From Paramesorhizobium deserti (GTDB lineage Bacteria > Pseudomonadota > Alphaproteobacteria > Rhizobiales > Rhizobiaceae), in the NCBI RefSeq assembly GCF_001558695.1, contig NZ_LNTU01000012.1, positions 558,001-622,000 of the forward strand: a stretch of DNA of 64,000 nt, written 5' to 3'. Below the pieces are notes generated by a model, which did no database searches, was not told where the DNA came from, and worked only from the letters and a program-made list of their open reading frames with translations. Positions 1 through 64,000 of this stretch are shown here, piece by piece; position 1 is the stretch's first letter, and every line of letters begins with the position of its first letter. The translations under genes and the position numbers were made by a program.

Positions 1-1
1 G

Positions 2-1012
2 ATGCTGCCGGAACTGATGCGCCGCGGCGGCGGGAACCGGCCGATCCGTGTGGCGACGATCGAGGACGCCGAGCGCGAAATGGAGCAGATCGAAAAAATC
101 GGCGCGCGTTTCGTCGGAATGGGCGAACCGGATTACCCGCCCTATCTGCGCCATTACGAGGCGTCTCCGCCGCTCGTCGCCATCAAGGGCAACGCCAGCG
201 TGTTCCACGCCCCGCCGGTCGCAATCGTCGGCGCGCGCAATTCCTCGGCGGTCGGCAACCGTTTCACGCATCGGCTAGTCAGGGAGCTTGGCGCCGCCGG
301 CTATGCCATCGTCTCAGGCCTCGCGCGCGGGATCGACGCTGCCGCCCATGAAGCGAGCTTGGAGACCGGCACCATCGCCGTCCTCGCAGGTGGATTGGAC
401 AAGCCCTACCCGCCCGAGAACATGCATCTCTATAATGCCATTCCAGAGAAAGGCGGCGTGCTGATCAGCGAAATGCCGATGGGCTGGGAGCCACGCGCCC
501 GTGACTTTCCCCGCCGCAACCGCATCATCGCCGGCATTTCGCTCGGGCTGGTCGTGATCGAGGCCGCCGACCGGTCGGGTTCGCTGATCAGCGCCCGGCT
601 TGCCGGCGAGATGGGGCGGCTATTGTTCGCGGTTCCCGGTTCGCCGCTCGATCCGCGCTCGGCCGGGACGAACAGGCTCCTGAAAAACGGGGCGATCCTC
701 GTCACCGAAGCCAACGATATCGTGGAAGCGCTCGCGCCGCTGATCAGCGGAGCTGCCCAGGGCGAATTGCCGCTCAGTCTTTCCGACAATGTCCTCGACG
801 ACGAGGCAGCCGCCTCTCCCATGCCGCTTCTGGGAGAGACGGACCGGGAGCGCATTATCGAGGCGCTGAGCCCGGTGCCGACCGATCCGGATCTGCTCAT
901 ACGTCATACGGGCCTGCACCCGTCGCAAGTGTTCCTGGTTTTGTTGGAACTCGATCTCGCCGGCCGCATCACGCGCCATTCAGGCGGCGCCGTCTCGCTT
1001 CTGCCTGTGTAA
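2..1012 (+). CDS. dprA: DNA-processing protein DprA, 5'-truncated by the window edge
   Basis: DprA/Smf binds single-stranded DNA and loads RecA; it is required for natural transformation but is kept in many bacteria not known to be competent. The visible 336 residues hold the Rossmann-like DprA core: VAIVGARNSS (about 73-82), SGLARGID (105-112), GGLDKPYPPEN (130-140) and FPRRNRIIAG (169-178). A winged-helix-like C-terminus follows from about residue 285. DprA proteins are usually about 370-390 residues, so the ATG at position 2 is probably internal and some 40 residues lie outside the window. topA follows on the same strand after 434 bp, the usual rhizobial order. A small opposite-strand ORF overlaps the last 33 bp. 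Confidence 0.95.
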   Translation: MLPELMRRGGGNRPIRVATIEDAEREMEQIEKIGARFVGMGEPDYPPYLRHYEASPPLVAIKGNASVFHAPPVAIVGARNSSAVGNRFTHRLVRELGAAGYAIVSGLARGIDAAAHEASLETGTIAVLAGGLDKPYPPENMHLYNAIPEKGGVLISEMPMGWEPRARDFPRRNRIIAGISLGLVVIEAADRSGSLISARLAGEMGRLLFAVPGSPLDPRSAGTNRLLKNGAILVTEANDIVEALAPLISGAAQGELPLSLSDNVLDDEAAASPMPLLGETDRERIIEALSPVPTDPDLLIRHTGLHPSQVFLVLLELDLAGRITRHSGGAVSLLPV

Positions 1013-1180
1013 CCTCGCATCGCGCTCGCCCCTTAGCGTATCCTCGCTTTCGATGTAGGCCATCTCAATGAAATATGCGAGTAACGGATAGTCTACAGCG
1101 TGAGCCATGGAGCGCAATTCGCCAAGCATCTGCTGGATATAGGAAAGGACTTCAATGCGTTTTACATCGGTATCGTTCAT
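980..1180 (-). CDS. Small conserved-type hypothetical protein (66 aa)
   Basis: A 66-residue acidic ORF starting MNDTDVKRIEVLSYI, with a helical centre (MLGELRSMAHAVDYPLLAYFIEMAY) and a basic tail. There is no signal peptide, membrane segment or cysteine motif. A purine-rich stretch (CAAGG) lies about 6 bases before the ATG. I recall similar 60-70 residue proteins with MLGELR..AH..LAYLIEMA in rhizobia, usually near dprA/topA, but cannot search here. The 3' end overlaps dprA tail-to-tail by 33 bp, so the two transcripts could be complementary at their ends. The function is unknown; it is likely a soluble helical protein. Confidence 0.6.
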   Translation of the reverse strand: MNDTDVKRIEVLSYIQQMLGELRSMAHAVDYPLLAYFIEMAYIESEDTLRGERDARLHRQKRDGAA

Positions 1181-1348
1181 TGCAGACCTTGAAAAATTTT
1201 AACAGCAAATCGATAAGTTTCAGCATGTTGATATTTGTTTCAAAATCCGGCTATTCGCTGGTCGGTTAAATTTCATTAATACTACTTTGACTTTCAATTC
1301 AATAGAAAGCAACCATTGGTTGTATTTCACGAAAAATATCGTGTTGCC

Positions 1349-1377
1349 CTTGACCAAACGGAATGGGCTGTTCATTT
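1349..1377 (+). promoter_or_regulatory. Possible topA promoter
   Basis: CTTGAC (1349-1354) matches the alphaproteobacterial -35 consensus exactly. Seventeen bases later TCATTT (1372-1377) is only a weak -10. The site lies about 70 bases before the topA start, in the 266-bp AT-rich gap between the small minus-strand ORF and topA. Nothing else was recognised in that gap. Confidence 0.35.
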
Positions 1378-1446
1378 GGGGAACGAATTTACCCCATCGA
1401 ATGTGCTTTTGTGTAGCGACAGGGGCCCGCAGAACAGGGTCAGGGA

Positions 1447-4032
1447 ATGAACGTCGTCGTTGTCGAATCGCCTGCCAAGGCAAAAACAATCAACAAATAT
1501 CTGGGCTCGGGCTACAAGGTCCTGGCGTCGTTCGGCCATGTCCGCGACCTTCCGGCCAAAGACGGGTCCGTTCGGCCGGACGAAGATTTCGCCATGTCGT
1601 GGGAAGTCGACACGCCGTCCGCCAAACGCCTCAACGACATCGCCAAGGCGGTGAAGGAGAGCGACGGCCTCATTCTCGCAACCGACCCGGATCGCGAAGG
1701 CGAAGCGATCTCGTGGCATGTGCTTGAGGTACTGCGCCAGAAGAAGGCGCTCGGCTCGAAGCCCGTCAAGCGCGTGGCCTTCAACGCCATCACGAAAAAG
1801 GCGGTGCTCGATGCCATCGCCAATCCGCGTGAGATCGATGCGCCGCTCGTCGATGCCTATCTCGCGCGCCGCGCTCTCGATTATCTGGTCGGCTTCACGC
1901 TTTCGCCGGTGCTCTGGCGCAAGCTGCCCGGCGCGCGCTCGGCGGGCCGCGTCCAGTCGGTGGCGCTGCGCCTCATCTGCGACCGCGAGGGAGAGATCGA
2001 GCGCTTCGTTCGCGAGGAATACTGGAATATCGCCGCGCTCCTGAAGACGCCGCGCGATGATTCGTTCGAGGCAAGGCTCACCGTTTTCGACGGCAAGAAG
2101 CTCGGCAGGCTCGACATCAAGAACGCCGAACAGGCAGGCGGCATCCGCACAATGCTGGAAGGGGCGACCTTCCAGGCAGCTTCGGTCGAGGCCAAGCCGA
2201 CGAAGCGCAACCCCGCGCCGCCCTTCACCACGTCTACCCTGCAGCAGGCGGCTTCCGCCAAGCTCGGCTTCTCCTCGTCGCGCACCATGCAGATCGCCCA
2301 GCGTCTCTATGAAGGCATCGACATCGGCGGCGAGACGGCCGGCTTGATCACCTATATGCGTACCGACGGCGTGCAGATGGATCCCGACGCCATCCAGGCG
2401 GCGCGGCGCGCCATCGGCAGCGGGTTCGGTGACAATTACGTGCCGGAAAAGCCGCGCTACTACTCGACGAAGGCCAAGAACGCCCAGGAAGCGCACGAGG
2501 CTATCCGCCCGACCGACTTCGCCCGGCATCCGAAGGAGATGCGTCAATATCTCGATGACGACCAGGCGAAGCTCTACGACCTGATCTGGAAGCGCGCGAT
2601 CGCCAGCCAGATGCAGTCGGCCGATATCGAGCGCACCACCGTCGAGATCGAAGCCGTCAACGGTTCGCAGACGGCGCAGCTGCGCGCCACCGGCTCCGTC
2701 ATCCGCTTCGACGGCTTCATCGCCGCCTATACCGAGCACCGCGAAGACGAGGACGAAGACGAGGACAGCGCCCGCCTGCCGGAAATCCGTTCCGGCGAGG
2801 CGCTCGCACGTGAGAAGATCAACGCCACGCAGCACTCCACCGAGCCGCCGCCGCGCTATTCCGAAGCGACGCTTATCAAGAAAATGGAAGAGCTCGGCAT
2901 CGGCCGGCCCTCCACCTACACCTCCACGCTCAGCACCCTGCGCGACCGCGAATATGTCACGGTCGACAAACGCAAGCTCATTCCGGAGGCCAAGGGGCGG
3001 CTGGTCACGGCATTTCTGGAAAGCTTCTTCGATCGGTACGTCGAGTATGACTTCACGGCCGATCTCGAAGAAAAGCTCGACCTCATTTCTGACGGCAAGC
3101 TTTCCTGGAAGGAGGTCTTGCGCGATTTCTGGAGGGATTTCTCAGGCGCTGTCGGCAATATCAAGGAATTGCGCGTCACCAATGTGCTTGACGCGCTGAA
3201 CGAGGAACTGAGCCCGCTCGTCTTCCCCGCGCGTGAGGACGGTGGGAACCCCCGCGCATGCCCCACCTGCGGCACCGGCACGCTGTCGCTCAAGCTCGGC
3301 CGCTACGGCGCTTTCGTCGGCTGCTCGAACTATCCGGAATGCAAATATACCCGCCAGCTCGGCGGCGACGCCAATGGCGGCGATGGCAATGGATCGGCCG
3401 CTGCCGACGAGCCGAAGGTGCTTGGCAAGGATCCCTATACCGATGAGGAGATCACCGCTCGAAACGGCCGCTTCGGCCCCTATATACAACGGGGCGAAGG
3501 CAAGGAGGCAAAGCGCGCCAGCCTGCCGAAGGGCTGGTCGCTCGAAACCATCGACCATGAAAAGGCGCTGGCGCTCCTGTCCCTGCCGCGCGACATCGGC
3601 AAGCATCCGGAAACGGGCAAGATGATCTCGGCCGGCATCGGGCGCTATGGTCCGTATGTGACGCATGACGGCACATTCGCCAATATCGAGAATGTCGACG
3701 ACGTGTTCTCCATCGGCATCAACCGCGCCGTGACCGTTCTTGCCGACAAGCAGGCGAAGGGCGGGCGCGCGCGGTCCACGCCGGCGGCGCTCTCCACCCT
3801 GGGCGACCATCCCGATGGCGGTCCCATCACGGTGCGCGACGGCCGCTACGGCCCCTATGTGAACTGGGGCAAGGTCAATGCCACGCTGCCCAAGGGCAAG
3901 GACCCGGCAACGGTGACGCTTGAGGAAGCGCTGGCGCTGATCGCGGAAAAGGGCGGCGCTTCCCCGAAGAAGAAGGCCCCTGCCCGCAAGACATCGGCCA
4001 AGACGGCGAAGAAAACAACGAAGTCCGAATGA
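1447..4032 (+). CDS. topA: DNA topoisomerase I
   Basis: Type IA topoisomerase that relaxes negative supercoils. The N-terminal Toprim domain begins MNVVVVESPAKAKTI and includes ATDPDREGEAISWH. The catalytic tyrosine is Tyr303 in GLITYMRTDG. A C-terminal four-cysteine zinc ribbon lies near residues 605-632 (CPTC...GCSNYPEC). It is followed by repeated RYGPYV-type topoisomerase C-terminal segments and a Lys/Ala-rich DNA-binding tail. At 861 residues it is normal length for rhizobial TopA. AGGG lies just before the ATG. A repeat element and then rnr follow on the same strand. Confidence 0.98.
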   Translation: MNVVVVESPAKAKTINKYLGSGYKVLASFGHVRDLPAKDGSVRPDEDFAMSWEVDTPSAKRLNDIAKAVKESDGLILATDPDREGEAISWHVLEVLRQKKALGSKPVKRVAFNAITKKAVLDAIANPREIDAPLVDAYLARRALDYLVGFTLSPVLWRKLPGARSAGRVQSVALRLICDREGEIERFVREEYWNIAALLKTPRDDSFEARLTVFDGKKLGRLDIKNAEQAGGIRTMLEGATFQAASVEAKPTKRNPAPPFTTSTLQQAASAKLGFSSSRTMQIAQRLYEGIDIGGETAGLITYMRTDGVQMDPDAIQAARRAIGSGFGDNYVPEKPRYYSTKAKNAQEAHEAIRPTDFARHPKEMRQYLDDDQAKLYDLIWKRAIASQMQSADIERTTVEIEAVNGSQTAQLRATGSVIRFDGFIAAYTEHREDEDEDEDSARLPEIRSGEALAREKINATQHSTEPPPRYSEATLIKKMEELGIGRPSTYTSTLSTLRDREYVTVDKRKLIPEAKGRLVTAFLESFFDRYVEYDFTADLEEKLDLISDGKLSWKEVLRDFWRDFSGAVGNIKELRVTNVLDALNEELSPLVFPAREDGGNPRACPTCGTGTLSLKLGRYGAFVGCSNYPECKYTRQLGGDANGGDGNGSAAADEPKVLGKDPYTDEEITARNGRFGPYIQRGEGKEAKRASLPKGWSLETIDHEKALALLSLPRDIGKHPETGKMISAGIGRYGPYVTHDGTFANIENVDDVFSIGINRAVTVLADKQAKGGRARSTPAALSTLGDHPDGGPITVRDGRYGPYVNWGKVNATLPKGKDPATVTLEEALALIAEKGGASPKKKAPARKTSAKTAKKTTKSE

Positions 4033-4050
4033 AAACCGCCGAGCCAATCA

Positions 4051-4207
4051 CCCCCCTCTGCCCTGCCGGGCATCTCCCCCACAAGGGGGGAGATTGGCTT
4101 GCACTAGCCGCTCCGCTTCATTCTGCAATGTTGGCGATTGGCGAAAGCGGAACTTATATCCGATCTCCCCTCTTGTGGGGGAGATGGCCGGCAGGCCAGA
4201 GGGGGGT
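4051..4207 (+). repeat. Family A palindromic intergenic repeat, copy 1
   Basis: Two arms facing each other: ccccctctgccctgccgggc... through cacaaggggggagattgg (about 4051-4099), and gatctcccctcttgtggggg... through gcaggccagagggggg (about 4162-4207). Each arm also holds a short palindrome around CCCCCACAAGGGGGG. The same element recurs at 24388-24550 and 27326-27484, with half an arm near 19377. It resembles the rhizobial RIME-type mosaic elements. It fills the topA-rnr gap and could fold into a long hairpin in the transcript. Confidence 0.85.
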
Positions 4208-4250
4208 GTCGTCACCAGCATCTCCCGTTGAACAGAAAAGGCCCTAGGAG

Positions 4251-6560
4251 TTGGCGCGGCGTATCTCAAAATCACCCAAGCCCAGGCGGGCAAGCGCCGG
4301 CGCCAGCGCGCATCTGCCGACGCGTGACGAGATCCTGACCTTCATCAACGAGAACCCCGATCGCGCCGGCAAGCGCGATATCGCCAAGGCTTTCAACCTG
4401 AAGGGCGATGCGCGCATCTATCTCAAGGACATGCTGCGCGATCTGGCCAACGAAGGCCTCGTCGAAAAGCGCGCCAAGCGCCTGACCACCAAGGGCGCGC
4501 TGCCGCATGTCGCCGTTCTCGACATCACGAGCCGCGACGAAGATGGCGGCTTGATCGCCACACCGGCGGAATGGGACGCGACCGGCGAGAAGGCGCCCGA
4601 GGTCCTCATTCGCCCCTCGCGCGGCGACAAAGGCCCCGCGCCCGGCATCGGCGATCGGGTCCTCGCCAAGATATTCCCAACCACCGAGAAAACCGGGCCA
4701 GCCTACACCGCGCGCATCATGAAGCGTCTGGAGCACCGGCGCGATGCGGTGTTGGGCGTGCTGCGCCAGACCAGCGATGGCGAATGGCGCATCGAGCCGG
4801 TGGAACGCCGGCAAGCGGAGCTGGTAGTGGACAGTGGGGCGCTGAACGATGCGAAAGCCGGCGATCTCGTCGAGGTCAACGTCACCCGCGCCGGGCGCTA
4901 CGGGCTCGCCCGCGCCAGCGTGCGCCAGGTTGTCGGCTCGATCGACAGCGAAAAGGCGCTGTCGATGATCGCCATCCATGCGCATGAGATCCCGCATGTG
5001 TTTCCTGAAGCCGTGCTGCGCGAGGCGGAGGCGGCGAAGCCCGCCACCATGGCGCATCGCGAGGACTGGCGCGCGCTCCCGCTCGTCACCATCGACCCAG
5101 CGGACGCCAAGGACCATGACGACGCGGTCCATGCCGAGCCTGACAGCGATCCCTCCAACCCCGGCGGCCATGTCGTCACGGTGGCGATCGCCGACGTCTC
5201 GGCCTATGTGCTGCCCGGCTCCGCGCTCGACCGCGAGGCGCTGAAGCGCGGCAATTCGGTCTATTTCCCCGACCGCGTGGTGCCGATGCTGCCCGAGCGG
5301 ATTTCCAACGATCTCTGCTCGCTGAAGGAGCTGGTCGACCGCCCTGCCCTCGCCGTGCGGATGATCTTCACCGCCGAGGGGCGCAAGCGCTCGCACAGCT
5401 TCCACCGGGTGATGATGCGCTCGGCCGCCCGCCTCGCCTATCCCCAGGCGCAAGCCGCGATCGACGGCGCGCCGGACGAGAAGACCGGGCCCATCCTCGA
5501 CACGATCCTCAAGCCCCTGTGGGAGGCCTACAGAGCGCTCAAGCGCGGCCGTGACGAGCGCGAGCCGCTGGAGCTCGACCTGCCGGAAAAGAAGATCCTG
5601 CTCGACACCGAAGGCAAGGTCGACAAGGTCGTCATTCCGCCCAGGCTCGATGCGCACAAGCTCATCGAGGAGTTCATGATCCAGGCGAATGTCGCGGCGG
5701 CGGAAACGCTGGAGCGCAAGCGCCAGCCGCTGATCTTCCGCACCCATGACGCGCCGTCGATGATCAAGCAGGAAACCTTGCGCGAATTCCTGCATACGCT
5801 CGATATCAGCCTCGCCAAGGGCGCCCAGTTGAAGCCTGGCCAGTTCAACCAGATCCTGAAGCGCGTCGAGGGCAGCGCCCATGAGGAACTGGTCAACCAG
5901 GTGGTGCTGCGCTCGCAGAGCCAGGCCGAATACAGCCCCGACAATATCGGCCATTTCGGCCTCAATCTGCATCGCTATGCGCATTTCACCTCGCCGATCC
6001 GCCGCTATGCCGATCTGATCGTCCATCGCGCGCTGATCGGCGCGCTCGGCCTCGGCCCCGGCGGAATCACGCCGGACGAGGAAGCGCAGCTCGAGGAGAT
6101 CGCAGCCCTCATCTCGGCTACCGAGCGCCGCGCGATGGCGGCGGAGCGCGACACCATAGACCGGCTGATCGCGCATCATCTGGCGACCCAGATCGGCAAT
6201 GAGTTCCAGGGGAGGATCTCCGGCGTCACGAAATCCGGCCTCTTCGTCGCGCTTGCGACATATGGCGCGGACGGCTTCATCCCCATTTCAACGCTGGGGG
6301 CCGAGTACTATCTATACGACGAAGCGAACCATGCCGTTACCGGTGAACGCAGCGGCAAGGGTTATCGCCTCGGCGATATCGTCGATGTCAGGCTGGTCGA
6401 AGCGCTTCCGATCGCGGGAGCGCTTCGTTTCGAGATGGTCTCCGAACCACATCCCATGCCGGCATCCATGCGTTCGCACCACAAATCGAGCCGCGCCATG
6501 CGCGGGCGCCGGGGAAGGCCATCGGGCATTCCGCGCGGCAAGCGGAGAGGACGTTCATGA
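4251..6560 (+). CDS. rnr: Ribonuclease R
   Basis: 3'-5' exoribonuclease of the RNase II/RNB family, able to degrade structured RNA. Reading N to C: a winged-helix region (PTRDEILTFINENP, RAGKRDIAKAF), cold-shock-like domains, the RNB core with metal ligands in DPADAKDHDD (residues 282-291), an S1 domain near the end (GRISGVTKSGLFVALATYGADG) and a very basic tail. The 769 residues fit the family. TTG at 4251 is the first possible start after an in-frame TAG at 4245-4247, and the first ATG is about 60 codons in, so TTG is chosen. Its stop overlaps the ATG of the DUF983 gene. Confidence 0.95.
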   Translation: MARRISKSPKPRRASAGASAHLPTRDEILTFINENPDRAGKRDIAKAFNLKGDARIYLKDMLRDLANEGLVEKRAKRLTTKGALPHVAVLDITSRDEDGGLIATPAEWDATGEKAPEVLIRPSRGDKGPAPGIGDRVLAKIFPTTEKTGPAYTARIMKRLEHRRDAVLGVLRQTSDGEWRIEPVERRQAELVVDSGALNDAKAGDLVEVNVTRAGRYGLARASVRQVVGSIDSEKALSMIAIHAHEIPHVFPEAVLREAEAAKPATMAHREDWRALPLVTIDPADAKDHDDAVHAEPDSDPSNPGGHVVTVAIADVSAYVLPGSALDREALKRGNSVYFPDRVVPMLPERISNDLCSLKELVDRPALAVRMIFTAEGRKRSHSFHRVMMRSAARLAYPQAQAAIDGAPDEKTGPILDTILKPLWEAYRALKRGRDEREPLELDLPEKKILLDTEGKVDKVVIPPRLDAHKLIEEFMIQANVAAAETLERKRQPLIFRTHDAPSMIKQETLREFLHTLDISLAKGAQLKPGQFNQILKRVEGSAHEELVNQVVLRSQSQAEYSPDNIGHFGLNLHRYAHFTSPIRRYADLIVHRALIGALGLGPGGITPDEEAQLEEIAALISATERRAMAAERDTIDRLIAHHLATQIGNEFQGRISGVTKSGLFVALATYGADGFIPISTLGAEYYLYDEANHAVTGERSGKGYRLGDIVDVRLVEALPIAGALRFEMVSEPHPMPASMRSHHKSSRAMRGRRGRPSGIPRGKRRGRS

Positions 6561-6988
6561 ACCAGTCTGTCGACGACCGCCAAGTCTTCGGCGCAGCCCC
6601 GGCCGCCGCGCGCCCCGTGCGACCACTGTGGCAGGCCATGTGGCGCGGCTTTTGCGGACGCTGTCCGCATTGCGGCGAAGGCAAATTGTTCCGCGCCTTC
6701 GTCAAGCCTGTCGATGCCTGCGCGGTCTGCGGCGAGGAGTACCATCACCAGCGCGCCGACGATTTGCCGGCCTATCTGACGATCTTCGTCGTCGGTCACA
6801 TCGTCGTGGGCGCATTCATGGGCGTCGAAGCCGCGGTCGATCTTCCGCTCTGGGCGCATATGGCGATCTGGGGCCCGCTCACATTCCTCCTGGCGCTCGC
6901 GCTCCTGCAACCGCTCAAAGGCGCCACCATCGGGCTGCAATGGGCCTATTACATGCACGGGTTCGGCGGCGAAGAAGACCACATCTAG
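6557..6988 (+). CDS. DUF983 family membrane protein
   Basis: A 143-residue protein with an N-terminal zinc-ribbon-like part (CGRCPHCGEG ... CAVCGEEYHHQRADD). Two hydrophobic helices follow (about 75-95 and 105-125: YLTIFVVGHIVVGAFMGV and WGPLTFLLALALLQPL). This is the layout of DUF983 proteins, common in alphaproteobacteria and of unknown function. It starts within the last four bases of rnr (ATGA) and is followed closely by a NUDIX gene, so rnr, this gene, the NUDIX gene and the MFS gene form one likely operon. Confidence 0.9.
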   Translation: MNQSVDDRQVFGAAPAAARPVRPLWQAMWRGFCGRCPHCGEGKLFRAFVKPVDACAVCGEEYHHQRADDLPAYLTIFVVGHIVVGAFMGVEAAVDLPLWAHMAIWGPLTFLLALALLQPLKGATIGLQWAYYMHGFGGEEDHI

Positions 6989-7001
6989 CGCAATCCGAAA
7001 C

Positions 7002-7757
7002 ATGCCGTCCGCAAGCGCCCAGCAAATGTCAGAAGCACAGGTAAAGCCGGATGCAAAGAAGCTTCCCCTGCGCCCGCGCGACGCGGCTTCGCTGATCCTG
7101 GTTGACCGCGAGGGCAAGGATTTCCGTGTCCTGATGGGACGCAGGCATATGGGCCATGTCTTCATGCCGGGCAAATTCGTCTTTCCCGGCGGACGAGCCG
7201 ATCCGGCCGATGGCGATATCCCTGCCGCGGCCGAGCTCGTCGGCCCGGACGAACAAAAGCTCATGGCCGGCATGGGCGCTCGCCCCACACGGCGGCGCGC
7301 CAGGGCGCTTGCCCTCTGCGCGATCCGCGAGACCTATGAGGAAGCCGGGCTCTTTCTGGGCAGCCCCGTCGGGAACGGGACGAAGCCCGCCTCCAGCCAT
7401 CCCGACTGGGAGGCGTTCTCCGCACGCAGCCTCGCGCCCGATCTCTCGGCCCTGCGCTATGCCGCGCGCGCCATCACTCCGCCGGGCAATATCAGGCGTT
7501 TCGACACGCGCTTCTTTATCGCCTTCCGCGACGCCATCGCCGATCATCTGCCGGAGGGCACCGGCCCTTCCGGCGAACTGGAGGAATTGTGCTGGCTGTC
7601 ATTTGCCGACGCCTGTTCTCTGGACCTGCCTTCGATTACGCTGACGATTCTCAGGGAGACCGAGGCGCAATTGCGGGACAGCCCCGCCCTTTCTCCCGGC
7701 CTCCCGGTGGTGCAATACAAAATGCGGTATGGCCGCTTTGTTCGTGAAGTCATCTGA
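7002..7757 (+). CDS. NUDIX hydrolase
   Basis: Hydrolyses a nucleoside-diphosphate-linked substrate. The box is split: the glycines are in GKFVFPGGRADPAD (57-70) but the metal-binding REtyEEaG is at 109-116. This leaves about 45 residues between them rather than the canonical dozen or so. Such an insert is seen in NUDT19-like (coenzyme A diphosphatase) NUDIX proteins, so a CoA-ester or similar substrate is possible but unproven. It is 251 residues. It overlaps the reading frame of the next gene slightly if that gene uses its upstream ATG. Confidence 0.92.
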   Translation: MPSASAQQMSEAQVKPDAKKLPLRPRDAASLILVDREGKDFRVLMGRRHMGHVFMPGKFVFPGGRADPADGDIPAAAELVGPDEQKLMAGMGARPTRRRARALALCAIRETYEEAGLFLGSPVGNGTKPASSHPDWEAFSARSLAPDLSALRYAARAITPPGNIRRFDTRFFIAFRDAIADHLPEGTGPSGELEELCWLSFADACSLDLPSITLTILRETEAQLRDSPALSPGLPVVQYKMRYGRFVREVI

Positions 7758-7794
7758 CGACCTAACAACCTTCTCCTCGGACCAAGAGCAGCCC

Positions 7795-8940
7795 GTGACG
7801 CTTTGGCGCTCCCTGGGGGCGGCCATCGCCACCATCAGCGCCGTCGGCATGGCGATCGGCCTCGGCATTCCGCTGCTGAGCGTGCTTCTGGAAAGCCGCG
7901 GCTATTCGGCAAGCCTGATCGGCGCCAACACCGCCGTCGCCGGGCTCGCCTCGATCGCCGCCGCCCCGCTCTCCGCGCCGATCGCCGCACGCTTCGGCGT
8001 GGCGCGGTCGATCCTGGCGATGCTTGTTCTCGGCGGCTTCGCCTTTCTCGGATTTCATTTCTTCCAGGCCCTGTGGGCGTGGTTTCTCCTGCGCGTCGCC
8101 CTGCATTTCGCGCTGACCGTTCTGTTCGTCTTGTCGGAATACTGGATCAACGCGTCCGCGCCGCCGGAAAAGCGGGGGCTGGTGCTCGGCATCTATGCCA
8201 CCACGCTGTCGCTCGGCTTCGCGCTCGGCCCCTGGCTCTTCGCGCATATCGGCAGTACGGGCATGCTGCCTTTCGGCGTCGGCTTCGCCATCATCTTGCT
8301 GGCGGCCGTGCCGGTGCTTCTCGCCTGGAAGGACAGCCCGGATTTCGAGGACGGCGATCACGTACCGTTCGTACCCTATATCTTCGCCGTGCCCACGGCC
8401 ACGGCCGCCGTCTTCGTATTCGGCGCGGTGGAGACCGGCGGCTTCGCCCTCTTCCCCGTCTTCGGCGCCCGCATCGGCTATTCCGAAAGCGCGGCCGCCC
8501 TGCTGCTTACCATGATCGGCCTCGGCAATGTGCTTCTGCAGATCCCGCTCGGCATCATCAGCGACAAAGTCCGCGACCGGCGCAACCTCCTGCTCATCTG
8601 CGCATTCATCGGGCTCGTCGGCATGGTTCTCCTACCTTTCATCATCGGCAACTGGTATCTGGTGGCGGCGCTGCTCTTCGTCTGGGGCGGCGTGGTGGCG
8701 GGGCTTTATACGATCGGCCTCGCGCATCTCGGCTCGCAGCTCACCGGACGCGAACTCGCCTCGGCCAACGCCGCCTTCGTCTTCTGCTATGCGCTGGGGA
8801 TGCTGGCCGGCCCGCAGGCCGTCGGCATCGGCATGGACGCCATGGGGCCGAAGGGTTTTGCCATCGTTCTCGGCATATTTTTCGCGCTTTACATGCTTAT
8901 TGCCGCATTCAGGCTCATTGCGCACAAGAACCGGGCTTGA
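7795..8940 (+). CDS. MFS transporter
   Basis: A 12-helix major facilitator. Hydrophobic segments run from about residue 8 (LGAAIATISAVGMAIGLGIPLL) to the C-terminus (FAIVLGIFFALYMLIAAF), with a loop after helix 2 carrying RFGVAR and SDKVRDRRN between the halves. The substrate is unknown. A GTG at 7795 (VTLWRSLG) is preferred because the family normally begins a few residues before the first helix and this avoids overlap with the NUDIX gene. The alternative ATG at 7729 adds 22 polar residues. Neither has a strong ribosome-binding site. Confidence 0.88.
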   Translation: MTLWRSLGAAIATISAVGMAIGLGIPLLSVLLESRGYSASLIGANTAVAGLASIAAAPLSAPIAARFGVARSILAMLVLGGFAFLGFHFFQALWAWFLLRVALHFALTVLFVLSEYWINASAPPEKRGLVLGIYATTLSLGFALGPWLFAHIGSTGMLPFGVGFAIILLAAVPVLLAWKDSPDFEDGDHVPFVPYIFAVPTATAAVFVFGAVETGGFALFPVFGARIGYSESAAALLLTMIGLGNVLLQIPLGIISDKVRDRRNLLLICAFIGLVGMVLLPFIIGNWYLVAALLFVWGGVVAGLYTIGLAHLGSQLTGRELASANAAFVFCYALGMLAGPQAVGIGMDAMGPKGFAIVLGIFFALYMLIAAFRLIAHKNRA

Positions 8941-9041
8941 CTTTTCAACGCTTATCCGTAGTGTCGCGCCGAATTTCCGCTGCCGGATGATATCGCCGGA
9001 ATCGCAGGCGGTTTCAATCAGAAAAGAGCAGGTATTGTAAA

Positions 9042-9209
9042 ATGGCTAAGGCTACGACCATCAAGATCAAGCTTTTGTCGACCGCAGACACCGGTTTCTT
9101 CTACGTCACGCAGAAGAACAGCCGCACGATGACGGACAAGATGACAAAGCGCAAATACGATCCCGTCGCGAAGAAGCACGTCGAGTTCAAGGAAACCAAG
9201 ATCAAGTAA
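9042..9209 (+). CDS. rpmG: 50S ribosomal protein L33
   Basis: A 55-residue basic protein starting [14 protein letters not shown], with [11 protein letters not shown] and the ending VEFKETKIK, typical of L33. It lacks the CxxC pairs of the zinc-binding C+ form, so it is the zinc-independent type. A purine-rich AGAGCAGG precedes the ATG. A hairpin terminator follows 24 bp after the stop, so it is probably a single-gene transcript. Confidence 0.97.
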
Positions 9210-9232
9210 TCTCCGGTTTCTGCGATTTTCAG

Positions 9233-9263
9233 AACGCCGTCCCTCGGGGCGGCGTTTGTGTTT
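9233..9263 (+). terminator. Terminator after rpmG
   Basis: Inverted repeat AACGCCG (9233-9239) / CGGCGTT (9250-9256) around a GC-rich loop, followed by a short T-rich stretch (TTGTGTTTG). It is placed directly behind rpmG. Confidence 0.7.
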
Positions 9264-9361
9264 GCGGCCGGGCATCAGCGAAAGCCGACGAAAAGTTGAT
9301 TTGGTCGATCCGGAAATTGCGGTTAGCCTGTTCCGGCCCTAACAAAGCTTGGAGACAGACG

Positions 9362-9523
9362 ATGAAGACAATCCTCGTACTTGCCGCCGCTTTCGGCCTC
9401 TCGATATCAGCCGCCGCCGCGGATTGCCCCGCCCATTCGGCATCCGTCGACAAGAACACGACCACGGCAAGCATTTCGACCGATACGCAGTCCACCGACA
9501 AAAAAGAGACCAAGACCGAATAG
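9362..9523 (+). CDS. Small exported peptide (53 aa)
   Basis: Starts MKTILVLAAAFGLSISAAAA and carries a clear Sec signal peptide, with likely cleavage after AAAA before DCPAHSA. The mature part of about 33 residues is Thr/Ser/Asp/Lys-rich (KNTTTASISTDTQSTDKKETKTE) with one cysteine. GGAG at 9351-9354 lies 7 bases before the ATG, which is why this start is chosen over upstream codons. A GC-rich terminator follows at 9596. I do not recognise a family; it is probably a small periplasmic protein. Confidence 0.65.
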   Translation: MKTILVLAAAFGLSISAAAADCPAHSASVDKNTTTASISTDTQSTDKKETKTE

Positions 9524-9595
9524 GATTGGTCTTTGAACACAGCACTGCCTATGAACACCCTTCTCCCCTTGCGGGAGAAAGAAAGGAACTGTAAG

Positions 9596-9618
9596 CGCCG
9601 CCTTTCGGGCGGCGTTTT
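9596..9618 (+). terminator. Intrinsic terminator
   Basis: Stem CGCCGCC (9596-9602) / GGCGGCG (9608-9614) with loop TTTCG and a following TTTT (9615-9618) then ATTTTG. It probably ends the transcript of the small exported peptide. Confidence 0.8.
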
Positions 9619-9664
9619 ATTTTGCCTGCAGATTTGGCGGCAAGTGATTGAAATAAAAAGAAAA

Positions 9665-9809
9665 GGGGGTCGGCCGGCGAATTGGCAGCGGTACGAGGAT
9701 TCCACTATGTGCCAACGCCGACCGACCGACCCCACGGACCCAGGAGATGCGGCGGACCTGAGCATCATGGGGTATTTATGCGCGTGGAAGCCCCCAACCA
9801 CGCGTTTTT
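9665..9809 (+). ncRNA. Candidate structured RNA with terminator hairpin (orientation uncertain)
   Basis: A long interrupted stem is formed by 9666-9673 / 9726-9733 (GGGGTCGG/CCGACCCC), an inner GGCG/CGCC, and 9682-9687 / 9710-9715 (TTGGCA/TGCCAA), enclosing a 22-base loop. After about 47 bases a second hairpin, CGCGTGG (9781-9787) / CCACGCG (9798-9804), is followed by T5 (9805-9809), a plus-strand intrinsic terminator. Read on the minus strand, the long stem is itself followed by TTTTCTTTTT (below 9665), so a minus-strand RNA ending there is also possible. No protein-coding signal or convincing promoter was found, and I cannot assign a known RNA family. The rest of the gap (9810-10087) shows nothing recognisable. 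Confidence 0.4.
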
Positions 9810-10087
9810 GCTCCCAAGAAATTTGCGCAAATGAAAGAGAAAAGCAACTAAATCTTAACCATCTCGCGCAACATCCTGATAAATTGGTAAATGCGCATTT
9901 GCGCAGGTACGGATTTAGAGGGTGCTCCGGCCGCAAGCGGTTCCAACTTTGGTGGAGATATCGCACCACCCGCATCGTAGAGACGGCGGCTTAATACCTG
10001 GCGTTGGTGGAGAGGCGATGTTCCGGAATGGATCGAGCGTGGCGAGCGAATTTCAAATCCGAAAACCACACTATAATCATTAGCTTG

Positions 10088-10162
10088 CTAGTGTCCTGAT
10101 CGAATCCGAAATTCGACCGACGCCTCCCGGAAATGATGCGAATTTCGGATTCGGGACACTAG
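10088..10162. repeat. Inverted repeat at the pleD stop codon
   Basis: The arms are CTAGTGTCC + TGAT bulge + CGAATCCGAAATTCG (10088-10115) and CGAATTTCGGATTCGGGACACTAG (10139-10162). They pair without mismatch apart from the 4-base bulge. The right arm includes the TAG stop of pleD. There is no T-tract on either side, so it looks like a mobile palindromic unit rather than a normal terminator. Confidence 0.8.
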
Positions 10163-11532
10163 GCGACCGCCCCGACCACGCGGTTGCGGCCGTTCTTCTT
10201 GGCCTCGTACAGCGCCACGTCGGCGCGCTTGAAAAGCTTCTCTACGCTGTCGTCGCGCAGTTGAAGGGAGGCCAGCCCGATGCTGATCGTGACGTCAACG
10301 CTTGCCGTACCATTGCAGATGAGAAACGGCGTCGAAGCAACAGTTTCGCGGATGCGCTCAGCCACGACAGCCGCCATGTGCGCGTCGGTATCCGGCAGCA
10401 CGACGATGAACTCCTCGCCACCGTAGCGGCAGGCGAGGTCGATGCCCCGGATGTTGCGGTGCAGGCGTCCAGCGAAATCGCGCAGGACATCATCCCCGGC
10501 GTCATGACCATAGGTGTCGTTGATCCGCTTGAAATGATCGATGTCGGTCATCAGGACGGACAACGGACGCTCGCGTGAGACCGAGCGCGTGAACAGCATC
10601 GACATGTGGCTGTCGAGATAGCGGCGGTTGTGCAAACCGGTCAGACCGTCGGTCACCGCCATTTCGATCGTCTGGCTGAGGCTCCGGCGCAGAAGATCGT
10701 TGTAGCGCTTGCGCTTGACCTGGGTGCGCACACGGGCGAGCAGCTCATTGCGATCCAGCGGGCGCATCAGATAGTCGTTGACGCCGAGATCCAGCCCGCG
10801 GGCGACGAGACCGGTCTCGCCGTGCTCGGCGATGAGAATGATCGGCAGGAGACGCGTGCGCTCGATCGCCCGCATCTGCGAGCACAGGCGCAACGGATCG
10901 TAACCGGAAAGGCCCGTGGAAATGATCACGCAATCATAGCCGCCTTCCACCACGCTGATCAGCGCGGCTGGAGGCTGGGTGACGATATCGATCTGATTGT
11001 CCTTCGAAAGCAGGCCCTCCAGCCGCGAGGCCACCTTCAGGTCCTCATCAACGATGAGAAGCTTTGCCCGCGCCTTGGCGTCATCCGCCCGGCTCATCAG
11101 CAGGGCCTCGATATCCGCCTCCCGCGCCGTGGAAGCCCGAAGGAACAGTTCGTCCGAAAGGTTCTTCAGCCGCGCCAGGCTCTTTACCCGCGATATCAGC
11201 TGCAGGTCGTTGACCGGCTTGGTCAGAAAATCATCGGCGCCGGCTTCCAGCCCACGCACGCGGTCCTCCGGACGGTCGAGCGCCGTCACCATCACCACCG
11301 GAATATTGGTCGTCTTCGGATCGGCCTTGAGACGACGGCAGACTTCGAACCCGTCCATCCCCGGCATCATCACGTCGAGAAGCACGATATCGACATTGCT
11401 GCTGTGGCAGATCTCGAGCGCTTCCTGGCCGCTCAGCGCGGAAACAACGTCGTAATATTCCGCGAGAAGCCGCGTTTCGAGCAGCTTCACATTGGCAGGA
11501 AGATCATCGACGACAAGAATGCGAGCAGTCAC
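10159..11532 (-). CDS. pleD: Cell-cycle response regulator PleD (diguanylate cyclase)
   Basis: Makes cyclic di-GMP when phosphorylated; in Caulobacter it drives the swarmer-to-stalked transition. Two receiver domains precede a GGDEF domain. REC1 (1-120) has the acidic pair D9/D10, phospho-acceptor D53 in LLDVMMPGMDG and K105 (TKP). REC2 (about 157-275) has a serine in the corresponding segment (VIISTGLSG), so it is the usual adaptor-type domain. The active site is GGEEF (371-375), with an inhibitory site RGID (362-365) five residues before it. The 457 residues match the family. It lies 18 bp behind divK on the same strand, a conserved two-gene unit. Its stop lies inside a palindromic repeat. 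Confidence 0.98.
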   Translation of the reverse strand: MTARILVVDDLPANVKLLETRLLAEYYDVVSALSGQEALEICHSSNVDIVLLDVMMPGMDGFEVCRRLKADPKTTNIPVVMVTALDRPEDRVRGLEAGADDFLTKPVNDLQLISRVKSLARLKNLSDELFLRASTAREADIEALLMSRADDAKARAKLLIVDEDLKVASRLEGLLSKDNQIDIVTQPPAALISVVEGGYDCVIISTGLSGYDPLRLCSQMRAIERTRLLPIILIAEHGETGLVARGLDLGVNDYLMRPLDRNELLARVRTQVKRKRYNDLLRRSLSQTIEMAVTDGLTGLHNRRYLDSHMSMLFTRSVSRERPLSVLMTDIDHFKRINDTYGHDAGDDVLRDFAGRLHRNIRGIDLACRYGGEEFIVVLPDTDAHMAAVVAERIRETVASTPFLICNGTASVDVTISIGLASLQLRDDSVEKLFKRADVALYEAKKNGRNRVVGAVA

Positions 11533-11550
11533 AAAAGAATCCCCAGCCTC

Positions 11551-11922
11551 TCAGGCATCGCCCAGATAGGATTTTATGGTTTCGATGAACCGCGGAACGG
11601 AAATGGGTTTCGAGATATAGGCCTCGCAGCCGCCCTGACGGATACGCTCCTCGTCGCCTTTCATTGCAAACGCGGTGACCGCGATGACGGGAATGCGGTG
11701 CAATTCATCGTCTTCTTTCAGCCATTTCGTGACCTCGAGACCGGAAACCTCAGGCAACTGTATGTCCATGAGGATCAGATCGGGCTTATGTTGCCGGGCG
11801 AGATCCAGCGCCTCCAGACCGTTGCGCGTGCGAATGGTCTCATAGCCGCTCGCCTCGATCAAATCCCGGAAAAGCTTCATGTTGAGCTCGTTGTCTTCAA
11901 CGATCATCACTTTCTTTGTCAT
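11551..11922 (-). CDS. divK: Cell-cycle single-domain response regulator DivK
   Basis: A 123-residue stand-alone receiver that, when phosphorylated by DivJ-type kinases and dephosphorylated by PleC, controls the DivL-CckA-CtrA pathway. Acidic residues E9/D10, phospho-acceptor D53 ([13 protein letters not shown]), a conserved Thr ([12 protein letters not shown]) and Lys (SKP) are all present. It starts [14 protein letters not shown] as in other DivK proteins. pleD follows 18 bp downstream. Divergent from the DUF3572 gene, with a 222-bp gap in which no CtrA box (TTAA-N7-TTAA) was found. Confidence 0.97.
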
Positions 11923-12144
11923 TGAAAACTTTCTCGCATCTGGCAGCGCTTGCCGTTCATTATGCGTGCGACAATAATCCCGCTAAAGCCGCCCAATCGG
12001 TTATTGGCATCCTAAGTCGATTTGATTGACGAAAGGCAAATGAACCCGCTGATGTTCCCGCGCCTACTATAAAGTTGCGGAACGGATTGCCTAGCCCTAA
12101 AAATTTCAGCCGATTCTAATGGATGCTTGCGCCGGGAAAGGCTC

Positions 12145-12441
12145 ATGAAAACCAACATGACAACCGAGAGTGCCCAGACGCTGGCCGTGCAGGCCTTGGC
12201 CTTTCTTGCCGGGGACGACGAGCTTCTGCCGCGGTTCCTTTCGCTGACCGGCATTCAGCCGGGCGATATCAGAACCGCGGCGCGCGAGCCCGGCTTCCTC
12301 GCCGGCGTGCTGCAGTTCTATCTCGCGCATGAGCCGACGCTCATGCGCTTCTGCGAGGCGACCGGCAGCAAGCCGGAGGACATGCAGCGCGCGCTCAACG
12401 CCCTGCCGGGCGGCGACGAGGCGTGGGACCGGCAGATCTGA
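12145..12441 (+). CDS. DUF3572 family protein
   Basis: A 98-residue soluble, mostly helical, acidic protein (TTESAQTLAVQALAFLAG, FLSLTGIQPGDIR, FLAGVLQFYLAHEPTLMRFCE). This is the pattern of DUF3572, an alphaproteobacterial family of unknown function typically found beside pleD/divK. The ATG at 12145 is preferred to a TTG at 12127 because GGGAAAGG ends 4 bases upstream. It ends two bases before the converging GNAT gene. Confidence 0.85.
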   Translation: MKTNMTTESAQTLAVQALAFLAGDDELLPRFLSLTGIQPGDIRTAAREPGFLAGVLQFYLAHEPTLMRFCEATGSKPEDMQRALNALPGGDEAWDRQI

Positions 12442-12443
12442 TT

Positions 12444-13052
12444 TCACAATTCAAGCCGCATCAGCGGCCGTCCCTCCTTGCGCACGGCCAGCTTTTCGAA
12501 ACCAGCCACCTCGAAAACGCGGGTCGAGCCGACAAACAGGCCGATGGATTTCGATTGCTTGGCCCGGTCCATCGGGCAGGCTTCCAGAACACGTGCGCCA
12601 TTGGCCCGGGCGAAATCGATGCCCGATGCAAGCAGCACATGGGAAATGCCCTTGCCGCGTGCGGACGATCTGGCGAAGAAGCATGAAACCGCCCAGACAG
12701 CCCGATCCCCCATTGGAGCATCATCCAACGGCGCGCTGACGCGGCCCTTGTTGTTCCATTCCGGCACGTCGGCGCGCGGGCCGATCTGCATCCAGCCGAT
12801 CGCCTCATCGCCGCCATAGGCCAGAATTCCGGGCGGCGGCCCCTCCTCCACGCGGCGGCGCATCAGATCCCTCTTCTCGGGCCCGGACAGCGACTGCCGC
12901 AGCTTCGGCGGCAGACGGAAATGCAAGCACCAGCAATCATAGCAGGCGCCGCGCGGGCCGAAGAGATCGGCGAAATCCGACCAGCGCTCCGGCGTCAGCG
13001 GCGCGGTGGCGATTTCTATCGGTGCATGATCGCGCATCTCACTTGCCGCCAT
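12444..13052 (-). CDS. GNAT family N-acetyltransferase
   Basis: About 202 residues with a GNAT acetyl-CoA binding motif: ARGKGISHVLLASGIDFA (RxxGxG-type loop) followed by GARVLEACPMD and a final beta strand GFEKLAVRKEGRPLM. The N-terminal half carries a CYDCWCLHFR segment seen in a subgroup of these enzymes. The substrate is unknown. The start at 13052 (MAASEMRDH) is chosen because GGGAGG lies 4-6 bases upstream. It is divergent from dinB; the LexA box at 13079-13093 lies 26 bp upstream of this start, so it might share SOS control. Confidence 0.85.
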   Translation of the reverse strand: MAASEMRDHAPIEIATAPLTPERWSDFADLFGPRGACYDCWCLHFRLPPKLRQSLSGPEKRDLMRRRVEEGPPPGILAYGGDEAIGWMQIGPRADVPEWNNKGRVSAPLDDAPMGDRAVWAVSCFFARSSARGKGISHVLLASGIDFARANGARVLEACPMDRAKQSKSIGLFVGSTRVFEVAGFEKLAVRKEGRPLMRLEL

Positions 13053-13078
13053 AGCGTCCCTCCCATATGATTCCAAAT

Positions 13079-13093
13079 GTTCTTCTTATGTTC
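13079..13093 (+). promoter_or_regulatory. LexA (SOS) box before dinB
   Basis: GTTC-ttcttat-GTTC is an exact match to the alphaproteobacterial LexA operator GTTC-N7-GTTC. It lies between the GNAT start (13052, minus) and the most likely dinB start (13103, plus). Confidence 0.8.
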
Positions 13094-13102
13094 GCGATAC
13101 AC

Positions 13103-14416
13103 ATGGGCCCTGTCAACGATCCGCTTAGCGGTTTCTGCCGCGATTGCCTGACGCTGCAACGTCCCGCGGCGCGGCGCTGCCATGCCTGCGGCAGCCCGCG
13201 GCTCGTGCGTCATGACGAACTCTACAGCCTGTCGCTCGCACATATCGACTGCGACGCCTTCTATGCGGCGGTGGAGAAGCGCGACAATCCGGAGCTTCGG
13301 GACAAGCCGCTGATCATCGGCGGCGGCAAACGCGGCGTCGTCTCGACGGCCTGCTATATTGCCCGCATTCACGGCGTGCGCTCGGCCATGCCGATGTTCA
13401 AGGCGTTGGAGGCCTGCCCTGGAGCGGTGGTGCTGAAGCCGAATATGGAGAAATATGTCCGGGTTGGCCGAGAAATCCGGCAATTGATGCTGGAACTGAC
13501 GCCGCTGGTCGAACCGCTTTCGATCGACGAGGCGTTTCTTGATTTGAAGGGCACGGAGAAGCTGCATCGCGATCCCCCTGCCCGCGTGCTCGCGCGTTTC
13601 GCCAGGCGCATCGAGGACGAGATCGGCATCACCATCTCCATCGGCCTCTCTTATTGCAAATTCCTGGCGAAAGTTGCTTCCGATTTCGAGAAGCCGCGCG
13701 GTTTCTCCGTCATCGGAGAAAAGGAGGCGCTGTCCTTCCTCAAGGACAAGCCAGTGACGCTGATCTGGGGCGTAGGCAAAGCCTTCGCGGCGACCTTGCA
13801 GGCGGATGGCATCCGCTTGATCGGCCAGTTGCAGGGCATGGAGGAAGCGGCGCTGATGAAGGCCTATGGCACGATGGGCCAGCGGCTCTACCGCCTGTCA
13901 CGCGGGATGGATGTGCGGCGGGTCGAGCCTGATGGCGAGATGAAGAGCGTCTCGTCCGAGACCACCTTCAATACGGACCTCGCCTCCGCCGACGATCTGG
14001 TGCCGATCCTGCGCTCGCTTTCGGAGAAGGTGTCGCGGCGGCTGAAGGCCGGCGGCATCGCCGGACGAACGGTCGTCCTGAAGCTCAAGACGCGGGATTT
14101 CAAGATCAAGACGCGCAACCGACAGCTTTCCGATCCAACGCAGCTCGCCGACCGGATATTCCGCACCGGCCTGCAGCTTCTCGAAAAGGAGCTCGACGGG
14201 ACGAAGTTCCGCCTGATCGGCATCGGCGTCAGCGACTTGGCCGATGCGGGAAAGGCCGACCCACCCGACTTGGTCGACGCCCAGGCGACGAAGCGCGCCG
14301 TAGCCGAAAGCGCGATCGACAAACTTCGAAACAAGTTTGGCAACAAGGCTGTGGAGACCGGCTACACTTTCGGCAAGGAGCGGAGGGAACCGCCCCCGGA
14401 AGGCGCTGAGGGGTAA
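13103..14416 (+). CDS. dinB: DNA polymerase IV with N-terminal cysteine extension
   Basis: Y-family translesion polymerase. The catalytic acids are D49 and D51 ([14 protein letters not shown]) and D142/E143 ([11 protein letters not shown]). A helix-hairpin-helix and little-finger region follow ([11 protein letters not shown]..). An N-terminal extension with two CxxC pairs (C12/C15, C26/C29) resembles a zinc ribbon and is typical of rhizobial DinB. The protein is 437 residues. The start at 13103 is chosen because the upstream ATGs at 13067 and 13088 lie before or inside the LexA box. No clear ribosome-binding site precedes 13103, so a short-leader or leaderless mRNA is possible. It is expected to be induced by DNA damage. 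Confidence 0.93.
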
Positions 14417-14513
14417 ATTATTGCAGCCCCACGCTTCATGACGCTTTGGGTTGACAATTTTAAGAAAAATGCCGCTCTTTCTCACCTCTACTCCCGAATT
14501 TGGAGGCGTTTTC

Positions 14514-15440
14514 GTGAAGCATTTTTCCTATATCGGCTCTGGCCCATATTGCTACGCCAACTGCTTTGCCATGATGTTCGGCGTGGATGCGCCATCGCCG
14601 GTGATCATCGAGTTCGCCACATGCAGTCCGTTCGGGATGCAACTCGTCGGCGGCACCCTTCCCTTCTTCGACCCCTATAGCTGGACGCCGGAAGCGGGGT
14701 TTGAAGACGCCCTCACGGCGTTGGGATGGACATCGTCAGTGACGAAGGGCGGAAGCGCTGATGACGCCCTTGTCCGACTTCGGCAAGCGCTCGCCGGCGG
14801 CCCGGTCTGGGTCGGCCCCGTCGAGATGGGGCATCTTCGACACCAGCCGGGCATGAAAGGCCCTATTGGGGCGGATCATTATGTCATCGTCCTCGCCGTT
14901 GACGGCGATAGGGTGCAGATGCACGACCCTCAGGGTTTTCCTTTCGCTTCTCTGCCGCTCAAAGACTTTCTCACTGCGTGGCAGGCGGAAACGCTCGGCT
15001 ATGGCGAGCCCTTCACAATGCGAACTGATTTCCGGCGCGTGCGAAAGGTATCGGAGGAGGATGCGATCCGGGCGTCATTGCCCAACGCGATCCGCTGGCT
15101 GTCAATGGGCGAACCGCACCATCTGTCGCCGGGAACCCTAGGCAACGGCGAAGCCGCTAACGCCCTGGCCAAGATGATCGAAGAAGGCTGCACGGAGGAC
15201 TTGCGCGGACATCTCATCTATTTCGCCGTGCGCGTCGGTGCGAGACGGCTCGCAGATGCCGCGACCTGTCTCGCGCAAATCGGCCAGACGCAAGCGGCCT
15301 CCATCGCGTCCGAACAGGCGGAGTTGGTCGGCGCGCTGCAATATCCGCTCACGACGGGCGCCGATCCGGATGCAGCAGCCCTGTTGCGGGCGCTCGCGCC
15401 GACCTATGACAGGTTGCTGTCTGCATTGCAGGGAAGATAG
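14514..15440 (+). CDS. BtrH-like cysteine-hydrolase-fold protein
   Basis: 308 residues starting VKHFSYIGSGPYCYANCFAM. Candidate active-site residues are Cys13/Cys17, His122 (GADHYVIVLAVDG) and Asp138 (QMHDPQG), an order like papain/C39-type enzymes. The pattern resembles the N-terminal domain of BtrH, an acyl transferase of butirosin synthesis; the C-terminal third is helical and unrecognised. The GTG at 14514 is chosen because GGAGG (14502-14506) precedes it by 7 bases; a TTG upstream at 14451 is less likely. TTGACA at 14451-14456 could be a -35 box with a poor -10. It converges with dnaE. The true substrate is unknown. Confidence 0.7.
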   Translation: MKHFSYIGSGPYCYANCFAMMFGVDAPSPVIIEFATCSPFGMQLVGGTLPFFDPYSWTPEAGFEDALTALGWTSSVTKGGSADDALVRLRQALAGGPVWVGPVEMGHLRHQPGMKGPIGADHYVIVLAVDGDRVQMHDPQGFPFASLPLKDFLTAWQAETLGYGEPFTMRTDFRRVRKVSEEDAIRASLPNAIRWLSMGEPHHLSPGTLGNGEAANALAKMIEEGCTEDLRGHLIYFAVRVGARRLADAATCLAQIGQTQAASIASEQAELVGALQYPLTTGADPDAAALLRALAPTYDRLLSALQGR

Positions 15441-15477
15441 GGAGTCGCGCGCGGTCCTTTACCACAACGGTTCCGCG

Positions 15478-18400
15478 CTAAACCAGCTCCACGTCCACCA
15501 CGCCCTTGATCGCCTTCATGGCGCTGGCGATCTGCGGGCTGACGCGGTAGCGGTCGGGTAGTTCGATCTCCACCTCGCGCAGGCCGTTCTCCTTGATGAC
15601 GATGAGGCTGACCTGCCCGTCGCCGCGCGTCGTCAGATGCGGCGTGATCTGCTTCAGCGCCTCGCTCGAGCGCAGATAGAGCCGCAGCGCCTTCTGGATG
15701 CGGCTCGCCTCGTCCTCCAGCGACTGGACGGTCTGGATGCGCAGGCTGATCCCCTCCGGCCGGTTCTCCGCCGCGACCGTGATCACCACCGATTTGCCCG
15801 ACTCGAGCAGGTCGCGGTATTGCGCGAGCCCTTCGGAGAAAAGCACCGCCTCGAACTGTCCGGTCGCATCCGACAGCTGCACGATGCCCATCTTGTTGCC
15901 GGTGCGGGTCTTGCGCTCCTGCCGGCTCGTCACCGTGCCGGCCAGCCGCCCGGCGCTGGCGCCGCGCTTGACGGCGTTGGAGAAATCGGCCCAGCTCTGC
16001 ACGCGCATTTTCTCCAGTACCGAGCGGTACTCGTCGAGCGGATGGGCGGAGAGATAGAAGCCGACCGCCTGGAACTCGCGATGCAGCTTTTCCGATGGAA
16101 GCCAGGGCGTTGCGACGGGAAGCTGCAGCTTCTCCTTGGGACCGCCGCTTGCCCCGAAAATATCCGCCTGGCCGCTGACGGCGTTTTCCTGCGTGCGCTG
16201 GGCATGGCCCATGATGCGGTCGAGCCCGGCGCTCATCGCCTCGCGGTCGCGCTTGAAGCAATCGAGCGCGCCTGAGTTGATCAGGCTTTCCAGAACCCGG
16301 CGGTTGACGACGCGCGGATCGATGCGCTCGCAGAAATCCTCTAGGCTCTCGTAAGGCTTCTCCTGCCGCTTCTCGACGATGTGGTCGACGGCGGCCTCAC
16401 CGACGCCCTTGATCGCGGCGAGCGAATAGAAAATCCTGTTCTCGCCCACCTCGAACGGCCGGAAGGAGCTCGTGACCGAAGGCTGCACGACCTCGATGCC
16501 GAGGCGTTCCGCCTCGCGGCGGAAATCGTTGAGCTTGTCCGTGTTGGACATATCGTAGGTCATCGAAGCGGCGAGGAACTCGACCGGATGATGCGCCTTC
16601 AGATAGGCGGTCTGGTAGGAGACGATGGCGTAGGCGGCCGCGTGCGACTTGTTGAAGCCATAGTCGGCGAATTTCGCCAGCAGGTCGAAGATCATGTTCG
16701 CCTGCGCCTTGCCGACGCCGCGCTCGACTGCGCCATCAACGAAGCGAATGCGCTGCTTGTCCATCTCCTCACGGATCTTCTTGCCCATGGCACGGCGCAA
16801 GAGATCCGCTTCGCCGAGCGAATAGCCGGCAAGCTCCTGCGCGATCTGCATCACCTGTTCCTGATAGACGATGACGCCCTGCGTCTCCTTCACCAAGTGA
16901 TCGATCTTCGGATGGATGGAGGCGACCTCCTCCTCGCCATGCTTGCGGGCATTATAGGTCGGGATGTTCTCCATCGGACCGGGGCGATAGAGCGCGACCA
17001 GCGCGATGATATCCTCGATGCGGTCCGGCTTCATGCCGATCAGCGCCTTGCGCATGCCCGCGCTTTCCACCTGGAACACGCCGACCGTCTCGCCGCGCGA
17101 CAGCATCTCGTAGGTGAGCTGGTCATCGAGCGGCAGGTTGGAAAGATCGATCTCGATGCCCTTTCGGGCGATGAGCTGCACCGCCGTCTGCAGGACCGTC
17201 AGCGTCTTCAGGCCGAGGAAGTCGAATTTGACCAGCCCCGCCTGCTCCACCCACTTCATGTTGAACTGGGTGACCGGCATGTCGGAGCGCGGGTCGCGGT
17301 ACATCGGCACCAGCTCCGACAGCGGCCGGTCGCCGATGACGATGCCCGCCGCGTGGGTCGAGGCGTGGCGGTAGAGCCCTTCGAGCTTCAGGCCGATATC
17401 GAGCAGCCGCCCGACCACCGGCTCCTTGTCGCGCTCCTCGATAAGCTTCGGCTCGCCCTCGATCGCCTGGCCGAGCGTCACCGGATTGGCCGGGTTCTGC
17501 GGTACCAGCTTGCAGAGCCTGTCCACCTGGCCATAAGGCATCTCGAGCACGCGCCCGACATCGCGCAGCACGGCGCGGGCCTGCAGCGTACCGAAGGTGA
17601 TGATCTGCGCCACCTGGTCGCGGCCATATTTGCGCTGAACGTAGCGGATGACCTCGTCGCGCCGATCCTGGCAGAAATCGATATCGAAGTCCGGCATCGA
17701 CACGCGGTCGGGATTCAAAAAGCGCTCGAAGAGCAGCGAGAAGCGCAAGGGATCGACGTCGGTGATGGTGAGCGCATAGGCGACCAGCGAGCCGGCGCCC
17801 GAACCGCGCCCCGGCCCGACGGGGATGCCTTGCGCCTTCGCCCATTTGATGAAGTCGGAAACTATCAGGAAGTAGCCGGGAAACTTCATCCGCGTGATGA
17901 TGCCGATCTCATATTCGAGACGCTCGGCATATTGCTCGCGCGTATAGCCCTCGGCCATCCCCAGGGTCTCGATGCGCCGCTCGAGGCCTTCGCGCGCCTG
18001 GCGGGCCATCTCGTCGGCTTCCGCCTTGAGGGCTGCCTCCGGATCATCGGCCTCGCCGGTAAAACGCGGCAGAATGGGCTTGCGGGTCTCTGGATAATAA
18101 CAGCAGCGCCGCGCGATCTCGACGGTATTCTCCAGCGCCTCCGGCAGGTCGGCGAAGAGCGCCGCCATCTCGGCCTGGCTCTTCAGATAGTGATCCGGCG
18201 TCAGCCGGCGGCGCTCGTCGGAGGAGAGCAATTGCCCTTCGGCGATGGCGAGCAGCGCGTCATGCGCCTCGAAATCGGCGCTCTCGCGGAAGAAAGCCTC
18301 ATTGGTCGCCACCAGAGGCAGAGCATTCGAATAGGCAAGCTCGACCATGCGCGCCTCGATCATCCGGTCATAGCCGGCGGGACGCTGCAGCTCGACATAG

Positions 18401-18984
18401 AGACGATCACCGAACAGGGAGTGCAGATAACGCAGCCGCTGCTCCGCGCGGTCGGCCCGCTCTGCGGCTAGCGCGCGGCCGATTGGCCCGAGTGCTGCGC
18501 CGGTCAGCGCGATGATGCCTTCCGAATGGCCTTCCAGCCAGCCGGCTTCGATATGCACAGGATCGCCGGGCGCCGTATCGAGATAGGCGCGGCTGACGAG
18601 CCGTACCAGATTGGCATAGCCCTCCTCACTGGCGGCGATCAGCACCATGGGCGCCAGCCCGAGCGCATCGCGCCTCGAAGCGCTGCGGCTGTCATCGCCA
18701 CTGTCGCCGAAGCCGATATCGAGCTGGCAGCCGATGATCGGCTGCACACCATCCTTGACGGCTTTCTGGGCGAATTCCAGCGCGCCGAAAAGATTGTTGG
18801 TGTCGGTGATGGCAATGGCCGGCGCATCGTCCTTGACCGCGTGGCCGATGATCTTGCCGACCTGCAGTGCACCCTCAAGCAGGGAATAGGCGGAATGGAC
18901 CCTCAAATGGATGAAACGCGGGCCGGATGTTCCATTGGCCCCGTTCGGCTCACCCGTTCCTGCCTGTGCCATGCCGTCTGCCAC
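15478..18984 (-). CDS. dnaE: DNA polymerase III alpha subunit
   Basis: The replicative polymerase catalytic subunit. An N-terminal PHP domain opens with FIHLRVHSAYSLLEGA. The catalytic acids are in VSMPDFDIDFCQDRR (near residue 430). A helix-hairpin-helix region and an OB domain (SAGRLAGTVTSRQERKTRTG) follow, with a C-terminal domain to EVELV. About 1168 residues, normal for DnaE1. GTG at 18984 (VADGMAQAG) is preceded by GGGGAAG; ATG at 18972 and ATG at 19032 are alternatives. A 28-codon ORF behind a LexA box lies 131 bp upstream on the same strand, so some read-through under SOS conditions is conceivable. Confidence 0.97.
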   Translation of the reverse strand: MADGMAQAGTGEPNGANGTSGPRFIHLRVHSAYSLLEGALQVGKIIGHAVKDDAPAIAITDTNNLFGALEFAQKAVKDGVQPIIGCQLDIGFGDSGDDSRSASRRDALGLAPMVLIAASEEGYANLVRLVSRAYLDTAPGDPVHIEAGWLEGHSEGIIALTGAALGPIGRALAAERADRAEQRLRYLHSLFGDRLYVELQRPAGYDRMIEARMVELAYSNALPLVATNEAFFRESADFEAHDALLAIAEGQLLSSDERRRLTPDHYLKSQAEMAALFADLPEALENTVEIARRCCYYPETRKPILPRFTGEADDPEAALKAEADEMARQAREGLERRIETLGMAEGYTREQYAERLEYEIGIITRMKFPGYFLIVSDFIKWAKAQGIPVGPGRGSGAGSLVAYALTITDVDPLRFSLLFERFLNPDRVSMPDFDIDFCQDRRDEVIRYVQRKYGRDQVAQIITFGTLQARAVLRDVGRVLEMPYGQVDRLCKLVPQNPANPVTLGQAIEGEPKLIEERDKEPVVGRLLDIGLKLEGLYRHASTHAAGIVIGDRPLSELVPMYRDPRSDMPVTQFNMKWVEQAGLVKFDFLGLKTLTVLQTAVQLIARKGIEIDLSNLPLDDQLTYEMLSRGETVGVFQVESAGMRKALIGMKPDRIEDIIALVALYRPGPMENIPTYNARKHGEEEVASIHPKIDHLVKETQGVIVYQEQVMQIAQELAGYSLGEADLLRRAMGKKIREEMDKQRIRFVDGAVERGVGKAQANMIFDLLAKFADYGFNKSHAAAYAIVSYQTAYLKAHHPVEFLAASMTYDMSNTDKLNDFRREAERLGIEVVQPSVTSSFRPFEVGENRIFYSLAAIKGVGEAAVDHIVEKRQEKPYESLEDFCERIDPRVVNRRVLESLINSGALDCFKRDREAMSAGLDRIMGHAQRTQENAVSGQADIFGASGGPKEKLQLPVATPWLPSEKLHREFQAVGFYLSAHPLDEYRSVLEKMRVQSWADFSNAVKRGASAGRLAGTVTSRQERKTRTGNKMGIVQLSDATGQFEAVLFSEGLAQYRDLLESGKSVVITVAAENRPEGISLRIQTVQSLEDEASRIQKALRLYLRSSEALKQITPHLTTRGDGQVSLIVIKENGLREVEIELPDRYRVSPQIASAMKAIKGVVDVELV

Positions 18985-19115
18985 TTCGCTTCCCCAATTG
19001 ACGCGTCCGGCGACTCTCGGCCGCCTCAGCATTCAGTCTTAGGGATCGTGCGCGGCATGTCCAGACAAAGCCGCGCCTGTTACAGGCAGTTAACAGTCTA
19101 CCGGCGGGAAATACC

Positions 19116-19202
19116 TCAGATCGCACTGACCCAGATGGCGAAAGTTGCAATGAACAGGCTGACGGAAACGAAGGACAAGACATCCTGGAAAAGATCGGGC
19201 AT
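19116..19202 (-). CDS. 28-residue SOS-controlled membrane peptide (SidA-like candidate)
   Basis: The ORF reads MPDLFQDVLSFVSVSLF then IATFAIWVSAI. The short N-terminus is acidic and amphipathic (two Asp). One hydrophobic stretch of about 20 residues ends in Trp-Val-Ser-Ala-Ile, as expected for a single inner-membrane helix. AGAGGAG (19211-19217) stands 8 bases before the ATG, a near-ideal ribosome-binding site. A LexA box sits 37 bases upstream, within a promoter having an exact CTTGAC -35. Size, topology and regulation recall Caulobacter SidA, a 29-residue SOS-induced membrane peptide that blocks division through FtsW. Sequence relatedness to SidA was not established, and the target is unknown. 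Confidence 0.65.
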   Translation of the reverse strand: MPDLFQDVLSFVSVSLFIATFAIWVSAI

Positions 19203-19239
19203 CGGTGAACTCCTCTCTGTTCGCGTATGTTTAGTTTTT

Positions 19240-19264
19240 GTTCCATTTTTGTTCTAAAGTCAAG
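19240..19264 (-). promoter_or_regulatory. SOS promoter: -35 box plus LexA box
   Basis: Read on the minus strand, CTTGAC (19264-19259) is the exact alphaproteobacterial -35 element. GAAC-aaaaatg-GAAC (19254-19240), which is GTTC-N7-GTTC on the plus strand, follows in the spacer where a -10 box would be covered. LexA bound here would block polymerase. It faces the 28-codon ORF (start 19202). Confidence 0.75.
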
Positions 19265-19376
19265 CAAGTTTTCCCCGCTGTTTTTCGCTCATGGTTTGCG
19301 AAGGGTTAATGGGATTGGGAGGCTTTCTTCGCCTTGGCGCGGTCACCTTGGATGGAAACGCCGGCGGGACAGCGCG

Positions 19377-19406
19377 CCCCTCTGCCCTGCCGGGCATCTC
19401 CCCGAG
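19377..19406 (+). repeat. Family A repeat, partial arm
   Basis: The segment cccctctgccctgccgggca...tctccccga matches the left arm of the repeat at 4051 and 27326, then diverges where the CACAAGGGGGG part should follow. No matching right arm is present, so this is a decayed half element. The rest of 19265-19523 shows nothing else. Confidence 0.7.
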
Positions 19407-19523
19407 GGAGCCGTCGCCGCGAGCCACGTTCCCGCGAGAAGAACTGAGGGCAAAGATTTGGGCAGAGCGGGAAGTGTAGGATAAGGTTTTGGAAGAAGGG
19501 TTTCGTTACGAGCGCTTTTATCG

Positions 19524-19692
19524 TTCCGGAATGGATCCTCGGATCAAGCCCGAGGATGACGACTGTGAGGAGGAAGGCACCTCAATAGCAGGCGCTGCGG
19601 CTGACACGAATTGGCAGGCGCTATGGCAGGAGACGAATGTTTCCATCCCTCCTATCGTCATCCTCGGGCTTGATCCGAGGATTCATTCCGGA
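19524..19692. repeat. Family B-type palindromic repeat (variant with GATCAAG)
   Basis: The arm ttccggaatggatcctcgg + atcaagcccgaggatgacgac (19524-19563) faces gtcatcctcgggcttgatcc + gaggattcattccgga (about 19657-19692). Each arm has an inner palindrome TCCTCGG-ATCAAG-CCCGAGGA. The 90-base centre has no recognisable content. It lies downstream of lolD (minus strand). Confidence 0.85.
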
Positions 19693-19762
19693 CCGTCTGA
19701 TACATCACCAAACTCAACCCGAGGACCAATGGCTGAGGGCGGAAGGCCCCCAGTTAACTCCC

Positions 19763-20458
19763 TCAGATATCGACGACCTTGCCGTCCTTCAGCGTCACGC
19801 GACGGTCCATGCGGGCGGCGAGCTCGTGGTTGTGGGTGGCGATCAGCGCGGAAAGGCCGGATTGGCGCACCAGCGCTTCCAGCGCGTCGAAGACGTAACC
19901 GGCCGTCTGCGGGTCGAGATTGCCGGTCGGCTCGTCGGCGAGAAGCACCAGCGGCGCGTTGGCGACGGCGCGGGCGATCGCCACGCGCTGCTGCTCGCCG
20001 CCGGAAAGCTCCGACGGGCGGTGCGAGGCGCGTGGGCCGACCTTCATGTAATCGAGAAGCTGCTGCGCCCGCTCGGCGGCCGCCGCCGGGGAGAGCCCGC
20101 GCACCATCTGCGGGATCATCACATTCTCAAGCGCGGAGAATTCCGGCAGAAGGTGATGGAACTGGTAGACGAAGCCGACATCGTTGCGGCGGATTGCGGT
20201 ACGCTCGTCATCGGAAAGCGCACTGCAGGACCGGCCGTCGAGGATGACATCGCCCTTGTCAGGGTGCTCGAGCAACCCGGCGGTATGCAGAAGCGTGGAC
20301 TTCCCAGCGCCGGAAGGCGCGACAAGCGCCACCATCTCGCCGCGCTGAAGCGAAAAATCGGCATCCTTCAGGATGACCAGCTCGCGCCCGGCCTCATGAT
20401 AAGCGCGGTCGACGCCGGTGAGCTTCAGAATAGGGTTGCGAAGCTGTTTGTTCGCCAT
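19763..20458 (-). CDS. lolD: Lipoprotein-releasing ABC transporter ATPase
   Basis: Cytoplasmic ATPase that powers release of outer-membrane lipoproteins from the inner membrane to the carrier LolA. Walker A is APSGAGKST (residues 48-56), the signature is [15 protein letters not shown], and Walker B/D-loop is [14 protein letters not shown]. The 231 residues fit LolD. ATG at 20458 overlaps the lolE stop (TGATG); a GTG directly before it is an alternative. It is co-oriented with lolE and proS. A palindromic repeat lies downstream. Confidence 0.95.
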
Positions 20459-21744
20459 CACTCATACCTCAGGGCTTCGACCGGATCGAGCGCGGCGGCG
20501 CGCCAGGCCGGGAAAAGCGTGGCGAGGAAGGAGAGCGCCAGCGCCATGACGACGACGGAGATCGTCTCGCCGGGGTCCATCTTGGCCGGCAGCTGGCTCA
20601 GGAAATAGAGCTCGGGATTGAAGAGCGTGGTGCCGGAAAGCCAGGAAAAGAATTCGCGGATGCGCTCGACATTCAAACAGACGACAATGCCGAGCACCAC
20701 GCCGGCCAGGGTGCCGGCGGTGCCGATGGCGGCCCCCGTCATCAGGAAGATGCGCAGGATGGCATTGCGGGTCGCGCCCATGGTGCGCAGGATTGCGATG
20801 TCCCTGCCCTTGTCCTTAACCAGCATGATCAGGCCGGAAATGATGTTGAGCGCCGCGACGAGCACGATCAGCGTCAGGATCATGAACATCACGTTGCGCT
20901 CGACTTCCAGCGCGGAAAAGAAGGTCTGGTTACGCTGGCGCCAGTCGGTCAGGAGGAGCTGGCGGCCGGCGACGTCCTCGACAGGCTTCTTCAGCGCATC
21001 AACATTATCCGGATTGTCGGCGAAAATCTCGATCGACTGCACCTTGCCTTCCTGGTTGAAGAAGAGCTGCGCCTCGGTCAACGGCATGAGAACGATCGTG
21101 GCATCATATTCCGACATGCCGATCTCGAAGATGGCCACGATCTTGTAGGATTTGACCCGCGGATTGACGCCGAAGGGCGTGACATCGCCTTCCGGCGAGA
21201 CGATCGTCAGGCTATCGCCGACAGCGAGCCCGAGATTTTGGGCCATGCGGGTGCCGATAGCGACACCGCCGCTCTCATCGAAACCCTCGAACGTGCCCTG
21301 CCTCACATTGTCTGCGACGAGTTTCAATTTGGCGATATCCTCGCCGCGCAGGCCACGCACCAGGGCGCCGGAACCGGCGCCGACATTGCCCTGGACCAGC
21401 GCCTGGCCTTCGACCAGCGGAATGGCGAAGGAGACGCCCGGAATGGCATCTATGCGCTTGATCAAATCGGCATAGTCATCGAGCGGCCGGTCCATGGGCT
21501 GCATGATCAGATGGCCGTTGATTCCGAGGATGCGGGTCAACAGCTCGGCGCGGAAACCGTTCATCACCGCCATGACGATGATCAGCGTCGCGACGCCGAG
21601 CATGATACCGGTGAAGGAGAAGCCGGCGATGACCGAAATGAACGCCTCGCGGCGGCGGGCGCGCAGATAGCGCCACGCGATCATCCGCTCGAAGGCGGAA
21701 AAAGGGCCGGAGCCCTGCCTTGTCGCAGCCGCCGATTCGCTCAT
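20458..21744 (-). CDS. lolE: Lipoprotein-releasing ABC transporter permease (LolC/E family)
   Basis: A 428-residue inner-membrane permease with the MacB/FtsX layout. One N-terminal helix ([25 protein letters not shown]) is followed by a large periplasmic domain (about 60-280). Three C-terminal helices come next ([59 protein letters not shown]). The ending [12 protein letters not shown] is the classic LolC/E/MacB tail. The single permease probably forms a homodimer in this lineage. It overlaps proS (ATGA) upstream and lolD downstream. Confidence 0.93.
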
Positions 21745-23069
21745 CAGGCCCCCGCCAGTCTGTTGATCGCGGCCTCGATCGAGAGCGTCTCGCGCGCGCC
21801 CGTCGCCCGGTCCTTGATCTCGACCTCGCCGCTAGCTACGCCGCGCGGGCCGACGATGACCTGAACCGGCAGGCCGATCAAATCCATCGTGGCGAATTTC
21901 GCGCCGGCGCGCTCGTCGGTGTCATCGAGCAGCGGGTCGAGCCCGGCCTTGGTCAGCGCCTGATAGAATTTTTCCGAGACGCTGTCGCAGGCCTCGTCGC
22001 CCGCCTTCATATTGACGATGCCGACGCCGAACGGGGCGATCGCCTTCGGCCAGATGATGCCGTTCTCGTCATGTGAGGCCTCGATTGCCGCGGCCACAAG
22101 ACGCGACGGGCCGATGCCGTAGGAGCCCATGGAGACCAGATGCTCCTTGCCGTCGGGGCCCTGCACCTTGGCACCCATGGGTTCTGAATATTTCGTGCCG
22201 AAATGGAAGATGTGGCCGACCTCGATGCCGCGCGCGGACACCTGATCCTCCGGTTTGACCTTCGCCCAGGCCGCCTCGTCATGCATCTCGTCGGTCGCCG
22301 CATAAGGCGCCGTCCAGCGATTGACGATATCGGTCAGTTGCTGATCATTGCGGAAATCGGTGTCCGCGCCCGGCACCGCGAGATCGAGATAGGCGCGGTC
22401 GCAGAAGACCTGGCTTTCGCCCGTATCGGCCAGGATGATGAATTCATGGCTCAAATCACCGCCGATCGGGCCGGTATCGGCGCGCATCGGGATCGCCTGC
22501 AGGCCGACCCGCGTGAAGGTGCGCAAGTAAGCCACGAACATGCGGTAATAGGCCATCTTCGCGCCCTCATAATCGAGGTCGAAGGAATAGGCGTCCTTCA
22601 TCAGGAATTCGCGCGAGCGCATGACGCCGAAGCGCGGGCGCACCTCGTCGCGGAACTTCCACTGGATGTGATAGAGATTGAGCGGCAGGTCCTTGTAGGA
22701 ACGGACATAGGAACGGAAGATGTCCGTGACCATTTCCTCGTTGGTCGGGCCGAACAGCATGTCGCGCTCCTGGCGGTCCTTGATGCGCAGCATCTCCTTG
22801 CCGTAGGCGTCATACCGGCCGCTCTCGCGCCAGAGATCGGCCGACTGGATGGTCGGCATGAGGATTTCGTTCGCCCCTGCCCGGTTCTGCTCCTCGCGGA
22901 TGATGTCGCAGACCTTGTTCAGCACCTTGAGGCCCATCGGCAGCCAGGAATAGATGCCGGCGGATTGCTGGCGGATCATGCCGGCACGCAGCATCAGCCG
23001 ATGCGAGACGATTTCCGCCTCTTTGGGATTTTCCTTGAGAATGGGCAAGAAGTAACGCGAAAGACGCAT
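21744..23069 (-). CDS. proS: Proline--tRNA ligase, short alphaproteobacterial type
   Basis: Class II aminoacyl-tRNA synthetase charging tRNA-Pro. Motif 2 is in [20 protein letters not shown], motif 3 near [17 protein letters not shown], and the anticodon-binding domain occupies roughly 340-441. At 441 residues it lacks the large insertion editing domain of E. coli ProRS (572 aa), the norm in Rhizobiales. Its stop overlaps the lolE start by four bases. The 597-bp space upstream holds a candidate sRNA on the opposite strand. Confidence 0.97.
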
Positions 23070-23259
23070 GGGACCACCGAAACAGAAAAGCCTGAGTGCT
23101 TGAAGAATCAGGCGAAAGCATGAGCAGGGTTAGGCGTTTCTAGCGGCTTCTCATCCCGTTGGGAACCCGGCAAGAAAATGCTCTTTCAAACGTCAGCCGG
23201 CAAAAGGCATAGCGGATTGCGTCGTGATTAATCACAATGTGAAAAATTGAAAAAATTTG

Positions 23260-23288
23260 CGTGACAATCCGTAAGCACTCCGCTATTT
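23260..23288 (+). promoter_or_regulatory. Promoter of the candidate sRNA
   Basis: CGTGAC (23260-23265), a 17-base spacer, then CTATTT (23283-23288): close to the alphaproteobacterial sigma-70 consensus CTTGAC-N17-CTATAT. It predicts transcription start near 23294-23296. Confidence 0.6.
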
Positions 23289-23294
23289 TTTTAA

Positions 23295-23446
23295 GCATAA
23301 AGAGAAAGCAGGTATGAAACTGCTTTCCTACGCGGTCAAAGTCTTGGGAGGATGCGATCTCGGCGCGATATTCCGCAGCCGCCGACTACACGGATATGAG
23401 ATCGGACGCGTATTCAACTGCAAGGCGCAAGCCTTGCTTTTTTTTT
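23295..23446 (+). ncRNA. ecpR1: Candidate trans-acting sRNA, possibly EcpR1
   Basis: About 150 bases between a good sigma-70 promoter and a strong intrinsic terminator. There are three stem-loops. SL1 is AAAGCAG (23305-23311) / CTGCTTT (23320-23326). SL2 is CGATCTC (23355-23361) / GAGATCG (23398-23404). SL3, the terminator, is GCAAGGC-GCAA-GCCTTGC (23420-23437) followed by nine Ts (23438-23446). No open reading frame fits. I recall the S. meliloti sRNA EcpR1, which acts on dnaA and gcrA mRNAs, as lying in the gap between proS and the DUF1467 gene, and it has three stem-loops. The name is therefore proposed from position and architecture, not from an alignment. The rest of the gap (23070-23259) shows nothing else. 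Confidence 0.6.
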
Positions 23447-23545
23447 GCAAATTCAAGCAATAATCCCGGTTTTCTGCGGTTGCGGGTGAGCTGCCCTGGT
23501 CCGATGGGGCGGTGGCAGGACGCCCGTTTGGCCTGCATGCGGGTT

Positions 23546-23576
23546 CAAAAGAAAAAGCCGCTGGCGAACGGCGGCT
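23546..23576 (-). terminator. Intrinsic terminator of the DUF1467 transcript
   Basis: On the minus strand AGCCGC (23576-23571) pairs with GCGGCT (23561-23556), followed by TTTTTCTTTTG (23555-23545). It ends the minus-strand transcript arriving from mce-DUF1467 and insulates it from the convergent sRNA. Confidence 0.8.
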
Positions 23577-23666
23577 AAACTACACTATTTTTGTGGGAAA
23601 ATCCTGCGGGATTTCAAAACGATAGGAATGCGACCCGCTATCAGCGCCGATGGCGCGGCATCCGCT

Positions 23667-23936
23667 TTACTTAAGCTCGGGAAAGAAACGCGGAATATCG
23701 TCAAGACCGAAGCCGGCGACCTGCGTCAAGTAATAAAAGGCCGCGAAAATGATCGTGGAGACGATGGTGGTGCGGAAAAACGCCAGCCAGATGCGCGGCC
23801 GCGCTGGCGCGCTGGCGGTCGTGCCGAGCGTGATGTCGCCCTCTTCGGCCTGTGTGCGCAGACCGATCGGCAGCATCGCGAAGAGCATCACCCACCAGAT
23901 GATGAAATAGATTGCCAAAGCCGAACCAATACCCAT
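23667..23936 (-). CDS. DUF1467 family membrane protein
   Basis: 89 residues with two membrane helices: LAIYFIIWWVMLFAMLPIGL (about 8-27) and TTIVSTIIFAAFYYLTQVAGF (57-77), separated by an acidic-to-basic loop. It ends DIPRFFPELK. This is DUF1467, found across alphaproteobacteria beside mce; its function is unknown. ATG at 23936 has AGG seven bases upstream; a GTG at 23942, overlapping the mce stop, is an alternative that adds two residues. Confidence 0.9.
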   Translation of the reverse strand: MGIGSALAIYFIIWWVMLFAMLPIGLRTQAEEGDITLGTTASAPARPRIWLAFFRTTIVSTIIFAAFYYLTQVAGFGLDDIPRFFPELK

Positions 23937-23938
23937 GT

Positions 23939-24343
23939 TCACACCTGTTCCAGTTCAATGAGCGTGCCGTTGAAATCCTTGGGATGCAGGAACAGCACCG
24001 GCTTTCCATGCGCGCCGATCTTCGGCTCGCCGTCGCCCAGAATGCGCGCGCCCTCGCTCTTCAGGCGATCCCGCGCCGCGATGATATCCTCCACCTCATA
24101 GCAGAGGTGATGCATGCCGCCAGCCGGATTCTTATCCAGAAAGGCCCGGATTGGCGAGTCTTCCCCCAAGGGTTCGAGCAATTCGATCTTGGTGTTGCCG
24201 ACATCGACGAAGGCGACGGTGACGCCATGCTCGGACAGCGCCTGCGGCACACTCGGCTCGACGCCGAGCGCCGTGCGGTAAAGCGCGGCCGCCGCCTTAA
24301 GATCGGGCACTGCGATTGCGACATGATTGAGGCGGGTGAGCAT
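23939..24343 (-). CDS. mce: Methylmalonyl-CoA epimerase
   Basis: Interconverts (2R)- and (2S)-methylmalonyl-CoA in propionate catabolism. A VOC-fold (glyoxalase-like) enzyme of 134 residues. Metal ligands are expected in NHVAIAV (His7), GMHHLCYEV and GTLIELEQV (C-terminal Glu), and all these segments are present. The Glu in TKIELLEPLGEDSPI also fits the family. It is translationally coupled to the DUF1467 gene. A family A repeat separates it from rnj upstream. Confidence 0.95.
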   Translation of the reverse strand: MLTRLNHVAIAVPDLKAAAALYRTALGVEPSVPQALSEHGVTVAFVDVGNTKIELLEPLGEDSPIRAFLDKNPAGGMHHLCYEVEDIIAARDRLKSEGARILGDGEPKIGAHGKPVLFLHPKDFNGTLIELEQV

Positions 24344-24387
24344 GGTTAGTGTTCTCCACCTTGAACCGGAAAGGCTGGCAGGACAGC

Positions 24388-24550
24388 GCCCCCCTCTGGG
24401 CTGCCGCCCATCTCCCCCGCAAGGGGGGAGAAGATTATGCCTTCATGGAGGTTCGGCGCCAGCCGCAGACGTTGCCGAACAAGCGCCTTGGGCAGTGTAA
24501 GCCAATCTCCCCCCTTGCGGGGGAGATGTCCGGCAGGACAGAGGGGGGCG
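24388..24550. repeat. Family A palindromic repeat, copy 2
   Basis: The left arm (24388-24432: gccccccctctgggctgccgcccatctcccccgcaagggggg) faces the right arm (24503-24550: caatctccccccttgcgggg...ggacagaggggggc). Same architecture as copies 1 and 3, with small differences. It occupies the rnj-mce gap. Confidence 0.85.
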
Positions 24551-24576
24551 CCTAGGGATTCCATCAAAGTTTCCCC

Positions 24577-26250
24577 TTACACCCTCGTCAAAAACACCGT
24601 CACGACGGGTTTCTTGCCCCAGACCTCGTTGGCGGCGGCGCGCACGGCGCGGCGAACCGCCTCGCGCAGCACCTCGATATCCCTGCGGCGGGCGCGCGGA
24701 ATGCTTTCGACGGCGCTCACGGCCGCATCGAACAGGATATCCTCCATCAGGTCGCCGCCGGCATCTGCTTCCGGCAGGCCAATAGGCACCAGATCGGGAT
24801 CGCCGACGATGTTGTAATTGCCGTCGACGAGGATCGAGACCGCGACATGGCCGACATAGGAGAGCTTGCGGCGCTCGGTAATGCCAACTTCGTCCTCGTC
24901 GCCGATCAGCTTGCCGTCCTTGAAGACGCGGCCGAAGGGCGCCTCGTCGATGATCTCCGCCGGCCCCGGCGCGAGTCGGAGCATATCGCCATTGCGCACC
25001 TGCGCCACTTCAGGGATGCCTTCCAGGGCGCCGAGGGAGCCCTGCGCCACCAGATGCGCGGCCTCGCCATGTACGGGAACCAGTATCCTGGGCCTCACCC
25101 AGGAATACATGCGCTTCAGCTCGTTGCGGCGCGGATGGCCGGAGACGTGCACGAGAGCGTCGCTATCGGTGATGATCTTGACGCCCTGCTCGATCAGCAG
25201 GTTCTTCGTCTCGATGATCGCCTTTTCATTGCCGGGAATGGTGCGGGAGGAATAGATCACCGTGTCGCCCGGCGAAAGCGCCACGCTGCGCATCTCGTCG
25301 CGCGCCAGCTTGGCGAGCGCGGCGCGCGACTCGCCCTGGCTGCCCGTCAGGATGAGCACCACGTTCTCGCGCGGGATATAGCCGTAATCCTCCTCGGACA
25401 GGAATTCCGGCAGGCCCTCCATGTAGCCGAGGTCGGAGGCGACCTCGATCGCCCGCTTCATCGATCGGCCGAGGACCAGCACCTGGCGTCCGGCATCTCG
25501 CGCGGCCTCGGCGATCGAGCGGATACGCCCGACATTGGAGGCGAAGGTGGTGATGGCGACGCGGCCGCGGGCATTCTCGATCAGCTCACGCAGGGATTCG
25601 CCGACCTGCCGTTCGGAGGGCGACTCCCCTTCCCGCATGGCGTTGGTGGAATCGCAGACGAGCGCCAGCACGCCCTCGTCTCCGAGTTCGCGGAAGCGGT
25701 CCTCGTCGAGCAGCGGCCCGAGCGAGGGTTCGGGATCGCTCTTCCAGTCGCCGGTGTGGATGACGGTGCCGAGCGGCGTGGTGATCGCCAGCGACGCCGG
25801 CTCGGGGATGGAATGGGTGACCGGGATCGCCTCGATCTCGAAGGGGCCGACGGAGAAGGTCTCGCCGACACGGTAGAGCGTCACCGGGATTTCGGGCGCG
25901 TTCTGCTCCGCCTGGCGCTTGGCTTCCAGCAGTCCGGCGGTGAAGGGCGAGGCATAGACCGGCACTTTCAGGCGCGGCCAGAGATCAAGCAGCGCGCCGT
26001 AATGGTCCTCATGGGCGTGGGTGATGACGATGCCCTTGAGATTGTGGCGCTCGGCCTCCAGAAAGCGGATGTCCGGCAATATCAGATCGGCGCCCGGCAG
26101 TTCCGGTCCGGCGAAGCTCACACCCATATCCACAACGATCCATTCGCGGTCGTCTTCCGGTCCGTAGCCGTACATGGCGAGATTCATGCCGATTTCGCCA
26201 ACGCCGCCTAGCGGCAGAAAGACGAGTTCCGCGGATTTGGGTTGAGGCAT
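24577..26250 (-). CDS. rnj: Ribonuclease J
   Basis: A metallo-beta-lactamase/beta-CASP ribonuclease with endonuclease and 5'-3' exonuclease activity, important in rRNA maturation and RNA decay in rhizobia. The zinc-binding motif HAHEDH is at 78-83. Further ligands are in VTHSIPEPASLAI and HTGDWKSDPEPS, with beta-CASP motifs in ALVCDSTNAMREGESPSE, LTGSQGE and HVSGHPRRNEL. The protein is 557 residues, and GAGGAG lies before the ATG. It sits between birA and mce in the order conserved in rhizobia. Confidence 0.95.
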   Translation of the reverse strand: MPQPKSAELVFLPLGGVGEIGMNLAMYGYGPEDDREWIVVDMGVSFAGPELPGADLILPDIRFLEAERHNLKGIVITHAHEDHYGALLDLWPRLKVPVYASPFTAGLLEAKRQAEQNAPEIPVTLYRVGETFSVGPFEIEAIPVTHSIPEPASLAITTPLGTVIHTGDWKSDPEPSLGPLLDEDRFRELGDEGVLALVCDSTNAMREGESPSERQVGESLRELIENARGRVAITTFASNVGRIRSIAEAARDAGRQVLVLGRSMKRAIEVASDLGYMEGLPEFLSEEDYGYIPRENVVLILTGSQGESRAALAKLARDEMRSVALSPGDTVIYSSRTIPGNEKAIIETKNLLIEQGVKIITDSDALVHVSGHPRRNELKRMYSWVRPRILVPVHGEAAHLVAQGSLGALEGIPEVAQVRNGDMLRLAPGPAEIIDEAPFGRVFKDGKLIGDEDEVGITERRKLSYVGHVAVSILVDGNYNIVGDPDLVPIGLPEADAGGDLMEDILFDAAVSAVESIPRARRRDIEVLREAVRRAVRAAANEVWGKKPVVTVFLTRV

Positions 26251-26348
26251 TCAGGCTCCTCGCAAAGTTTTCACGAATACTTGCATTGTTTGCAAACGCT
26301 TAACACTGGGGGATTACCCAATGCTACCCCTACGTTGTCCCCGTCGCC

Positions 26349-26487
26349 GTCATTCTCGGGCTTGTCCCGAGAATCTACTGACAAAAGACAGGCGCGAACC
26401 AACGTCAGCGACTTGTACGCGCAGGAAGCAGCGAGAAGGCCAGTTCTGCCATGGCAGTAGGATTCTCGGGACAAGCCCGAGAATGAA
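26349..26487. repeat. Family B palindromic repeat, copy 1
   Basis: Left arm cgtcattctcgggcttgtcc + cgagaatctac (26349-26378) and right arm agtaggattctcgggacaag + cccgagaatgaa (26456-26487). Each arm carries an inner palindrome ATTCTCGGG-N5-CCCGAGAAT. The centre shows no coding content. It lies between the birA stop and the rnj start. Confidence 0.85.
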
Positions 26488-26502
26488 GGCGGAGAGGACG
26501 CG

Positions 26503-27303
26503 CTATCCCGCACTCGCAGACGCCACGGCGCCGAAATGAACGTCACCGGCGGCGATGCGCACTCGCTCTCCGTTCTCATCACGGATGACGAAACGGCAGT
26601 CCTCGTCGATGGTTTCGAATATGCCGCGGATGACGCGGTCGTCCACCCGCACGGACACTTCACCGCCGAGACCCGCGGCTCGCTCAAGCCATCGCAAACG
26701 GATTTTTCCAAGCCCCCGCCCCTCGTTCCACAGCGCATAATTCTCCCGCCAGCTATCGGAGAGCGCGAGGAACAGGGTTTCGGCATCGCAAGCGCTGCCC
26801 AGCGCCTGAAAGGACGTTGCGGGATATGGCAGGTCCTCGGGATGGGAAACCACGTTGACGCCGATCCCCACGGCAATAGCAAAACGGGCTTCGGATAAAA
26901 GCGACGATTCCAGCAGAATGCCGGAAAGCTTGGCGCCATCGACCAGCACGTCGTTAGGCCATTTGAGGCCGATGCGGGCGGAGGCGAGCGAGGGCGTCCC
27001 GGAAAAGACGGCGTCGAGCGCGTCGGCGAGCGACAGCCCGGCGACAAAACCGAGCGTCGCCGCCGTTTTCAGCTCATAGGTCTCTACGAGGAGCAGCGTG
27101 GCGGCCAGATTGCCTGATGGTGTCGCCCAGGCGCGTCCACGCCGTCCACGCCCGCTTTCCTGACGCTTCGAAACAACCCAGAGCTTGCCCGGATCGCCCG
27201 ATTGTGCGCGGTCAAGTGCGACGGCGTTGGTGGAGCCGACCGTGTCGAAGGCTTCCAGGCGATAGCCGCCCCGGCCGGCGAGTGGTGAGAGGGAGAAGGT
27301 CAT
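26503..27303 (-). CDS. birA: Biotin--[acetyl-CoA-carboxylase] ligase
   Basis: Attaches biotin to biotin carboxyl carrier protein. The biotin-binding loop is ESGRGRRGRAW, and the catalytic lysine segment is LKWPNDVLVDGAKLSGILLE. A C-terminal SH3-like domain follows (GGEVSVRVDDRVIRGIF). It begins MTFSLSPLAGRGGYRLEAFD with no N-terminal DNA-binding domain, so it is a class I ligase that does not act as a repressor. The start at 27303 is used because the open frame upstream runs only into the family A repeat. Downstream of nuoN on the same strand, with the repeat between. Confidence 0.94.
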   Translation of the reverse strand: MTFSLSPLAGRGGYRLEAFDTVGSTNAVALDRAQSGDPGKLWVVSKRQESGRGRRGRAWATPSGNLAATLLLVETYELKTAATLGFVAGLSLADALDAVFSGTPSLASARIGLKWPNDVLVDGAKLSGILLESSLLSEARFAIAVGIGVNVVSHPEDLPYPATSFQALGSACDAETLFLALSDSWRENYALWNEGRGLGKIRLRWLERAAGLGGEVSVRVDDRVIRGIFETIDEDCRFVIRDENGERVRIAAGDVHFGAVASASAG

Positions 27304-27325
27304 AGTGGGAAGGCGGGCTCCAAAC

Positions 27326-27484
27326 ACCCCCCTCTGCCCTGCCGGGCATCTCCCCCACAAGGGGGGAGATTGGCTGACAGGACATACCGCCCATACTCTG
27401 TGACGTCTGCGATTGGTGACGAACGTTTATGAAGGCATAATCTCCGCCCTTGTGGGGGAGATGCCCGGCAGGGCAGAGGGGGGT
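27326..27484. repeat. Family A palindromic repeat, copy 3
   Basis: Left arm 27326-27376 (acccccctctgccctgccgg through cacaaggggggagattggct) and right arm about 27440-27484 (atctccgcccttgtggggga through gggcagaggggggt). It separates nuoN from birA and is a plausible transcript-end structure for the nuo operon. Confidence 0.85.
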
Positions 27485-27510
27485 ACTGTCCCGTCAGCCC
27501 ATCCATTTCT

Positions 27511-28947
27511 TTAAAAGAACGACTTCGCCGCAGCGTCGGCGATCGCGCCGATCGGCCCGCCGATCAAGACATAGAGCAGGACGAAAGCTCCTGATACACC
27601 GAGCACCAGCCGCAGTTCTCCGGCCACCGGCACGAAGCCGCCGGCGGGTTCGTCGAACCACATGATCTTGATCAGGCGCAGGTAATAGAAGGCGCCGATG
27701 ACGGAGCTGACGATGCCGATGACGGCGAGCGGATAGAGACCGGCCTCGACGGCGGCGAGGAAGACATACCATTTCGCCCAGAAGCCGGCGAGCGGCGGAA
27801 TACCGGCCAGCGAGAACAGGAAGATGGTCATGATCGTCGCCATCACAGGATTGGTTCGCGACAGGCCCGCCAGATCTTCAATCTGCTCGACATTGCCGTC
27901 CTTGGTGCGCATGGCGAGGATGAAGGCGAAGGTGCCGAGTGTCATGACGAGATAGATGAGCATATAGAGCGCGACGCCGCGCACGCCCGTCGTGGTGCCG
28001 GCGGCAAGGCCGACAAGCGCGTAGCCGACATGGCCGATCGAGGAATAGGCCATCAGGCGCTTGATGTTGCGCTGGCCGATCGCCGCGAAGGCGCCGAGCA
28101 GCATGGAGGCGATCGAAATGAAGATGATCACCTGCTGCCAGTCCTGCGTGACCGGCTCGAATGCGCCCATCACCACGCGCACGACGAGCGCCATGGCCGC
28201 CATCTTCGGTGCTGCGGCGAAGAAGGCCGTCACCGGCGTCGGCGCGCCTTCATAGACATCCGGCGTCCACATATGGAAGGGCACGGCGGAAATCTTGAAA
28301 GCGAGGCCGGCGAGCACGAAGACCAGGCCGAAGACGAGGCCGAGCTGGCGCTCGCCGCCGGAAAGGACCGCGGCGATCTCACGGAAGCCGATCTGGCCGG
28401 TAAAGCCATAGACCAGCGAGATGCCGTAGAGCAGCATGCCTGATGAAAGCGCGCCCAGCACGAAATATTTCAGGCCTGCTTCCGTCGAGCGGACGCTGTC
28501 GCGGTTGATCGCCGCCAGCACGTAAAGCGAGAGCGACTGCAATTCGAGGCCGAGATAGAGCGTCAGCATGTTGCTGGCCGAGACCATCAGCATCATGCCG
28601 AGGGTGGCGAGCAGGATCAGCACCGGGAATTCGAACCGGTCGAACTTCTCCGCCTTGGCGAAACCGACGGACATGACGAGGGTGACGAGCGAGCCGATCA
28701 GCGTCAGCACCTTCATGAAACGCCCGAAACCATCGCTGACGAAGGCATCGCCGAATGCGTTCCCGTTATCGGGAAAGAGGATGACGAGCGCCAGCGCGCC
28801 AACCAGCACGGCGACAGCAAGGCCGGTCACCAGCGTGTTCGCCCGCTCGCCGGAAAAGACCCCCACCATCAGAAGCACCAGCGCTCCGGCCGCGACGAAC
28901 AGCTCGGGAGCCGCGAGCGTCAGTTGAGCAATCAGATCGGTCTGCAT
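27511..28947 (-). CDS. nuoN: NADH-quinone oxidoreductase subunit N
   Basis: Antiporter-like proton-pumping subunit of complex I, 478 residues and about 14 membrane helices. The proton_antipo_M core is visible ([66 protein letters not shown]). The start at 28947 ([17 protein letters not shown]) matches the usual NuoN beginning; the frame is open further upstream but that stretch is Arg-rich and overlaps nuoM. The last gene of the operon, 17 bp after nuoM. Confidence 0.97.
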
Positions 28948-28964
28948 CGGCCTTCGCCTCTTTA

Positions 28965-30473
28965 CTAGTGCGCCAGCGCAAGGCTGGCGGCTGCGGCCAG
29001 CGATGCGTTGTATTGGTTGACGAGCGCGTTCACGGCGGTTGCGGTCGCGTTGAAGACCGGAGCCGGATAGACGCCGAAGAATATGGTGAGAGCCACGAGC
29101 GGGTAGAGGATGACCTTCTCGCGCGGCGAGAGATCGAGCAGCGCCTTCAGGCTTTCCTTGTCGAGCGAGCCGAAGATCACCCGGCGATAGAGCCACAGCG
29201 CATAGGCCGCCGACAGGATCACGCCGGCTGCCGCGAAGAACGCCACCCAGCTATTGACCTGGAACACGCCGAAAAGGGTCAGGAATTCGCCGATGAAGCC
29301 CGACGTGCCGGGCAGACCGACATTGGCCATCGTGAAGATCATGAAGGCGACGGCATATTTCGGCATGTTGTTGACGAGGCCGCCATAGGCCGCGATCTCG
29401 CGAGTGTGCATGCGGTCATAGACGACGCCGACGCAGAGGAAGAGCGCGCCCGAGACGATGCCGTGCGACAGCATCTGGAAGATCGCGCCCTGCACGCCCT
29501 GCTGGTTGGCGGCGAAGATGCCCATCGTCACATAGCCCATATGGGCGACGGAGGAATAGGCGATCAGCTTCTTGATATCCTCCTGCACCAGCGCCACCAG
29601 CGAGGTGTAGATGATCGCGATCACCGACAGGGTGAAGACGAACGGCGCGAGCTCGGCGGAAGCAAGCGGGAACATCGGCAGAGAGAAGCGCAGGAAGCCG
29701 TAGCCGCCGAGCTTCAGGAGAATGCCCGCCAGGATCACCGAACCGGCTGTCGGCGCCTCGACGTGCGCGTCGGGAAGCCAGGTATGGACCGGCCACATCG
29801 GCATCTTCACCGCGAAGGAGGCGAAGAAGGCGAGCCACAGCCAAGTCTGCATGGACGCGGGGAAGTTATACTTCAACAGCTCCGTGATATCCGTCGTGCC
29901 GGCCTGCCAGTACATCGCCATGATGGCGATCAGCATCAGCACGGAGCCGAGCAGCGTATAGAGGAAGAACTTGAAGCTGGCATAGACGCGGCGCTTGCCG
30001 CCCCACACGCCGATGATGATGAACATCGGAATGAGGCCCGCCTCGAAGAACACGTAGAAGAGCACGATGTCGAGCGCGCAGAACACGCCGATGATCAGCG
30101 TTTCCAGGATCAGGAACGCGATCATGTATTCCTTGACGCGGAAATCCACCGACTGCCAGCTCGCCAGGATGCAGAACGGCATCAGGAAGGCGGAGAGCAC
30201 GACGAACAGCATGGAGATGCCGTCGACGCCCATATGGTAGGAGATGCCGGAGCCGAGCCAGTCATGCTTCTCGACCATCTGGAAGCCGGCGTTCGCATTG
30301 TCGAACGAGCCCCAGACGACGAGCGAAAGAATGAAAACGAACAAGGTCGTCAGCAGCGCGACATTGCGGATGTTGCGGCGTGCGGCTTCGCTGTCGTCCT
30401 TGATCAGCAGGATCAGGAACGCGCCGACGAGCGGCAGAAAGGTGACCGTTGAGAGAATTGGCCAGTCGGTCAT
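28965..30473 (-). CDS. nuoM: NADH-quinone oxidoreductase subunit M
   Basis: Antiporter-like pump subunit, 502 residues, multi-helical. Diagnostic segments are [44 protein letters not shown] and [17 protein letters not shown]. The start at 30473 ([17 protein letters not shown]) overlaps the nuoL stop by one base (TGATG), so the two are translationally coupled. Confidence 0.97.
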
Positions 30474-32464
30474 CAGAAAGAGCTCCCGAGCATCATCCAA
30501 GTGACGAGCGCGGCGACGCCGATAAGCATCGCGAATGCGTAGTGATAAAGGTATCCGGACTGCAGCTTGACGACCCGGTTGGTGACATCAACGACCCTGG
30601 CAGAAATGCCGTCCGGGCCGAAGCCGTCGATCAGCCAGCCATCGCCGCCCTTCCACAACAGGCGGCCGAGCGCCTTGGCGGGACGGACGAACAGGAAGTC
30701 GTAGAGCTCGTCGAAATACCATTTGTTGAGCAGGAACTGGTAGAGGCCGGGATGGCGGCGCGCCAGTTCCTTCGGCGTTTCCGGCGAGCGGATATAGAAG
30801 ATCCAGGCGATGACGAAGCCGATCGCCATTGCGACGAATGGCGCGATCTTCACCAGGAACGGCACGTGATGATACTCTTCGAGGATCTCGTTTTCGGGTC
30901 CGGTGAAGAGCGCGCCCTTCCAGAACTCGACGTAATGATGGCCGAAGAAATAATCGTGGAACAGGAAACCGGCCAGGAGCGCGCCGAGCGCCAGCACGAA
31001 CAGCGGCACCAGCATGACCGGCGGCGATTCATGCACATGATGCATGACATCGGCGGTGGCGCGCGGCTTTCCGTGGAAGGTCATGAAGATCAGGCGCCAC
31101 GAATAGAAGCTGGTGAACAGCGCCGCGACGACCAGCAGAACGAAGGCGTATCCCGCCGCCGGGGCATGCGAGGCGTAGGAGGATTCGATGATCGCATCCT
31201 TGGAGAAGAAGCCCGCCGTGCCGATGGAGGTGAAGGGAATGCCGAGACCCGTCAGCGCCACCGTGCCGATGATCATCATCCAGTAGGTGGTGGGGATCAG
31301 CTTGCGCAGGCCACCCATGCGGCGCATGTCCTGCTCGTCGGAGACGGCATGGATGACCGAGCCCGCGCCAAGGAACAGAAGCGCCTTGAAGAAGGCGTGG
31401 GTGAAGAGGTGGAAGATGCCCGCGCCATAGGCGCCGACGCCGAGCGCCACGAACATGTATCCGAGCTGCGAGCAGGTCGAGTAGGCGATGACGCGCTTGA
31501 TGTCGTTCTGTACGAGACCCACGGTCGCCGCGAAGAAGGCGGTGGTGGCGCCGATGATGGTGACGAAGGTGAGCGCGGTCTGCGACAGCTCGAACAGCGG
31601 CGACATGCGCGCTACCATGAACACGCCTGCTGTCACCATGGTTGCGGCATGGATGAGCGCGGAGACGGGCGTCGGGCCCTCCATGGCGTCGGGAAGCCAG
31701 GTGTGCAGCAGGAACTGTGCCGACTTGCCCATCGCGCCCATGAAGAGGAGCAGGCAGACGATAGTGATCGCGCCCTGCCGGTCGAGCGAATAGCCCAAGA
31801 AATTGAGAACCGCCTGCCCTGCCTCAGCGCTGCCTTCAGCGGGCAGATATTGCGCCGCGGCAGCGAAGATCGTGTCATAATTGACGGCGCTGAACAGCAC
31901 GAACACGCCGAAGATGCCGAGCAGGAAGCCGAAATCACCGACACGGTTGACGATGAAGGCCTTCATCGCGGCGGCATTGGCCGAGGGCTTCTTGTACCAG
32001 AAGCCGATCAGCAGATAGGAGGCGAGACCGACGCCTTCCCAGCCGAAGAACATCTGCACGAGATTATCCGCCGTCACCAGCATCAGCATGGCGAAGGTGA
32101 AGAGCGAGAGATAGGCGAAAAAGCGCGGCCGGTTCGGATCGTGGTGCATGTAGCCGATCGAATAGATATGCACCAGCGCCGAGACGGTGTTGACCACGAC
32201 CAGCATGACGGCAGTCAGCGTGTCGATGCGGAAGGCCCAATCGAAGGTGAGCGCGCCGGAGTTGACCCAGTGCAGCACCGGAATGCGCAGCGTTTCACCA
32301 TGGCCGAGCGCCACCTGGAAGAAGGCGACCCAGGAAAGGGCCGCGCTGATCACCAGGAAGCCGGAGGTGATATACTCGCAAGCCTTGACGCCGAGCTGCT
32401 TGCCGAGAAGCCCGGCAGCCAGAAAGCCCAGAAGCGGAAGGAAGACGATCGCGTAATAGAGCAT
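30473..32464 (-). CDS. nuoL: NADH-quinone oxidoreductase subunit L
   Basis: The largest antiporter-like subunit, 663 residues. It has the long lateral amphipathic helix region near the C-terminus typical of NuoL. Motifs include [44 protein letters not shown], and [17 protein letters not shown] with [18 protein letters not shown] after it. It follows nuoK after 7 bp. Confidence 0.97.
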
Positions 32465-32471
32465 TTGCCCG

Positions 32472-32780
32472 TCAACCTTTCATGACATTGACGTCTTCCA
32501 CCGCGATGGAGCCGCGGTTGCGGAAGAAAACAACGAGAATTGCCAGACCGATGGCGGCCTCGGCGGCCGCGACGGTGAGAACGAAAAGCGCGAAGACCTG
32601 TCCGACCAGATCGCCCAGCGCTGCGGAGAAGGCGACGAAATTGAGGTTCACGGCGAGAAGGATCAATTCAACCGACATCAGGATGACGATGACGTTCTTG
32701 CGGTTCAGGAAGATGCCGAAGACGCCGAGCGTGAACAGAACGGCCGAGACGGTCAGATAATGTGCGATACCGATTTCCAT
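32472..32780 (-). CDS. nuoK: NADH-quinone oxidoreductase subunit K
   Basis: A 102-residue, three-helix subunit ([58 protein letters not shown]). The two membrane glutamates typical of NuoK are present, one in [11 protein letters not shown] and one in AAAEAAIG. Of two adjacent ATGs (32783 and 32780) the second has the better spacing to GGGAA. Confidence 0.96.
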
Positions 32781-32804
32781 CATATGTTTCCCGTCTGTTT
32801 ACCC

Positions 32805-33425
32805 TCAGATACCCTTGCCCGTTTCGACCTGCTTGACCTCGATCGCGGTGGCCGGCGTGCGCGCCACCTGCGCCGGGACCGACTGGCGCTTGACGCCTTC
32901 CTTGTGCCGCAGCGTCAGCACGATCGCGCCGATCATGGCGACCAGCAGCACGAGGCCGGCGATCTGGAAGAAGAAGACATAGTTCGTATAGAGGATGTCG
33001 CCGAGCGCAGCGGTGTTGGTGCGCGTCGCCATATCCGGGATCGGCTGCGCCGTCGCCTGCCCGAGCTGCGGCGCAAAGACCGATCCGCCGAGCACGACGA
33101 TCAGCTCCGCCGCCAGGATGATGCCGACCAGCGCGCCGATCGGCGCATATTGCAGCGCGCCGCTCTTCAATTCCGCGAAATCGACGTCGAGCATCATGAC
33201 CACGAAGAGGAAGAGGACGGCCACCGCGCCGACATAGACGACGAGGAGGATCAATGCCAGGAACTCGGCGCCGGCCAGCAGGAACAGCGCGGCCGCGTTG
33301 AAGAAGGCAAGGATCAGGAACAGCACCGAATGCACGGGATTGCGCGCCGCAATCACCATGAAGGCGCTCGCGATCATGATAAAGGCGAATAGGTAGAAAA
33401 ACGCCGCCGCTAGACCTGTCAGCAT
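32805..33425 (-). CDS. nuoJ: NADH-quinone oxidoreductase subunit J
   Basis: 206 residues, five predicted helices. The family-defining FLILAFFNAAALFLLAGAEFLALILLVVYVGAVAVLFLFVVMML region is followed by a periplasmic loop and a last helix (YVFFFQIAGLVLLVAMIGAIVL). It lies 24 bp before nuoK but 196 bp after nuoI, the largest gap in the operon, which contains a strong hairpin. Confidence 0.96.
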   Translation of the reverse strand: MLTGLAAAFFYLFAFIMIASAFMVIAARNPVHSVLFLILAFFNAAALFLLAGAEFLALILLVVYVGAVAVLFLFVVMMLDVDFAELKSGALQYAPIGALVGIILAAELIVVLGGSVFAPQLGQATAQPIPDMATRTNTAALGDILYTNYVFFFQIAGLVLLVAMIGAIVLTLRHKEGVKRQSVPAQVARTPATAIEVKQVETGKGI

Positions 33426-33538
33426 GGGGGTTCCCCGACTGTTCCAATTTTCGCGCCGGACACCCGACGCGATCGTTATATTTCAATGTCGCCTTCCGCC
33501 GAGGCCTAGAGGCCCGACGGTGGGACATCCGTTCATTT

Positions 33539-33580
33539 ACACCCCCCTATACCCCTCTTTTGGGGGGCGTACAGGGGTGT
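33539..33580 (-). repeat. Large hairpin inside the nuoI-nuoJ gap
   Basis: On the minus strand ACACCCCTGTACGCCCC pairs with GGGGTATAGGGGGGTGT across a short AAAAG-containing loop (plus-strand 33539-33580). About 17 positions pair with few mismatches. There is no T-tract directly after it. It may pause polymerase, protect or process the nuo mRNA, or be a small palindromic repeat. The remainder of the 196-bp gap contains nothing recognisable. Confidence 0.7.
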
Positions 33581-33621
33581 TTGGGGATACTAAATCCCCG
33601 TGTTTTTGCCACCAACCGTAC

Positions 33622-34113
33622 TCAGCGGTACGGTGCATCCATGGCGATGTTGCGCGCGAGCTCGCGCTCCCATCGGTCGCCGTTCGCGAGCAGCTTCTCC
33701 TTGTCGTAGTAAAGCTCCTCGCGCGTCTCGGTCGCGAATTCGAAATTGGGGCCCTCGACGATGGCGTCGACCGGGCAGGCCTCCTGACAGAAGCCGCAAT
33801 AGATGCACTTCACCATGTCGATGTCGTAGCGCACCGTGCGGCGGGTGCCGTCATTGCGGCGCGGGCCAGCCTCGATTGTGATGGCCTGCGCCGGGCAGAT
33901 CGCCTCACAGAGCTTGCAGGCGATGCAGCGTTCCTCGCCGTTGGGATAACGGCGCAGCGCATGCTCGCCCCGGAAGCGCGGGCTGACCGGGCCCTTCTCG
34001 AAGGGGTAGTTCAGCGTCGCCTTGGGCGAGAAGAACTGGCGCATGGAAAGGAAGAACGCACCGACAAACTCCTGCAGAAGGAGCGATTTTGCGGCTTGAG
34101 CAAGTGAAGCCAT
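33622..34113 (-). CDS. nuoI: NADH-quinone oxidoreductase subunit I
   Basis: 163-residue ferredoxin-like subunit binding clusters N6a and N6b. Ligands are C63, C66, C69, C73 ([12 protein letters not shown]) and C103, C106, C109, C113 ([12 protein letters not shown]). An N-terminal amphipathic helix anchors it at the membrane. The start at 34113 ([16 protein letters not shown]) has AAGGAG 7 bases upstream, better than a TTG six bases earlier. Confidence 0.97.
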
Positions 34114-34124
34114 ATTCAATCTCC

Positions 34125-35168
34125 TTATGCCAGACCGGTGATCTTGAGGAAGGCGGCGGTCGCGATGACCATGAACAGCGAGATCGGCAGGAACACCTTC
34201 CAGCCCAGACGCATCAGCTGGTCATAGCGGTAGCGCGGCACGAAAGCCTTCACCATAGCGAACATGAAGAAGCAGAAGCACAGCTTCAACATGAACCAGA
34301 TCACGCCCGGCACCCAGTTCAGGAACCACACGTCGAGCGGCGGCAGCCAGCCACCGAGGAAGAGGATGGTGGTGAGCGCGCACATCAGCGTGATGGCGAC
34401 ATATTCGCCGAGGAAGAACAGAAGGAACGGCGTCGACGAATATTCGATCATGTGACCGGCGACGAGTTCCGATTCCGCCTCGACCAGATCAAAGGGCGGA
34501 CGGTTGGTCTCGGCAAGTGCCGAAATGAAGAAGATGACGAACATCGGGAACAGGCCAAGCCAGTGCCAGTCGAGGAACGAGCTTGGCAGGCCCATCATCG
34601 TGCCGAGGCCGGTGTTCTGCGAAAGCACGATATCCGTCAAATTGAGCGAGCCGACGCAAAGCAGCACCGTGACGATGACGAAGCCGATGGAGACCTCGTA
34701 GGAGACCATCTGCGCCGCCGAACGCAGCGCGCCGAGGAACGGATATTTCGAGTTCGACGCCCAGCCGCCCATGATCACGCCATAGACCTCGAGCGAGGAG
34801 ATGGCGAAAATATAGAGAATGCCGACATTGATATTGGCGACCGCCCAGCCCTCATTGACCGGGATCACCGCCCATGTGGCCAGCGCCAGGACGGCGGAGA
34901 CGAGCGGGGCGAGCAGGAACACCGCCTTGTTGGCGCCCGACGGAATGATCGGCTCCTTGACGACGAACTTCAAAAGATCGGCGAATGCCTGGAACAGGCC
35001 CCAGGGGCCGACGACGTTCGGACCGCGGCGCAGCTGCACGGCGGCCCAGATCTTGCGGTCCGCATAAAGCAGATAAGCCACGACGATGAGCAGCACGACG
35101 AGCAGTACGACCGACTTCAACGCGATAATCAGCGTCGGCAAGACGAAGTTTACGAAAATACCGTCCAT
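34125..35168 (-). CDS. nuoH: NADH-quinone oxidoreductase subunit H
   Basis: A 347-residue membrane subunit at the quinone site. Hallmarks are [46 protein letters not shown] and [16 protein letters not shown]. The start at 35168 ([14 protein letters not shown]) is the usual one. It follows nuoG after 20 bp. Confidence 0.97.
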
Positions 35169-35188
35169 TTTTCCGTTTCTTTCCCTGC

Positions 35189-37270
35189 CTATTCGGCTGC
35201 CTGCTGGAAGCCGCCCTGGGCGAGTGCGGAACACTCGGCCATGACCGCCGATGCCCGCGCGATCGGGTTCGTCAAATAAAAGTCTTTGATCACGGAAGCA
35301 AATGCGCCTTTGCCCGAACCGGCCTTTTTCGCGCCAAGTGCGACAATATCGTCCGCTTGTGCCTGCTCGATCGCATCGATCCGGGCGAGATGCGGGTGCT
35401 CAGCATAGAGCAACGCACGCAATGCGGCTAGCGAATCGAATGGCAGTCTGTGGCCGAGCACGTCCGAAAGCGCGCGGAGAATCGCCCAGTCTTCCTTGGC
35501 CTCGCCCGGCGCGAAGCCGGCGCGGCTCGTCATCTGTACGCGGCCTTCCGTGTTCAAATAGGTGCCGGACTTCTCTGTATAGGCGGCACCCGGCAGGATA
35601 ACATCGGCGGCATGGGCGCCGGCATCGCCATGGGTGCCGATATAGACGGTGAAGGTGTTGTCCTTGCTTGACAAGTCAAGCTCGTCCGCGCCGAGCAGGA
35701 ACAGGACATCGAGACCGCCCACCATTTCCGCGGCCTTCTTGCCCCCCTCGCCCGGCACGAAGCCGATGTCGAGACCGCCGACCCGCGCCGCAGCCGTGTG
35801 AAGCACGGCAAAGCCGTTCCACCCTTCGCTGACGGCGCCGACCTTCGCCGCCAGCTTGGCGGCGAGGACCAGCGCGTCCATGCCGTTCTCGCCTGTAAGC
35901 GCGCCCTGGCCGATCAGGATCAACGGGCGCTTGGCGTTTTCGAGAACGGAATAGAACTCGCCCTTGCCGCCAGCCAGGCCGCGCAGCGTGTCCATGCCGG
36001 CGCCGAGATAGGCGTAGTCATAGCGCAGATCCGCTTCCTCGCCGATCAGGCCGATCGGGAAATTGCCCTGACGCTGGCGCTTGCGGATGCGGGCGTTCAG
36101 CACCGATGCCTCGAAGCGCGGGTTGGAGCCGACGATCAGCAGCGCATCGGCATCCTCGATGCCTTCGATGGTCGGATTGAAGAGATAGGAGGCGCGGCCG
36201 AGCGACGGGTCGAGCGCCACGCCGTCCTGCCGGCAATCGATATTGGCGGAACCGAGCGAGGCGAGAAGGCCTTTCAGCGCATACATCTCCTCGACGCTGG
36301 CGAGATCACCGGCAACCGCGCCGATCCGCTCGCCAGAGGTGGCGAAAACCTTGGCGGCGATGGCCGCGAAAGCTTCCGGCCAAGTGGCGGCCTGCAGCCG
36401 GCCATTGCGGCGGACATAGGGGCGGTCGAGGCGCTGGGTGCGCAGGCCATCCCAGATGAAGCGGGTCTTGTCGGAGATCCACTCCTCGTTCACCGCGTCG
36501 TTAACGCGCGGCAGGATGCGCATCACCTCGCGGCCACGCGTGTCGACGCGGATCGCCGAGCCGACCGCATCCATCACATCGACGGATTCGGTCTTGGAAA
36601 GTTCCCACGGACGCGCCTGGAAGGCATAAGGCTTGGAGGTCAGCGCGCCGACCGGGCAGAGATCGATGACATTGCCCTGCAATTCGGAGGTCATGGCGCG
36701 TTCGAGATAGGTGGTGATCTCGGCGTCCTCGCCGCGGCCGATGAGGCCGAGCTCGGAAATGCCGGCCACTTCCGTGGTGAAGCGGACGCAGCGCGTGCAG
36801 TGGATGCAGCGCGTCATGATCGTCTTGACCAGCGGGCCGATATATTTGTTCTCGACGGCGCGCTTGTTCTCACGATAGCGCGAACCATCGGCGCCGAAGG
36901 CCATGGCCTGGTCCTGCAGGTCGCATTCGCCGCCCTGGTCGCAGATCGGGCAATCCAGCGGATGGTTGATCAGCAGGAACTCCATCACGCCTTCACGGGC
37001 CTTCTTGACCATCGGCGTGTTGGTGAAGATCTCCGGCGTCTCGCCATTCGGGCCGGGACGCAGGTCGCGCACGCCCATGGCGCAGGAGGCGGCGGGCTTC
37101 GGCGGGCCGCCCTTCACCTCGACCAGGCACATGCGGCAATTGCCGGCAATGGAAAGACGCTCGTGGAAGCAGAAGCGCGGCACTTCTGCCCCCGCCTCCT
37201 CGGCTGCCTGAAGGAGCGTGTAGTGATCGGGAACCTCGATCTCTCTGCCGTCAACCTTGATCTTTGCCAT
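35189..37270 (-). CDS. nuoG: NADH-quinone oxidoreductase subunit G
   Basis: A 693-residue iron-sulfur subunit. A 2Fe-2S ferredoxin domain covers residues 1-78 ([21 protein letters not shown]). The NuoG 4Fe-4S region has [15 protein letters not shown] and [11 protein letters not shown] molybdopterin-oxidoreductase-like domain without cofactor makes up the rest. The sequence tail contains a normal QAAE ending. It lies 81 bp after nuoF. Confidence 0.97.
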
Positions 37271-37351
37271 CGTTTGTCCAAACCCGCGGCCCGCGCCGCA
37301 TTCTTCAATCAGTCTTCAAACCGGCGGATACCGCCTTGGTCACAAAATGCC

Positions 37352-38659
<1,308 letters not shown>

Positions 38660-38713
38660 GTCTCACCTCTTGTCCCGATCGATCTCGTTCATCATCCACA
38701 TCGCATTCTTTGG

Positions 38714-38771
38714 TCGCATCATGCGACGCCAAGCTATGCTTTATCTCCATCGCATTATGCGACGCCAAGCT
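38714..38771. repeat. Tandem 22-bp repeat with palindrome in the nuoE-nuoF gap
   Basis: TCGCATcATGCGACGCCAAGCT (38714-38735) recurs as TCGCATtATGCGACGCCAAGCT (38750-38771), 36 bp apart. They differ only at the palindrome centre. Each begins with TCGCATNATGCGA. The second copy runs on into GCCAAGC-TCCC-GCTTGGC, another hairpin. This could be a repressor site or an mRNA-processing structure. Confidence 0.75.
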
Positions 38772-38791
38772 CCCGCTTGGCTGCAAATGCT

Positions 38792-39892
38792 TTAAACCGG
38801 CTTCTTGCCGAAAACCTTTTCGTATTCGGCGACGCCGCCCTTGGCGAGCGCCTTGGCCTGCTTCCCCCAATCCTCGCGCTCGATGCGGCCGTGGAATTTC
38901 AGGTAGCCGTCGACCCACTGGCGCTCGGCCTTCTTCCATGCGGCGACCTGCGCATAGGTATAGATGCCGAGTTCGTGCAGGATGCCCTCTATCTTCGGGC
39001 CGACGCCTGAAATCAGCTTCAGATCGTCGACCACAGCCGGCTTCTCGATCGCCGCCGGGCGGTTCTTGTCGTCAAGCGAGGCACCCGGCGCGGGCGCCGT
39101 CGAGGTCTTGCTTTCGGCTGATTTGCTCACCTTGACCGGCGACGGCGACTTGATCGCCTCGCTCGTCTCCTCGGCATAGGTCTTGGGCTTTGCCGCTTTC
39201 GACGGCGGCAGATCGGCATCGGCCGCAGCAGCGCCCTTGGCGGCCTTGCGCTTGCTTTCGACAGCCTTCGGCTTTGCCGCTCCTTCGCCCTTGAGCGTCG
39301 TCAATCCGGTCGCTGGCGCGGAGAGCATGCGATCGATCTGCGGACCGGGCTTCACCTCGTCGCCCCTGCCCGCCTCGAAGGCATCGATGATCTCCTCAAG
39401 GCGCTCCGGCGTCAGATCCTCATAGGTGTCCTTGAAGATCATGACCATGGGCGCGTTGACACAGGCGCCCAGGCACTCGACCTCTTCCCACGACAGCGTG
39501 CCGTCGGCATTGGTCTCGAACGGCTCGTGATTGATCTTGTGCTGGCAGACCTTCTTAAGCTCTTCCGCGCCGCGCAGCATGCACGGCGTGGTGCCGCAGA
39601 CCTGGATATGAGCGCGGGTGCCGACCGGCTTCAACTGGAACTGCGTATAGAAGGTCGCCACTTCGAGCACGCGGATCAGCGGCATGTCGAGCATCTTGCC
39701 CACATATTCGATCGCGGCGCGCGTGACCCAGCCATCCTGCTCCTGCGCACGCATCAGCAGCGGGATCACCGCCGACTGCTGGCGTCCTTCGGGATATTTC
39801 AGAATAGTCTGCTCGGCCCAGACCTGGTTCGCGCGGTTGAACGAAAAGGCGAGCGGCTGGACGGAATCATCAGCGAGACGGCGTACGGACAT
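38792..39892 (-). CDS. nuoE: NADH-quinone oxidoreductase subunit E with C-terminal extension
   Basis: Thioredoxin-like subunit carrying a 2Fe-2S cluster on C99, C104, C140 and C144 ([11 protein letters not shown] ... [10 protein letters not shown]). At 366 residues it is about twice the E. coli protein (166). After the core (to about 185) comes an Ala/Lys/Pro-rich linker. A helix-hairpin-helix-like module follows ([20 protein letters not shown] ... [19 protein letters not shown]). Long NuoE proteins of this kind are common in rhizobia; the role of the tail is not known. It overlaps nuoD by one base. Confidence 0.96.
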
Positions 39893-41082
39893 CAGCGGTC
39901 AACCTCACCAAACACGATATCGAGCGAGCCGAGGATCGCGGAGACGTCGGCAAGCATGTGGCCACGGCACATGAAGTCCATAGCCTGGAGATGGGCAAAA
40001 CCCGGCGCGCGGAACTTGACCCGATAGGGCTTGTTGCTGCCGTCGGAGACGAGATAGACGCCGAATTCGCCCTTGGGCGCCTCGACGGCGGCATAAACCT
40101 CGCCCTCCGGCACGTGATAGCCCTCGGTATAGAGCTTGAAGTGCTGGATGAGCGCTTCCATCGAGCGCTTCATGTCGCCGCGCTTCGGCGGCACGATCTT
40201 GTGGTCCGAATTGGAGACGGGACCGGTGGAATCCTTGCCCAGCAGCAGATCGACGCACTGGCGCATGATGCGGACCGACTGGCGCATCTCCTCCATGCGG
40301 ATCAGATAGCGGTCGTAGCAATCGCCGTTCTTGCCCACGGGAATATCAAATTCCATTTCCGGATAGATTTCATAGGGCTGCGACTTGCGCAGATCCCAGG
40401 CCGCGCCGGAACCGCGCACCATGACGCCGGAAAAACCCCATGCCCACGCCTCTTCAAGGGTGACGACGCCGATATCGACATTGCGCTGCTTGAAGATGCG
40501 GTTCGGCGTGATGAGATCATCGAGATCGGCCAAGGTTTTCAGGAACGGATCGATCCACTTGCCGATATCCTCGACCAGCTTCTGCGGGATATCCTGATGG
40601 ACGCCGCCGGGACGGAAATAGGCCGCATGCATGCGCGCGCCGGAAGCGCGCTCATAGAAGACCATCAGCTTCTCGCGCTCCTCGAAACCCCAGAGCGGCG
40701 GGGTGAGCGCGCCGACGTCCATGGCCTGCGTGGTGACGTTCAAGAGATGGTTGAGGATGCGGCCGATCTCGGAGAAGAGCACGCGGATGACCTGACCGCG
40801 ACGCGGCACTTCGATGCCGAGCAGGCGCTCGACGGCGAGCGCATAGGCATGCTCCTGGTTCATCGGCGCGACGTAATCGAGGCGATCGAGATAGGGCACC
40901 GCCTGCAGATAGGTCTTGGCCTCCATCAGCTTCTCGGTGCCGCGATGCAGCAGGCCGATATGCGGATCGACGCGTTCCACGACCTCACCGTCGAGTTCGA
41001 GAACCAGACGCAAAACACCATGGGCGGCAGGGTGTTGCGGCCCAAAATTGATATTAAAGTTGCGAACCTGTGTTTCAGCCAT
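39892..41082 (-). CDS. nuoD: NADH-quinone oxidoreductase subunit D
   Basis: The 49-kDa subunit of the quinone-binding module, 396 residues, starting [33 protein letters not shown]. Other hallmarks are [20 protein letters not shown] and [12 protein letters not shown]-like segments, the [19 protein letters not shown] motif, and a C-terminal [12 protein letters not shown]. It follows nuoC after 11 bp. Confidence 0.97.
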
Positions 41083-41093
41083 TCTTTATCGCC

Positions 41094-41702
41094 TCAGTTC
41101 GCCTTGGCCTTCTCGTCACCCGGCAGGACGTAATCCGTCCCTTCCCACGGGGAGAGAAAATCGAAATTGCGGAATTCCTGCCTGAGCTCGACCGGCTGGT
41201 AGACGACGCGCTTCAGCTCGTCGTCATAGCGCACTTCGACATAGCCGGTGAGCGGGAAGTCCTTGCGCAGCGGGTGCCCCTCGAAGCCATAGTCGGTCAG
41301 GATGCGGCGCAGGTCCGGATGGCCGGAGAACAGGATGCCGTACATGTCATAGGCCTCGCGCTCGTACCAGTCCGCGCCGGGATAGACCGAGGTCGCCGAA
41401 GGAACGGGCGTATCTTCGTCGGTCTCAACCTTGACGCGGACGCGCAGGTTCTGGCGCGGCGACAGGAGCTGGTAGACGACATCGAAACGCTTGGCGCGCT
41501 CCGGATAATCGACGCCGCTGATATCGATGAAGGCCACGAACTGGCACTGCACGTCATCGCGCAGGAATGTCAGCGTGCCGATGAGCTTTTCGATCGGCAC
41601 CACCAGCGTCAGCTCGCCATAGCTCAACGCGATGTCATCGATGCCGGCGCCGAGACGCTCGGTGAGATAGACCTTGAGATCGCCGAGGGCTTCCTCGTTC
41701 AT
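41094..41702 (-). CDS. nuoC: NADH-quinone oxidoreductase subunit C
   Basis: The 30-kDa hydrophilic subunit, 202 residues. The signature [42 protein letters not shown] is near-canonical. It is a separate gene here, not fused to nuoD as in E. coli, and lies 11 bp after nuoB. Confidence 0.97.
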
Positions 41703-41713
41703 ATCGGCCTCTC

Positions 41714-42295
41714 CTATCGCTCGATCGTGCCGGTGCGGCGGATCTTCTTCTGCAGAAGAAGAATGCCGTAGAGCAGCGCTTCCGCCGTGGGCGGGCAGCC
41801 CGGCACATAGATATCCACCGGCACGACGCGGTCGCAGCCGCGCACCACCGAATAGGAATAATGATAATAGCCGCCGCCATTGGCGCAGGAGCCCATGGAG
41901 ATGACGTAGCGCGGCTCGGGCATCTGGTCGTAGACCTTGCGGAGCGCCGGCGCCATCTTGTTGGTCAGCGTGCCGGCGACGATCATCACATCGGACTGGC
42001 GCGGGGACGCGCGGGGTGCAATGCCGAAGCGCTCGGCGTCATAGCGCGGCATGGAGATGTGCATCATCTCCACCGCGCAGCAGGCGAGGCCGAAGGTCAT
42101 CCACATCAGCGAGCCGGTGCGCGCCCAGGTGACGAGCGCGTCGGTGGAGGTGACGAGAAAGCCCTTGTCGGAGAGCTCGCTGTTGATATCGTTGAAAAAC
42201 GCGTCATCCGCACCGACCGGCTTGCCGGTCCGGGGATCGATGATCCCCTTGGGCTGGGGCGCGACGAGCGTGGCGCTGCTATCGGTCAATCCCAT
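41714..42295 (-). CDS. nuoB: NADH-quinone oxidoreductase subunit B
   Basis: Binds the terminal cluster N2 next to quinone. Ligands are C72 and C73 ([11 protein letters not shown]), C137 ([19 protein letters not shown]) and C167 ([15 protein letters not shown]). The protein is 193 residues. ATG at 42295 ([10 protein letters not shown]) has AAGGAG 7 bases upstream. It overlaps the end of nuoA by 10 bp; an ATG at 42316 is a poorer choice. Confidence 0.97.
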
Positions 42296-42651
42296 TCCAG
42301 CGCTCCTTTCTTCCATTCATAGATGAAGCCGATGGTCAGCACGGCGAGGAACAGCATCATCGACCAGAATCCGAACCAGCCTATGGCGCCGAAGGAAACG
42401 GCCCACGGAAAGAGGAAGGCGACTTCCAGATCGAAGATGATGAAGAGAATCGACACCAGATAGAAGCGGATGTCGAACTTCATGCGCGCATCATCGAAGG
42501 CATTGAAGCCGCACTCATATGCCGACAATTTCTCGGGGTCCGGCTGCCGGTAAGCCACAAGGAAGGGCGCGACGAGAAGCGCCAGACCGATCACCAGCGC
42601 CACGCCAATGAAAATGACGATGGGCAGGTAGGAACTCAAAAGTTCGTTCAT
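42286..42651 (-). CDS. nuoA: NADH-quinone oxidoreductase subunit A
   Basis: A 121-residue, three-helix subunit with the marker [44 protein letters not shown] region. It is the first gene of the 14-gene nuo operon, which is complete and in the standard A-N order. Confidence 0.97.
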
Positions 42652-43204
42652 GATCCTGTTTCCGCCTTTTGAAACGAGGCTGTTGCGCTTGGTCTATAAG
42701 CCTTTTGACGGCCACGAACATGCGACACATTGCACCTGTGCAAAGCCCCTCGCCCAAGCAGCTTCAAAAGGCATGCCGTGCGAATTTGCGGCGAGGGTTA
42801 GCGCAGAGCCGCCGACGGCGCAAGCCCATAGACCGCCAAAGAGCCGCCGAGCTTTTGCCACATGCTTAATAACATGCCGCCCTGCGCCGCATATAGGACA
42901 ATCAGGGCGGCGCGGCTAGGTATGACGCCCGCAAAGATCGGGAAATAAAGATGCAAAAAGGCGGAGATAGCCGACATTTCGCATGCGATTTCGCACGGAA
43001 GGCAGGCCGAACAAATGTTTTGCAACTTGTATAGACGTTTCAAATGTTCGTGATGCGCGAGCAGCAATCACAGCCATCAAGCCAGGGCTTGCTCGCAGCA
43101 GAACGATGCGAGAAAATTGAAACCGTCAGGGAAAGAAAGTCGAAACCGCGTGGAAGCGCCACTCTTCATCGAACAAATCAAATCTCTGACTTGCCAGTGA
43201 AAAG
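42652..43204. other. Gene-free region upstream of nuoA
   Basis: About 550 bp between nuoA (minus) and tRNA-Asp (minus). It should hold the nuo promoter. TTATAG (minus strand, near 42703-42708) resembles a -10 box but lacks a convincing -35. No palindromic repeat, LexA box or credible ORF was seen. Confidence 0.4.
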
Positions 43205-43281
43205 TGGCGCGAGTGACGGGGCTCGAACCCGCGACCTCCGGCGTGACAGGCCGGCACTCTAACCAACTGAGCTACACCCGC
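43205..43281 (-). tRNA. tRNA-Asp (GTC)
   Basis: A 77-base cloverleaf. Acceptor GCGGGTG/CACTCGC, D-loop AGTTGGTTA, anticodon stem CCGGC/GCCGG with loop CTGTCAC (anticodon GTC), T-arm GCGGG-TTCGAGC-CCCGT, discriminator G, and an encoded CCA. It is read on the minus strand. Confidence 0.97.
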
Positions 43282-43283
43282 GC

Positions 43284-43621
43284 ATTTTTCGGCCGGCGCT
43301 TCGTCCGGCGTGAGCGGTCGTTTAAGGGGTTCGTCGGCACCTGTCAAGCGAACATCTGAAGGAAATTTCGAGAATATTTTCAGCGCCGGGAAACGTGGGG
43401 TTGGACCGCCCGTCGACGACCCCGGAATGGCTGGGTTCCGCTCGATATTTCTCTCGCAGCCCGTCGCACATGGCCTGAAATGATCCCGTCTGCCGAATCC
43501 GCTCACGCATCAGCCGGCCCGGGGCATCGATTTCCGGGATTCGCCTCGATCGCGCACTTGCCTCTTGCACTTGGCCGGCGAATTGCCTAAACGCTGCACA
43601 CATACGCTGCTTCAAGCAGAC
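43284..43621. other. Gene-free stretch between two divergent tRNA genes
   Basis: 340 bp holding the promoters of tRNA-Asp (minus) and tRNA-Val (plus). No ORF with coding character, repeat or recognisable regulatory site was found. Confidence 0.4.
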
Positions 43622-43697
<76 letters not shown>

Positions 43698-43762
43698 TTT
43701 CTTCTCACCGAAATCATCTGGATTATCTCGTTCTGGTAATTGAGCCCTGCTAGAACGGTTCC

Positions 43763-45016
43763 ATGAACGACTCGGCGAATATCTCCATCCTGCCCTATCT
43801 CCATTTCGATGCGGCCACGCGCCATATCCGGCTTGATCCGCACGAGCCGGTCTTCGTGCAGAATCCTTACGCGGCCTATGGCTGGCTGCACGCCCATTCC
43901 CCTGCCTTCTTCTGGGAGGATTACGGTTTCTGGTGCTTCGCCGGCCATGATGAGATCAGCAGATTGCTGCGCGACCGCCGTTTCGGCCGCGAAAAGCCGG
44001 CGGATGACTCCGACGGCGGCATGGATCGCGCCCATCTTGCCGATTTCGACCGGGTTGAGCGGCATTCGATGCTGGAGCTCGAACCACCGGTGCATACGCG
44101 CCTGCGAACGCTCGTCAATCGCGCCTTCGTTTCACGGCAGGTGGAACGGCTGCGCCCGCGCATCGAAAAGCTTGCCAACGAGTTGATCGACGGATTCGAA
44201 AGCGATGGCGGCGTCGACCTGATGCCGGCCTTTGCGACACCCATTCCCGTGGTGGTGATCGCGGAAATGCTGGGTGTGCCGACCGAGAATGCGCCGCAGC
44301 TTCTCGACTGGTCACACCGCATGGTCGCCATGTATATGCACGGACACAGCCGCGAGACGCAGGAAAGCGCCAATCGCGCCGCGGCAGAATTTTCCGCCTA
44401 CATCCGCGATTACGCCAATGAGCGCCGCAAGAAGCCGGGAGACGACCTCCTGAGCCTGCTGCTCGCCGCCGAGGAAGACGGGGCGAAGCTTTCCGAAGAC
44501 GAGCTGGTGACGACCGCGATCCTGCTGCTCAACGCCGGCCACGAGGCCACCGTCAATCAGACGGGGAATGCCGTAAAGACCATTCTCAAAAGCGGCCGCG
44601 ATCCGAAGGCGCTGTTCGCGTCACCCGAATCGACGGCGGCAACCGTCGAGGAATGCCTGCGGTATGACGCGCCGCTGCACATGTTCACGCGCTATGCCTA
44701 TGGCGAGATCAAGCTTGACGATGGAATCACCATCCAGCCGGGAGAGCAGATCGGGCTGATCCTGGGTGCCGGCAATCGCGATCCCCGCGCGTTCGAGGAG
44801 TCGGGCCGGTTTCTGCCCGGGCGAGCGGACCAGAAGAATGTCTCGTTCGGCGCCGGCATCCATTTCTGCATCGGTGCACCGCTGGCACGGCTGGAAATGC
44901 AGGTATCGCTCAATACGCTTTTCACGCGCCTGCCCGATCTTCGTCTTGCCGAGACGCCGCTCTACCGCGACACCTATCATTTCCACGGGCTGGAGCGGCT
45001 GCTTCTTGAATGGTGA
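43763..45016 (+). CDS. Cytochrome P450
   Basis: Soluble bacterial class I P450, 417 residues. The heme ligand is Cys369 in SFGAGIHFCIGAPLARLE. The ExxR motif is E297-R300 (EECLR). The I-helix oxygen-activation motif is AGHEAT (258-263): the usual Thr after the acid is Ala, with the Thr one place later, as in some rhizobial P450s. No ferredoxin or reductase is adjacent, so electrons must come from elsewhere. The next gene, 12 bp on, is a small ABM-type monooxygenase. The substrate is unknown. Confidence 0.95.
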   Translation: MNDSANISILPYLHFDAATRHIRLDPHEPVFVQNPYAAYGWLHAHSPAFFWEDYGFWCFAGHDEISRLLRDRRFGREKPADDSDGGMDRAHLADFDRVERHSMLELEPPVHTRLRTLVNRAFVSRQVERLRPRIEKLANELIDGFESDGGVDLMPAFATPIPVVVIAEMLGVPTENAPQLLDWSHRMVAMYMHGHSRETQESANRAAAEFSAYIRDYANERRKKPGDDLLSLLLAAEEDGAKLSEDELVTTAILLLNAGHEATVNQTGNAVKTILKSGRDPKALFASPESTAATVEECLRYDAPLHMFTRYAYGEIKLDDGITIQPGEQIGLILGAGNRDPRAFEESGRFLPGRADQKNVSFGAGIHFCIGAPLARLEMQVSLNTLFTRLPDLRLAETPLYRDTYHFHGLERLLLEW

Positions 45017-45028
45017 CGGGGTGACTGC

Positions 45029-45328
45029 ATGCTTTTAATCGTCGGAACGATCCGTTTACCGCCCGAGAATCTGGAAATTGCCCGTCCGGTGATGTCGCGG
45101 ATGGTATTTGCCAGCCGTGCCGAGGATGGCTGCGAGGAATATTCCTACGCGCAAGACGTCCTCGAACCGGGGCTTATTCACGTCAAGGAGATGTGGCGCG
45201 ACCAGGCGGCGCTGGATCGGCACTTTGCGTCGGAGCACATTGCGAAATGGCGCGCGGAGTGGCCAAGGCTTGGAATCGGCGAGCGCAATCTTTGTGTCTA
45301 TGAAGTAGGATATCCGCGCGCGACCTAG
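45029..45328 (+). CDS. Antibiotic biosynthesis monooxygenase (ABM) domain protein
   Basis: A 99-residue dimeric ferredoxin-like-fold protein. It opens LLIVGTIRLPPENLE and has ED-GCEEYSYAQDVLEPG followed by IHVKEMWRDQAALDRHFASEH, the typical ABM/YgiN layout. Such proteins act on quinones or polyketide-like aromatics without cofactor, or serve only as stress proteins. It lies 12 bp after the P450 and is probably co-transcribed with it. A perfect palindromic repeat follows. Confidence 0.88.
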   Translation: MLLIVGTIRLPPENLEIARPVMSRMVFASRAEDGCEEYSYAQDVLEPGLIHVKEMWRDQAALDRHFASEHIAKWRAEWPRLGIGERNLCVYEVGYPRAT

Positions 45329-45359
45329 AGCAGTTCCTGTTTCGGCGGAAGCGGCAAAG

Positions 45360-45410
45360 CCCTCTCCATCGTCATTCTCGGGACAAGCCCGAGAATGACG
45401 ATGGAGAGGG
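45360..45410. repeat. Family B palindrome, compact 51-bp copy
   Basis: A perfect inverted repeat of two 23-bp arms, ccctctccatcgtcattctc + ggg (45360-45382) and its exact complement (45388-45410), around ACAAG. The core ATTCTCGGGACAAGCCCGAGAAT matches the other family B copies. It is placed between two converging transcription units, where it may also act as a transcript-end structure. Confidence 0.9.
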
Positions 45411-45484
45411 TAGCGATTCCATCAAACCCGGAACCAGCCTAGCGTGGGAACACTCCAATGCCAGAATCCCCATGCCTGCCGCGC

Positions 45485-45838
45485 TCAAACCCTGATCACA
45501 TATTCCTTGCGAGTCTTTTCAATAACTTCCCACGTTCCCTTGAAGCCGGGGCGCAAGACGAAGCTGTTACCGGCGCGCACGGTGATCGCCGGGCCGCCCT
45601 CCTCCGTTATGACCGAAACGCCGGAGATGATGTGGCAGAACTCCCATTCGTCATACTCTATGCGCCATTTGCCGGGGGTCGCCTCCCAGATGCCCGCATA
45701 GAGGCCGCCTTCGGCTTCCTCCACATTCCATGTGCGGAATGTGGGATTGCCGGAGATGACACGGTCGGCAGGAGGCGCGCCCTCCTCCATATCCGCATGA
45801 TTCGTATCGATCGGTTGAAAGAGAGGGCGCGCCGTCAT
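45485..45838 (-). CDS. Cupin-domain protein
   Basis: A 117-residue single cupin barrel. Motif 1 region is ISGNPTFRTWNVEEAEGGLYAGIWEATPGKWRIEYDEWEFCHIISGVSVITEEGG, and motif 2 is GNSFVLRPGFKGTWEV. The pattern resembles the DUF861-type cupins related to ureidoglycine aminohydrolase. The ATG at 45838 is four bases beyond the metY stop, so it is probably translated from the same mRNA. Its role next to metY is unknown. Confidence 0.85.
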   Translation of the reverse strand: MTARPLFQPIDTNHADMEEGAPPADRVISGNPTFRTWNVEEAEGGLYAGIWEATPGKWRIEYDEWEFCHIISGVSVITEEGGPAITVRAGNSFVLRPGFKGTWEVIEKTRKEYVIRV

Positions 45839-45842
45839 GGAA

Positions 45843-47129
45843 TCAGCCTGCCTTCGCCAGGGCCTGGTCGAGATCGGCGATGATGTCATTCGCGTCCTCG
45901 ATGCCGATGGAAAGGCGCACCACATCCGGGCCGGCGCCTGCGGCGATCTTCTGCTCGTCGGAGAGCTGGCGATGCGTTGTCGAGGCGGGATGAATGACCA
46001 GCGAGCGCGTATCGCCGATATTGGCGAGATGCGAGAAGAGCTCGAGGCTGCCGACGAGCTTGACGCCCGCCTCATAGCCGCCCTTGAGGCCGAAGGTCAG
46101 CACGGCGCCGCCGCCCTTGGGCGAATATTTCTGCTGGAGCGCGTGATATTTGTCCGCCGGCAGGGCCGAATAGGAGACCCAAGAGATCTTGTCGTGCTTT
46201 TCCAGCCAGGTGGCGACGGCAAGCGCGTTGTCGCAATGGCGTTGCATGCGCAGCGGCAGCGTCTCCACGCCAGTGAGCAGCTGGAAAGCATTGAAGGGTG
46301 AGATTGCGGGACCGAGATCGCGCAAGCCGAGAACGCGGGCGGCGATGGCGAAGGCGATATTGCCGAAGGTCTGGTGCAGCACCATCCCCGCATATTCCGG
46401 GCGCGGCTCGGAAAGAAGCGGATAGTTGCCCGATTTCGACCAGTCGAAGGTGCCGCCATCGACGATGATGCCGCCCATGGAATTGCCGTGGCCGCCGATG
46501 AACTTGGTCAGCGAATGGACGACGATATCAGCGCCATGCTCGATCGGGCGGATCAGATAGGGCGAGGCCAGCGTGTTGTCGACGATGAGCGGGATGCCGT
46601 GCCTGCGGGCGACGGCGGCTATCGCTTCGAGATCGACGATGATGCCGCCGGGATTGGCGATGCTTTCGACAAAGATGGCGCGGGTGCGCTCGTCGACCAG
46701 GCTTTCAAAGGAGGCCGGATCGTCGGTATCGGCCCAGCGCACCTCCCAGCCGAAGGATTTGAAGGCATGGCCAAACTGGTTGATCGAGCCACCATAAAGC
46801 TTGTTCGCGGCAATGAAATTGTCGCCCGGCTGCATCAATGTCTGAAAGACCAGGAGTTGGGCCGCATGGCCGGAGGCTGTCGCCAGCGCCGCCGTGCCGC
46901 CTTCGAGCGCCGCGATACGCTCCTCAAGCACGGCGGTGGTGGGGTTGGTGATGCGGGTATAGATGTTGCCGAAAGCCTGGAGGCCGAAGAGCGAGGCGGC
47001 GTGATCGGCATCCTCGAAGACGAAGGAGGTCGTCTGATAAATCGGCGTGGCGCGGGCGCCGGTGGTCGGATCCGGTTTGGCGCCGGCGTGAACCGCGAGC
47101 GTTTCGATAGCTGGGGTGTGTCTGGCCAT
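45843..47129 (-). CDS. metY: O-acetylhomoserine aminocarboxypropyltransferase
   Basis: PLP enzyme of the Cys/Met-metabolism family that makes homocysteine from O-acetylhomoserine and sulfide. It has 428 residues. PLP lysine is K209 in VVHSLTKFIGGHGNSMGG; other family segments are YTRITNPTTAVLEERIAALEGG and PLIVDNTLASPYLIRPIEHGAD. The start at 47129 (MARHTPAIETLAVHAG) is preceded by GGAGG. The downstream cupin gene is co-oriented. A SAM-II riboswitch was looked for upstream but not supported. Confidence 0.95.
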   Translation of the reverse strand: MARHTPAIETLAVHAGAKPDPTTGARATPIYQTTSFVFEDADHAASLFGLQAFGNIYTRITNPTTAVLEERIAALEGGTAALATASGHAAQLLVFQTLMQPGDNFIAANKLYGGSINQFGHAFKSFGWEVRWADTDDPASFESLVDERTRAIFVESIANPGGIIVDLEAIAAVARRHGIPLIVDNTLASPYLIRPIEHGADIVVHSLTKFIGGHGNSMGGIIVDGGTFDWSKSGNYPLLSEPRPEYAGMVLHQTFGNIAFAIAARVLGLRDLGPAISPFNAFQLLTGVETLPLRMQRHCDNALAVATWLEKHDKISWVSYSALPADKYHALQQKYSPKGGGAVLTFGLKGGYEAGVKLVGSLELFSHLANIGDTRSLVIHPASTTHRQLSDEQKIAAGAGPDVVRLSIGIEDANDIIADLDQALAKAG

Positions 47130-47257
47130 GTTTCCTCCGCTTGACTGGCTTTGCCTGTTTATCACCTATCTATGGGCCAGCACCTTGCCGGAAATCAAAG
47201 CAATTCATTCCAGAAAAAATGCGGAAAAGAGGAAAAACGGCGAAGATCTGCCCGCAA

Positions 47258-48505
47258 TCACCGCCCTTTCAGGGCTTGCGCGCGGGGCAGCCTGGCGCCA
47301 AGCAGGACGTCGAGATAGCCGTCTACGGCGCGCTCAGGCGAGAAGAAGTCACCGCGTTCCTTCAAAATTTTCCGAACGGGCGGCGCGTCCAGCACGGCTT
47401 TCATCGCCCGGGCGAGCGCTTGCGCATCGCCGACGGGCGTCAGCGGGCCATAGCGGCCCTTTTCCAGGATTTCGGCCGAACCGCCGGGGCAATCGGTGCT
47501 GACGACCGGGCAGCCGCAGGCGAGCGCCTGGATCAGCACGCCGGGCAGGCCCTCGAATGTCGACGACAATACGAAAAGCCCGGCATGCGCCATATAGGGG
47601 AACGGGTTTACCACGAAACCGGGAAAGGCGACATCCTCGGCAATGCCGAGTTCACGAGCGAGCACCTCGAGCGCTTCCCGGTCAGGCCCTTCGCCCAGGA
47701 TCATCAGCCGCGCCTCGCGTGCCTGTCGCAGTGCGGCGAAAGCCCGCAGAAGCGTGGGGAAATCCTTCTGCGGCTTCATCTTGCCGGCGCCGAGGATGAC
47801 CGGCGGCGCGCCCGGTGCAAACCAGGGATGGTCGAGCGGCTCCGCGGCCTTTGCATCGAGAACAGCTCCGGAAACGGCATTATAGATCGTCACCACCTGC
47901 TCGCGCGGCAGATTGCACGATGTCGCGATATCATCGGCAACGTTCTGCGAAACCGCGACGATGCGATAGGCGCGGGAATAAAACCAGCGGAAGATGCGGC
48001 GGGCATATCCGATACGCCAGGCCTGCCGGCCGGCCATCTCGGACGAGAAATGGTTGCGCTGGCTTATGACGATCCGCGTACCCACATCAGCCATGTCGGC
48101 GGCGACGACAGCGGCGATATTGGCGTAATCGAGAGCGGACAAAAGCGCGACCGGCCGCGTCACGCGCAGATAGGTGACGAGGCCTGGGATTGCCCTGAGC
48201 GGCTTGGGCGAATGAGGTACGAGGACGAGCGAGAGAAGCGCAAGAAGGTCGTGCGGCCGTCGCAGGAGCGAAAGCAACGCCCCCACGGTGGAGTTGCGCT
48301 TCAACACTATCACCTCGACCGTATCCGGCACCTCGGAAAGCAGTTCCCCTGTCGCCTCGACAAGCAGCAGGTCGACCGGGATGCCGCGCTCCGCCAGAGC
48401 GCGCGCCAGATAGAGGGTGGAGCGCTCGGCGCCATTGCCCTTGAGCGCGCGGATGAAAAGCGCGACGCGCCTGCCGCTGGTGAAAGCACCGGAAAGGTCG
48501 TTCAT
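47258..48505 (-). CDS. Glycosyltransferase family 4
   Basis: A 415-residue GT-B fold retaining glycosyltransferase. The N-terminal domain opens RRVALFIRALKGNGAERSTLYLARALAERG; the donor domain has VILGAGKMKPQKDFPTLLRAFA and FVLSSTFEGLPGVLIQALACGCPVVST. In the EX7E motif (EGLPGVLIQ) the second Glu is Gln, so catalysis may differ. The acceptor is unknown, and it is not close to the EPS cluster at 58-64 kb. It lies 35 bp downstream of the CoA-binding protein gene on the same strand. Confidence 0.9.
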   Translation of the reverse strand: MNDLSGAFTSGRRVALFIRALKGNGAERSTLYLARALAERGIPVDLLLVEATGELLSEVPDTVEVIVLKRNSTVGALLSLLRRPHDLLALLSLVLVPHSPKPLRAIPGLVTYLRVTRPVALLSALDYANIAAVVAADMADVGTRIVISQRNHFSSEMAGRQAWRIGYARRIFRWFYSRAYRIVAVSQNVADDIATSCNLPREQVVTIYNAVSGAVLDAKAAEPLDHPWFAPGAPPVILGAGKMKPQKDFPTLLRAFAALRQAREARLMILGEGPDREALEVLARELGIAEDVAFPGFVVNPFPYMAHAGLFVLSSTFEGLPGVLIQALACGCPVVSTDCPGGSAEILEKGRYGPLTPVGDAQALARAMKAVLDAPPVRKILKERGDFFSPERAVDGYLDVLLGARLPRAQALKGR

Positions 48506-48540
48506 CCTGTTTCCTGATTTTCCGACGCAAAGCTACCGGT

Positions 48541-48969
48541 TCAGCCGATAAGCCGAGGATATTCAATCGCCGGGCAGCGGTCCATCACAACCTTGATGCC
48601 GGCCCGTTCCGCACGCGCCGCCGCCTCGTCGTCTCGCACATCCAGTTGCGTCCACAGCACTTTCGGCACGGGCTCCAGCGCCAGCACCTCATCGACAAGC
48701 GCCGGCAGCGCGGAAGATGCGCGGAAGACGTCCACCATGTCGATCGGCTCCCCGATATCGGCCAGCCGGGCATAAACCCCTTGCCCCTGGATCTCCTTGC
48801 CCGCCTGTCCGGGATTGACGGGGATGACGCGGTAGCCCCGCGCCAGGAGAAAAGCCATGACACGAAAGCTCGGCCTGATCTCCTTGGGAGAGGCGCCGAC
48901 CATGGCAATGGTCTTCACCGAGCGCAGGATATCGCGGAGGTATTCATCGGGATAAATCAATCGGTCCAT
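48541..48969 (-). CDS. CoA-binding domain protein (YccU-like)
   Basis: A 142-residue Rossmann-fold protein with KTIAMVGASPKEIRPSFRVMAFLLARGYRVIPVNPG, the nucleotide-binding start of the succinyl-CoA-synthetase-like CoA_binding_2 family. A conserved ending WTQLDVRDDEAAARAERAGI and VVMDRCPAIEY follows. These proteins lack the catalytic part of the synthetase; their function is unclear. GGAGAGAG precedes the ATG. The gene diverges from the thioesterase gene. Confidence 0.9.
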   Translation of the reverse strand: MDRLIYPDEYLRDILRSVKTIAMVGASPKEIRPSFRVMAFLLARGYRVIPVNPGQAGKEIQGQGVYARLADIGEPIDMVDVFRASSALPALVDEVLALEPVPKVLWTQLDVRDDEAAARAERAGIKVVMDRCPAIEYPRLIG

Positions 48970-49134
48970 TCGCTCTCTCCATTCCGGCCGGCGTTTCAGC
49001 GTCAAAGATGATTTCGCAACAGTGGATTGCGCATGCTTTCTTACAATCCGATTCAGATATTGTAACGAAGCGCCTGCCGATCCCTTCCCTTGCCGCGCCT
49101 TGCCCCATAACATCCGCATGATATGGGAGGACAT

Positions 49135-49602
49135 ATGGATCACACCTCGTTTCGAAAACTCAATCCCGTCATGAGCGTTCAGGACGTGAACCGTTTCATC
49201 GAACGGGAGTTCCCGCAGGTCAATGCCGGGAGCTCGCCCGGCAGGCCGACCTACGCGATTCTCGCGATCGGCGACGGCACCGCATCGATGCGGCTCGAGG
49301 CCGACGAGCGGCACCTGCGCCCCGGCGGCACGGTTTCGGGGCCGACCCTGTTCGCGCTTGCCGATATCACCGCCTATGTGGCGATCCTCGCCCATATCGG
49401 GCCGGTGGCGCTGGCGGTGACGACGAACCTCAACATCAATTTCCTGCGCAAGCCTGCCTCAGGGCGCATCGACGCTACCTGCCGCATCCTAAAACTCGGC
49501 AAACGGCTGGCCGTGGTGGAGGTGTCAATGACGAGCGTGGCGGACGGCGAACTGGTGGCGCATGCCACCGCCACCTATTCCATTCCACCCAAAACGGGTT
49601 GA
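49135..49602 (+). CDS. PaaI-family hotdog thioesterase
   Basis: 155 residues with the hotdog-fold signature: AILAIGDGTASMRLEADERHLRPGGTVSGPTLFALADITAYVAI, then ALAVTTNLNINFLRKPASG and VVEVSMTSVADGELVAHATATY. It likely hydrolyses an acyl- or aryl-CoA. The start at 49135 (MDHTSF) is chosen for GGGAGG 4 bases before it. About 230 bp downstream begins the rplM-rpsI operon. Confidence 0.9.
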   Translation: MDHTSFRKLNPVMSVQDVNRFIEREFPQVNAGSSPGRPTYAILAIGDGTASMRLEADERHLRPGGTVSGPTLFALADITAYVAILAHIGPVALAVTTNLNINFLRKPASGRIDATCRILKLGKRLAVVEVSMTSVADGELVAHATATYSIPPKTG

Positions 49603-49680
49603 AAAGATACGGTATTATAATACCAAAATTTCAAGCTATTGTTTTCATTGATGTTTTCTGCGCATTCGTATAAATAAACG

Positions 49681-49709
49681 CTTGACGCAATGCCGGCATG
49701 CGTGTATCT
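49681..49709 (+). promoter_or_regulatory. rplM-rpsI promoter
   Basis: CTTGAC (49681-49686), a 17-base spacer, then GTATCT (49704-49709): an exact -35 and a good -10. The leader of about 120 bases contains a hairpin GGATGCGGAAA / TTTTCGCATCC (49718-49745). Confidence 0.7.
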
Positions 49710-49834
49710 GGCCGCACGGATGCGGAAAGTTCGCTTTTCGCATCCTTTGTTGTTCTGGGCGGCTCCGGCCTCTCCTGGCAACGCAAGCAACAAGAAATGC
49801 CTTCTTTCGTGAAGGATCATTCAAGGATCGAAAC

Positions 49835-50299
49835 ATGACAACCTTCTCCCAGAAGCCGGCAGAAGTGGTGAAAAAGTGGGTTCTGATCGACGCCGAGGGT
49901 CTCGTCGTCGGCCGTCTCGCCACGATCGTCGCCAACCGTCTGCGCGGCAAGCACAAAGCCACCTTCACCCCGCATGTCGACGACGGCGACAACGTCATCA
50001 TCATCAATGCCGACAAGGTGGTCCTGACCGGCAAAAAGGTTCAGGACAAGAAATATTACTGGCACACCGGCCATCCGGGCGGCATCAAGGAGCGCACCGC
50101 GCGCCAGATCCTCGAGGGCCGTTTCCCCGAGCGCATCGTCGAGAAGGCCGTGGAACGCATGATTCCGCGCGGGCCTCTCGGCCGCCGTCAGATGAAGAAC
50201 CTGCGCGTCTACGCCGGTGCTGCCCATCCGCATGAAGCCCAGCAGCCCGAGGTACTCGATATCGGCGCGCTGAACCGTAAGAACAAGAGGACCGCATAA
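49835..50299 (+). CDS. rplM: 50S ribosomal protein L13
   Basis: 154 residues, with the L13 hallmarks [47 protein letters not shown] and [35 protein letters not shown]. It is the first gene of the conserved rplM-rpsI pair, two bases before rpsI. Confidence 0.98.
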
Positions 50300-50301
50300 T
50301 C

Positions 50302-50784
50302 ATGGCTGAGCAGCTCAACTCGCTCGAAGAACTCGGCAATGTCGCAGGCGCTACGCAGGCCGAGGCCGCACCGGTTCACGTCCAGAAGCTCGACGCCCAT
50401 GGCCGCGCCTATGCGACCGGCAAGCGCAAGGACGCGGTTGCCCGCGTCTGGGTCAAGCCGGGCTCCGGCAAGATCATCGTCAATGATAAGGAATTCGAAA
50501 AGTATTTCGCCCGTCCGGTCCTGCAGATGATCCTGCAGCAGCCGATCGTCGCGACGAACCGCGCCGGCCAGTACGACGTGATCGCCACCGTCGCCGGCGG
50601 CGGCCTCTCCGGCCAGGCCGGCGCTGTGCGTCACGGCATCTCCAAGGCGCTGACCTATTACGAGCCGGCGCTGCGCAGCGTCCTCAAGAAGGGCGGCTTC
50701 CTGACCCGCGACAGCCGCGTGGTCGAGCGCAAGAAGTACGGCAAGGCCAAGGCCCGTCGTTCGTTCCAGTTCTCCAAGCGTTAA
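50302..50784 (+). CDS. rpsI: 30S ribosomal protein S9
   Basis: 160 residues. The N-terminal extension (about 35 residues) is typical of alphaproteobacteria. The core begins [29 protein letters not shown] and ends [17 protein letters not shown], the conserved S9 tail reaching the ribosomal P site. An intrinsic terminator follows. Confidence 0.98.
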
Positions 50785-50811
50785 TTCATACGCTTCGGAC
50801 GGAATTCACGG

Positions 50812-50839
50812 AAAAGCGGGCCTTCGGGTCCGCTTTTTT
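50812..50839 (+). terminator. Terminator of the rplM-rpsI operon
   Basis: Stem AAAAGCGG (50812-50819) / CCGCTTTT (50830-50837) with loop GCCTTCGGGT, running into TTTTTT (50834-50839). Confidence 0.9.
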
Positions 50840-50848
50840 GTTGTGGGT

Positions 50849-50941
50849 AGTGAGATAGTGAGTAGTGAGGTAGTGAGATAGGAAAATTCCATTTACTATC
50901 TCACTATTCCTATTCCCTACCTCACTACTCACTATCTCACT
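50849..50941. repeat. Long inverted repeat built of TAGTGAG units
   Basis: The 25-bp arms agtgagatagtgagtagtga + ggtag (50849-50873) and their exact complement (50917-50941) flank a centre that contains further TAGTGAG/CTCACTA units. It ends 10 bases before the agmatinase start codon. No other copy was seen in the window. Confidence 0.85.
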
Positions 50942-50951
50942 GGTTAATCCC

Positions 50952-51902
50952 ATGCCCTCAAAATCCATCGACCACGCCTTTACCGCCCGCGGCCTGACCG
51001 GCGCGGCAACGGACCCGACCTATGCGGGGGCGCTGTCGTTCATGCGGCGGCGTTATACGAAGAATTTGAAGGGCGCGGATGCGGTCGTCTGGGGCATTCC
51101 CTTCGATGCGGCCGTCTCCAACCGGCCAGGCGCTCGATTCGGCCCGCAGGCGATCCGACGTGCTTCCGCGATTTTCGACAATGACCCCCAATATCCGTTT
51201 GAGCGCGATCTCTTCGAAGAGATGGCGGTGATCGACTATGGCGATTGCCTGCTCGACTATGGCAATCACCAGAAGACGCCGGCGACCATCGAACGCGAAG
51301 CGGCGAAGATTCTCAAATCCGGCGCGTTTCTCCTGTCGCTCGGCGGCGACCATTTCGTCACCTGGCCGCTGTTGAGGGCCCACGCGGCAAAATACGGGCC
51401 GCTGGCGCTCGTCCAGTTCGACGCGCATCAGGACACCTGGCATGATGATGGCAAGCGCATCGATCACGGCTCCTTTGTCGGGCGGGCGGTGCGCGACGGC
51501 GTGATCGATCCTGATCATTCTATCCAGATCGGCATCCGCACCCATGCGCCGGAGGATTACGGCATCAAGCTTATCCATGGCCATGAGGTCGAGGAGATGC
51601 CGGCCCGCGCAATCGCCCAGGCGATTGCCGGGCGGACCGCCGGCCGCAAGGTGTACCTCACCTTCGATATCGACTGCCTGGACCCCGCCTATGCGCCGGG
51701 CACGGGGACGCCGGTCGCGGGCGGCCCCTCCTCCGCCAAGATGCTGTCGGTGCTGCGCCAGCTCGGCGGGCTCGACATTGTCGGCGCCGATGTGGTCGAA
51801 GTTGCGCCGGCCTATGACCATGCCGATATAACGGCGATCGCCGGCGCGACCATCGCCATGTACTATCTGGGCCTGCTTGCGGAGAAACGAGCGCGACGAT
51901 AG
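50952..51902 (+). CDS. speB: Agmatinase / ureohydrolase family protein
   Basis: 316 residues with all three manganese-binding motifs: LLSLGGDHFVTWPLL, VQFDAHQDTWHDD and LTFDIDCLDPAYAPGTGTP. The N-terminus (SFMRRRYTKNLKGADAVVWGIPFD) resembles agmatinases, which convert agmatine to putrescine and urea. Related guanidino-acid hydrolases cannot be excluded. There is no clear ribosome-binding site before the ATG; a large hairpin ends just upstream. Confidence 0.9.
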   Translation: MPSKSIDHAFTARGLTGAATDPTYAGALSFMRRRYTKNLKGADAVVWGIPFDAAVSNRPGARFGPQAIRRASAIFDNDPQYPFERDLFEEMAVIDYGDCLLDYGNHQKTPATIEREAAKILKSGAFLLSLGGDHFVTWPLLRAHAAKYGPLALVQFDAHQDTWHDDGKRIDHGSFVGRAVRDGVIDPDHSIQIGIRTHAPEDYGIKLIHGHEVEEMPARAIAQAIAGRTAGRKVYLTFDIDCLDPAYAPGTGTPVAGGPSSAKMLSVLRQLGGLDIVGADVVEVAPAYDHADITAIAGATIAMYYLGLLAEKRARR

Positions 51903-51910
51903 AGCAGGAT

Positions 51911-51949
51911 CCCGAAAAGTTGCAGACTTCCAGGTAAGATCATGCGGCT
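51911..51949 (+). repeat. Family C interspersed repeat, copy 1
   Basis: cccgaaaagttgcagacttc + caggtaagatcatgcggct. The 35 bases from the AAAAG onward reappear, inverted and without mismatch, at 55258-55292. It is preceded by AGAGCAGGAT, recalling the rhizobial AGAGCATGATCCCGAAAAGT-type intergenic repeat. It lies in the speB-argC gap. Confidence 0.8.
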
Positions 51950-52040
51950 GATGAAGCTTGCACATTGATTCAAGCGCTTCGGAAACAGATTCCGAAAATT
52001 TCCGCATCATTCTGAAAAACATGGACTAAAGGCAAGACGC

Positions 52041-52976
52041 ATGAAACCGAAGATCTTCATTGATGGCGAACACGGCACGACGGGCCTGCAGATCAGGACG
52101 CGGCTTGCCGAGCGCGACGATCTCGACGTGATCTCGATCCCCGAGGCCGAGCGGCGCAACAAGGATTTGCGCGCCGACTATCTGCGGGCCGCCGACATCG
52201 CCATTCTCTGCCTGCCTGATGACGCCTCGCGCGAGGCTGTGTCGCTGCTCGAAGGACATAATTCGACGCGCATCATCGACACCTCCACGGCGCATCGCGT
52301 GCACCCCGACTGGGCCTATGGCTTTGCCGAACTCGCCAAAGGCCAGCGTGAGCGGATTGCCGAGGCGCGGCTCGTCGCCAATCCCGGCTGCTACCCGACC
52401 GGCGCGATCGCGCTTGTCCGCCCCTTGCGCGATGCCGGGCTGCTCTCCGCCGATTATCCGATCAGCGTCAACGCCGTTTCCGGCTATACCGGCGGCGGCA
52501 AGCAGATGATCGCCCAGATGGAGGACAAGAATAATCCGGATTACCTTGCCGCGAACAATTTCCTCTATGGCCTGCCACTGCGCCACAAGCATGTGCCGGA
52601 ACTGCAGATGCATGGCCGGCTCGACCGGCGGCCGATCTTCAGCCCCAGCGTCGGACGCTTTCCGCAAGGCATGATCGTGCAGGTGCCGCTGTTCCTGGGC
52701 GAGCTCGATGGTTCGCCCTCGCTCGAGAAGGTTCATGCGGTGCTCTCCGAGCACTATGCCGGGCAGGACATCGTTGAAGTGGTGCCGCTGGAGGAAAGCG
52801 CCAAGCTTCCGCGCGTCGACGCCGAGGAGCTGGCGGGAAGCGACCGGATGAAGCTCTTCGTCTTCGGCACGGAAGGCGACGGGCAGGCCAATCTCGTGGC
52901 GCTCCTCGACAATCTCGGCAAGGGCGCCTCGGGTGCTGCCGTGCAGAACATGAACCTGATGCTCGGGAAGGCCTGA
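52041..52976 (+). CDS. argC: N-acetyl-gamma-glutamyl-phosphate reductase (short type)
   Basis: Third step of arginine synthesis: NADPH-dependent reduction of N-acetylglutamyl phosphate to the semialdehyde. The 311 residues place it in the short (type 2) ArgC group. Nucleotide-binding start [15 protein letters not shown]; catalytic Cys117 in [29 protein letters not shown] follows. It overlaps the next gene by one base (TGATG). Confidence 0.95.
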
Positions 52977-53923
52977 TGGATACGCAGCCGATATTTCCGC
53001 CCGAATGGAATATCGGCTCGTTCGAGCCGCTGGCCGACACGCATTCGAGCCATATCTGGAAGGTAGAGAGCCTGGATCATCCGGGTGTTCCGCTGGTCGT
53101 CAAGAAGCTGAAACCCGCCGGAATGGAGGAGCTGCGCGGCGCGCATTATCTTGACTGGCGGAATGGCCATGGTGCCGCCCGCCTATACGATCTCAAGGGC
53201 ACGTCGATGCTGCTCGAATATGCGGGCAGCTATCACCTCGAAGAGCATCTCGACGCCGGCAAGGACGCGGAATGCCTGGAAATCTTCGGACAGATACTTG
53301 CCGCGCTGCACACGCCCTCCCCCTCGCCCATTCCCGCCGATCTGCAGCCGCTGGAGAAGCACTTTTCCGGTCTGTTCGCGGTGGCGGGCGAAAAGCCTGT
53401 TTATGCCGAAGCCACGGCGCTCGCCCAACGCCTCCTTGCGACGCCGCATGAGGCGATACCGCTGCATGGCGACATCCACCACGAAAATATCATCCGGAGC
53501 CCGCGCGGCTGGCTGGCGATCGATCCACATGGGCTGGTGGGCGATGCGGCGTTCGACGCGGCCAATATCTTCTATAATCCGCTCGATCGGGAAGATCTCT
53601 GCCTCGACTTGAAGCGTGCCCAGCGCATGGCGGAGCATTTTGCGCCTGTTATCAACCGGCACCCCGCCTTCATCCTCGACTATGCCTTCGCCTATGGCTG
53701 CCTTTCCGCCGCATGGCATCGCGAGGACGGCAATGAGAAAGACGAAGCGCGGGAACTGAAAATCGCCGCCGCGCTGCGCGGGCTGCGGCTATCTGCCTAT
53801 CCGCAGAACATTGGCCAGCAGCAAAGTTTAATCGATGGCCTCGGCTCGCCGCCGGTCATCGAAGATATCGAGGTTGACTTCCCTCGCTCCGGCGAAATGC
53901 CGGGCAAGACGGACCGGTCCTGA
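52976..53923 (+). CDS. Aminoglycoside/hydroxyurea phosphotransferase-like kinase
   Basis: 315 residues with the kinase-fold features of the APH(6)/hydroxyurea kinase family. There is a lysine-bearing strand VPLVVKKLKPAGMEELRGAHYLDW, a catalytic loop LHGDIHHENIIRSPRGWLAID, and metal-binding DPHGLVGDAAFDAANIFYNP. The substrate in this lineage is unproven; such chromosomal copies often act on metabolites rather than drugs. It is translationally coupled to argC, which hints at a housekeeping role. Confidence 0.85.
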   Translation: MDTQPIFPPEWNIGSFEPLADTHSSHIWKVESLDHPGVPLVVKKLKPAGMEELRGAHYLDWRNGHGAARLYDLKGTSMLLEYAGSYHLEEHLDAGKDAECLEIFGQILAALHTPSPSPIPADLQPLEKHFSGLFAVAGEKPVYAEATALAQRLLATPHEAIPLHGDIHHENIIRSPRGWLAIDPHGLVGDAAFDAANIFYNPLDREDLCLDLKRAQRMAEHFAPVINRHPAFILDYAFAYGCLSAAWHREDGNEKDEARELKIAAALRGLRLSAYPQNIGQQQSLIDGLGSPPVIEDIEVDFPRSGEMPGKTDRS

Positions 53924-53985
53924 TGTATATCCTTAGAGTCTGTCATGGTTTAATTGAAACGCTAGCAGAACGCGGCCCATTATCC

Positions 53986-54102
53986 CGCCGTCATTCTCGG
54001 GCTTGTCCCGAGAATCTACCATAAGAAAAAAAGAGAATAATTACCGTCCTGACAGATCAGGCTGCAGCAGATTCTCGGGACAAGCCCGAGAATGACGATC
54101 GG
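53986..54102. repeat. Family B palindromic repeat, copy 3
   Basis: Left arm ccgtcattctcgggcttgtc + ccgagaatctacc (about 53987-54019) and right arm cagattctcgggacaagccc + gagaatgacgat (about 54068-54099). The AT-rich centre carries nothing recognisable. It lies between the phosphotransferase gene and the 3' end of ctaA (convergent). Confidence 0.85.
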
Positions 54103-54161
54103 ACGGACGGCGCTTCAAGCTAGTTCTGACAAACACTAAGTCACGCTCTCTACGTGTCGAC

Positions 54162-55232
54162 CTATCCCGCATAGGTCCCCTTGGCCGCACGCCAGTGCGC
54201 CACGGCGAAGGCAAGGACGACCAGCGCGAAGGCCTGATGCGTCAGGCCCCAATGGATCGGCACGTTCAGGAGAAGCGTCATCACGCCGATCGCCGCCTGC
54301 ACCACGATCAGCCCGACGAGCACGATCGTGCGGCGCGCATGGGTGGTTTCAGGCGCAATCCGCCAGGCCTGGACGGCGTGAAGGACGGCCAGCACCAGCA
54401 CCGTATAGGCGAACATGCGGTGGACGAACTGCACGGTCTTCGGGTTCTCGAAGAGATTGCGCCACCAGGGCGACTGGATGAAAAGGTCGGATGGGACGAT
54501 CGCGCCGTCCATTAGCGGCCAGGTGTTGTAGGTGAGGCCCGCGTGGAGCCCGGCCACGAGGGCGCCCAGATAAATCTGCACGAGAACAGCCACGACCATC
54601 CAGCCGGCGAAACGGCGGATGGAACGTTCAGCGGGCCGTTCGCTATAGGTCACGAGCCCGCGCGCCACGGAGAACACGGCTATTATGATGATGCAGGCGA
54701 GCGTCAGGTGGATTGCCAGCCGGTATTGGCTGACGCTGACGCGCTCACTGAGGCCGGAGGCGACCATCCACCAGCCGATCGCGCCCTGCAGGCCGCCCAG
54801 CGCAAGGATGCCGAGGAGGCGCGGCTTCAGCCCACGCTGCAGCCTGCCCGTGAACCAGAAGAAGGCGAGCGGAATCGCCACCAGGAAGCCGACGCCGCGC
54901 GCCAAGAGCCGGTGTGCCCACTCCCACCAGAAGATGCCCTTGAACTCGTCGAGGGTCATCCCCTTGTTGATCTCGACATATTGCGGGATCTGCTTGTATT
55001 TCTCGAATTCCTCCTGCCATTCCGCCTGATTGAGTGGCGGAATGACACCGTGGATCGGCTTCCACTCGGTGATCGAAAGACCGGAGCCGGTCATGCGCGT
55101 TGCGCCGCCGACCATGACGATGGCGACGAGGACCGCGAATACCAGGTAGAGCCAATAGCGCACGGCGCGCCGGTTGCGGTCTTCCTGCTCCGTTGTTGAA
55201 ACAAGATTGCCGCCCATCGCCGTTGTCGCCAT
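54162..55232 (-). CDS. ctaA: Heme A synthase (COX15/CtaA type)
   Basis: Oxidises heme O to heme A for cytochrome c oxidase. 356 residues and about eight membrane helices in two four-helix repeats. Diagnostic segments are [89 protein letters not shown] and [11 protein letters not shown]. These hold the paired heme-ligand histidines of both halves. Length is normal for alphaproteobacteria. Confidence 0.96.
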
Positions 55233-55257
55233 CTATCCACTCCGCGCATTCTTTTTT

Positions 55258-55292
55258 AGCCGCATGATCTTACCTGGAAGTCTGCAACTTTT
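55258..55292 (-). repeat. Family C interspersed repeat, copy 2 (inverted)
   Basis: agccgcatgatcttacctgg + aagtctgcaactttt is the exact reverse complement of 35 bases of the copy near 51911. It lies directly upstream of ctaA. Confidence 0.8.
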
Positions 55293-55423
55293 TGCTGACG
55301 CTGACCTTCGGTTCGGGATCATGCTCCAAGGGCGGATAGGTGCCGCATCCCTGCCTGCATTACAAGGAGATACCGCGCGACACGCCGTCGCGTTTCATTT
55401 TCCGAGCAGCGGCTGTGGCAGCG

Positions 55424-55549
55424 TTGAGGCATGGATGCCAGTGACAAGCACTGGCATGACGGGATGAGCGGGCTTCGCCTCCGACGATTGGCCGAGGGGC
55501 AGACAAACTGCGTCATTTCTGTGCTCGTCACAGGAATCCATGCCTCGAT
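55424..55549. repeat. Family B-like palindromic repeat, divergent copy
   Basis: The left arm (ttgaggcatggatgccagtg + acaagcactggcatgacg, 55424-55461) faces the right arm (cgtcatttctgtgctcgtca + caggaatccatgcctcgat, 55511-55549). Each has an inner palindrome around CAAG or TCGTC. Same architecture as the family B elements but a different core sequence. It occupies the gap between ctaA and the DUF2842 gene; nothing else was seen in the 417-bp gap. Confidence 0.75.
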
Positions 55550-55649
55550 ATCGCCATTGCTATAACGGTCCAGAAGTGATGACCGGTTCCTGCTTTCCCT
55601 CTTTTCCTTTCACCTTCGAAGCGTTAGTTAAGCTCCAAATGAAAGTGAG

Positions 55650-55874
55650 ATGCCGATGCCGGTAAGGCTGAAGAAACTGATCGGGACATTTCTGCTGGTG
55701 GCGCTGGTCTCGATCTATGCGCTTGTCGCCACGATCGTCGCGGTCGCCCATCTCGGCCAGTCGAGCGGCTGGGTGCATCTTGCCTATTTCCTCTTCACCG
55801 GCATTCTCTGGGTGCTTCCAGCCATGTGGATCATCTGGTGGATGGAAAAGCCGCCGCGCGAAAAAAACGGCTGA
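55650..55874 (+). CDS. DUF2842 family membrane protein
   Basis: 74 residues, two helices (KKLIGTFLLVALVSIYALVATIVAVAHL and WVHLAYFLFTGILWVLPAMWIIWWM). It ends MEKPPREKNG. This pattern (RLKKLIGT..L and GILWVLPAMWIIWWM) is DUF2842, an alphaproteobacterial family of unknown function commonly near ctaA. ATG at 55650 or 55656 both fit. Confidence 0.88.
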   Translation: MPMPVRLKKLIGTFLLVALVSIYALVATIVAVAHLGQSSGWVHLAYFLFTGILWVLPAMWIIWWMEKPPREKNG

Positions 55875-55937
55875 TCGATCATTCGTTCACCAATTGCCTC
55901 TATGGATTCATTGAGCGGGCAATCGGGAGGGTGCGGA

Positions 55938-57071
55938 ATGATTGAGAGCCTATCGCCTCGTATTCTCGGCGACATCAGCGCCGCCCTCGCCCTTTGGGAC
56001 CGGATGCCCGGTCATCTCGCGGGACTGCCGCAATCGGGGGCGTGGGTGCGTAACTGGCAGGCCCATGCCAACGCGGATTGCTTCGTCGCCGCACTTTATG
56101 AAACAGAGACGCCCGTCCTGCTTCTCCCGCTCGAAGTTGTAAAATCCGGCTCGATCCGGCTGGCGCGCTTTCCCGGCGGCACCCATGCCAATTGCAATTT
56201 TCCCGCCCTGGCGCGTGGGGCTGCGAGCAGGATCGGCCAGAGCGATATCCGTAGGCTTACCCGCGCCATTCACGCGGCGCGGCCCGATATCGACGCGCTG
56301 CTGCTGGCCAGACAGGTCGATCGTCTCCACGGGATCGGCAATCCCCTGCTCCATCTCGACAAGACGCTGAACCCCAATCCGGTGCTGTCAGCCTCGCTCT
56401 CATGCGGCTTCGATGCGGTGCTCGAGCGCAGCAACGCCAAGCGCAAGCGCAAGAAGCACCGGCAGCATGCCCGCCGCTACGAGGAAGCCGGCGGCTACCG
56501 GATCGTCACGGCCTCAACCGCCGACGACACGATCGCCATGCTCGACCGCTTCTTCGCGATGAAGGCCGAGCGCTTCGCCAAGACAGGTATTACCGATGTC
56601 TTCGCCGACAAAGGCGTGCGGGATTTCTTCCGCGCGCTGTTCGGGGAAGCGGCGGGCAAAAAGCCCGCAACTTTCGAGATGAAGGCGCTGGAAGTGGCAG
56701 GAATCCTGCGCGCCATCATCGGAAAATCCTACTGGTCAGGCGATCTGACGGTGGAATTCGGCGGCATCGCCGAGGACGATCTCGTTTCGGCGAGCCCGGG
56801 TGAGTTCCTGTTCTTCGAGGACATCATGCAAGCCTGCCGCGACGGCATCGCCGTCTATAGCTTCGGCATAGGCGACGAGCCCTACAAGCGCGACTGGTGC
56901 GATATCGTTGAACCGCTTTACGACTGCATGGCGGGCTTCACGCTGAAGGGCCGCGCGCACGTCGCGGCCTATCGGCTGCGCAATGTCGCCGCGGCCGCGA
57001 TCAAGAACAATCCTCGGGCGTGGGCCGCGGCCAAGAAGCTGCGGGGATGGCTAGGACACAAAAGCCGTTGA
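55938..57071 (+). CDS. CelD/BcsL-like acetyltransferase (GNAT, Acetyltransf_6)
   Basis: 377 residues. The C-terminal half has the Acetyltransf_6 GNAT fold seen in CelD-type proteins of cellulose/polysaccharide loci (SNAKRKRKKHRQHARRYEEAGGYRIV, MLDRFFAMKAERFAKTGI, SASPGEFLFFEDIMQACRDGIAVYSFGIGDEPYKRDW). The typical role is unknown but linked to extracellular glycans, and the EPS cluster begins 0.9 kb away. ATG at 55938 is chosen for GGGAGGG six bases upstream. Confidence 0.85.
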   Translation: MIESLSPRILGDISAALALWDRMPGHLAGLPQSGAWVRNWQAHANADCFVAALYETETPVLLLPLEVVKSGSIRLARFPGGTHANCNFPALARGAASRIGQSDIRRLTRAIHAARPDIDALLLARQVDRLHGIGNPLLHLDKTLNPNPVLSASLSCGFDAVLERSNAKRKRKKHRQHARRYEEAGGYRIVTASTADDTIAMLDRFFAMKAERFAKTGITDVFADKGVRDFFRALFGEAAGKKPATFEMKALEVAGILRAIIGKSYWSGDLTVEFGGIAEDDLVSASPGEFLFFEDIMQACRDGIAVYSFGIGDEPYKRDWCDIVEPLYDCMAGFTLKGRAHVAAYRLRNVAAAAIKNNPRAWAAAKKLRGWLGHKSR

Positions 57072-57089
57072 ATACGCGCTGCATTTGCA

Positions 57090-57599
57090 TCACAAAGACC
57101 GCTCCAGCGCCGCCGCAACGACCGATCTCAAGATGAACATCCGTTTCGGCCGCGTCGGAAATGGCTGAAAGCCAAAACCGGCATAAAAAGCCGCCGCCTT
57201 ATCGTCCTTGGCATCAACGATGATGACGAATGAGGCCAGCGTCTTGCTCGCGCCAAGTATCCGTTGCAGCGCGTCGGTCAGCAGTAACTCGCCAATTCCC
57301 TCGCCGCGAACCCGCGCGTCACGCGCCAGCCGCCTGATCAATGCAGCCGGGATCTCATCATAACGCGGCAGCTTGCGGGATATCTCCGGCGGAATCACAT
57401 CGAACCCCACCGAGAGAGAACTGATGCAATAGAAGCCGACAACGCCAAGTTCATCATCACAGGCAACGAATGTACGGGCGATGCCGCGTTTCTCGTCCTG
57501 GCTTGCTCGCTCATGGAACCAGTCGTCGAGGGCCGGTTGGCCACTCGAAAACCGCGCCCGATCATGGTGCTTGCCGAGCGGCTGGAAAACGATCCTCAC
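57090..57599 (-). CDS. GNAT toxin (TacT/AtaT-like)
   Basis: A 169-residue acetyltransferase of the type that blocks translation by acetylating aminoacyl-tRNA. CoA-binding loop RVRGEGIGELLLTDAL (R98-G103 core), and a candidate catalytic Tyr139 in AAAFYAGFGFQPFP. The N-terminal QPALDDWFHERASQDEKRG is the family's hallmark. It starts four bases before the antitoxin stop (ATGA). Toxicity is inferred from family and pairing only. Confidence 0.9.
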   Translation of the reverse strand: MRIVFQPLGKHHDRARFSSGQPALDDWFHERASQDEKRGIARTFVACDDELGVVGFYCISSLSVGFDVIPPEISRKLPRYDEIPAALIRRLARDARVRGEGIGELLLTDALQRILGASKTLASFVIIVDAKDDKAAAFYAGFGFQPFPTRPKRMFILRSVVAAALERSL

Positions 57600-57883
57600 T
57601 GCGGCCTGGTAATTTCGCGATGGCGCTTGAAGGCGGCGACGAGTTTGTCCGTCGGCTCCGGCGGATTGAGCAGAGCGTCCAGAAAAGCCTGCTTATCCTC
57701 TCCGCTCAGCACGATCCGCTCATGCTCATCCAGCACACGGCGCGCGGCCTCAAAGGCAAGATCGCCGGCGGTCAGGCCCGACACAGCCATTGCCCGCTGG
57801 ATAAGCTGCTTGGCTGCCGGCGAAACCCGAAGCTCGATTCGATCCGTCTTCAGTTCACGCTTGCTTTTGGATATGGCTGGCAC
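57596..57883 (-). CDS. DUF1778 (RHH) antitoxin
   Basis: A 95-residue antitoxin with a ribbon-helix-helix DNA-binding N-terminus (TDRIELRVSPAAKQLIQRAMAVSGLTAGDLAFEAA) and a C-terminal toxin-binding tail (ERIVLSGEDKQAFLDALLNPPEP). GTG at 57883 (VPAISKSKREL) is chosen because purine-rich AAAGGA lies about 8 bases upstream and typical DUF1778 proteins are 85-100 residues. An ATG at 57946 would add 21 residues but overlap the exopolysaccharide gene. It likely represses its own operon with the toxin. Confidence 0.88.
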   Translation of the reverse strand: MPAISKSKRELKTDRIELRVSPAAKQLIQRAMAVSGLTAGDLAFEAARRVLDEHERIVLSGEDKQAFLDALLNPPEPTDKLVAAFKRHREITRPQ

Positions 57884-57925
57884 GGCATTTTCCTTTCCCG
57901 GATATTGTACGTGAAAATGCCGTGC
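57880..57925 (-). promoter_or_regulatory. Perfect 12-bp inverted repeat over the antitoxin start
   Basis: GCACGGCATTTT (57880-57891) and AAAATGCCGTGC (57914-57925) are exact complements around a 22-base spacer. The proximal arm covers the GTG start codon at 57883-57881. It may be the DNA operator of the RHH antitoxin, an RNA hairpin hiding the start codon, or both. Confidence 0.7.
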
Positions 57926-57942
57926 ATCTCTAGTAAATTCGC

Positions 57943-60150
57943 TCACAAAGTTGGTTGCGAGCCCGATTTCTTTTCGCCTCCGGAGGGCGGCGTCGGCACG
58001 TCGGGCTCGGCGCCCATCAGGATGAGCACGTCGTCGAGCCCGTTCTCGTCAAGGTCGAGCGCGGAGAGCGCCACGGCATTGTTGTCGGGGTCGACCACGC
58101 TCAGGATGACCTGCGTCGCGGTGCCGATCAGCCTTTTGACGTTCTCGGCAGTGGACGGGCCGGATTCCACGATGACGGCGTCATAAGCGGCCTCCAGCGC
58201 ATCGAGGATGATCGGCAGCCGGTCGACGGCGCGCATGGCGCGCTCGGGATCGGCAAGGCCGAGTGGCATCACATGCGCGTCCGAATAGTGATCGCTGTGG
58301 ATGACGTCGGTGAACTGCTTTTCCGATGCGAGGAGATCGGTAATGCCGGCCATCTCCTTGCCGTCGAGCATCGCCCGGCTGATGGCGCCCGTACCCGTCA
58401 TGTCGATCAGGATCGAACGCAGCTTCCTGTCCGCCAGCTCGCGGGTCAGATGAACCGAGGCGGCCGAGCCGTCGTCGCCCTCCGGCGATACGACGAGGCC
58501 GCGCGTCATGCCAAGTTCGATCAACCGCGAGGCGACGGCATGCACGCTGTGCGGATTTTCGGGAACATCCTCGCCGAGGGTGGTGTAGCTGTCATAGATC
58601 TGCTGGATGGTCTCCACCGATGCGGGCGGAGGCGCTGCATATGATGGACGCGGAGCGGTCTTTTCCTCCGTCACGGCGCCTTCGGAAGCAGGCTCCGCGG
58701 CTTCGGCGGCCGCTGCGGGCATCTGGATTTCGTTTGCCGGCGCCTGCGCGACGCCCTCGACCGGCCGCATGGCGCGTCCGCTGAAGAGCTCGCGCAGGAG
58801 AACGAAGATCGAAAGCAGGAGCAGGCCGGCGAAGAAGGTCGCGCTGACGATCGCCAGGGTTTTGGGAAAATAGGGTTCTGCCGGCGTGTCGGCGCGTGAA
58901 AAGACCCGGGCGTCGACCGGCAGGTAGTTACGGTCGGTGCGCGAGGCGGCTTCGCGGTAGCGCGTCAGATAGGTCTGCAGCAATTCGCGCTGCGCCGTCG
59001 CCTCGCGCTGCAGGGCCCTCAGTTCCACCTCCTGGTCGCCGGCGCGGGCCGCCTGGGCCTTCATGGTGTTGAGTTCGCGCGTCAGCTCGACCTCGCGCAA
59101 CTTTGCGAGCGACGCCTCGTTCTCGAGGCTTTCCAGTATCTTGCGGCCTTCGGCCCGGATCTGCTGGTTGAGATCGGAAAGCTGCGAGCGAAGAGCCCTG
59201 ATGCGCGGATGACCATCGAGAAGCGAGGTCGAGAGATCGGCGATCTGGGCATTCAGCTGGATCTGGCGCTCGCGCAGGCGCTGCATCAGTCCCGAGGACA
59301 CGATATCCGGCACCGTATCGAGCGCCGCGCCGGTCTGGAGCGCCGCGCGGATGCTCGCCGCCCTCGCCTCGCTTGCCGCCCGGTTGGCGCGCACCCGCGA
59401 GAGCTCCGACGAGATATCGGACAATTGCTGGTTGGCGATCGGCGAATCGTTCTGACCGACCAGCAGATCGGAGGATGCGCGGTAATTGGCGACCTTGGCC
59501 TCGGCGTCCTTCACCCGCTTGGTGAGATCGGCGATTTCCGGTTCGAGCCAGCCCGTCGCATCGTCGGTCGACTGCAGCTTCGCGGCGCGCTGGAGCGCGA
59601 TATATTCATCGCCGATGGCATTGGAAACCTTGGCCGCCAGCGCCGGATCCTCCGACGAGAACTGCACGACGATGACGCGGGAATCAGGGACATTATAGAC
59701 CTGCAGATGCTCCCGCATTTCGCGCAGCATGTATTCGTTGCCGCCGATCTTCGCGGGATCCGGCTTCAGCCCGAGCGCGATAAGCCCGCGCGAAAGAAGC
59801 GAGGGCCTGCCGAATTCATCCGTCTCGGCAAGCTTGAGGCTGGCGCCTACCTTCTTCAGCAGGTCGGAGGATGTGATGACCTCCACCTGGCTCTTTACCC
59901 CCTCCTGATCGAGGACCGGGCGGTCGGCGGCGGTCTCTCCATTGGGCCGGGTGAAGACGGATTCGCGCGTTTCGATCAGAATCCGCGTCTCGGCGCGGTA
60001 TTCGGGCGTCGACAGCAGGCAGAACAACAGGGCGAGCGCCGCAAGGACCAGCGCACCGGCCAGAATGAACAGCCAGTGGCGCCGGAGGCTGCCAAAGAGA
60101 GCGCCCAGATCTATATCGACATCGTTTCCAACGGAGCCTGCGCCAGACAT
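57943..60150 (-). CDS. Exopolysaccharide chain-length/transport protein (Wzz-BY-kinase like, degenerate kinase domain)
   Basis: 735 residues in the inner membrane. A first helix at about 27-47, a long periplasmic coiled-coil region (about 60-425) with Wzz/GNVR features (KSQVEVITSSDLLKKVG; PEPYFPKT-type exit motif as TPAEPYFPKTLAI), then a second helix (430-455). A cytoplasmic domain follows (to 735). That domain aligns in order with BY-kinases, but where the Walker A should be (SxxxGEGKST) it reads SPEGDDGSAASVHL, without the lysine. It is therefore probably not an active kinase. It is divergent from the export lipoprotein gene and ends next to the toxin-antitoxin pair. Confidence 0.9.
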   Translation of the reverse strand: MSGAGSVGNDVDIDLGALFGSLRRHWLFILAGALVLAALALLFCLLSTPEYRAETRILIETRESVFTRPNGETAADRPVLDQEGVKSQVEVITSSDLLKKVGASLKLAETDEFGRPSLLSRGLIALGLKPDPAKIGGNEYMLREMREHLQVYNVPDSRVIVVQFSSEDPALAAKVSNAIGDEYIALQRAAKLQSTDDATGWLEPEIADLTKRVKDAEAKVANYRASSDLLVGQNDSPIANQQLSDISSELSRVRANRAASEARAASIRAALQTGAALDTVPDIVSSGLMQRLRERQIQLNAQIADLSTSLLDGHPRIRALRSQLSDLNQQIRAEGRKILESLENEASLAKLREVELTRELNTMKAQAARAGDQEVELRALQREATAQRELLQTYLTRYREAASRTDRNYLPVDARVFSRADTPAEPYFPKTLAIVSATFFAGLLLLSIFVLLRELFSGRAMRPVEGVAQAPANEIQMPAAAAEAAEPASEGAVTEEKTAPRPSYAAPPPASVETIQQIYDSYTTLGEDVPENPHSVHAVASRLIELGMTRGLVVSPEGDDGSAASVHLTRELADRKLRSILIDMTGTGAISRAMLDGKEMAGITDLLASEKQFTDVIHSDHYSDAHVMPLGLADPERAMRAVDRLPIILDALEAAYDAVIVESGPSTAENVKRLIGTATQVILSVVDPDNNAVALSALDLDENGLDDVLILMGAEPDVPTPPSGGEKKSGSQPTL

Positions 60151-60435
60151 CAATCTACTCCATACCAATCCCCAGCATGGTAAACGGACATGGTAACCAT
60201 CGCGTTAAGCCACTGTTAGGCAAATATTATCGGATATTAGCGAGCGGTTAACAGGCCGCCGTCTTCCCTTCCCTGCTTTCAAAAAAGTCGGAATTTCAGG
60301 ATCCGTCTTTACCCGTCATTAACCCTAACCATTCGATAACGGCATCCATATCAAGCGTGCGGATCGCGTATCCATTGGTCTGCTCAATACAGCCCTTTGA
60401 GAAAGAAACCGGCGCAGCGACAGAGGTTACAAGCG
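60151..60435. other. Divergent promoter region of the EPS cluster
   Basis: 285 AT-richer bases between two outward-facing genes. TTAA-gccactg-TTAG (60205-60219) differs by one base from a CtrA box. Several further TTAAC words are present (TTAACAGG, TTAACCC). No firm -10/-35 pairs could be assigned. Confidence 0.35.
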
Positions 60436-61002
60436 GTGCAGACAAGGCGTATTTTCCTGACAGCTCTCGGCATGGCCCTTCTCGCCAGCAGCGGATGCTC
60501 CAGCTATCGTCCCGCGCCCGCCGCCTTCCACGAGGCGCTCAACCGGCCCTATATGCTGGACGCCGGCGACCGGCTGCGCATCACCGTCTTCGAACAGGCG
60601 GACCTCACCAATACCTATAGCGTCGATCCCTCGGGCTATGTCGCCTTCCCGCTTGTTGGCAAGGTGCCGGCGCGCGGCCGCACGCTGCAGCAGCTTGAAG
60701 CCGCGATTGCCGCCAAGCTGCGCAACGGCTATCTGCGCGATCCCGACGTCTCGGTCGAGATCGACCGCTACCGGCCTGTTTTCATCATGGGTGAAGTGGG
60801 CGCCGCCGGGCAATATTCCTACGTGCCGGGGATGACCGCGCAAAAGGCCATCGCCGCGGCCGGCGGCTTCAGCCCGCGCGCCAACCAGGCCGATGTCGAC
60901 ATCACCAGGCAGCTCAACGGCAAGATCCTCACGGGGCGCGTCCTCATTACCGATCCCCTCCTGCCCGGCGATACGATCTATGTTCGCGAACGCCTGTTCT
61001 GA
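60436..61002 (+). CDS. Polysaccharide export lipoprotein (Wza/ExoF-like)
   Basis: 188 residues. The N-terminus VQTRRIFLTALGMALLASSGC is a lipoprotein signal with lipobox ASSGC. The mature protein has a Poly_export domain (MLDAGDRLRITVFEQADLTNTYSVDPSG, FPLVGKVPARGRTLQQLEAAIAAKL) and an SLBB-type region (FIMGEVGAAGQYSYVPG ... MTAQKAIAAAGGFSPRA). It is predicted to reach the periplasm or outer membrane. GTG at 60436 is chosen because it starts just before the signal's positive residues; TTG at 60397 is an alternative. Confidence 0.9.
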   Translation: MQTRRIFLTALGMALLASSGCSSYRPAPAAFHEALNRPYMLDAGDRLRITVFEQADLTNTYSVDPSGYVAFPLVGKVPARGRTLQQLEAAIAAKLRNGYLRDPDVSVEIDRYRPVFIMGEVGAAGQYSYVPGMTAQKAIAAAGGFSPRANQADVDITRQLNGKILTGRVLITDPLLPGDTIYVRERLF

Positions 61003-61012
61003 TGCGTGATCG

Positions 61013-62161
61013 ATGGTCCATGAGCCCGCATTCCGGCCCTTACGCATCGTTCACTGCTTTCGCTCGCCCGTCGGCGGCATCTTCCGCCATGTGCGGGATC
61101 TGGCGACGGCGCAATCGGCGGCGGGACACCAGATCGGCATCATCTGCGATTCGTCGACGGGCGGAGACTATGAGGACCGCCTGTTCGACGGCATACGCGA
61201 CAAGCTGGCGCTCGGCGTGCACCGCATCGCCATGCAGCGCCATGTCGGGCCGGGCGACCTTCTCGCCGGCATCAGAACATATGGGATCATCAGGAAATTG
61301 CGGCCGGACATCCTGCACGGGCACGGCGCCAAGGGCGGCGTCTACTCGCGCATATTCGGCTCAGTGTTACGGGTTTTCAGGTCTCGCGTAGCCCGTTTCT
61401 ATTCACCGCATGGCGGTAGCCTGCATTTCGGCAAGGACGAGTGGGAGGGAAAGCTCGTCTTTGCCGCCGAACGCATGATGGAACCGCTCACCGACGCCAT
61501 CATCTTCGTCTCGCAATATGAGCGCGACAGCTATATCCAGAAGCTCGGCGCTCCGAAATGCCCTGATGTCGTCATCTACAACGGATTGACGGAGGCGGAT
61601 TTCGAGAAGGTCGAAGCTGCCGCCGACGCCGCCGATTTCCTCTATGTCGGGATGATGCGCGACCTCAAGGGCCCGGATATCTTCATCGGCGCGATCGCCG
61701 AGGCGGAGCGCCTCATCAAGCGCCGGCTCTCAGCGGTTCTGGTGGGCGACGGCGCGGACAAGCCGCGCTATATCAGGATGACCAAAGAGCTGGGGCTTGC
61801 CGACCGGGTCACGTTCTGCGACCCCATGCCGGTGCGCGAGGCCTTCCGCCTGGGGCGGATTGTGGTCGTCCCGTCCCGCGCCGAGGCCATGCCCTATATC
61901 GTTCTGGAGACGCTTGCCGCAGGCAAGCCTGTTATCGCCACCCGCGTCGGTGGCATTCCCGAGATCCTTGCCGGCGATCCATCCGCGCTGGTCGCCCCGA
62001 CCACGCAGGCGCTCGCGGAAAAGATGGCGGAGGCCGCCGCCGATCCATCGGCCTACGCCAGGAAAATGCCCGACCACAGGGATATCCGCCAGCGCTTCGG
62101 TGCGGAAGCGATGGCGCAGGCCATCGAGGACGTCTACAAGGCGACGCTCGGAAAGGCCTGA
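61013..62161 (+). CDS. Glycosyltransferase family 4 (EPS cluster)
   Basis: 382 residues, GT-B fold. The acceptor domain opens PLRIVHCFRSPVGGIFRHVRDLATAQSAAGH. The donor site has the EX7E motif intact in SRAEAMPYIVLETLAAGKPVIATRVGGIPEIL. It lies 10 bp after the export lipoprotein gene and 77 bp before the sugar-phosphate transferase gene, so it probably adds a sugar to the growing repeat unit. Confidence 0.93.
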   Translation: MVHEPAFRPLRIVHCFRSPVGGIFRHVRDLATAQSAAGHQIGIICDSSTGGDYEDRLFDGIRDKLALGVHRIAMQRHVGPGDLLAGIRTYGIIRKLRPDILHGHGAKGGVYSRIFGSVLRVFRSRVARFYSPHGGSLHFGKDEWEGKLVFAAERMMEPLTDAIIFVSQYERDSYIQKLGAPKCPDVVIYNGLTEADFEKVEAAADAADFLYVGMMRDLKGPDIFIGAIAEAERLIKRRLSAVLVGDGADKPRYIRMTKELGLADRVTFCDPMPVREAFRLGRIVVVPSRAEAMPYIVLETLAAGKPVIATRVGGIPEILAGDPSALVAPTTQALAEKMAEAAADPSAYARKMPDHRDIRQRFGAEAMAQAIEDVYKATLGKA

Positions 62162-62238
62162 CATCAAGCCTTTCTTAGTGGCTGATAGCCTAATATAAAG
62201 CACGATATTTCTGCGATCTTCGGGCGAGGCGCACAACA

Positions 62239-63783
62239 ATGAACAGTCAAGATTCCGGCGGACCTTTCAGGAGGGAAGCCATCACCCGGCCTAGCCAGAC
62301 CGAGCCGGGAAACGAGGCGTCACAGCCCGTCAAGCTCAATGCGATCGCAAGCCAGGTCGCCCATCAGTATCGCCGCGACACCATTTCGCCCGTGATGGTG
62401 AGCGGCCTCATGCGCATGGCCGAATTCGGCATCGTGCTCATTTCCGGCCTCGTCATCTTCGCGGTCTATGTCGGGCTCGCTACGCATCTCGCCTTCGTCT
62501 ATCCGATGGTCATCCTGGCGGGAGCGCTGCTCTATGTGCTCCTGATCGAGATGACGGACGGCTATCAGATCATGGCGCTGCGCCATCCCGCGCATCAGCT
62601 CGGACGCCAGTTGCTGGCCTGGATCGGCGTCTTCGCAATGCTGGCGCTGGCCGGTTTCCTCCTGAAAATCTCGGAGGAATATTCGCGCCTGTGGTTCGTC
62701 ACCTGGTTCTGCACCGGCCTGGCGCTGCTTGTCGTGCTGCGCTTCGTCATCGCGCGCAAGATCCGCGGCTGGGCACGCAACGGCACCATGGAACGGCGCG
62801 CCGTGATTGTTGGCGGCGGCAAGAACGCCGAGGAGCTGATCCGCTCGCTGGAGCAGCAGCCCGATAACGACATCCGTATCTGCGGCATCTTCGATGACCG
62901 CGACAACCGCCGCTCGCCGCCCATCGTCGCGGGATACCCGAAGCTCGGCAATGTCTCGGAGCTGATCGAATTCGCCCGGATCGCCCATATCGACATGCTG
63001 ATCGTGTCGCTGCCGATCACGGCGGAAGCGCGCGTTCTCTCCATGCTGAAGAAACTATGGGTGCTGCCGGTCGATATCCGGCTATCGGCGCACACCAACC
63101 ATCTCCGCTTCCGTCCGCGCGCCTATTCCTATATCGGCGCGGTGCCGATGCTCGATATCTTCGACAAGCCGATCAACGACTGGGATTCGGTCGCCAAGCG
63201 CGCTTTCGACATCGTGTTCAGCCTGATCGGGATCATCGTCTTCTCGCCGATCATGCTTCTGACGGCCCTCGCCATCAAGCTGGAGAGCAAGGGACCTGTC
63301 ATCTTCAAGCAGCAGCGGCACGGCTTCAACAACGAGATCATCAAGGTCTGGAAATTCCGCTCGATGTATATCGAGCAATGCGACCCCACCGCCAAGATGG
63401 CCGTGACCAAGAACGATCCACGGGTCACGAAGGTCGGGCGTTTCATCCGCAAGACCTCGATCGACGAACTACCGCAATTCTTCAATTCGCTAATGGGGAC
63501 CTTGTCGCTCGTCGGGCCCCGTCCCCACGCCATCGCCGCCCATTCGCACAATGTGCTCTACAACGAGGTGGTGGACGGCTATTTCGCCCGCCACAAGGTG
63601 AAGCCCGGGGTTACCGGCTGGGCGCAGATCAATGGCTGGCGCGGCGAGATCGACAATGCCGAAAAGATCAAGATGCGCACCGAGTTCGACCTCTATTATA
63701 TCGAGAACTGGTCGCTCTGGTTCGATCTGAAAATCCTGTTCCTGACCCCGATCCGCCTTCTCAACACGGACAACGCCTATTGA
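62239..63783 (+). CDS. Undecaprenyl-phosphate sugar phosphotransferase (WcaJ/ExoY family)
   Basis: 514 residues. Four N-terminal helices (about 50-170), a Rossmann region RRAVIVGGGKNAEELIRSLE (about 190-210), then the bacterial sugar transferase domain starting KRAFDIVFSLIGIIVFSPIML. That domain has the re-entrant helix and the Asp/Glu-rich catalytic part (KVWKFRSMYIEQCDP; KTSIDELPQFFNSLMGTLSLVGPRPH). It starts repeat-unit assembly by moving a hexose-1-phosphate (usually glucose or galactose) to undecaprenyl phosphate. It overlaps the next gene (TTGA). Confidence 0.94.
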   Translation: MNSQDSGGPFRREAITRPSQTEPGNEASQPVKLNAIASQVAHQYRRDTISPVMVSGLMRMAEFGIVLISGLVIFAVYVGLATHLAFVYPMVILAGALLYVLLIEMTDGYQIMALRHPAHQLGRQLLAWIGVFAMLALAGFLLKISEEYSRLWFVTWFCTGLALLVVLRFVIARKIRGWARNGTMERRAVIVGGGKNAEELIRSLEQQPDNDIRICGIFDDRDNRRSPPIVAGYPKLGNVSELIEFARIAHIDMLIVSLPITAEARVLSMLKKLWVLPVDIRLSAHTNHLRFRPRAYSYIGAVPMLDIFDKPINDWDSVAKRAFDIVFSLIGIIVFSPIMLLTALAIKLESKGPVIFKQQRHGFNNEIIKVWKFRSMYIEQCDPTAKMAVTKNDPRVTKVGRFIRKTSIDELPQFFNSLMGTLSLVGPRPHAIAAHSHNVLYNEVVDGYFARHKVKPGVTGWAQINGWRGEIDNAEKIKMRTEFDLYYIENWSLWFDLKILFLTPIRLLNTDNAY

Positions 63784-64000
63784 GCGCGATCGCCGAAGAT
63801 GACCCGCAATCCCGACCCGCGCCCGACCGGGCGGCGGTCAACCGGGCGCTCATTCGGCTGATCTCGAAAGCCGCGATCGGCCTCGGCGTTTTCCTCTCCG
63901 GCTTCGTGATCGAAGAGCCGGCGCCTTACGAACTCTTTATGGCAGGGCTGATCGCGGTCTGGGCGCTGTTCGGCCTCAGGATATCGCGCACCGCCGCGGT
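63780..64000 (+). CDS. O-antigen ligase-like membrane protein, 3'-truncated by the window edge
   Basis: TTG at 63780 overlaps the previous stop (TTGA). The 73 residues seen are a polar N-terminus (SAIAEDDPQSRPAPDRAAVN) and two helices (AAIGLGVFLSGFVIEEPAPYEL-like and FMAGLIAVWALFGLRIS). Such a start is typical of O-antigen ligase/polymerase (Wzy, ExoQ) proteins of rhizobial EPS clusters. The rest is outside the window, so the assignment is from pattern and position. Confidence 0.65.
   Translation, partial: MSAIAEDDPQSRPAPDRAAVNRALIRLISKAAIGLGVFLSGFVIEEPAPYELFMAGLIAVWALFGLRISRTAA

Follow-up and report, generated by a model that had tools for sequence, protein, structure and literature searches.

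The 28-residue peptide encoded between lolD and dnaE on the minus strand of the window (the whole stretch of 64,000 nucleotides analysed here) is likely to be an ortholog of SidA, the SOS-induced division inhibitor of Caulobacter, and would probably act via FtsW. This assignment draws on its sequence, its predicted LexA operator and its position.

Organization of the locus

The peptide ORF, the proposed sidA ortholog, occupies positions 19116..19202 (minus strand, 28 codons, coordinates including the stop), with its ATG at 19202-19200 and its stop codon at 19118-19116. Its product, MPDLFQDVLSFVSVSLFIATFAIWVSAI, has 28 amino acids, with acidic residues at positions 3 and 7 and no basic residue. 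Its peak hydropathy of 2.19 over 17 residues is that of a single transmembrane-type helix. Upstream on the same strand, the predicted LexA operator GAAC-N7-GAAC lies at 19240..19254 (GAACAAAAATGGAAC; the plus strand reads GTTCCATTTTTGTTC) and is immediately preceded by a -35-like TTGAC at 19259..19263, while a degenerate third half-site, AAAC, at the 11-bp spacing, was recognized at 19229..19232 from the operator alignment. The first-pass annotation had described the hydrophobic 28-residue ORF with two acids near its N-terminus, a CTTGAC -35 element at 19264-19259 and the GAAC-N7-GAAC box at 19254-19240, and all of these are present as described. The Shine-Dalgarno sequence AGAGGAG that it reported is also there, at 19216-19210, but 7 nucleotides ahead of the ATG and not 8.

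Downstream of the ORF lies dnaE, encoding the DNA polymerase III alpha subunit (15478..19032, minus strand; NCBIfam NF004226, 1523 bits; where translation begins in this ORF is uncertain). The upstream neighbor (19763..20461, minus strand) is taken as lolD from its best NCBIfam match, TIGR02211 LolD, whose 255 bits lie below the cut-off of 307.75. Neither Pfam nor NCBIfam matched any of the three peptides tested. Scanning 18900-19500 for sigma-70 promoters gave no complete promoter-like site, and a terminator scan of the same interval returned one plus-strand site, which is within chance. Between the operator and lolD, a repeat of about 35 bp was seen by eye in two inverted copies (19528-19562 and 19655-19689), which is reminiscent of the short palindromes that are repeated in genomes of rhizobia.

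Conservation and selection in close relatives

When 61 genomes were searched with the peptide at a lax threshold (E<=10), 30 gave a match, including all six genomes of the genus at E<=1e-9. Eight close orthologs, six from the genus and two from other genera, were then compared. Over all of their pairs pN/pS was 0.146, and the majority fraction at codon positions 1, 2 and 3 was 0.93, 0.99 and 0.78, respectively. In the same alignment, the majority fraction was 0.90 in the stretch covering the -35 element and the box, and 0.64 after the stop codon. Six of the eight have AGAGGAG as their Shine-Dalgarno sequence and the remaining two have CGAGGAG and AAGAAGGG, the distance to the start codon being similar throughout. 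Judged from the alignment, purifying selection acts on the amino-acid sequence of the predicted peptide. The first-pass annotation had staked its reading on conservation of the ORF, the ribosome-binding site and the LexA box in relatives, and all three proved to be conserved.

The LexA operator in this genome

Taken by itself the box is not significant, since the window holds three copies of GTTC-N7-GTTC where 1.6 would be expected (at least three in 23 of 100 shuffles), and exact GAAC-N7-GAAC occurs 144 times across the genome, as compared to 98 for a reversed-pattern control. The pattern is nevertheless predicted from its placement to be an operator in use in this genome. Within the window, an exact box at 13079..13093 (plus strand) falls in the start region of dinB (13067-14416; DNA polymerase IV, NF002751, 729 bits) and serves as a positive control. 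Ten exact boxes, chosen mostly for their A/T-rich spacers, were inspected, and four of them fall at SOS genes, with two in the gap that separates ssb from uvrA, one ahead of recA and one at dinB; RecA, SSB and UvrA were named from fragments of 44-50 residues whose matches fall far below the full-length cut-offs. The other six are unassigned. The lexA gene of the same genome carries an exact box too.

Alignment of 57 operator rows, in which one locus appears twice, gave the consensus tTgac-N4-GAACAaAaa.aGAACA. TTGAC stands at most 14 bp ahead of the box in 37 of the 57 rows. At +22, that is 11 bp further on, [GA]AAC is found in 32 of the 57 rows and GAAC in 12, again with one locus counted twice.

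Survey of the region upstream of dnaE

We asked how often an exact box, in either orientation, is followed within 90 bp by an ATG-initiated ORF of 20-50 amino acids with a hydropathy peak above 1.6, all within 700 bp upstream of dnaE. Three sets, none of them a random sample, were read. For the family set, 91 genomes were searched, 87 gave a dnaE match and 70 of these were read, which became 69 after the genome of the window was left out. The class set comprised 122 of 361 genomes with a match (387 searched), drawn from the better-scoring places listed with some skipped, and was reduced to 120 by dropping two rows, the own genome and one of the same family; three of its stretches are shorter than 700 bp and some genera are repeated. 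The named set consisted of 30 loci returned from 40 genomes with a match (41 searched).

The arrangement was found in 31/69 genomes of the family set, 17/120 of the class set and 18/30 of the named set. For L256 (family) and L231 (named), the ORF that was scored starts at an ATG in the wrong frame, and the correct peptide follows the same box. The reverse complements gave no pass in any set, and 50 Markov reshuffles gave a mean of 0.0 and a maximum of 0. Similar predicted LexA-controlled peptides would thus appear to occur in other alphaproteobacteria; 103 of the 120 class genomes fail this strict test. Among the 12 named failures, five Caulobacter loci have the peptide behind boxes with one mismatch, and the peptide of Brevundimonas nasdae, MPRLMRDMLSLASCGGFVWMVWQAALMATSV, is preceded by two exact boxes but falls short of the hydropathy limit. 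In Pleomorphomonas and B. albigilva exact boxes are present but no ORF was accepted, and in two Hyphomicrobium, in Azorhizobium and in Oceanicaulis (636 bp covered) the sequence read upstream of dnaE contains no exact box.

These results bear on the reading that a chance ORF happens to stand behind a chance box. GAAC-N7-GAAC is indeed common in the genome, as the counts above show, but the conservation of box and peptide, the selection on the latter and the zero passes in the controls all stand against it. The conservation of the box, the peptide and their spacing, together with those controls, raises the box above chance, and we reject coincidence as having next to no probability.

Probable identity with SidA of Caulobacter

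In six Caulobacter loci and one Phenylobacterium locus, a 29-amino-acid peptide, M[VI]R[ILV]ARESLA[LF]VSV..FVWMMC.VAQ, is encoded just upstream of dnaE, although an in-frame upstream ATG would extend it to 40 residues in Caulobacter sp. BP25 and to 50 in C. zeae. BP25 and Phenylobacterium have exact boxes, and each of the remaining five loci has a box with a single mismatch. One of two Brevundimonas loci has the peptide upstream of dnaE. The genomes of these three genera were found, along with others, by a CtrA search of the named genomes, C. crescentus itself not being among them, and in the two Caulobacter loci tested an IU_nuc_hydro gene (PF01156) precedes the peptide.

In print, sidA is CCNA_02004 (PMC10769358), CCNA_02005 is an inosine-uridine nucleoside hydrolase (PMC3667746), and SidA is described as a 29-amino-acid inner membrane protein that binds FtsW (PMC4211646). 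The gene dnaE is given as CC1926 (PMC1839093), and its adjacency to CCNA_02004 is inferred, since its NA1000 locus tag was not found in print. Because the length, the LexA-like boxes and the hydrolase neighbor agree with published CCNA_02004/CCNA_02005, we conclude that the 29-residue Caulobacter peptide is probably SidA, identified by position and description and not by SidA's own sequence.

The peptide in the window resembles SidA in size (28 versus 29 amino acids), in its single hydrophobic helix, in its LexA-type operator and in its place just upstream of dnaE. In addition, M-x5-[DE]-x-L-[SA]-[FL]-[VI]-S-V-x2-F-[VI] is common to it and to the peptides of the Caulobacter species. The first-pass annotation had called the ORF SidA-like, and the case is stronger than it proposed, as position upstream of dnaE, operator, size, shape and sequence similarity are all shared. 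There are also differences. The C-terminal halves diverge, the upstream neighbor is a nucleoside hydrolase gene in Caulobacter and lolD here, and the Caulobacter peptides have R3 and R6 whereas the peptide in the window has no basic residue. Given the lack of counterparts of R3 and R6, its topology or contacts may differ.

The sequence similarity between the rhizobial and Caulobacterales peptides was evaluated with profiles. Profile A1 was built from 32 peptides (28 of the family, with Aurantimonas, Microvirga, Xanthobacteraceae and G365), and hhalign of A1 against five Caulobacterales peptides gave an E-value of 1.6e-4, with a probability of only 50.5. Scored with a profile of rhizobial peptides, Caulobacter reached 14.2 bits, Phenylobacterium 16.1 and Brevundimonas nasdae 18.9, and for none of the three did any of 1000 shuffles of the peptide do as well. 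In a separate series, 29 peptides (28 of the family plus Aurantimonas) made up the profile, and five real scores were the reference. Among 5000 full shuffles, 5 reached the lowest real score and 1 the median; the numbers were 13 and 1 when only residues 9-29 were shuffled, and 3 of 5000 random hydrophobic peptides reached the lowest. When only residues 2-8 were shuffled, 1768 of 5000 reached the lowest score and 258 the median. The match therefore rests on the helix, and the N-terminus adds little, since shuffles of residues 2-8 often keep or raise the score. In a search of three whole Caulobacterales genomes, profile A1 did not detect the peptide at E<=1.

Among 25 distant peptides, picked by hand at about one per genus, eight beat all 1000 of their own shuffles. 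For six others, over 70 of the 1000 shuffles equalled the real score (G305, 403; G331, 297; G159, 157; G118, 138; Maricaulis, 108; G168, 73), so that homology in these six rests on position. Fisher's combination over the distant peptides was 5e-25, a value that treats related sequences as independent.

The operator stays with the peptide away from dnaE

An ORF in the 5' region of dnaE could be a leader peptide (uORF), in which case the LexA box would induce dnaE. No terminator-like site was found on the minus strand within 18900-19500, as this reading would expect, and C. crescentus dnaE is listed as SOS-regulated (PMC3323433). Furthermore, a translated small ORF of S. meliloti, sORF25, was detected by Ribo-seq in the 5'-UTR of dnaE1 and, together with suggested uORF roles, proposed as a possible uORF (PMC10117765). 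Its position equals that of the peptide in the window, and judged by position only sORF25 is probably this gene; neither 'SidA' nor 'SOS' occurs in the main text of that report.

The family genomes in which dnaE and the peptide are separated speak against a leader peptide. In 37 of the 70, dnaE lacks the box-plus-peptide arrangement, and no exact box was found in the 1000 bp upstream of dnaE in these 37 (exact boxes only; one stretch is only 397 bp long). Profile A1 nevertheless detected the peptide in 34 of them at E<=0.01. The loci were read in 28 of those 34, and, with one more from a genome already positive (L345), 29 loci were available. Four of the 28 stand beside dnaE, with the box having one mismatch or absent, while around the other 24 the 1.5 kb on hand contains no start of dnaE. 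An exact box lies 36-95 bp ahead of the ATG in 23 of these 24 separated copies, L013 being the one without. Over all 29 loci, five have a one-mismatch box or none. Thus the box belongs to the peptide, as the separated copies keep it exact and the dnaE genes there have none in the stretch read. Linkage of ORF and box to dnaE, on which a leader peptide would depend, fails in these 24 copies, and the retained box is a strong argument against that reading, as is the selection on the amino-acid sequence. We accordingly regard a dnaE leader peptide as highly improbable, and favor the SidA ortholog with its own operator; dnaE could possibly be induced by read-through as a side effect.

In these genomes, lolD adjoins the peptide in 14 of the 24 copies away from dnaE. 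In this large subset of the family (37/70) dnaE has come to lie apart from the box-peptide unit, which often stays at lolD, and the rearrangement may mark a clade. One genome has two copies, L340 (G013:C91) with an exact LexA box (GAACAAAAATAGAAC) and L013 (G013:C37) without.

Proposed mechanism and the question of the target

In the mechanism that we propose, LexA would bind right after the -35 element and keep the gene off. Upon DNA damage, RecA-stimulated cleavage of LexA would turn it on, and the 28-residue single-pass inner-membrane peptide would be made. The peptide would then bind the divisome within the membrane, most likely at FtsW, holding septal wall synthesis inactive until the damage is repaired. 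LexA binding, induction, membrane insertion, the division block and the FtsW target are steps that we infer; damage-induced relief of LexA repression and an FtsW/FtsI/FtsN complex held inactive are carried over by analogy with SidA.

The rhizobial group grows at the pole. A SidA-family peptide might have moved in rhizobia to another membrane target, such as the polar growth machinery. The divergence from the Caulobacter peptide and the N-terminus that is not basic would suit such a shift. A Pfam search found a single SEDS protein in this genome, whose closest counterpart is Caulobacter's FtsW-type protein (48-49% identity), and FtsW as the sole SEDS protein found also counts toward a different target. 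On the other hand, the FtsW residues A31, F145 and A246, at three published SidA-suppressor positions, are identical in this genome (the numbering and the comparison follow Caulobacter sp. BP25, where these residues are present, and not C. crescentus). The unchanged residues are weakly compatible with FtsW as the target, as FtsW is conserved anyway. A change of target seems unlikely to us, and FtsW stays the preferred partner of the putative SidA ortholog.

A related possibility is an SOS-induced peptide that acts on the membrane and not on the divisome. TisB of E. coli is a LexA-controlled membrane peptide that acts on the membrane and is controlled by an antisense RNA. TisB and DinQ are of about the size of the peptide in the window, and both share with it LexA control and a single helix. 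However, the similarity and position shared with the sidA site, the uncharged interior of the helix and the lack of any Rfam match to described RNA families at E<=1 within 18800-19600 argue against a peptide of this kind, which we consider quite unlikely. DinQ itself is a toxic single transmembrane SOS peptide (PMC3567139).

Other small division inhibitors provide further comparisons. DidA of C. crescentus is likewise a small single-helix inhibitor that acts on the FtsW/I/N complex upon DNA damage (PMC4211646), but it has 71 amino acids, is SOS-independent (DriD) and binds FtsN; the 28 residues and the LexA box of the present peptide place it outside the DidA type. YneA, SosA and ChiZ are small membrane division inhibitors induced by SOS or damage and proposed to act on FtsW (PMC13396833). 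They come from Gram-positive bacteria and mycobacteria. In a low-confidence model in the same report, SidA binds FtsW at TM7, on the other side than YneA, SosA and ChiZ (PMC13396833).

No SOS division inhibitor of rhizobia is named among the literature matches listed, which were largely titles and abstract openings. Likewise, no SidA ortholog outside Caulobacter is described in the portions consulted of PMC4211646, PMC3323433, PMC12700426, PMC13384398, PMC1839093, PMC10769358, PMC10117765, PMC4117421, PMC13396833, PMC6385055 and PMC3667746. If our reading is correct, an SOS division inhibitor of rhizobia can be named, S. meliloti sORF25 can be tested for a checkpoint role in place of the uORF reading, and LexA sites attributed to dnaE may in fact serve sidA. 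SidA, studied in one genus, would become an alignable family that shows which helix residues may matter for FtsW inhibition.

Copies in probable prophages and mobile elements

Nine further copies were found in five genomes (three of the genus and two of other genera of the family), and eight of the nine have no exact box in the preceding 200 bp. One lies on a contig of 42,186 bases near a RecE-type exonuclease, and this contig matches an IMG/VR viral contig in the stretch compared. On a second IMG/VR contig, of which 11 kb were covered, a near-identical copy is accompanied by RecT, exonuclease VIII and a CI-like repressor. Scored on the host profile, five phage-type copies reach 35-51 bits. 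SidA-like peptides in prophage early regions without a LexA box lie at L378 9706-9804 (plus strand; exonuclease VIII) and at L379 2405-2503 (minus strand; exonuclease VIII, RecT and a CI-like repressor). A tblastn search of plasmids and phages with the peptide of the window gave no match, and a single match of a prophage-type copy to an ssRNA phage, at an E-value of 2, was disregarded.

Temperate phages seem to carry the host checkpoint peptide. As these copies lack the LexA box and stand among the recombination (early) genes, in one case with a CI-like repressor close by, induction of the prophage may bring about the same arrest of division. More broadly, SidA may be no peculiarity of Caulobacter but an ancestral SOS checkpoint gene of much of the Alphaproteobacteria, a unit of promoter, operator and peptide that is separable from dnaE and was acquired by temperate phages, a scenario to which we give an even chance.

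L337, L339 and L341 are more tentative SidA-like peptides of prophage early regions, also without a LexA box; among the neighbors of L337 and L339 are members of uncharacterized phage families and a protein resembling a repressor. L334, L335, L336 and L338 form a group of divergent SidA-like ORFs of the MIDLIHGALSVVSIGLFIATIAVWIG type without a box, and L334 lies near a Mob_Pre-like protein (below the cut-off), which points to a plasmid-type element.
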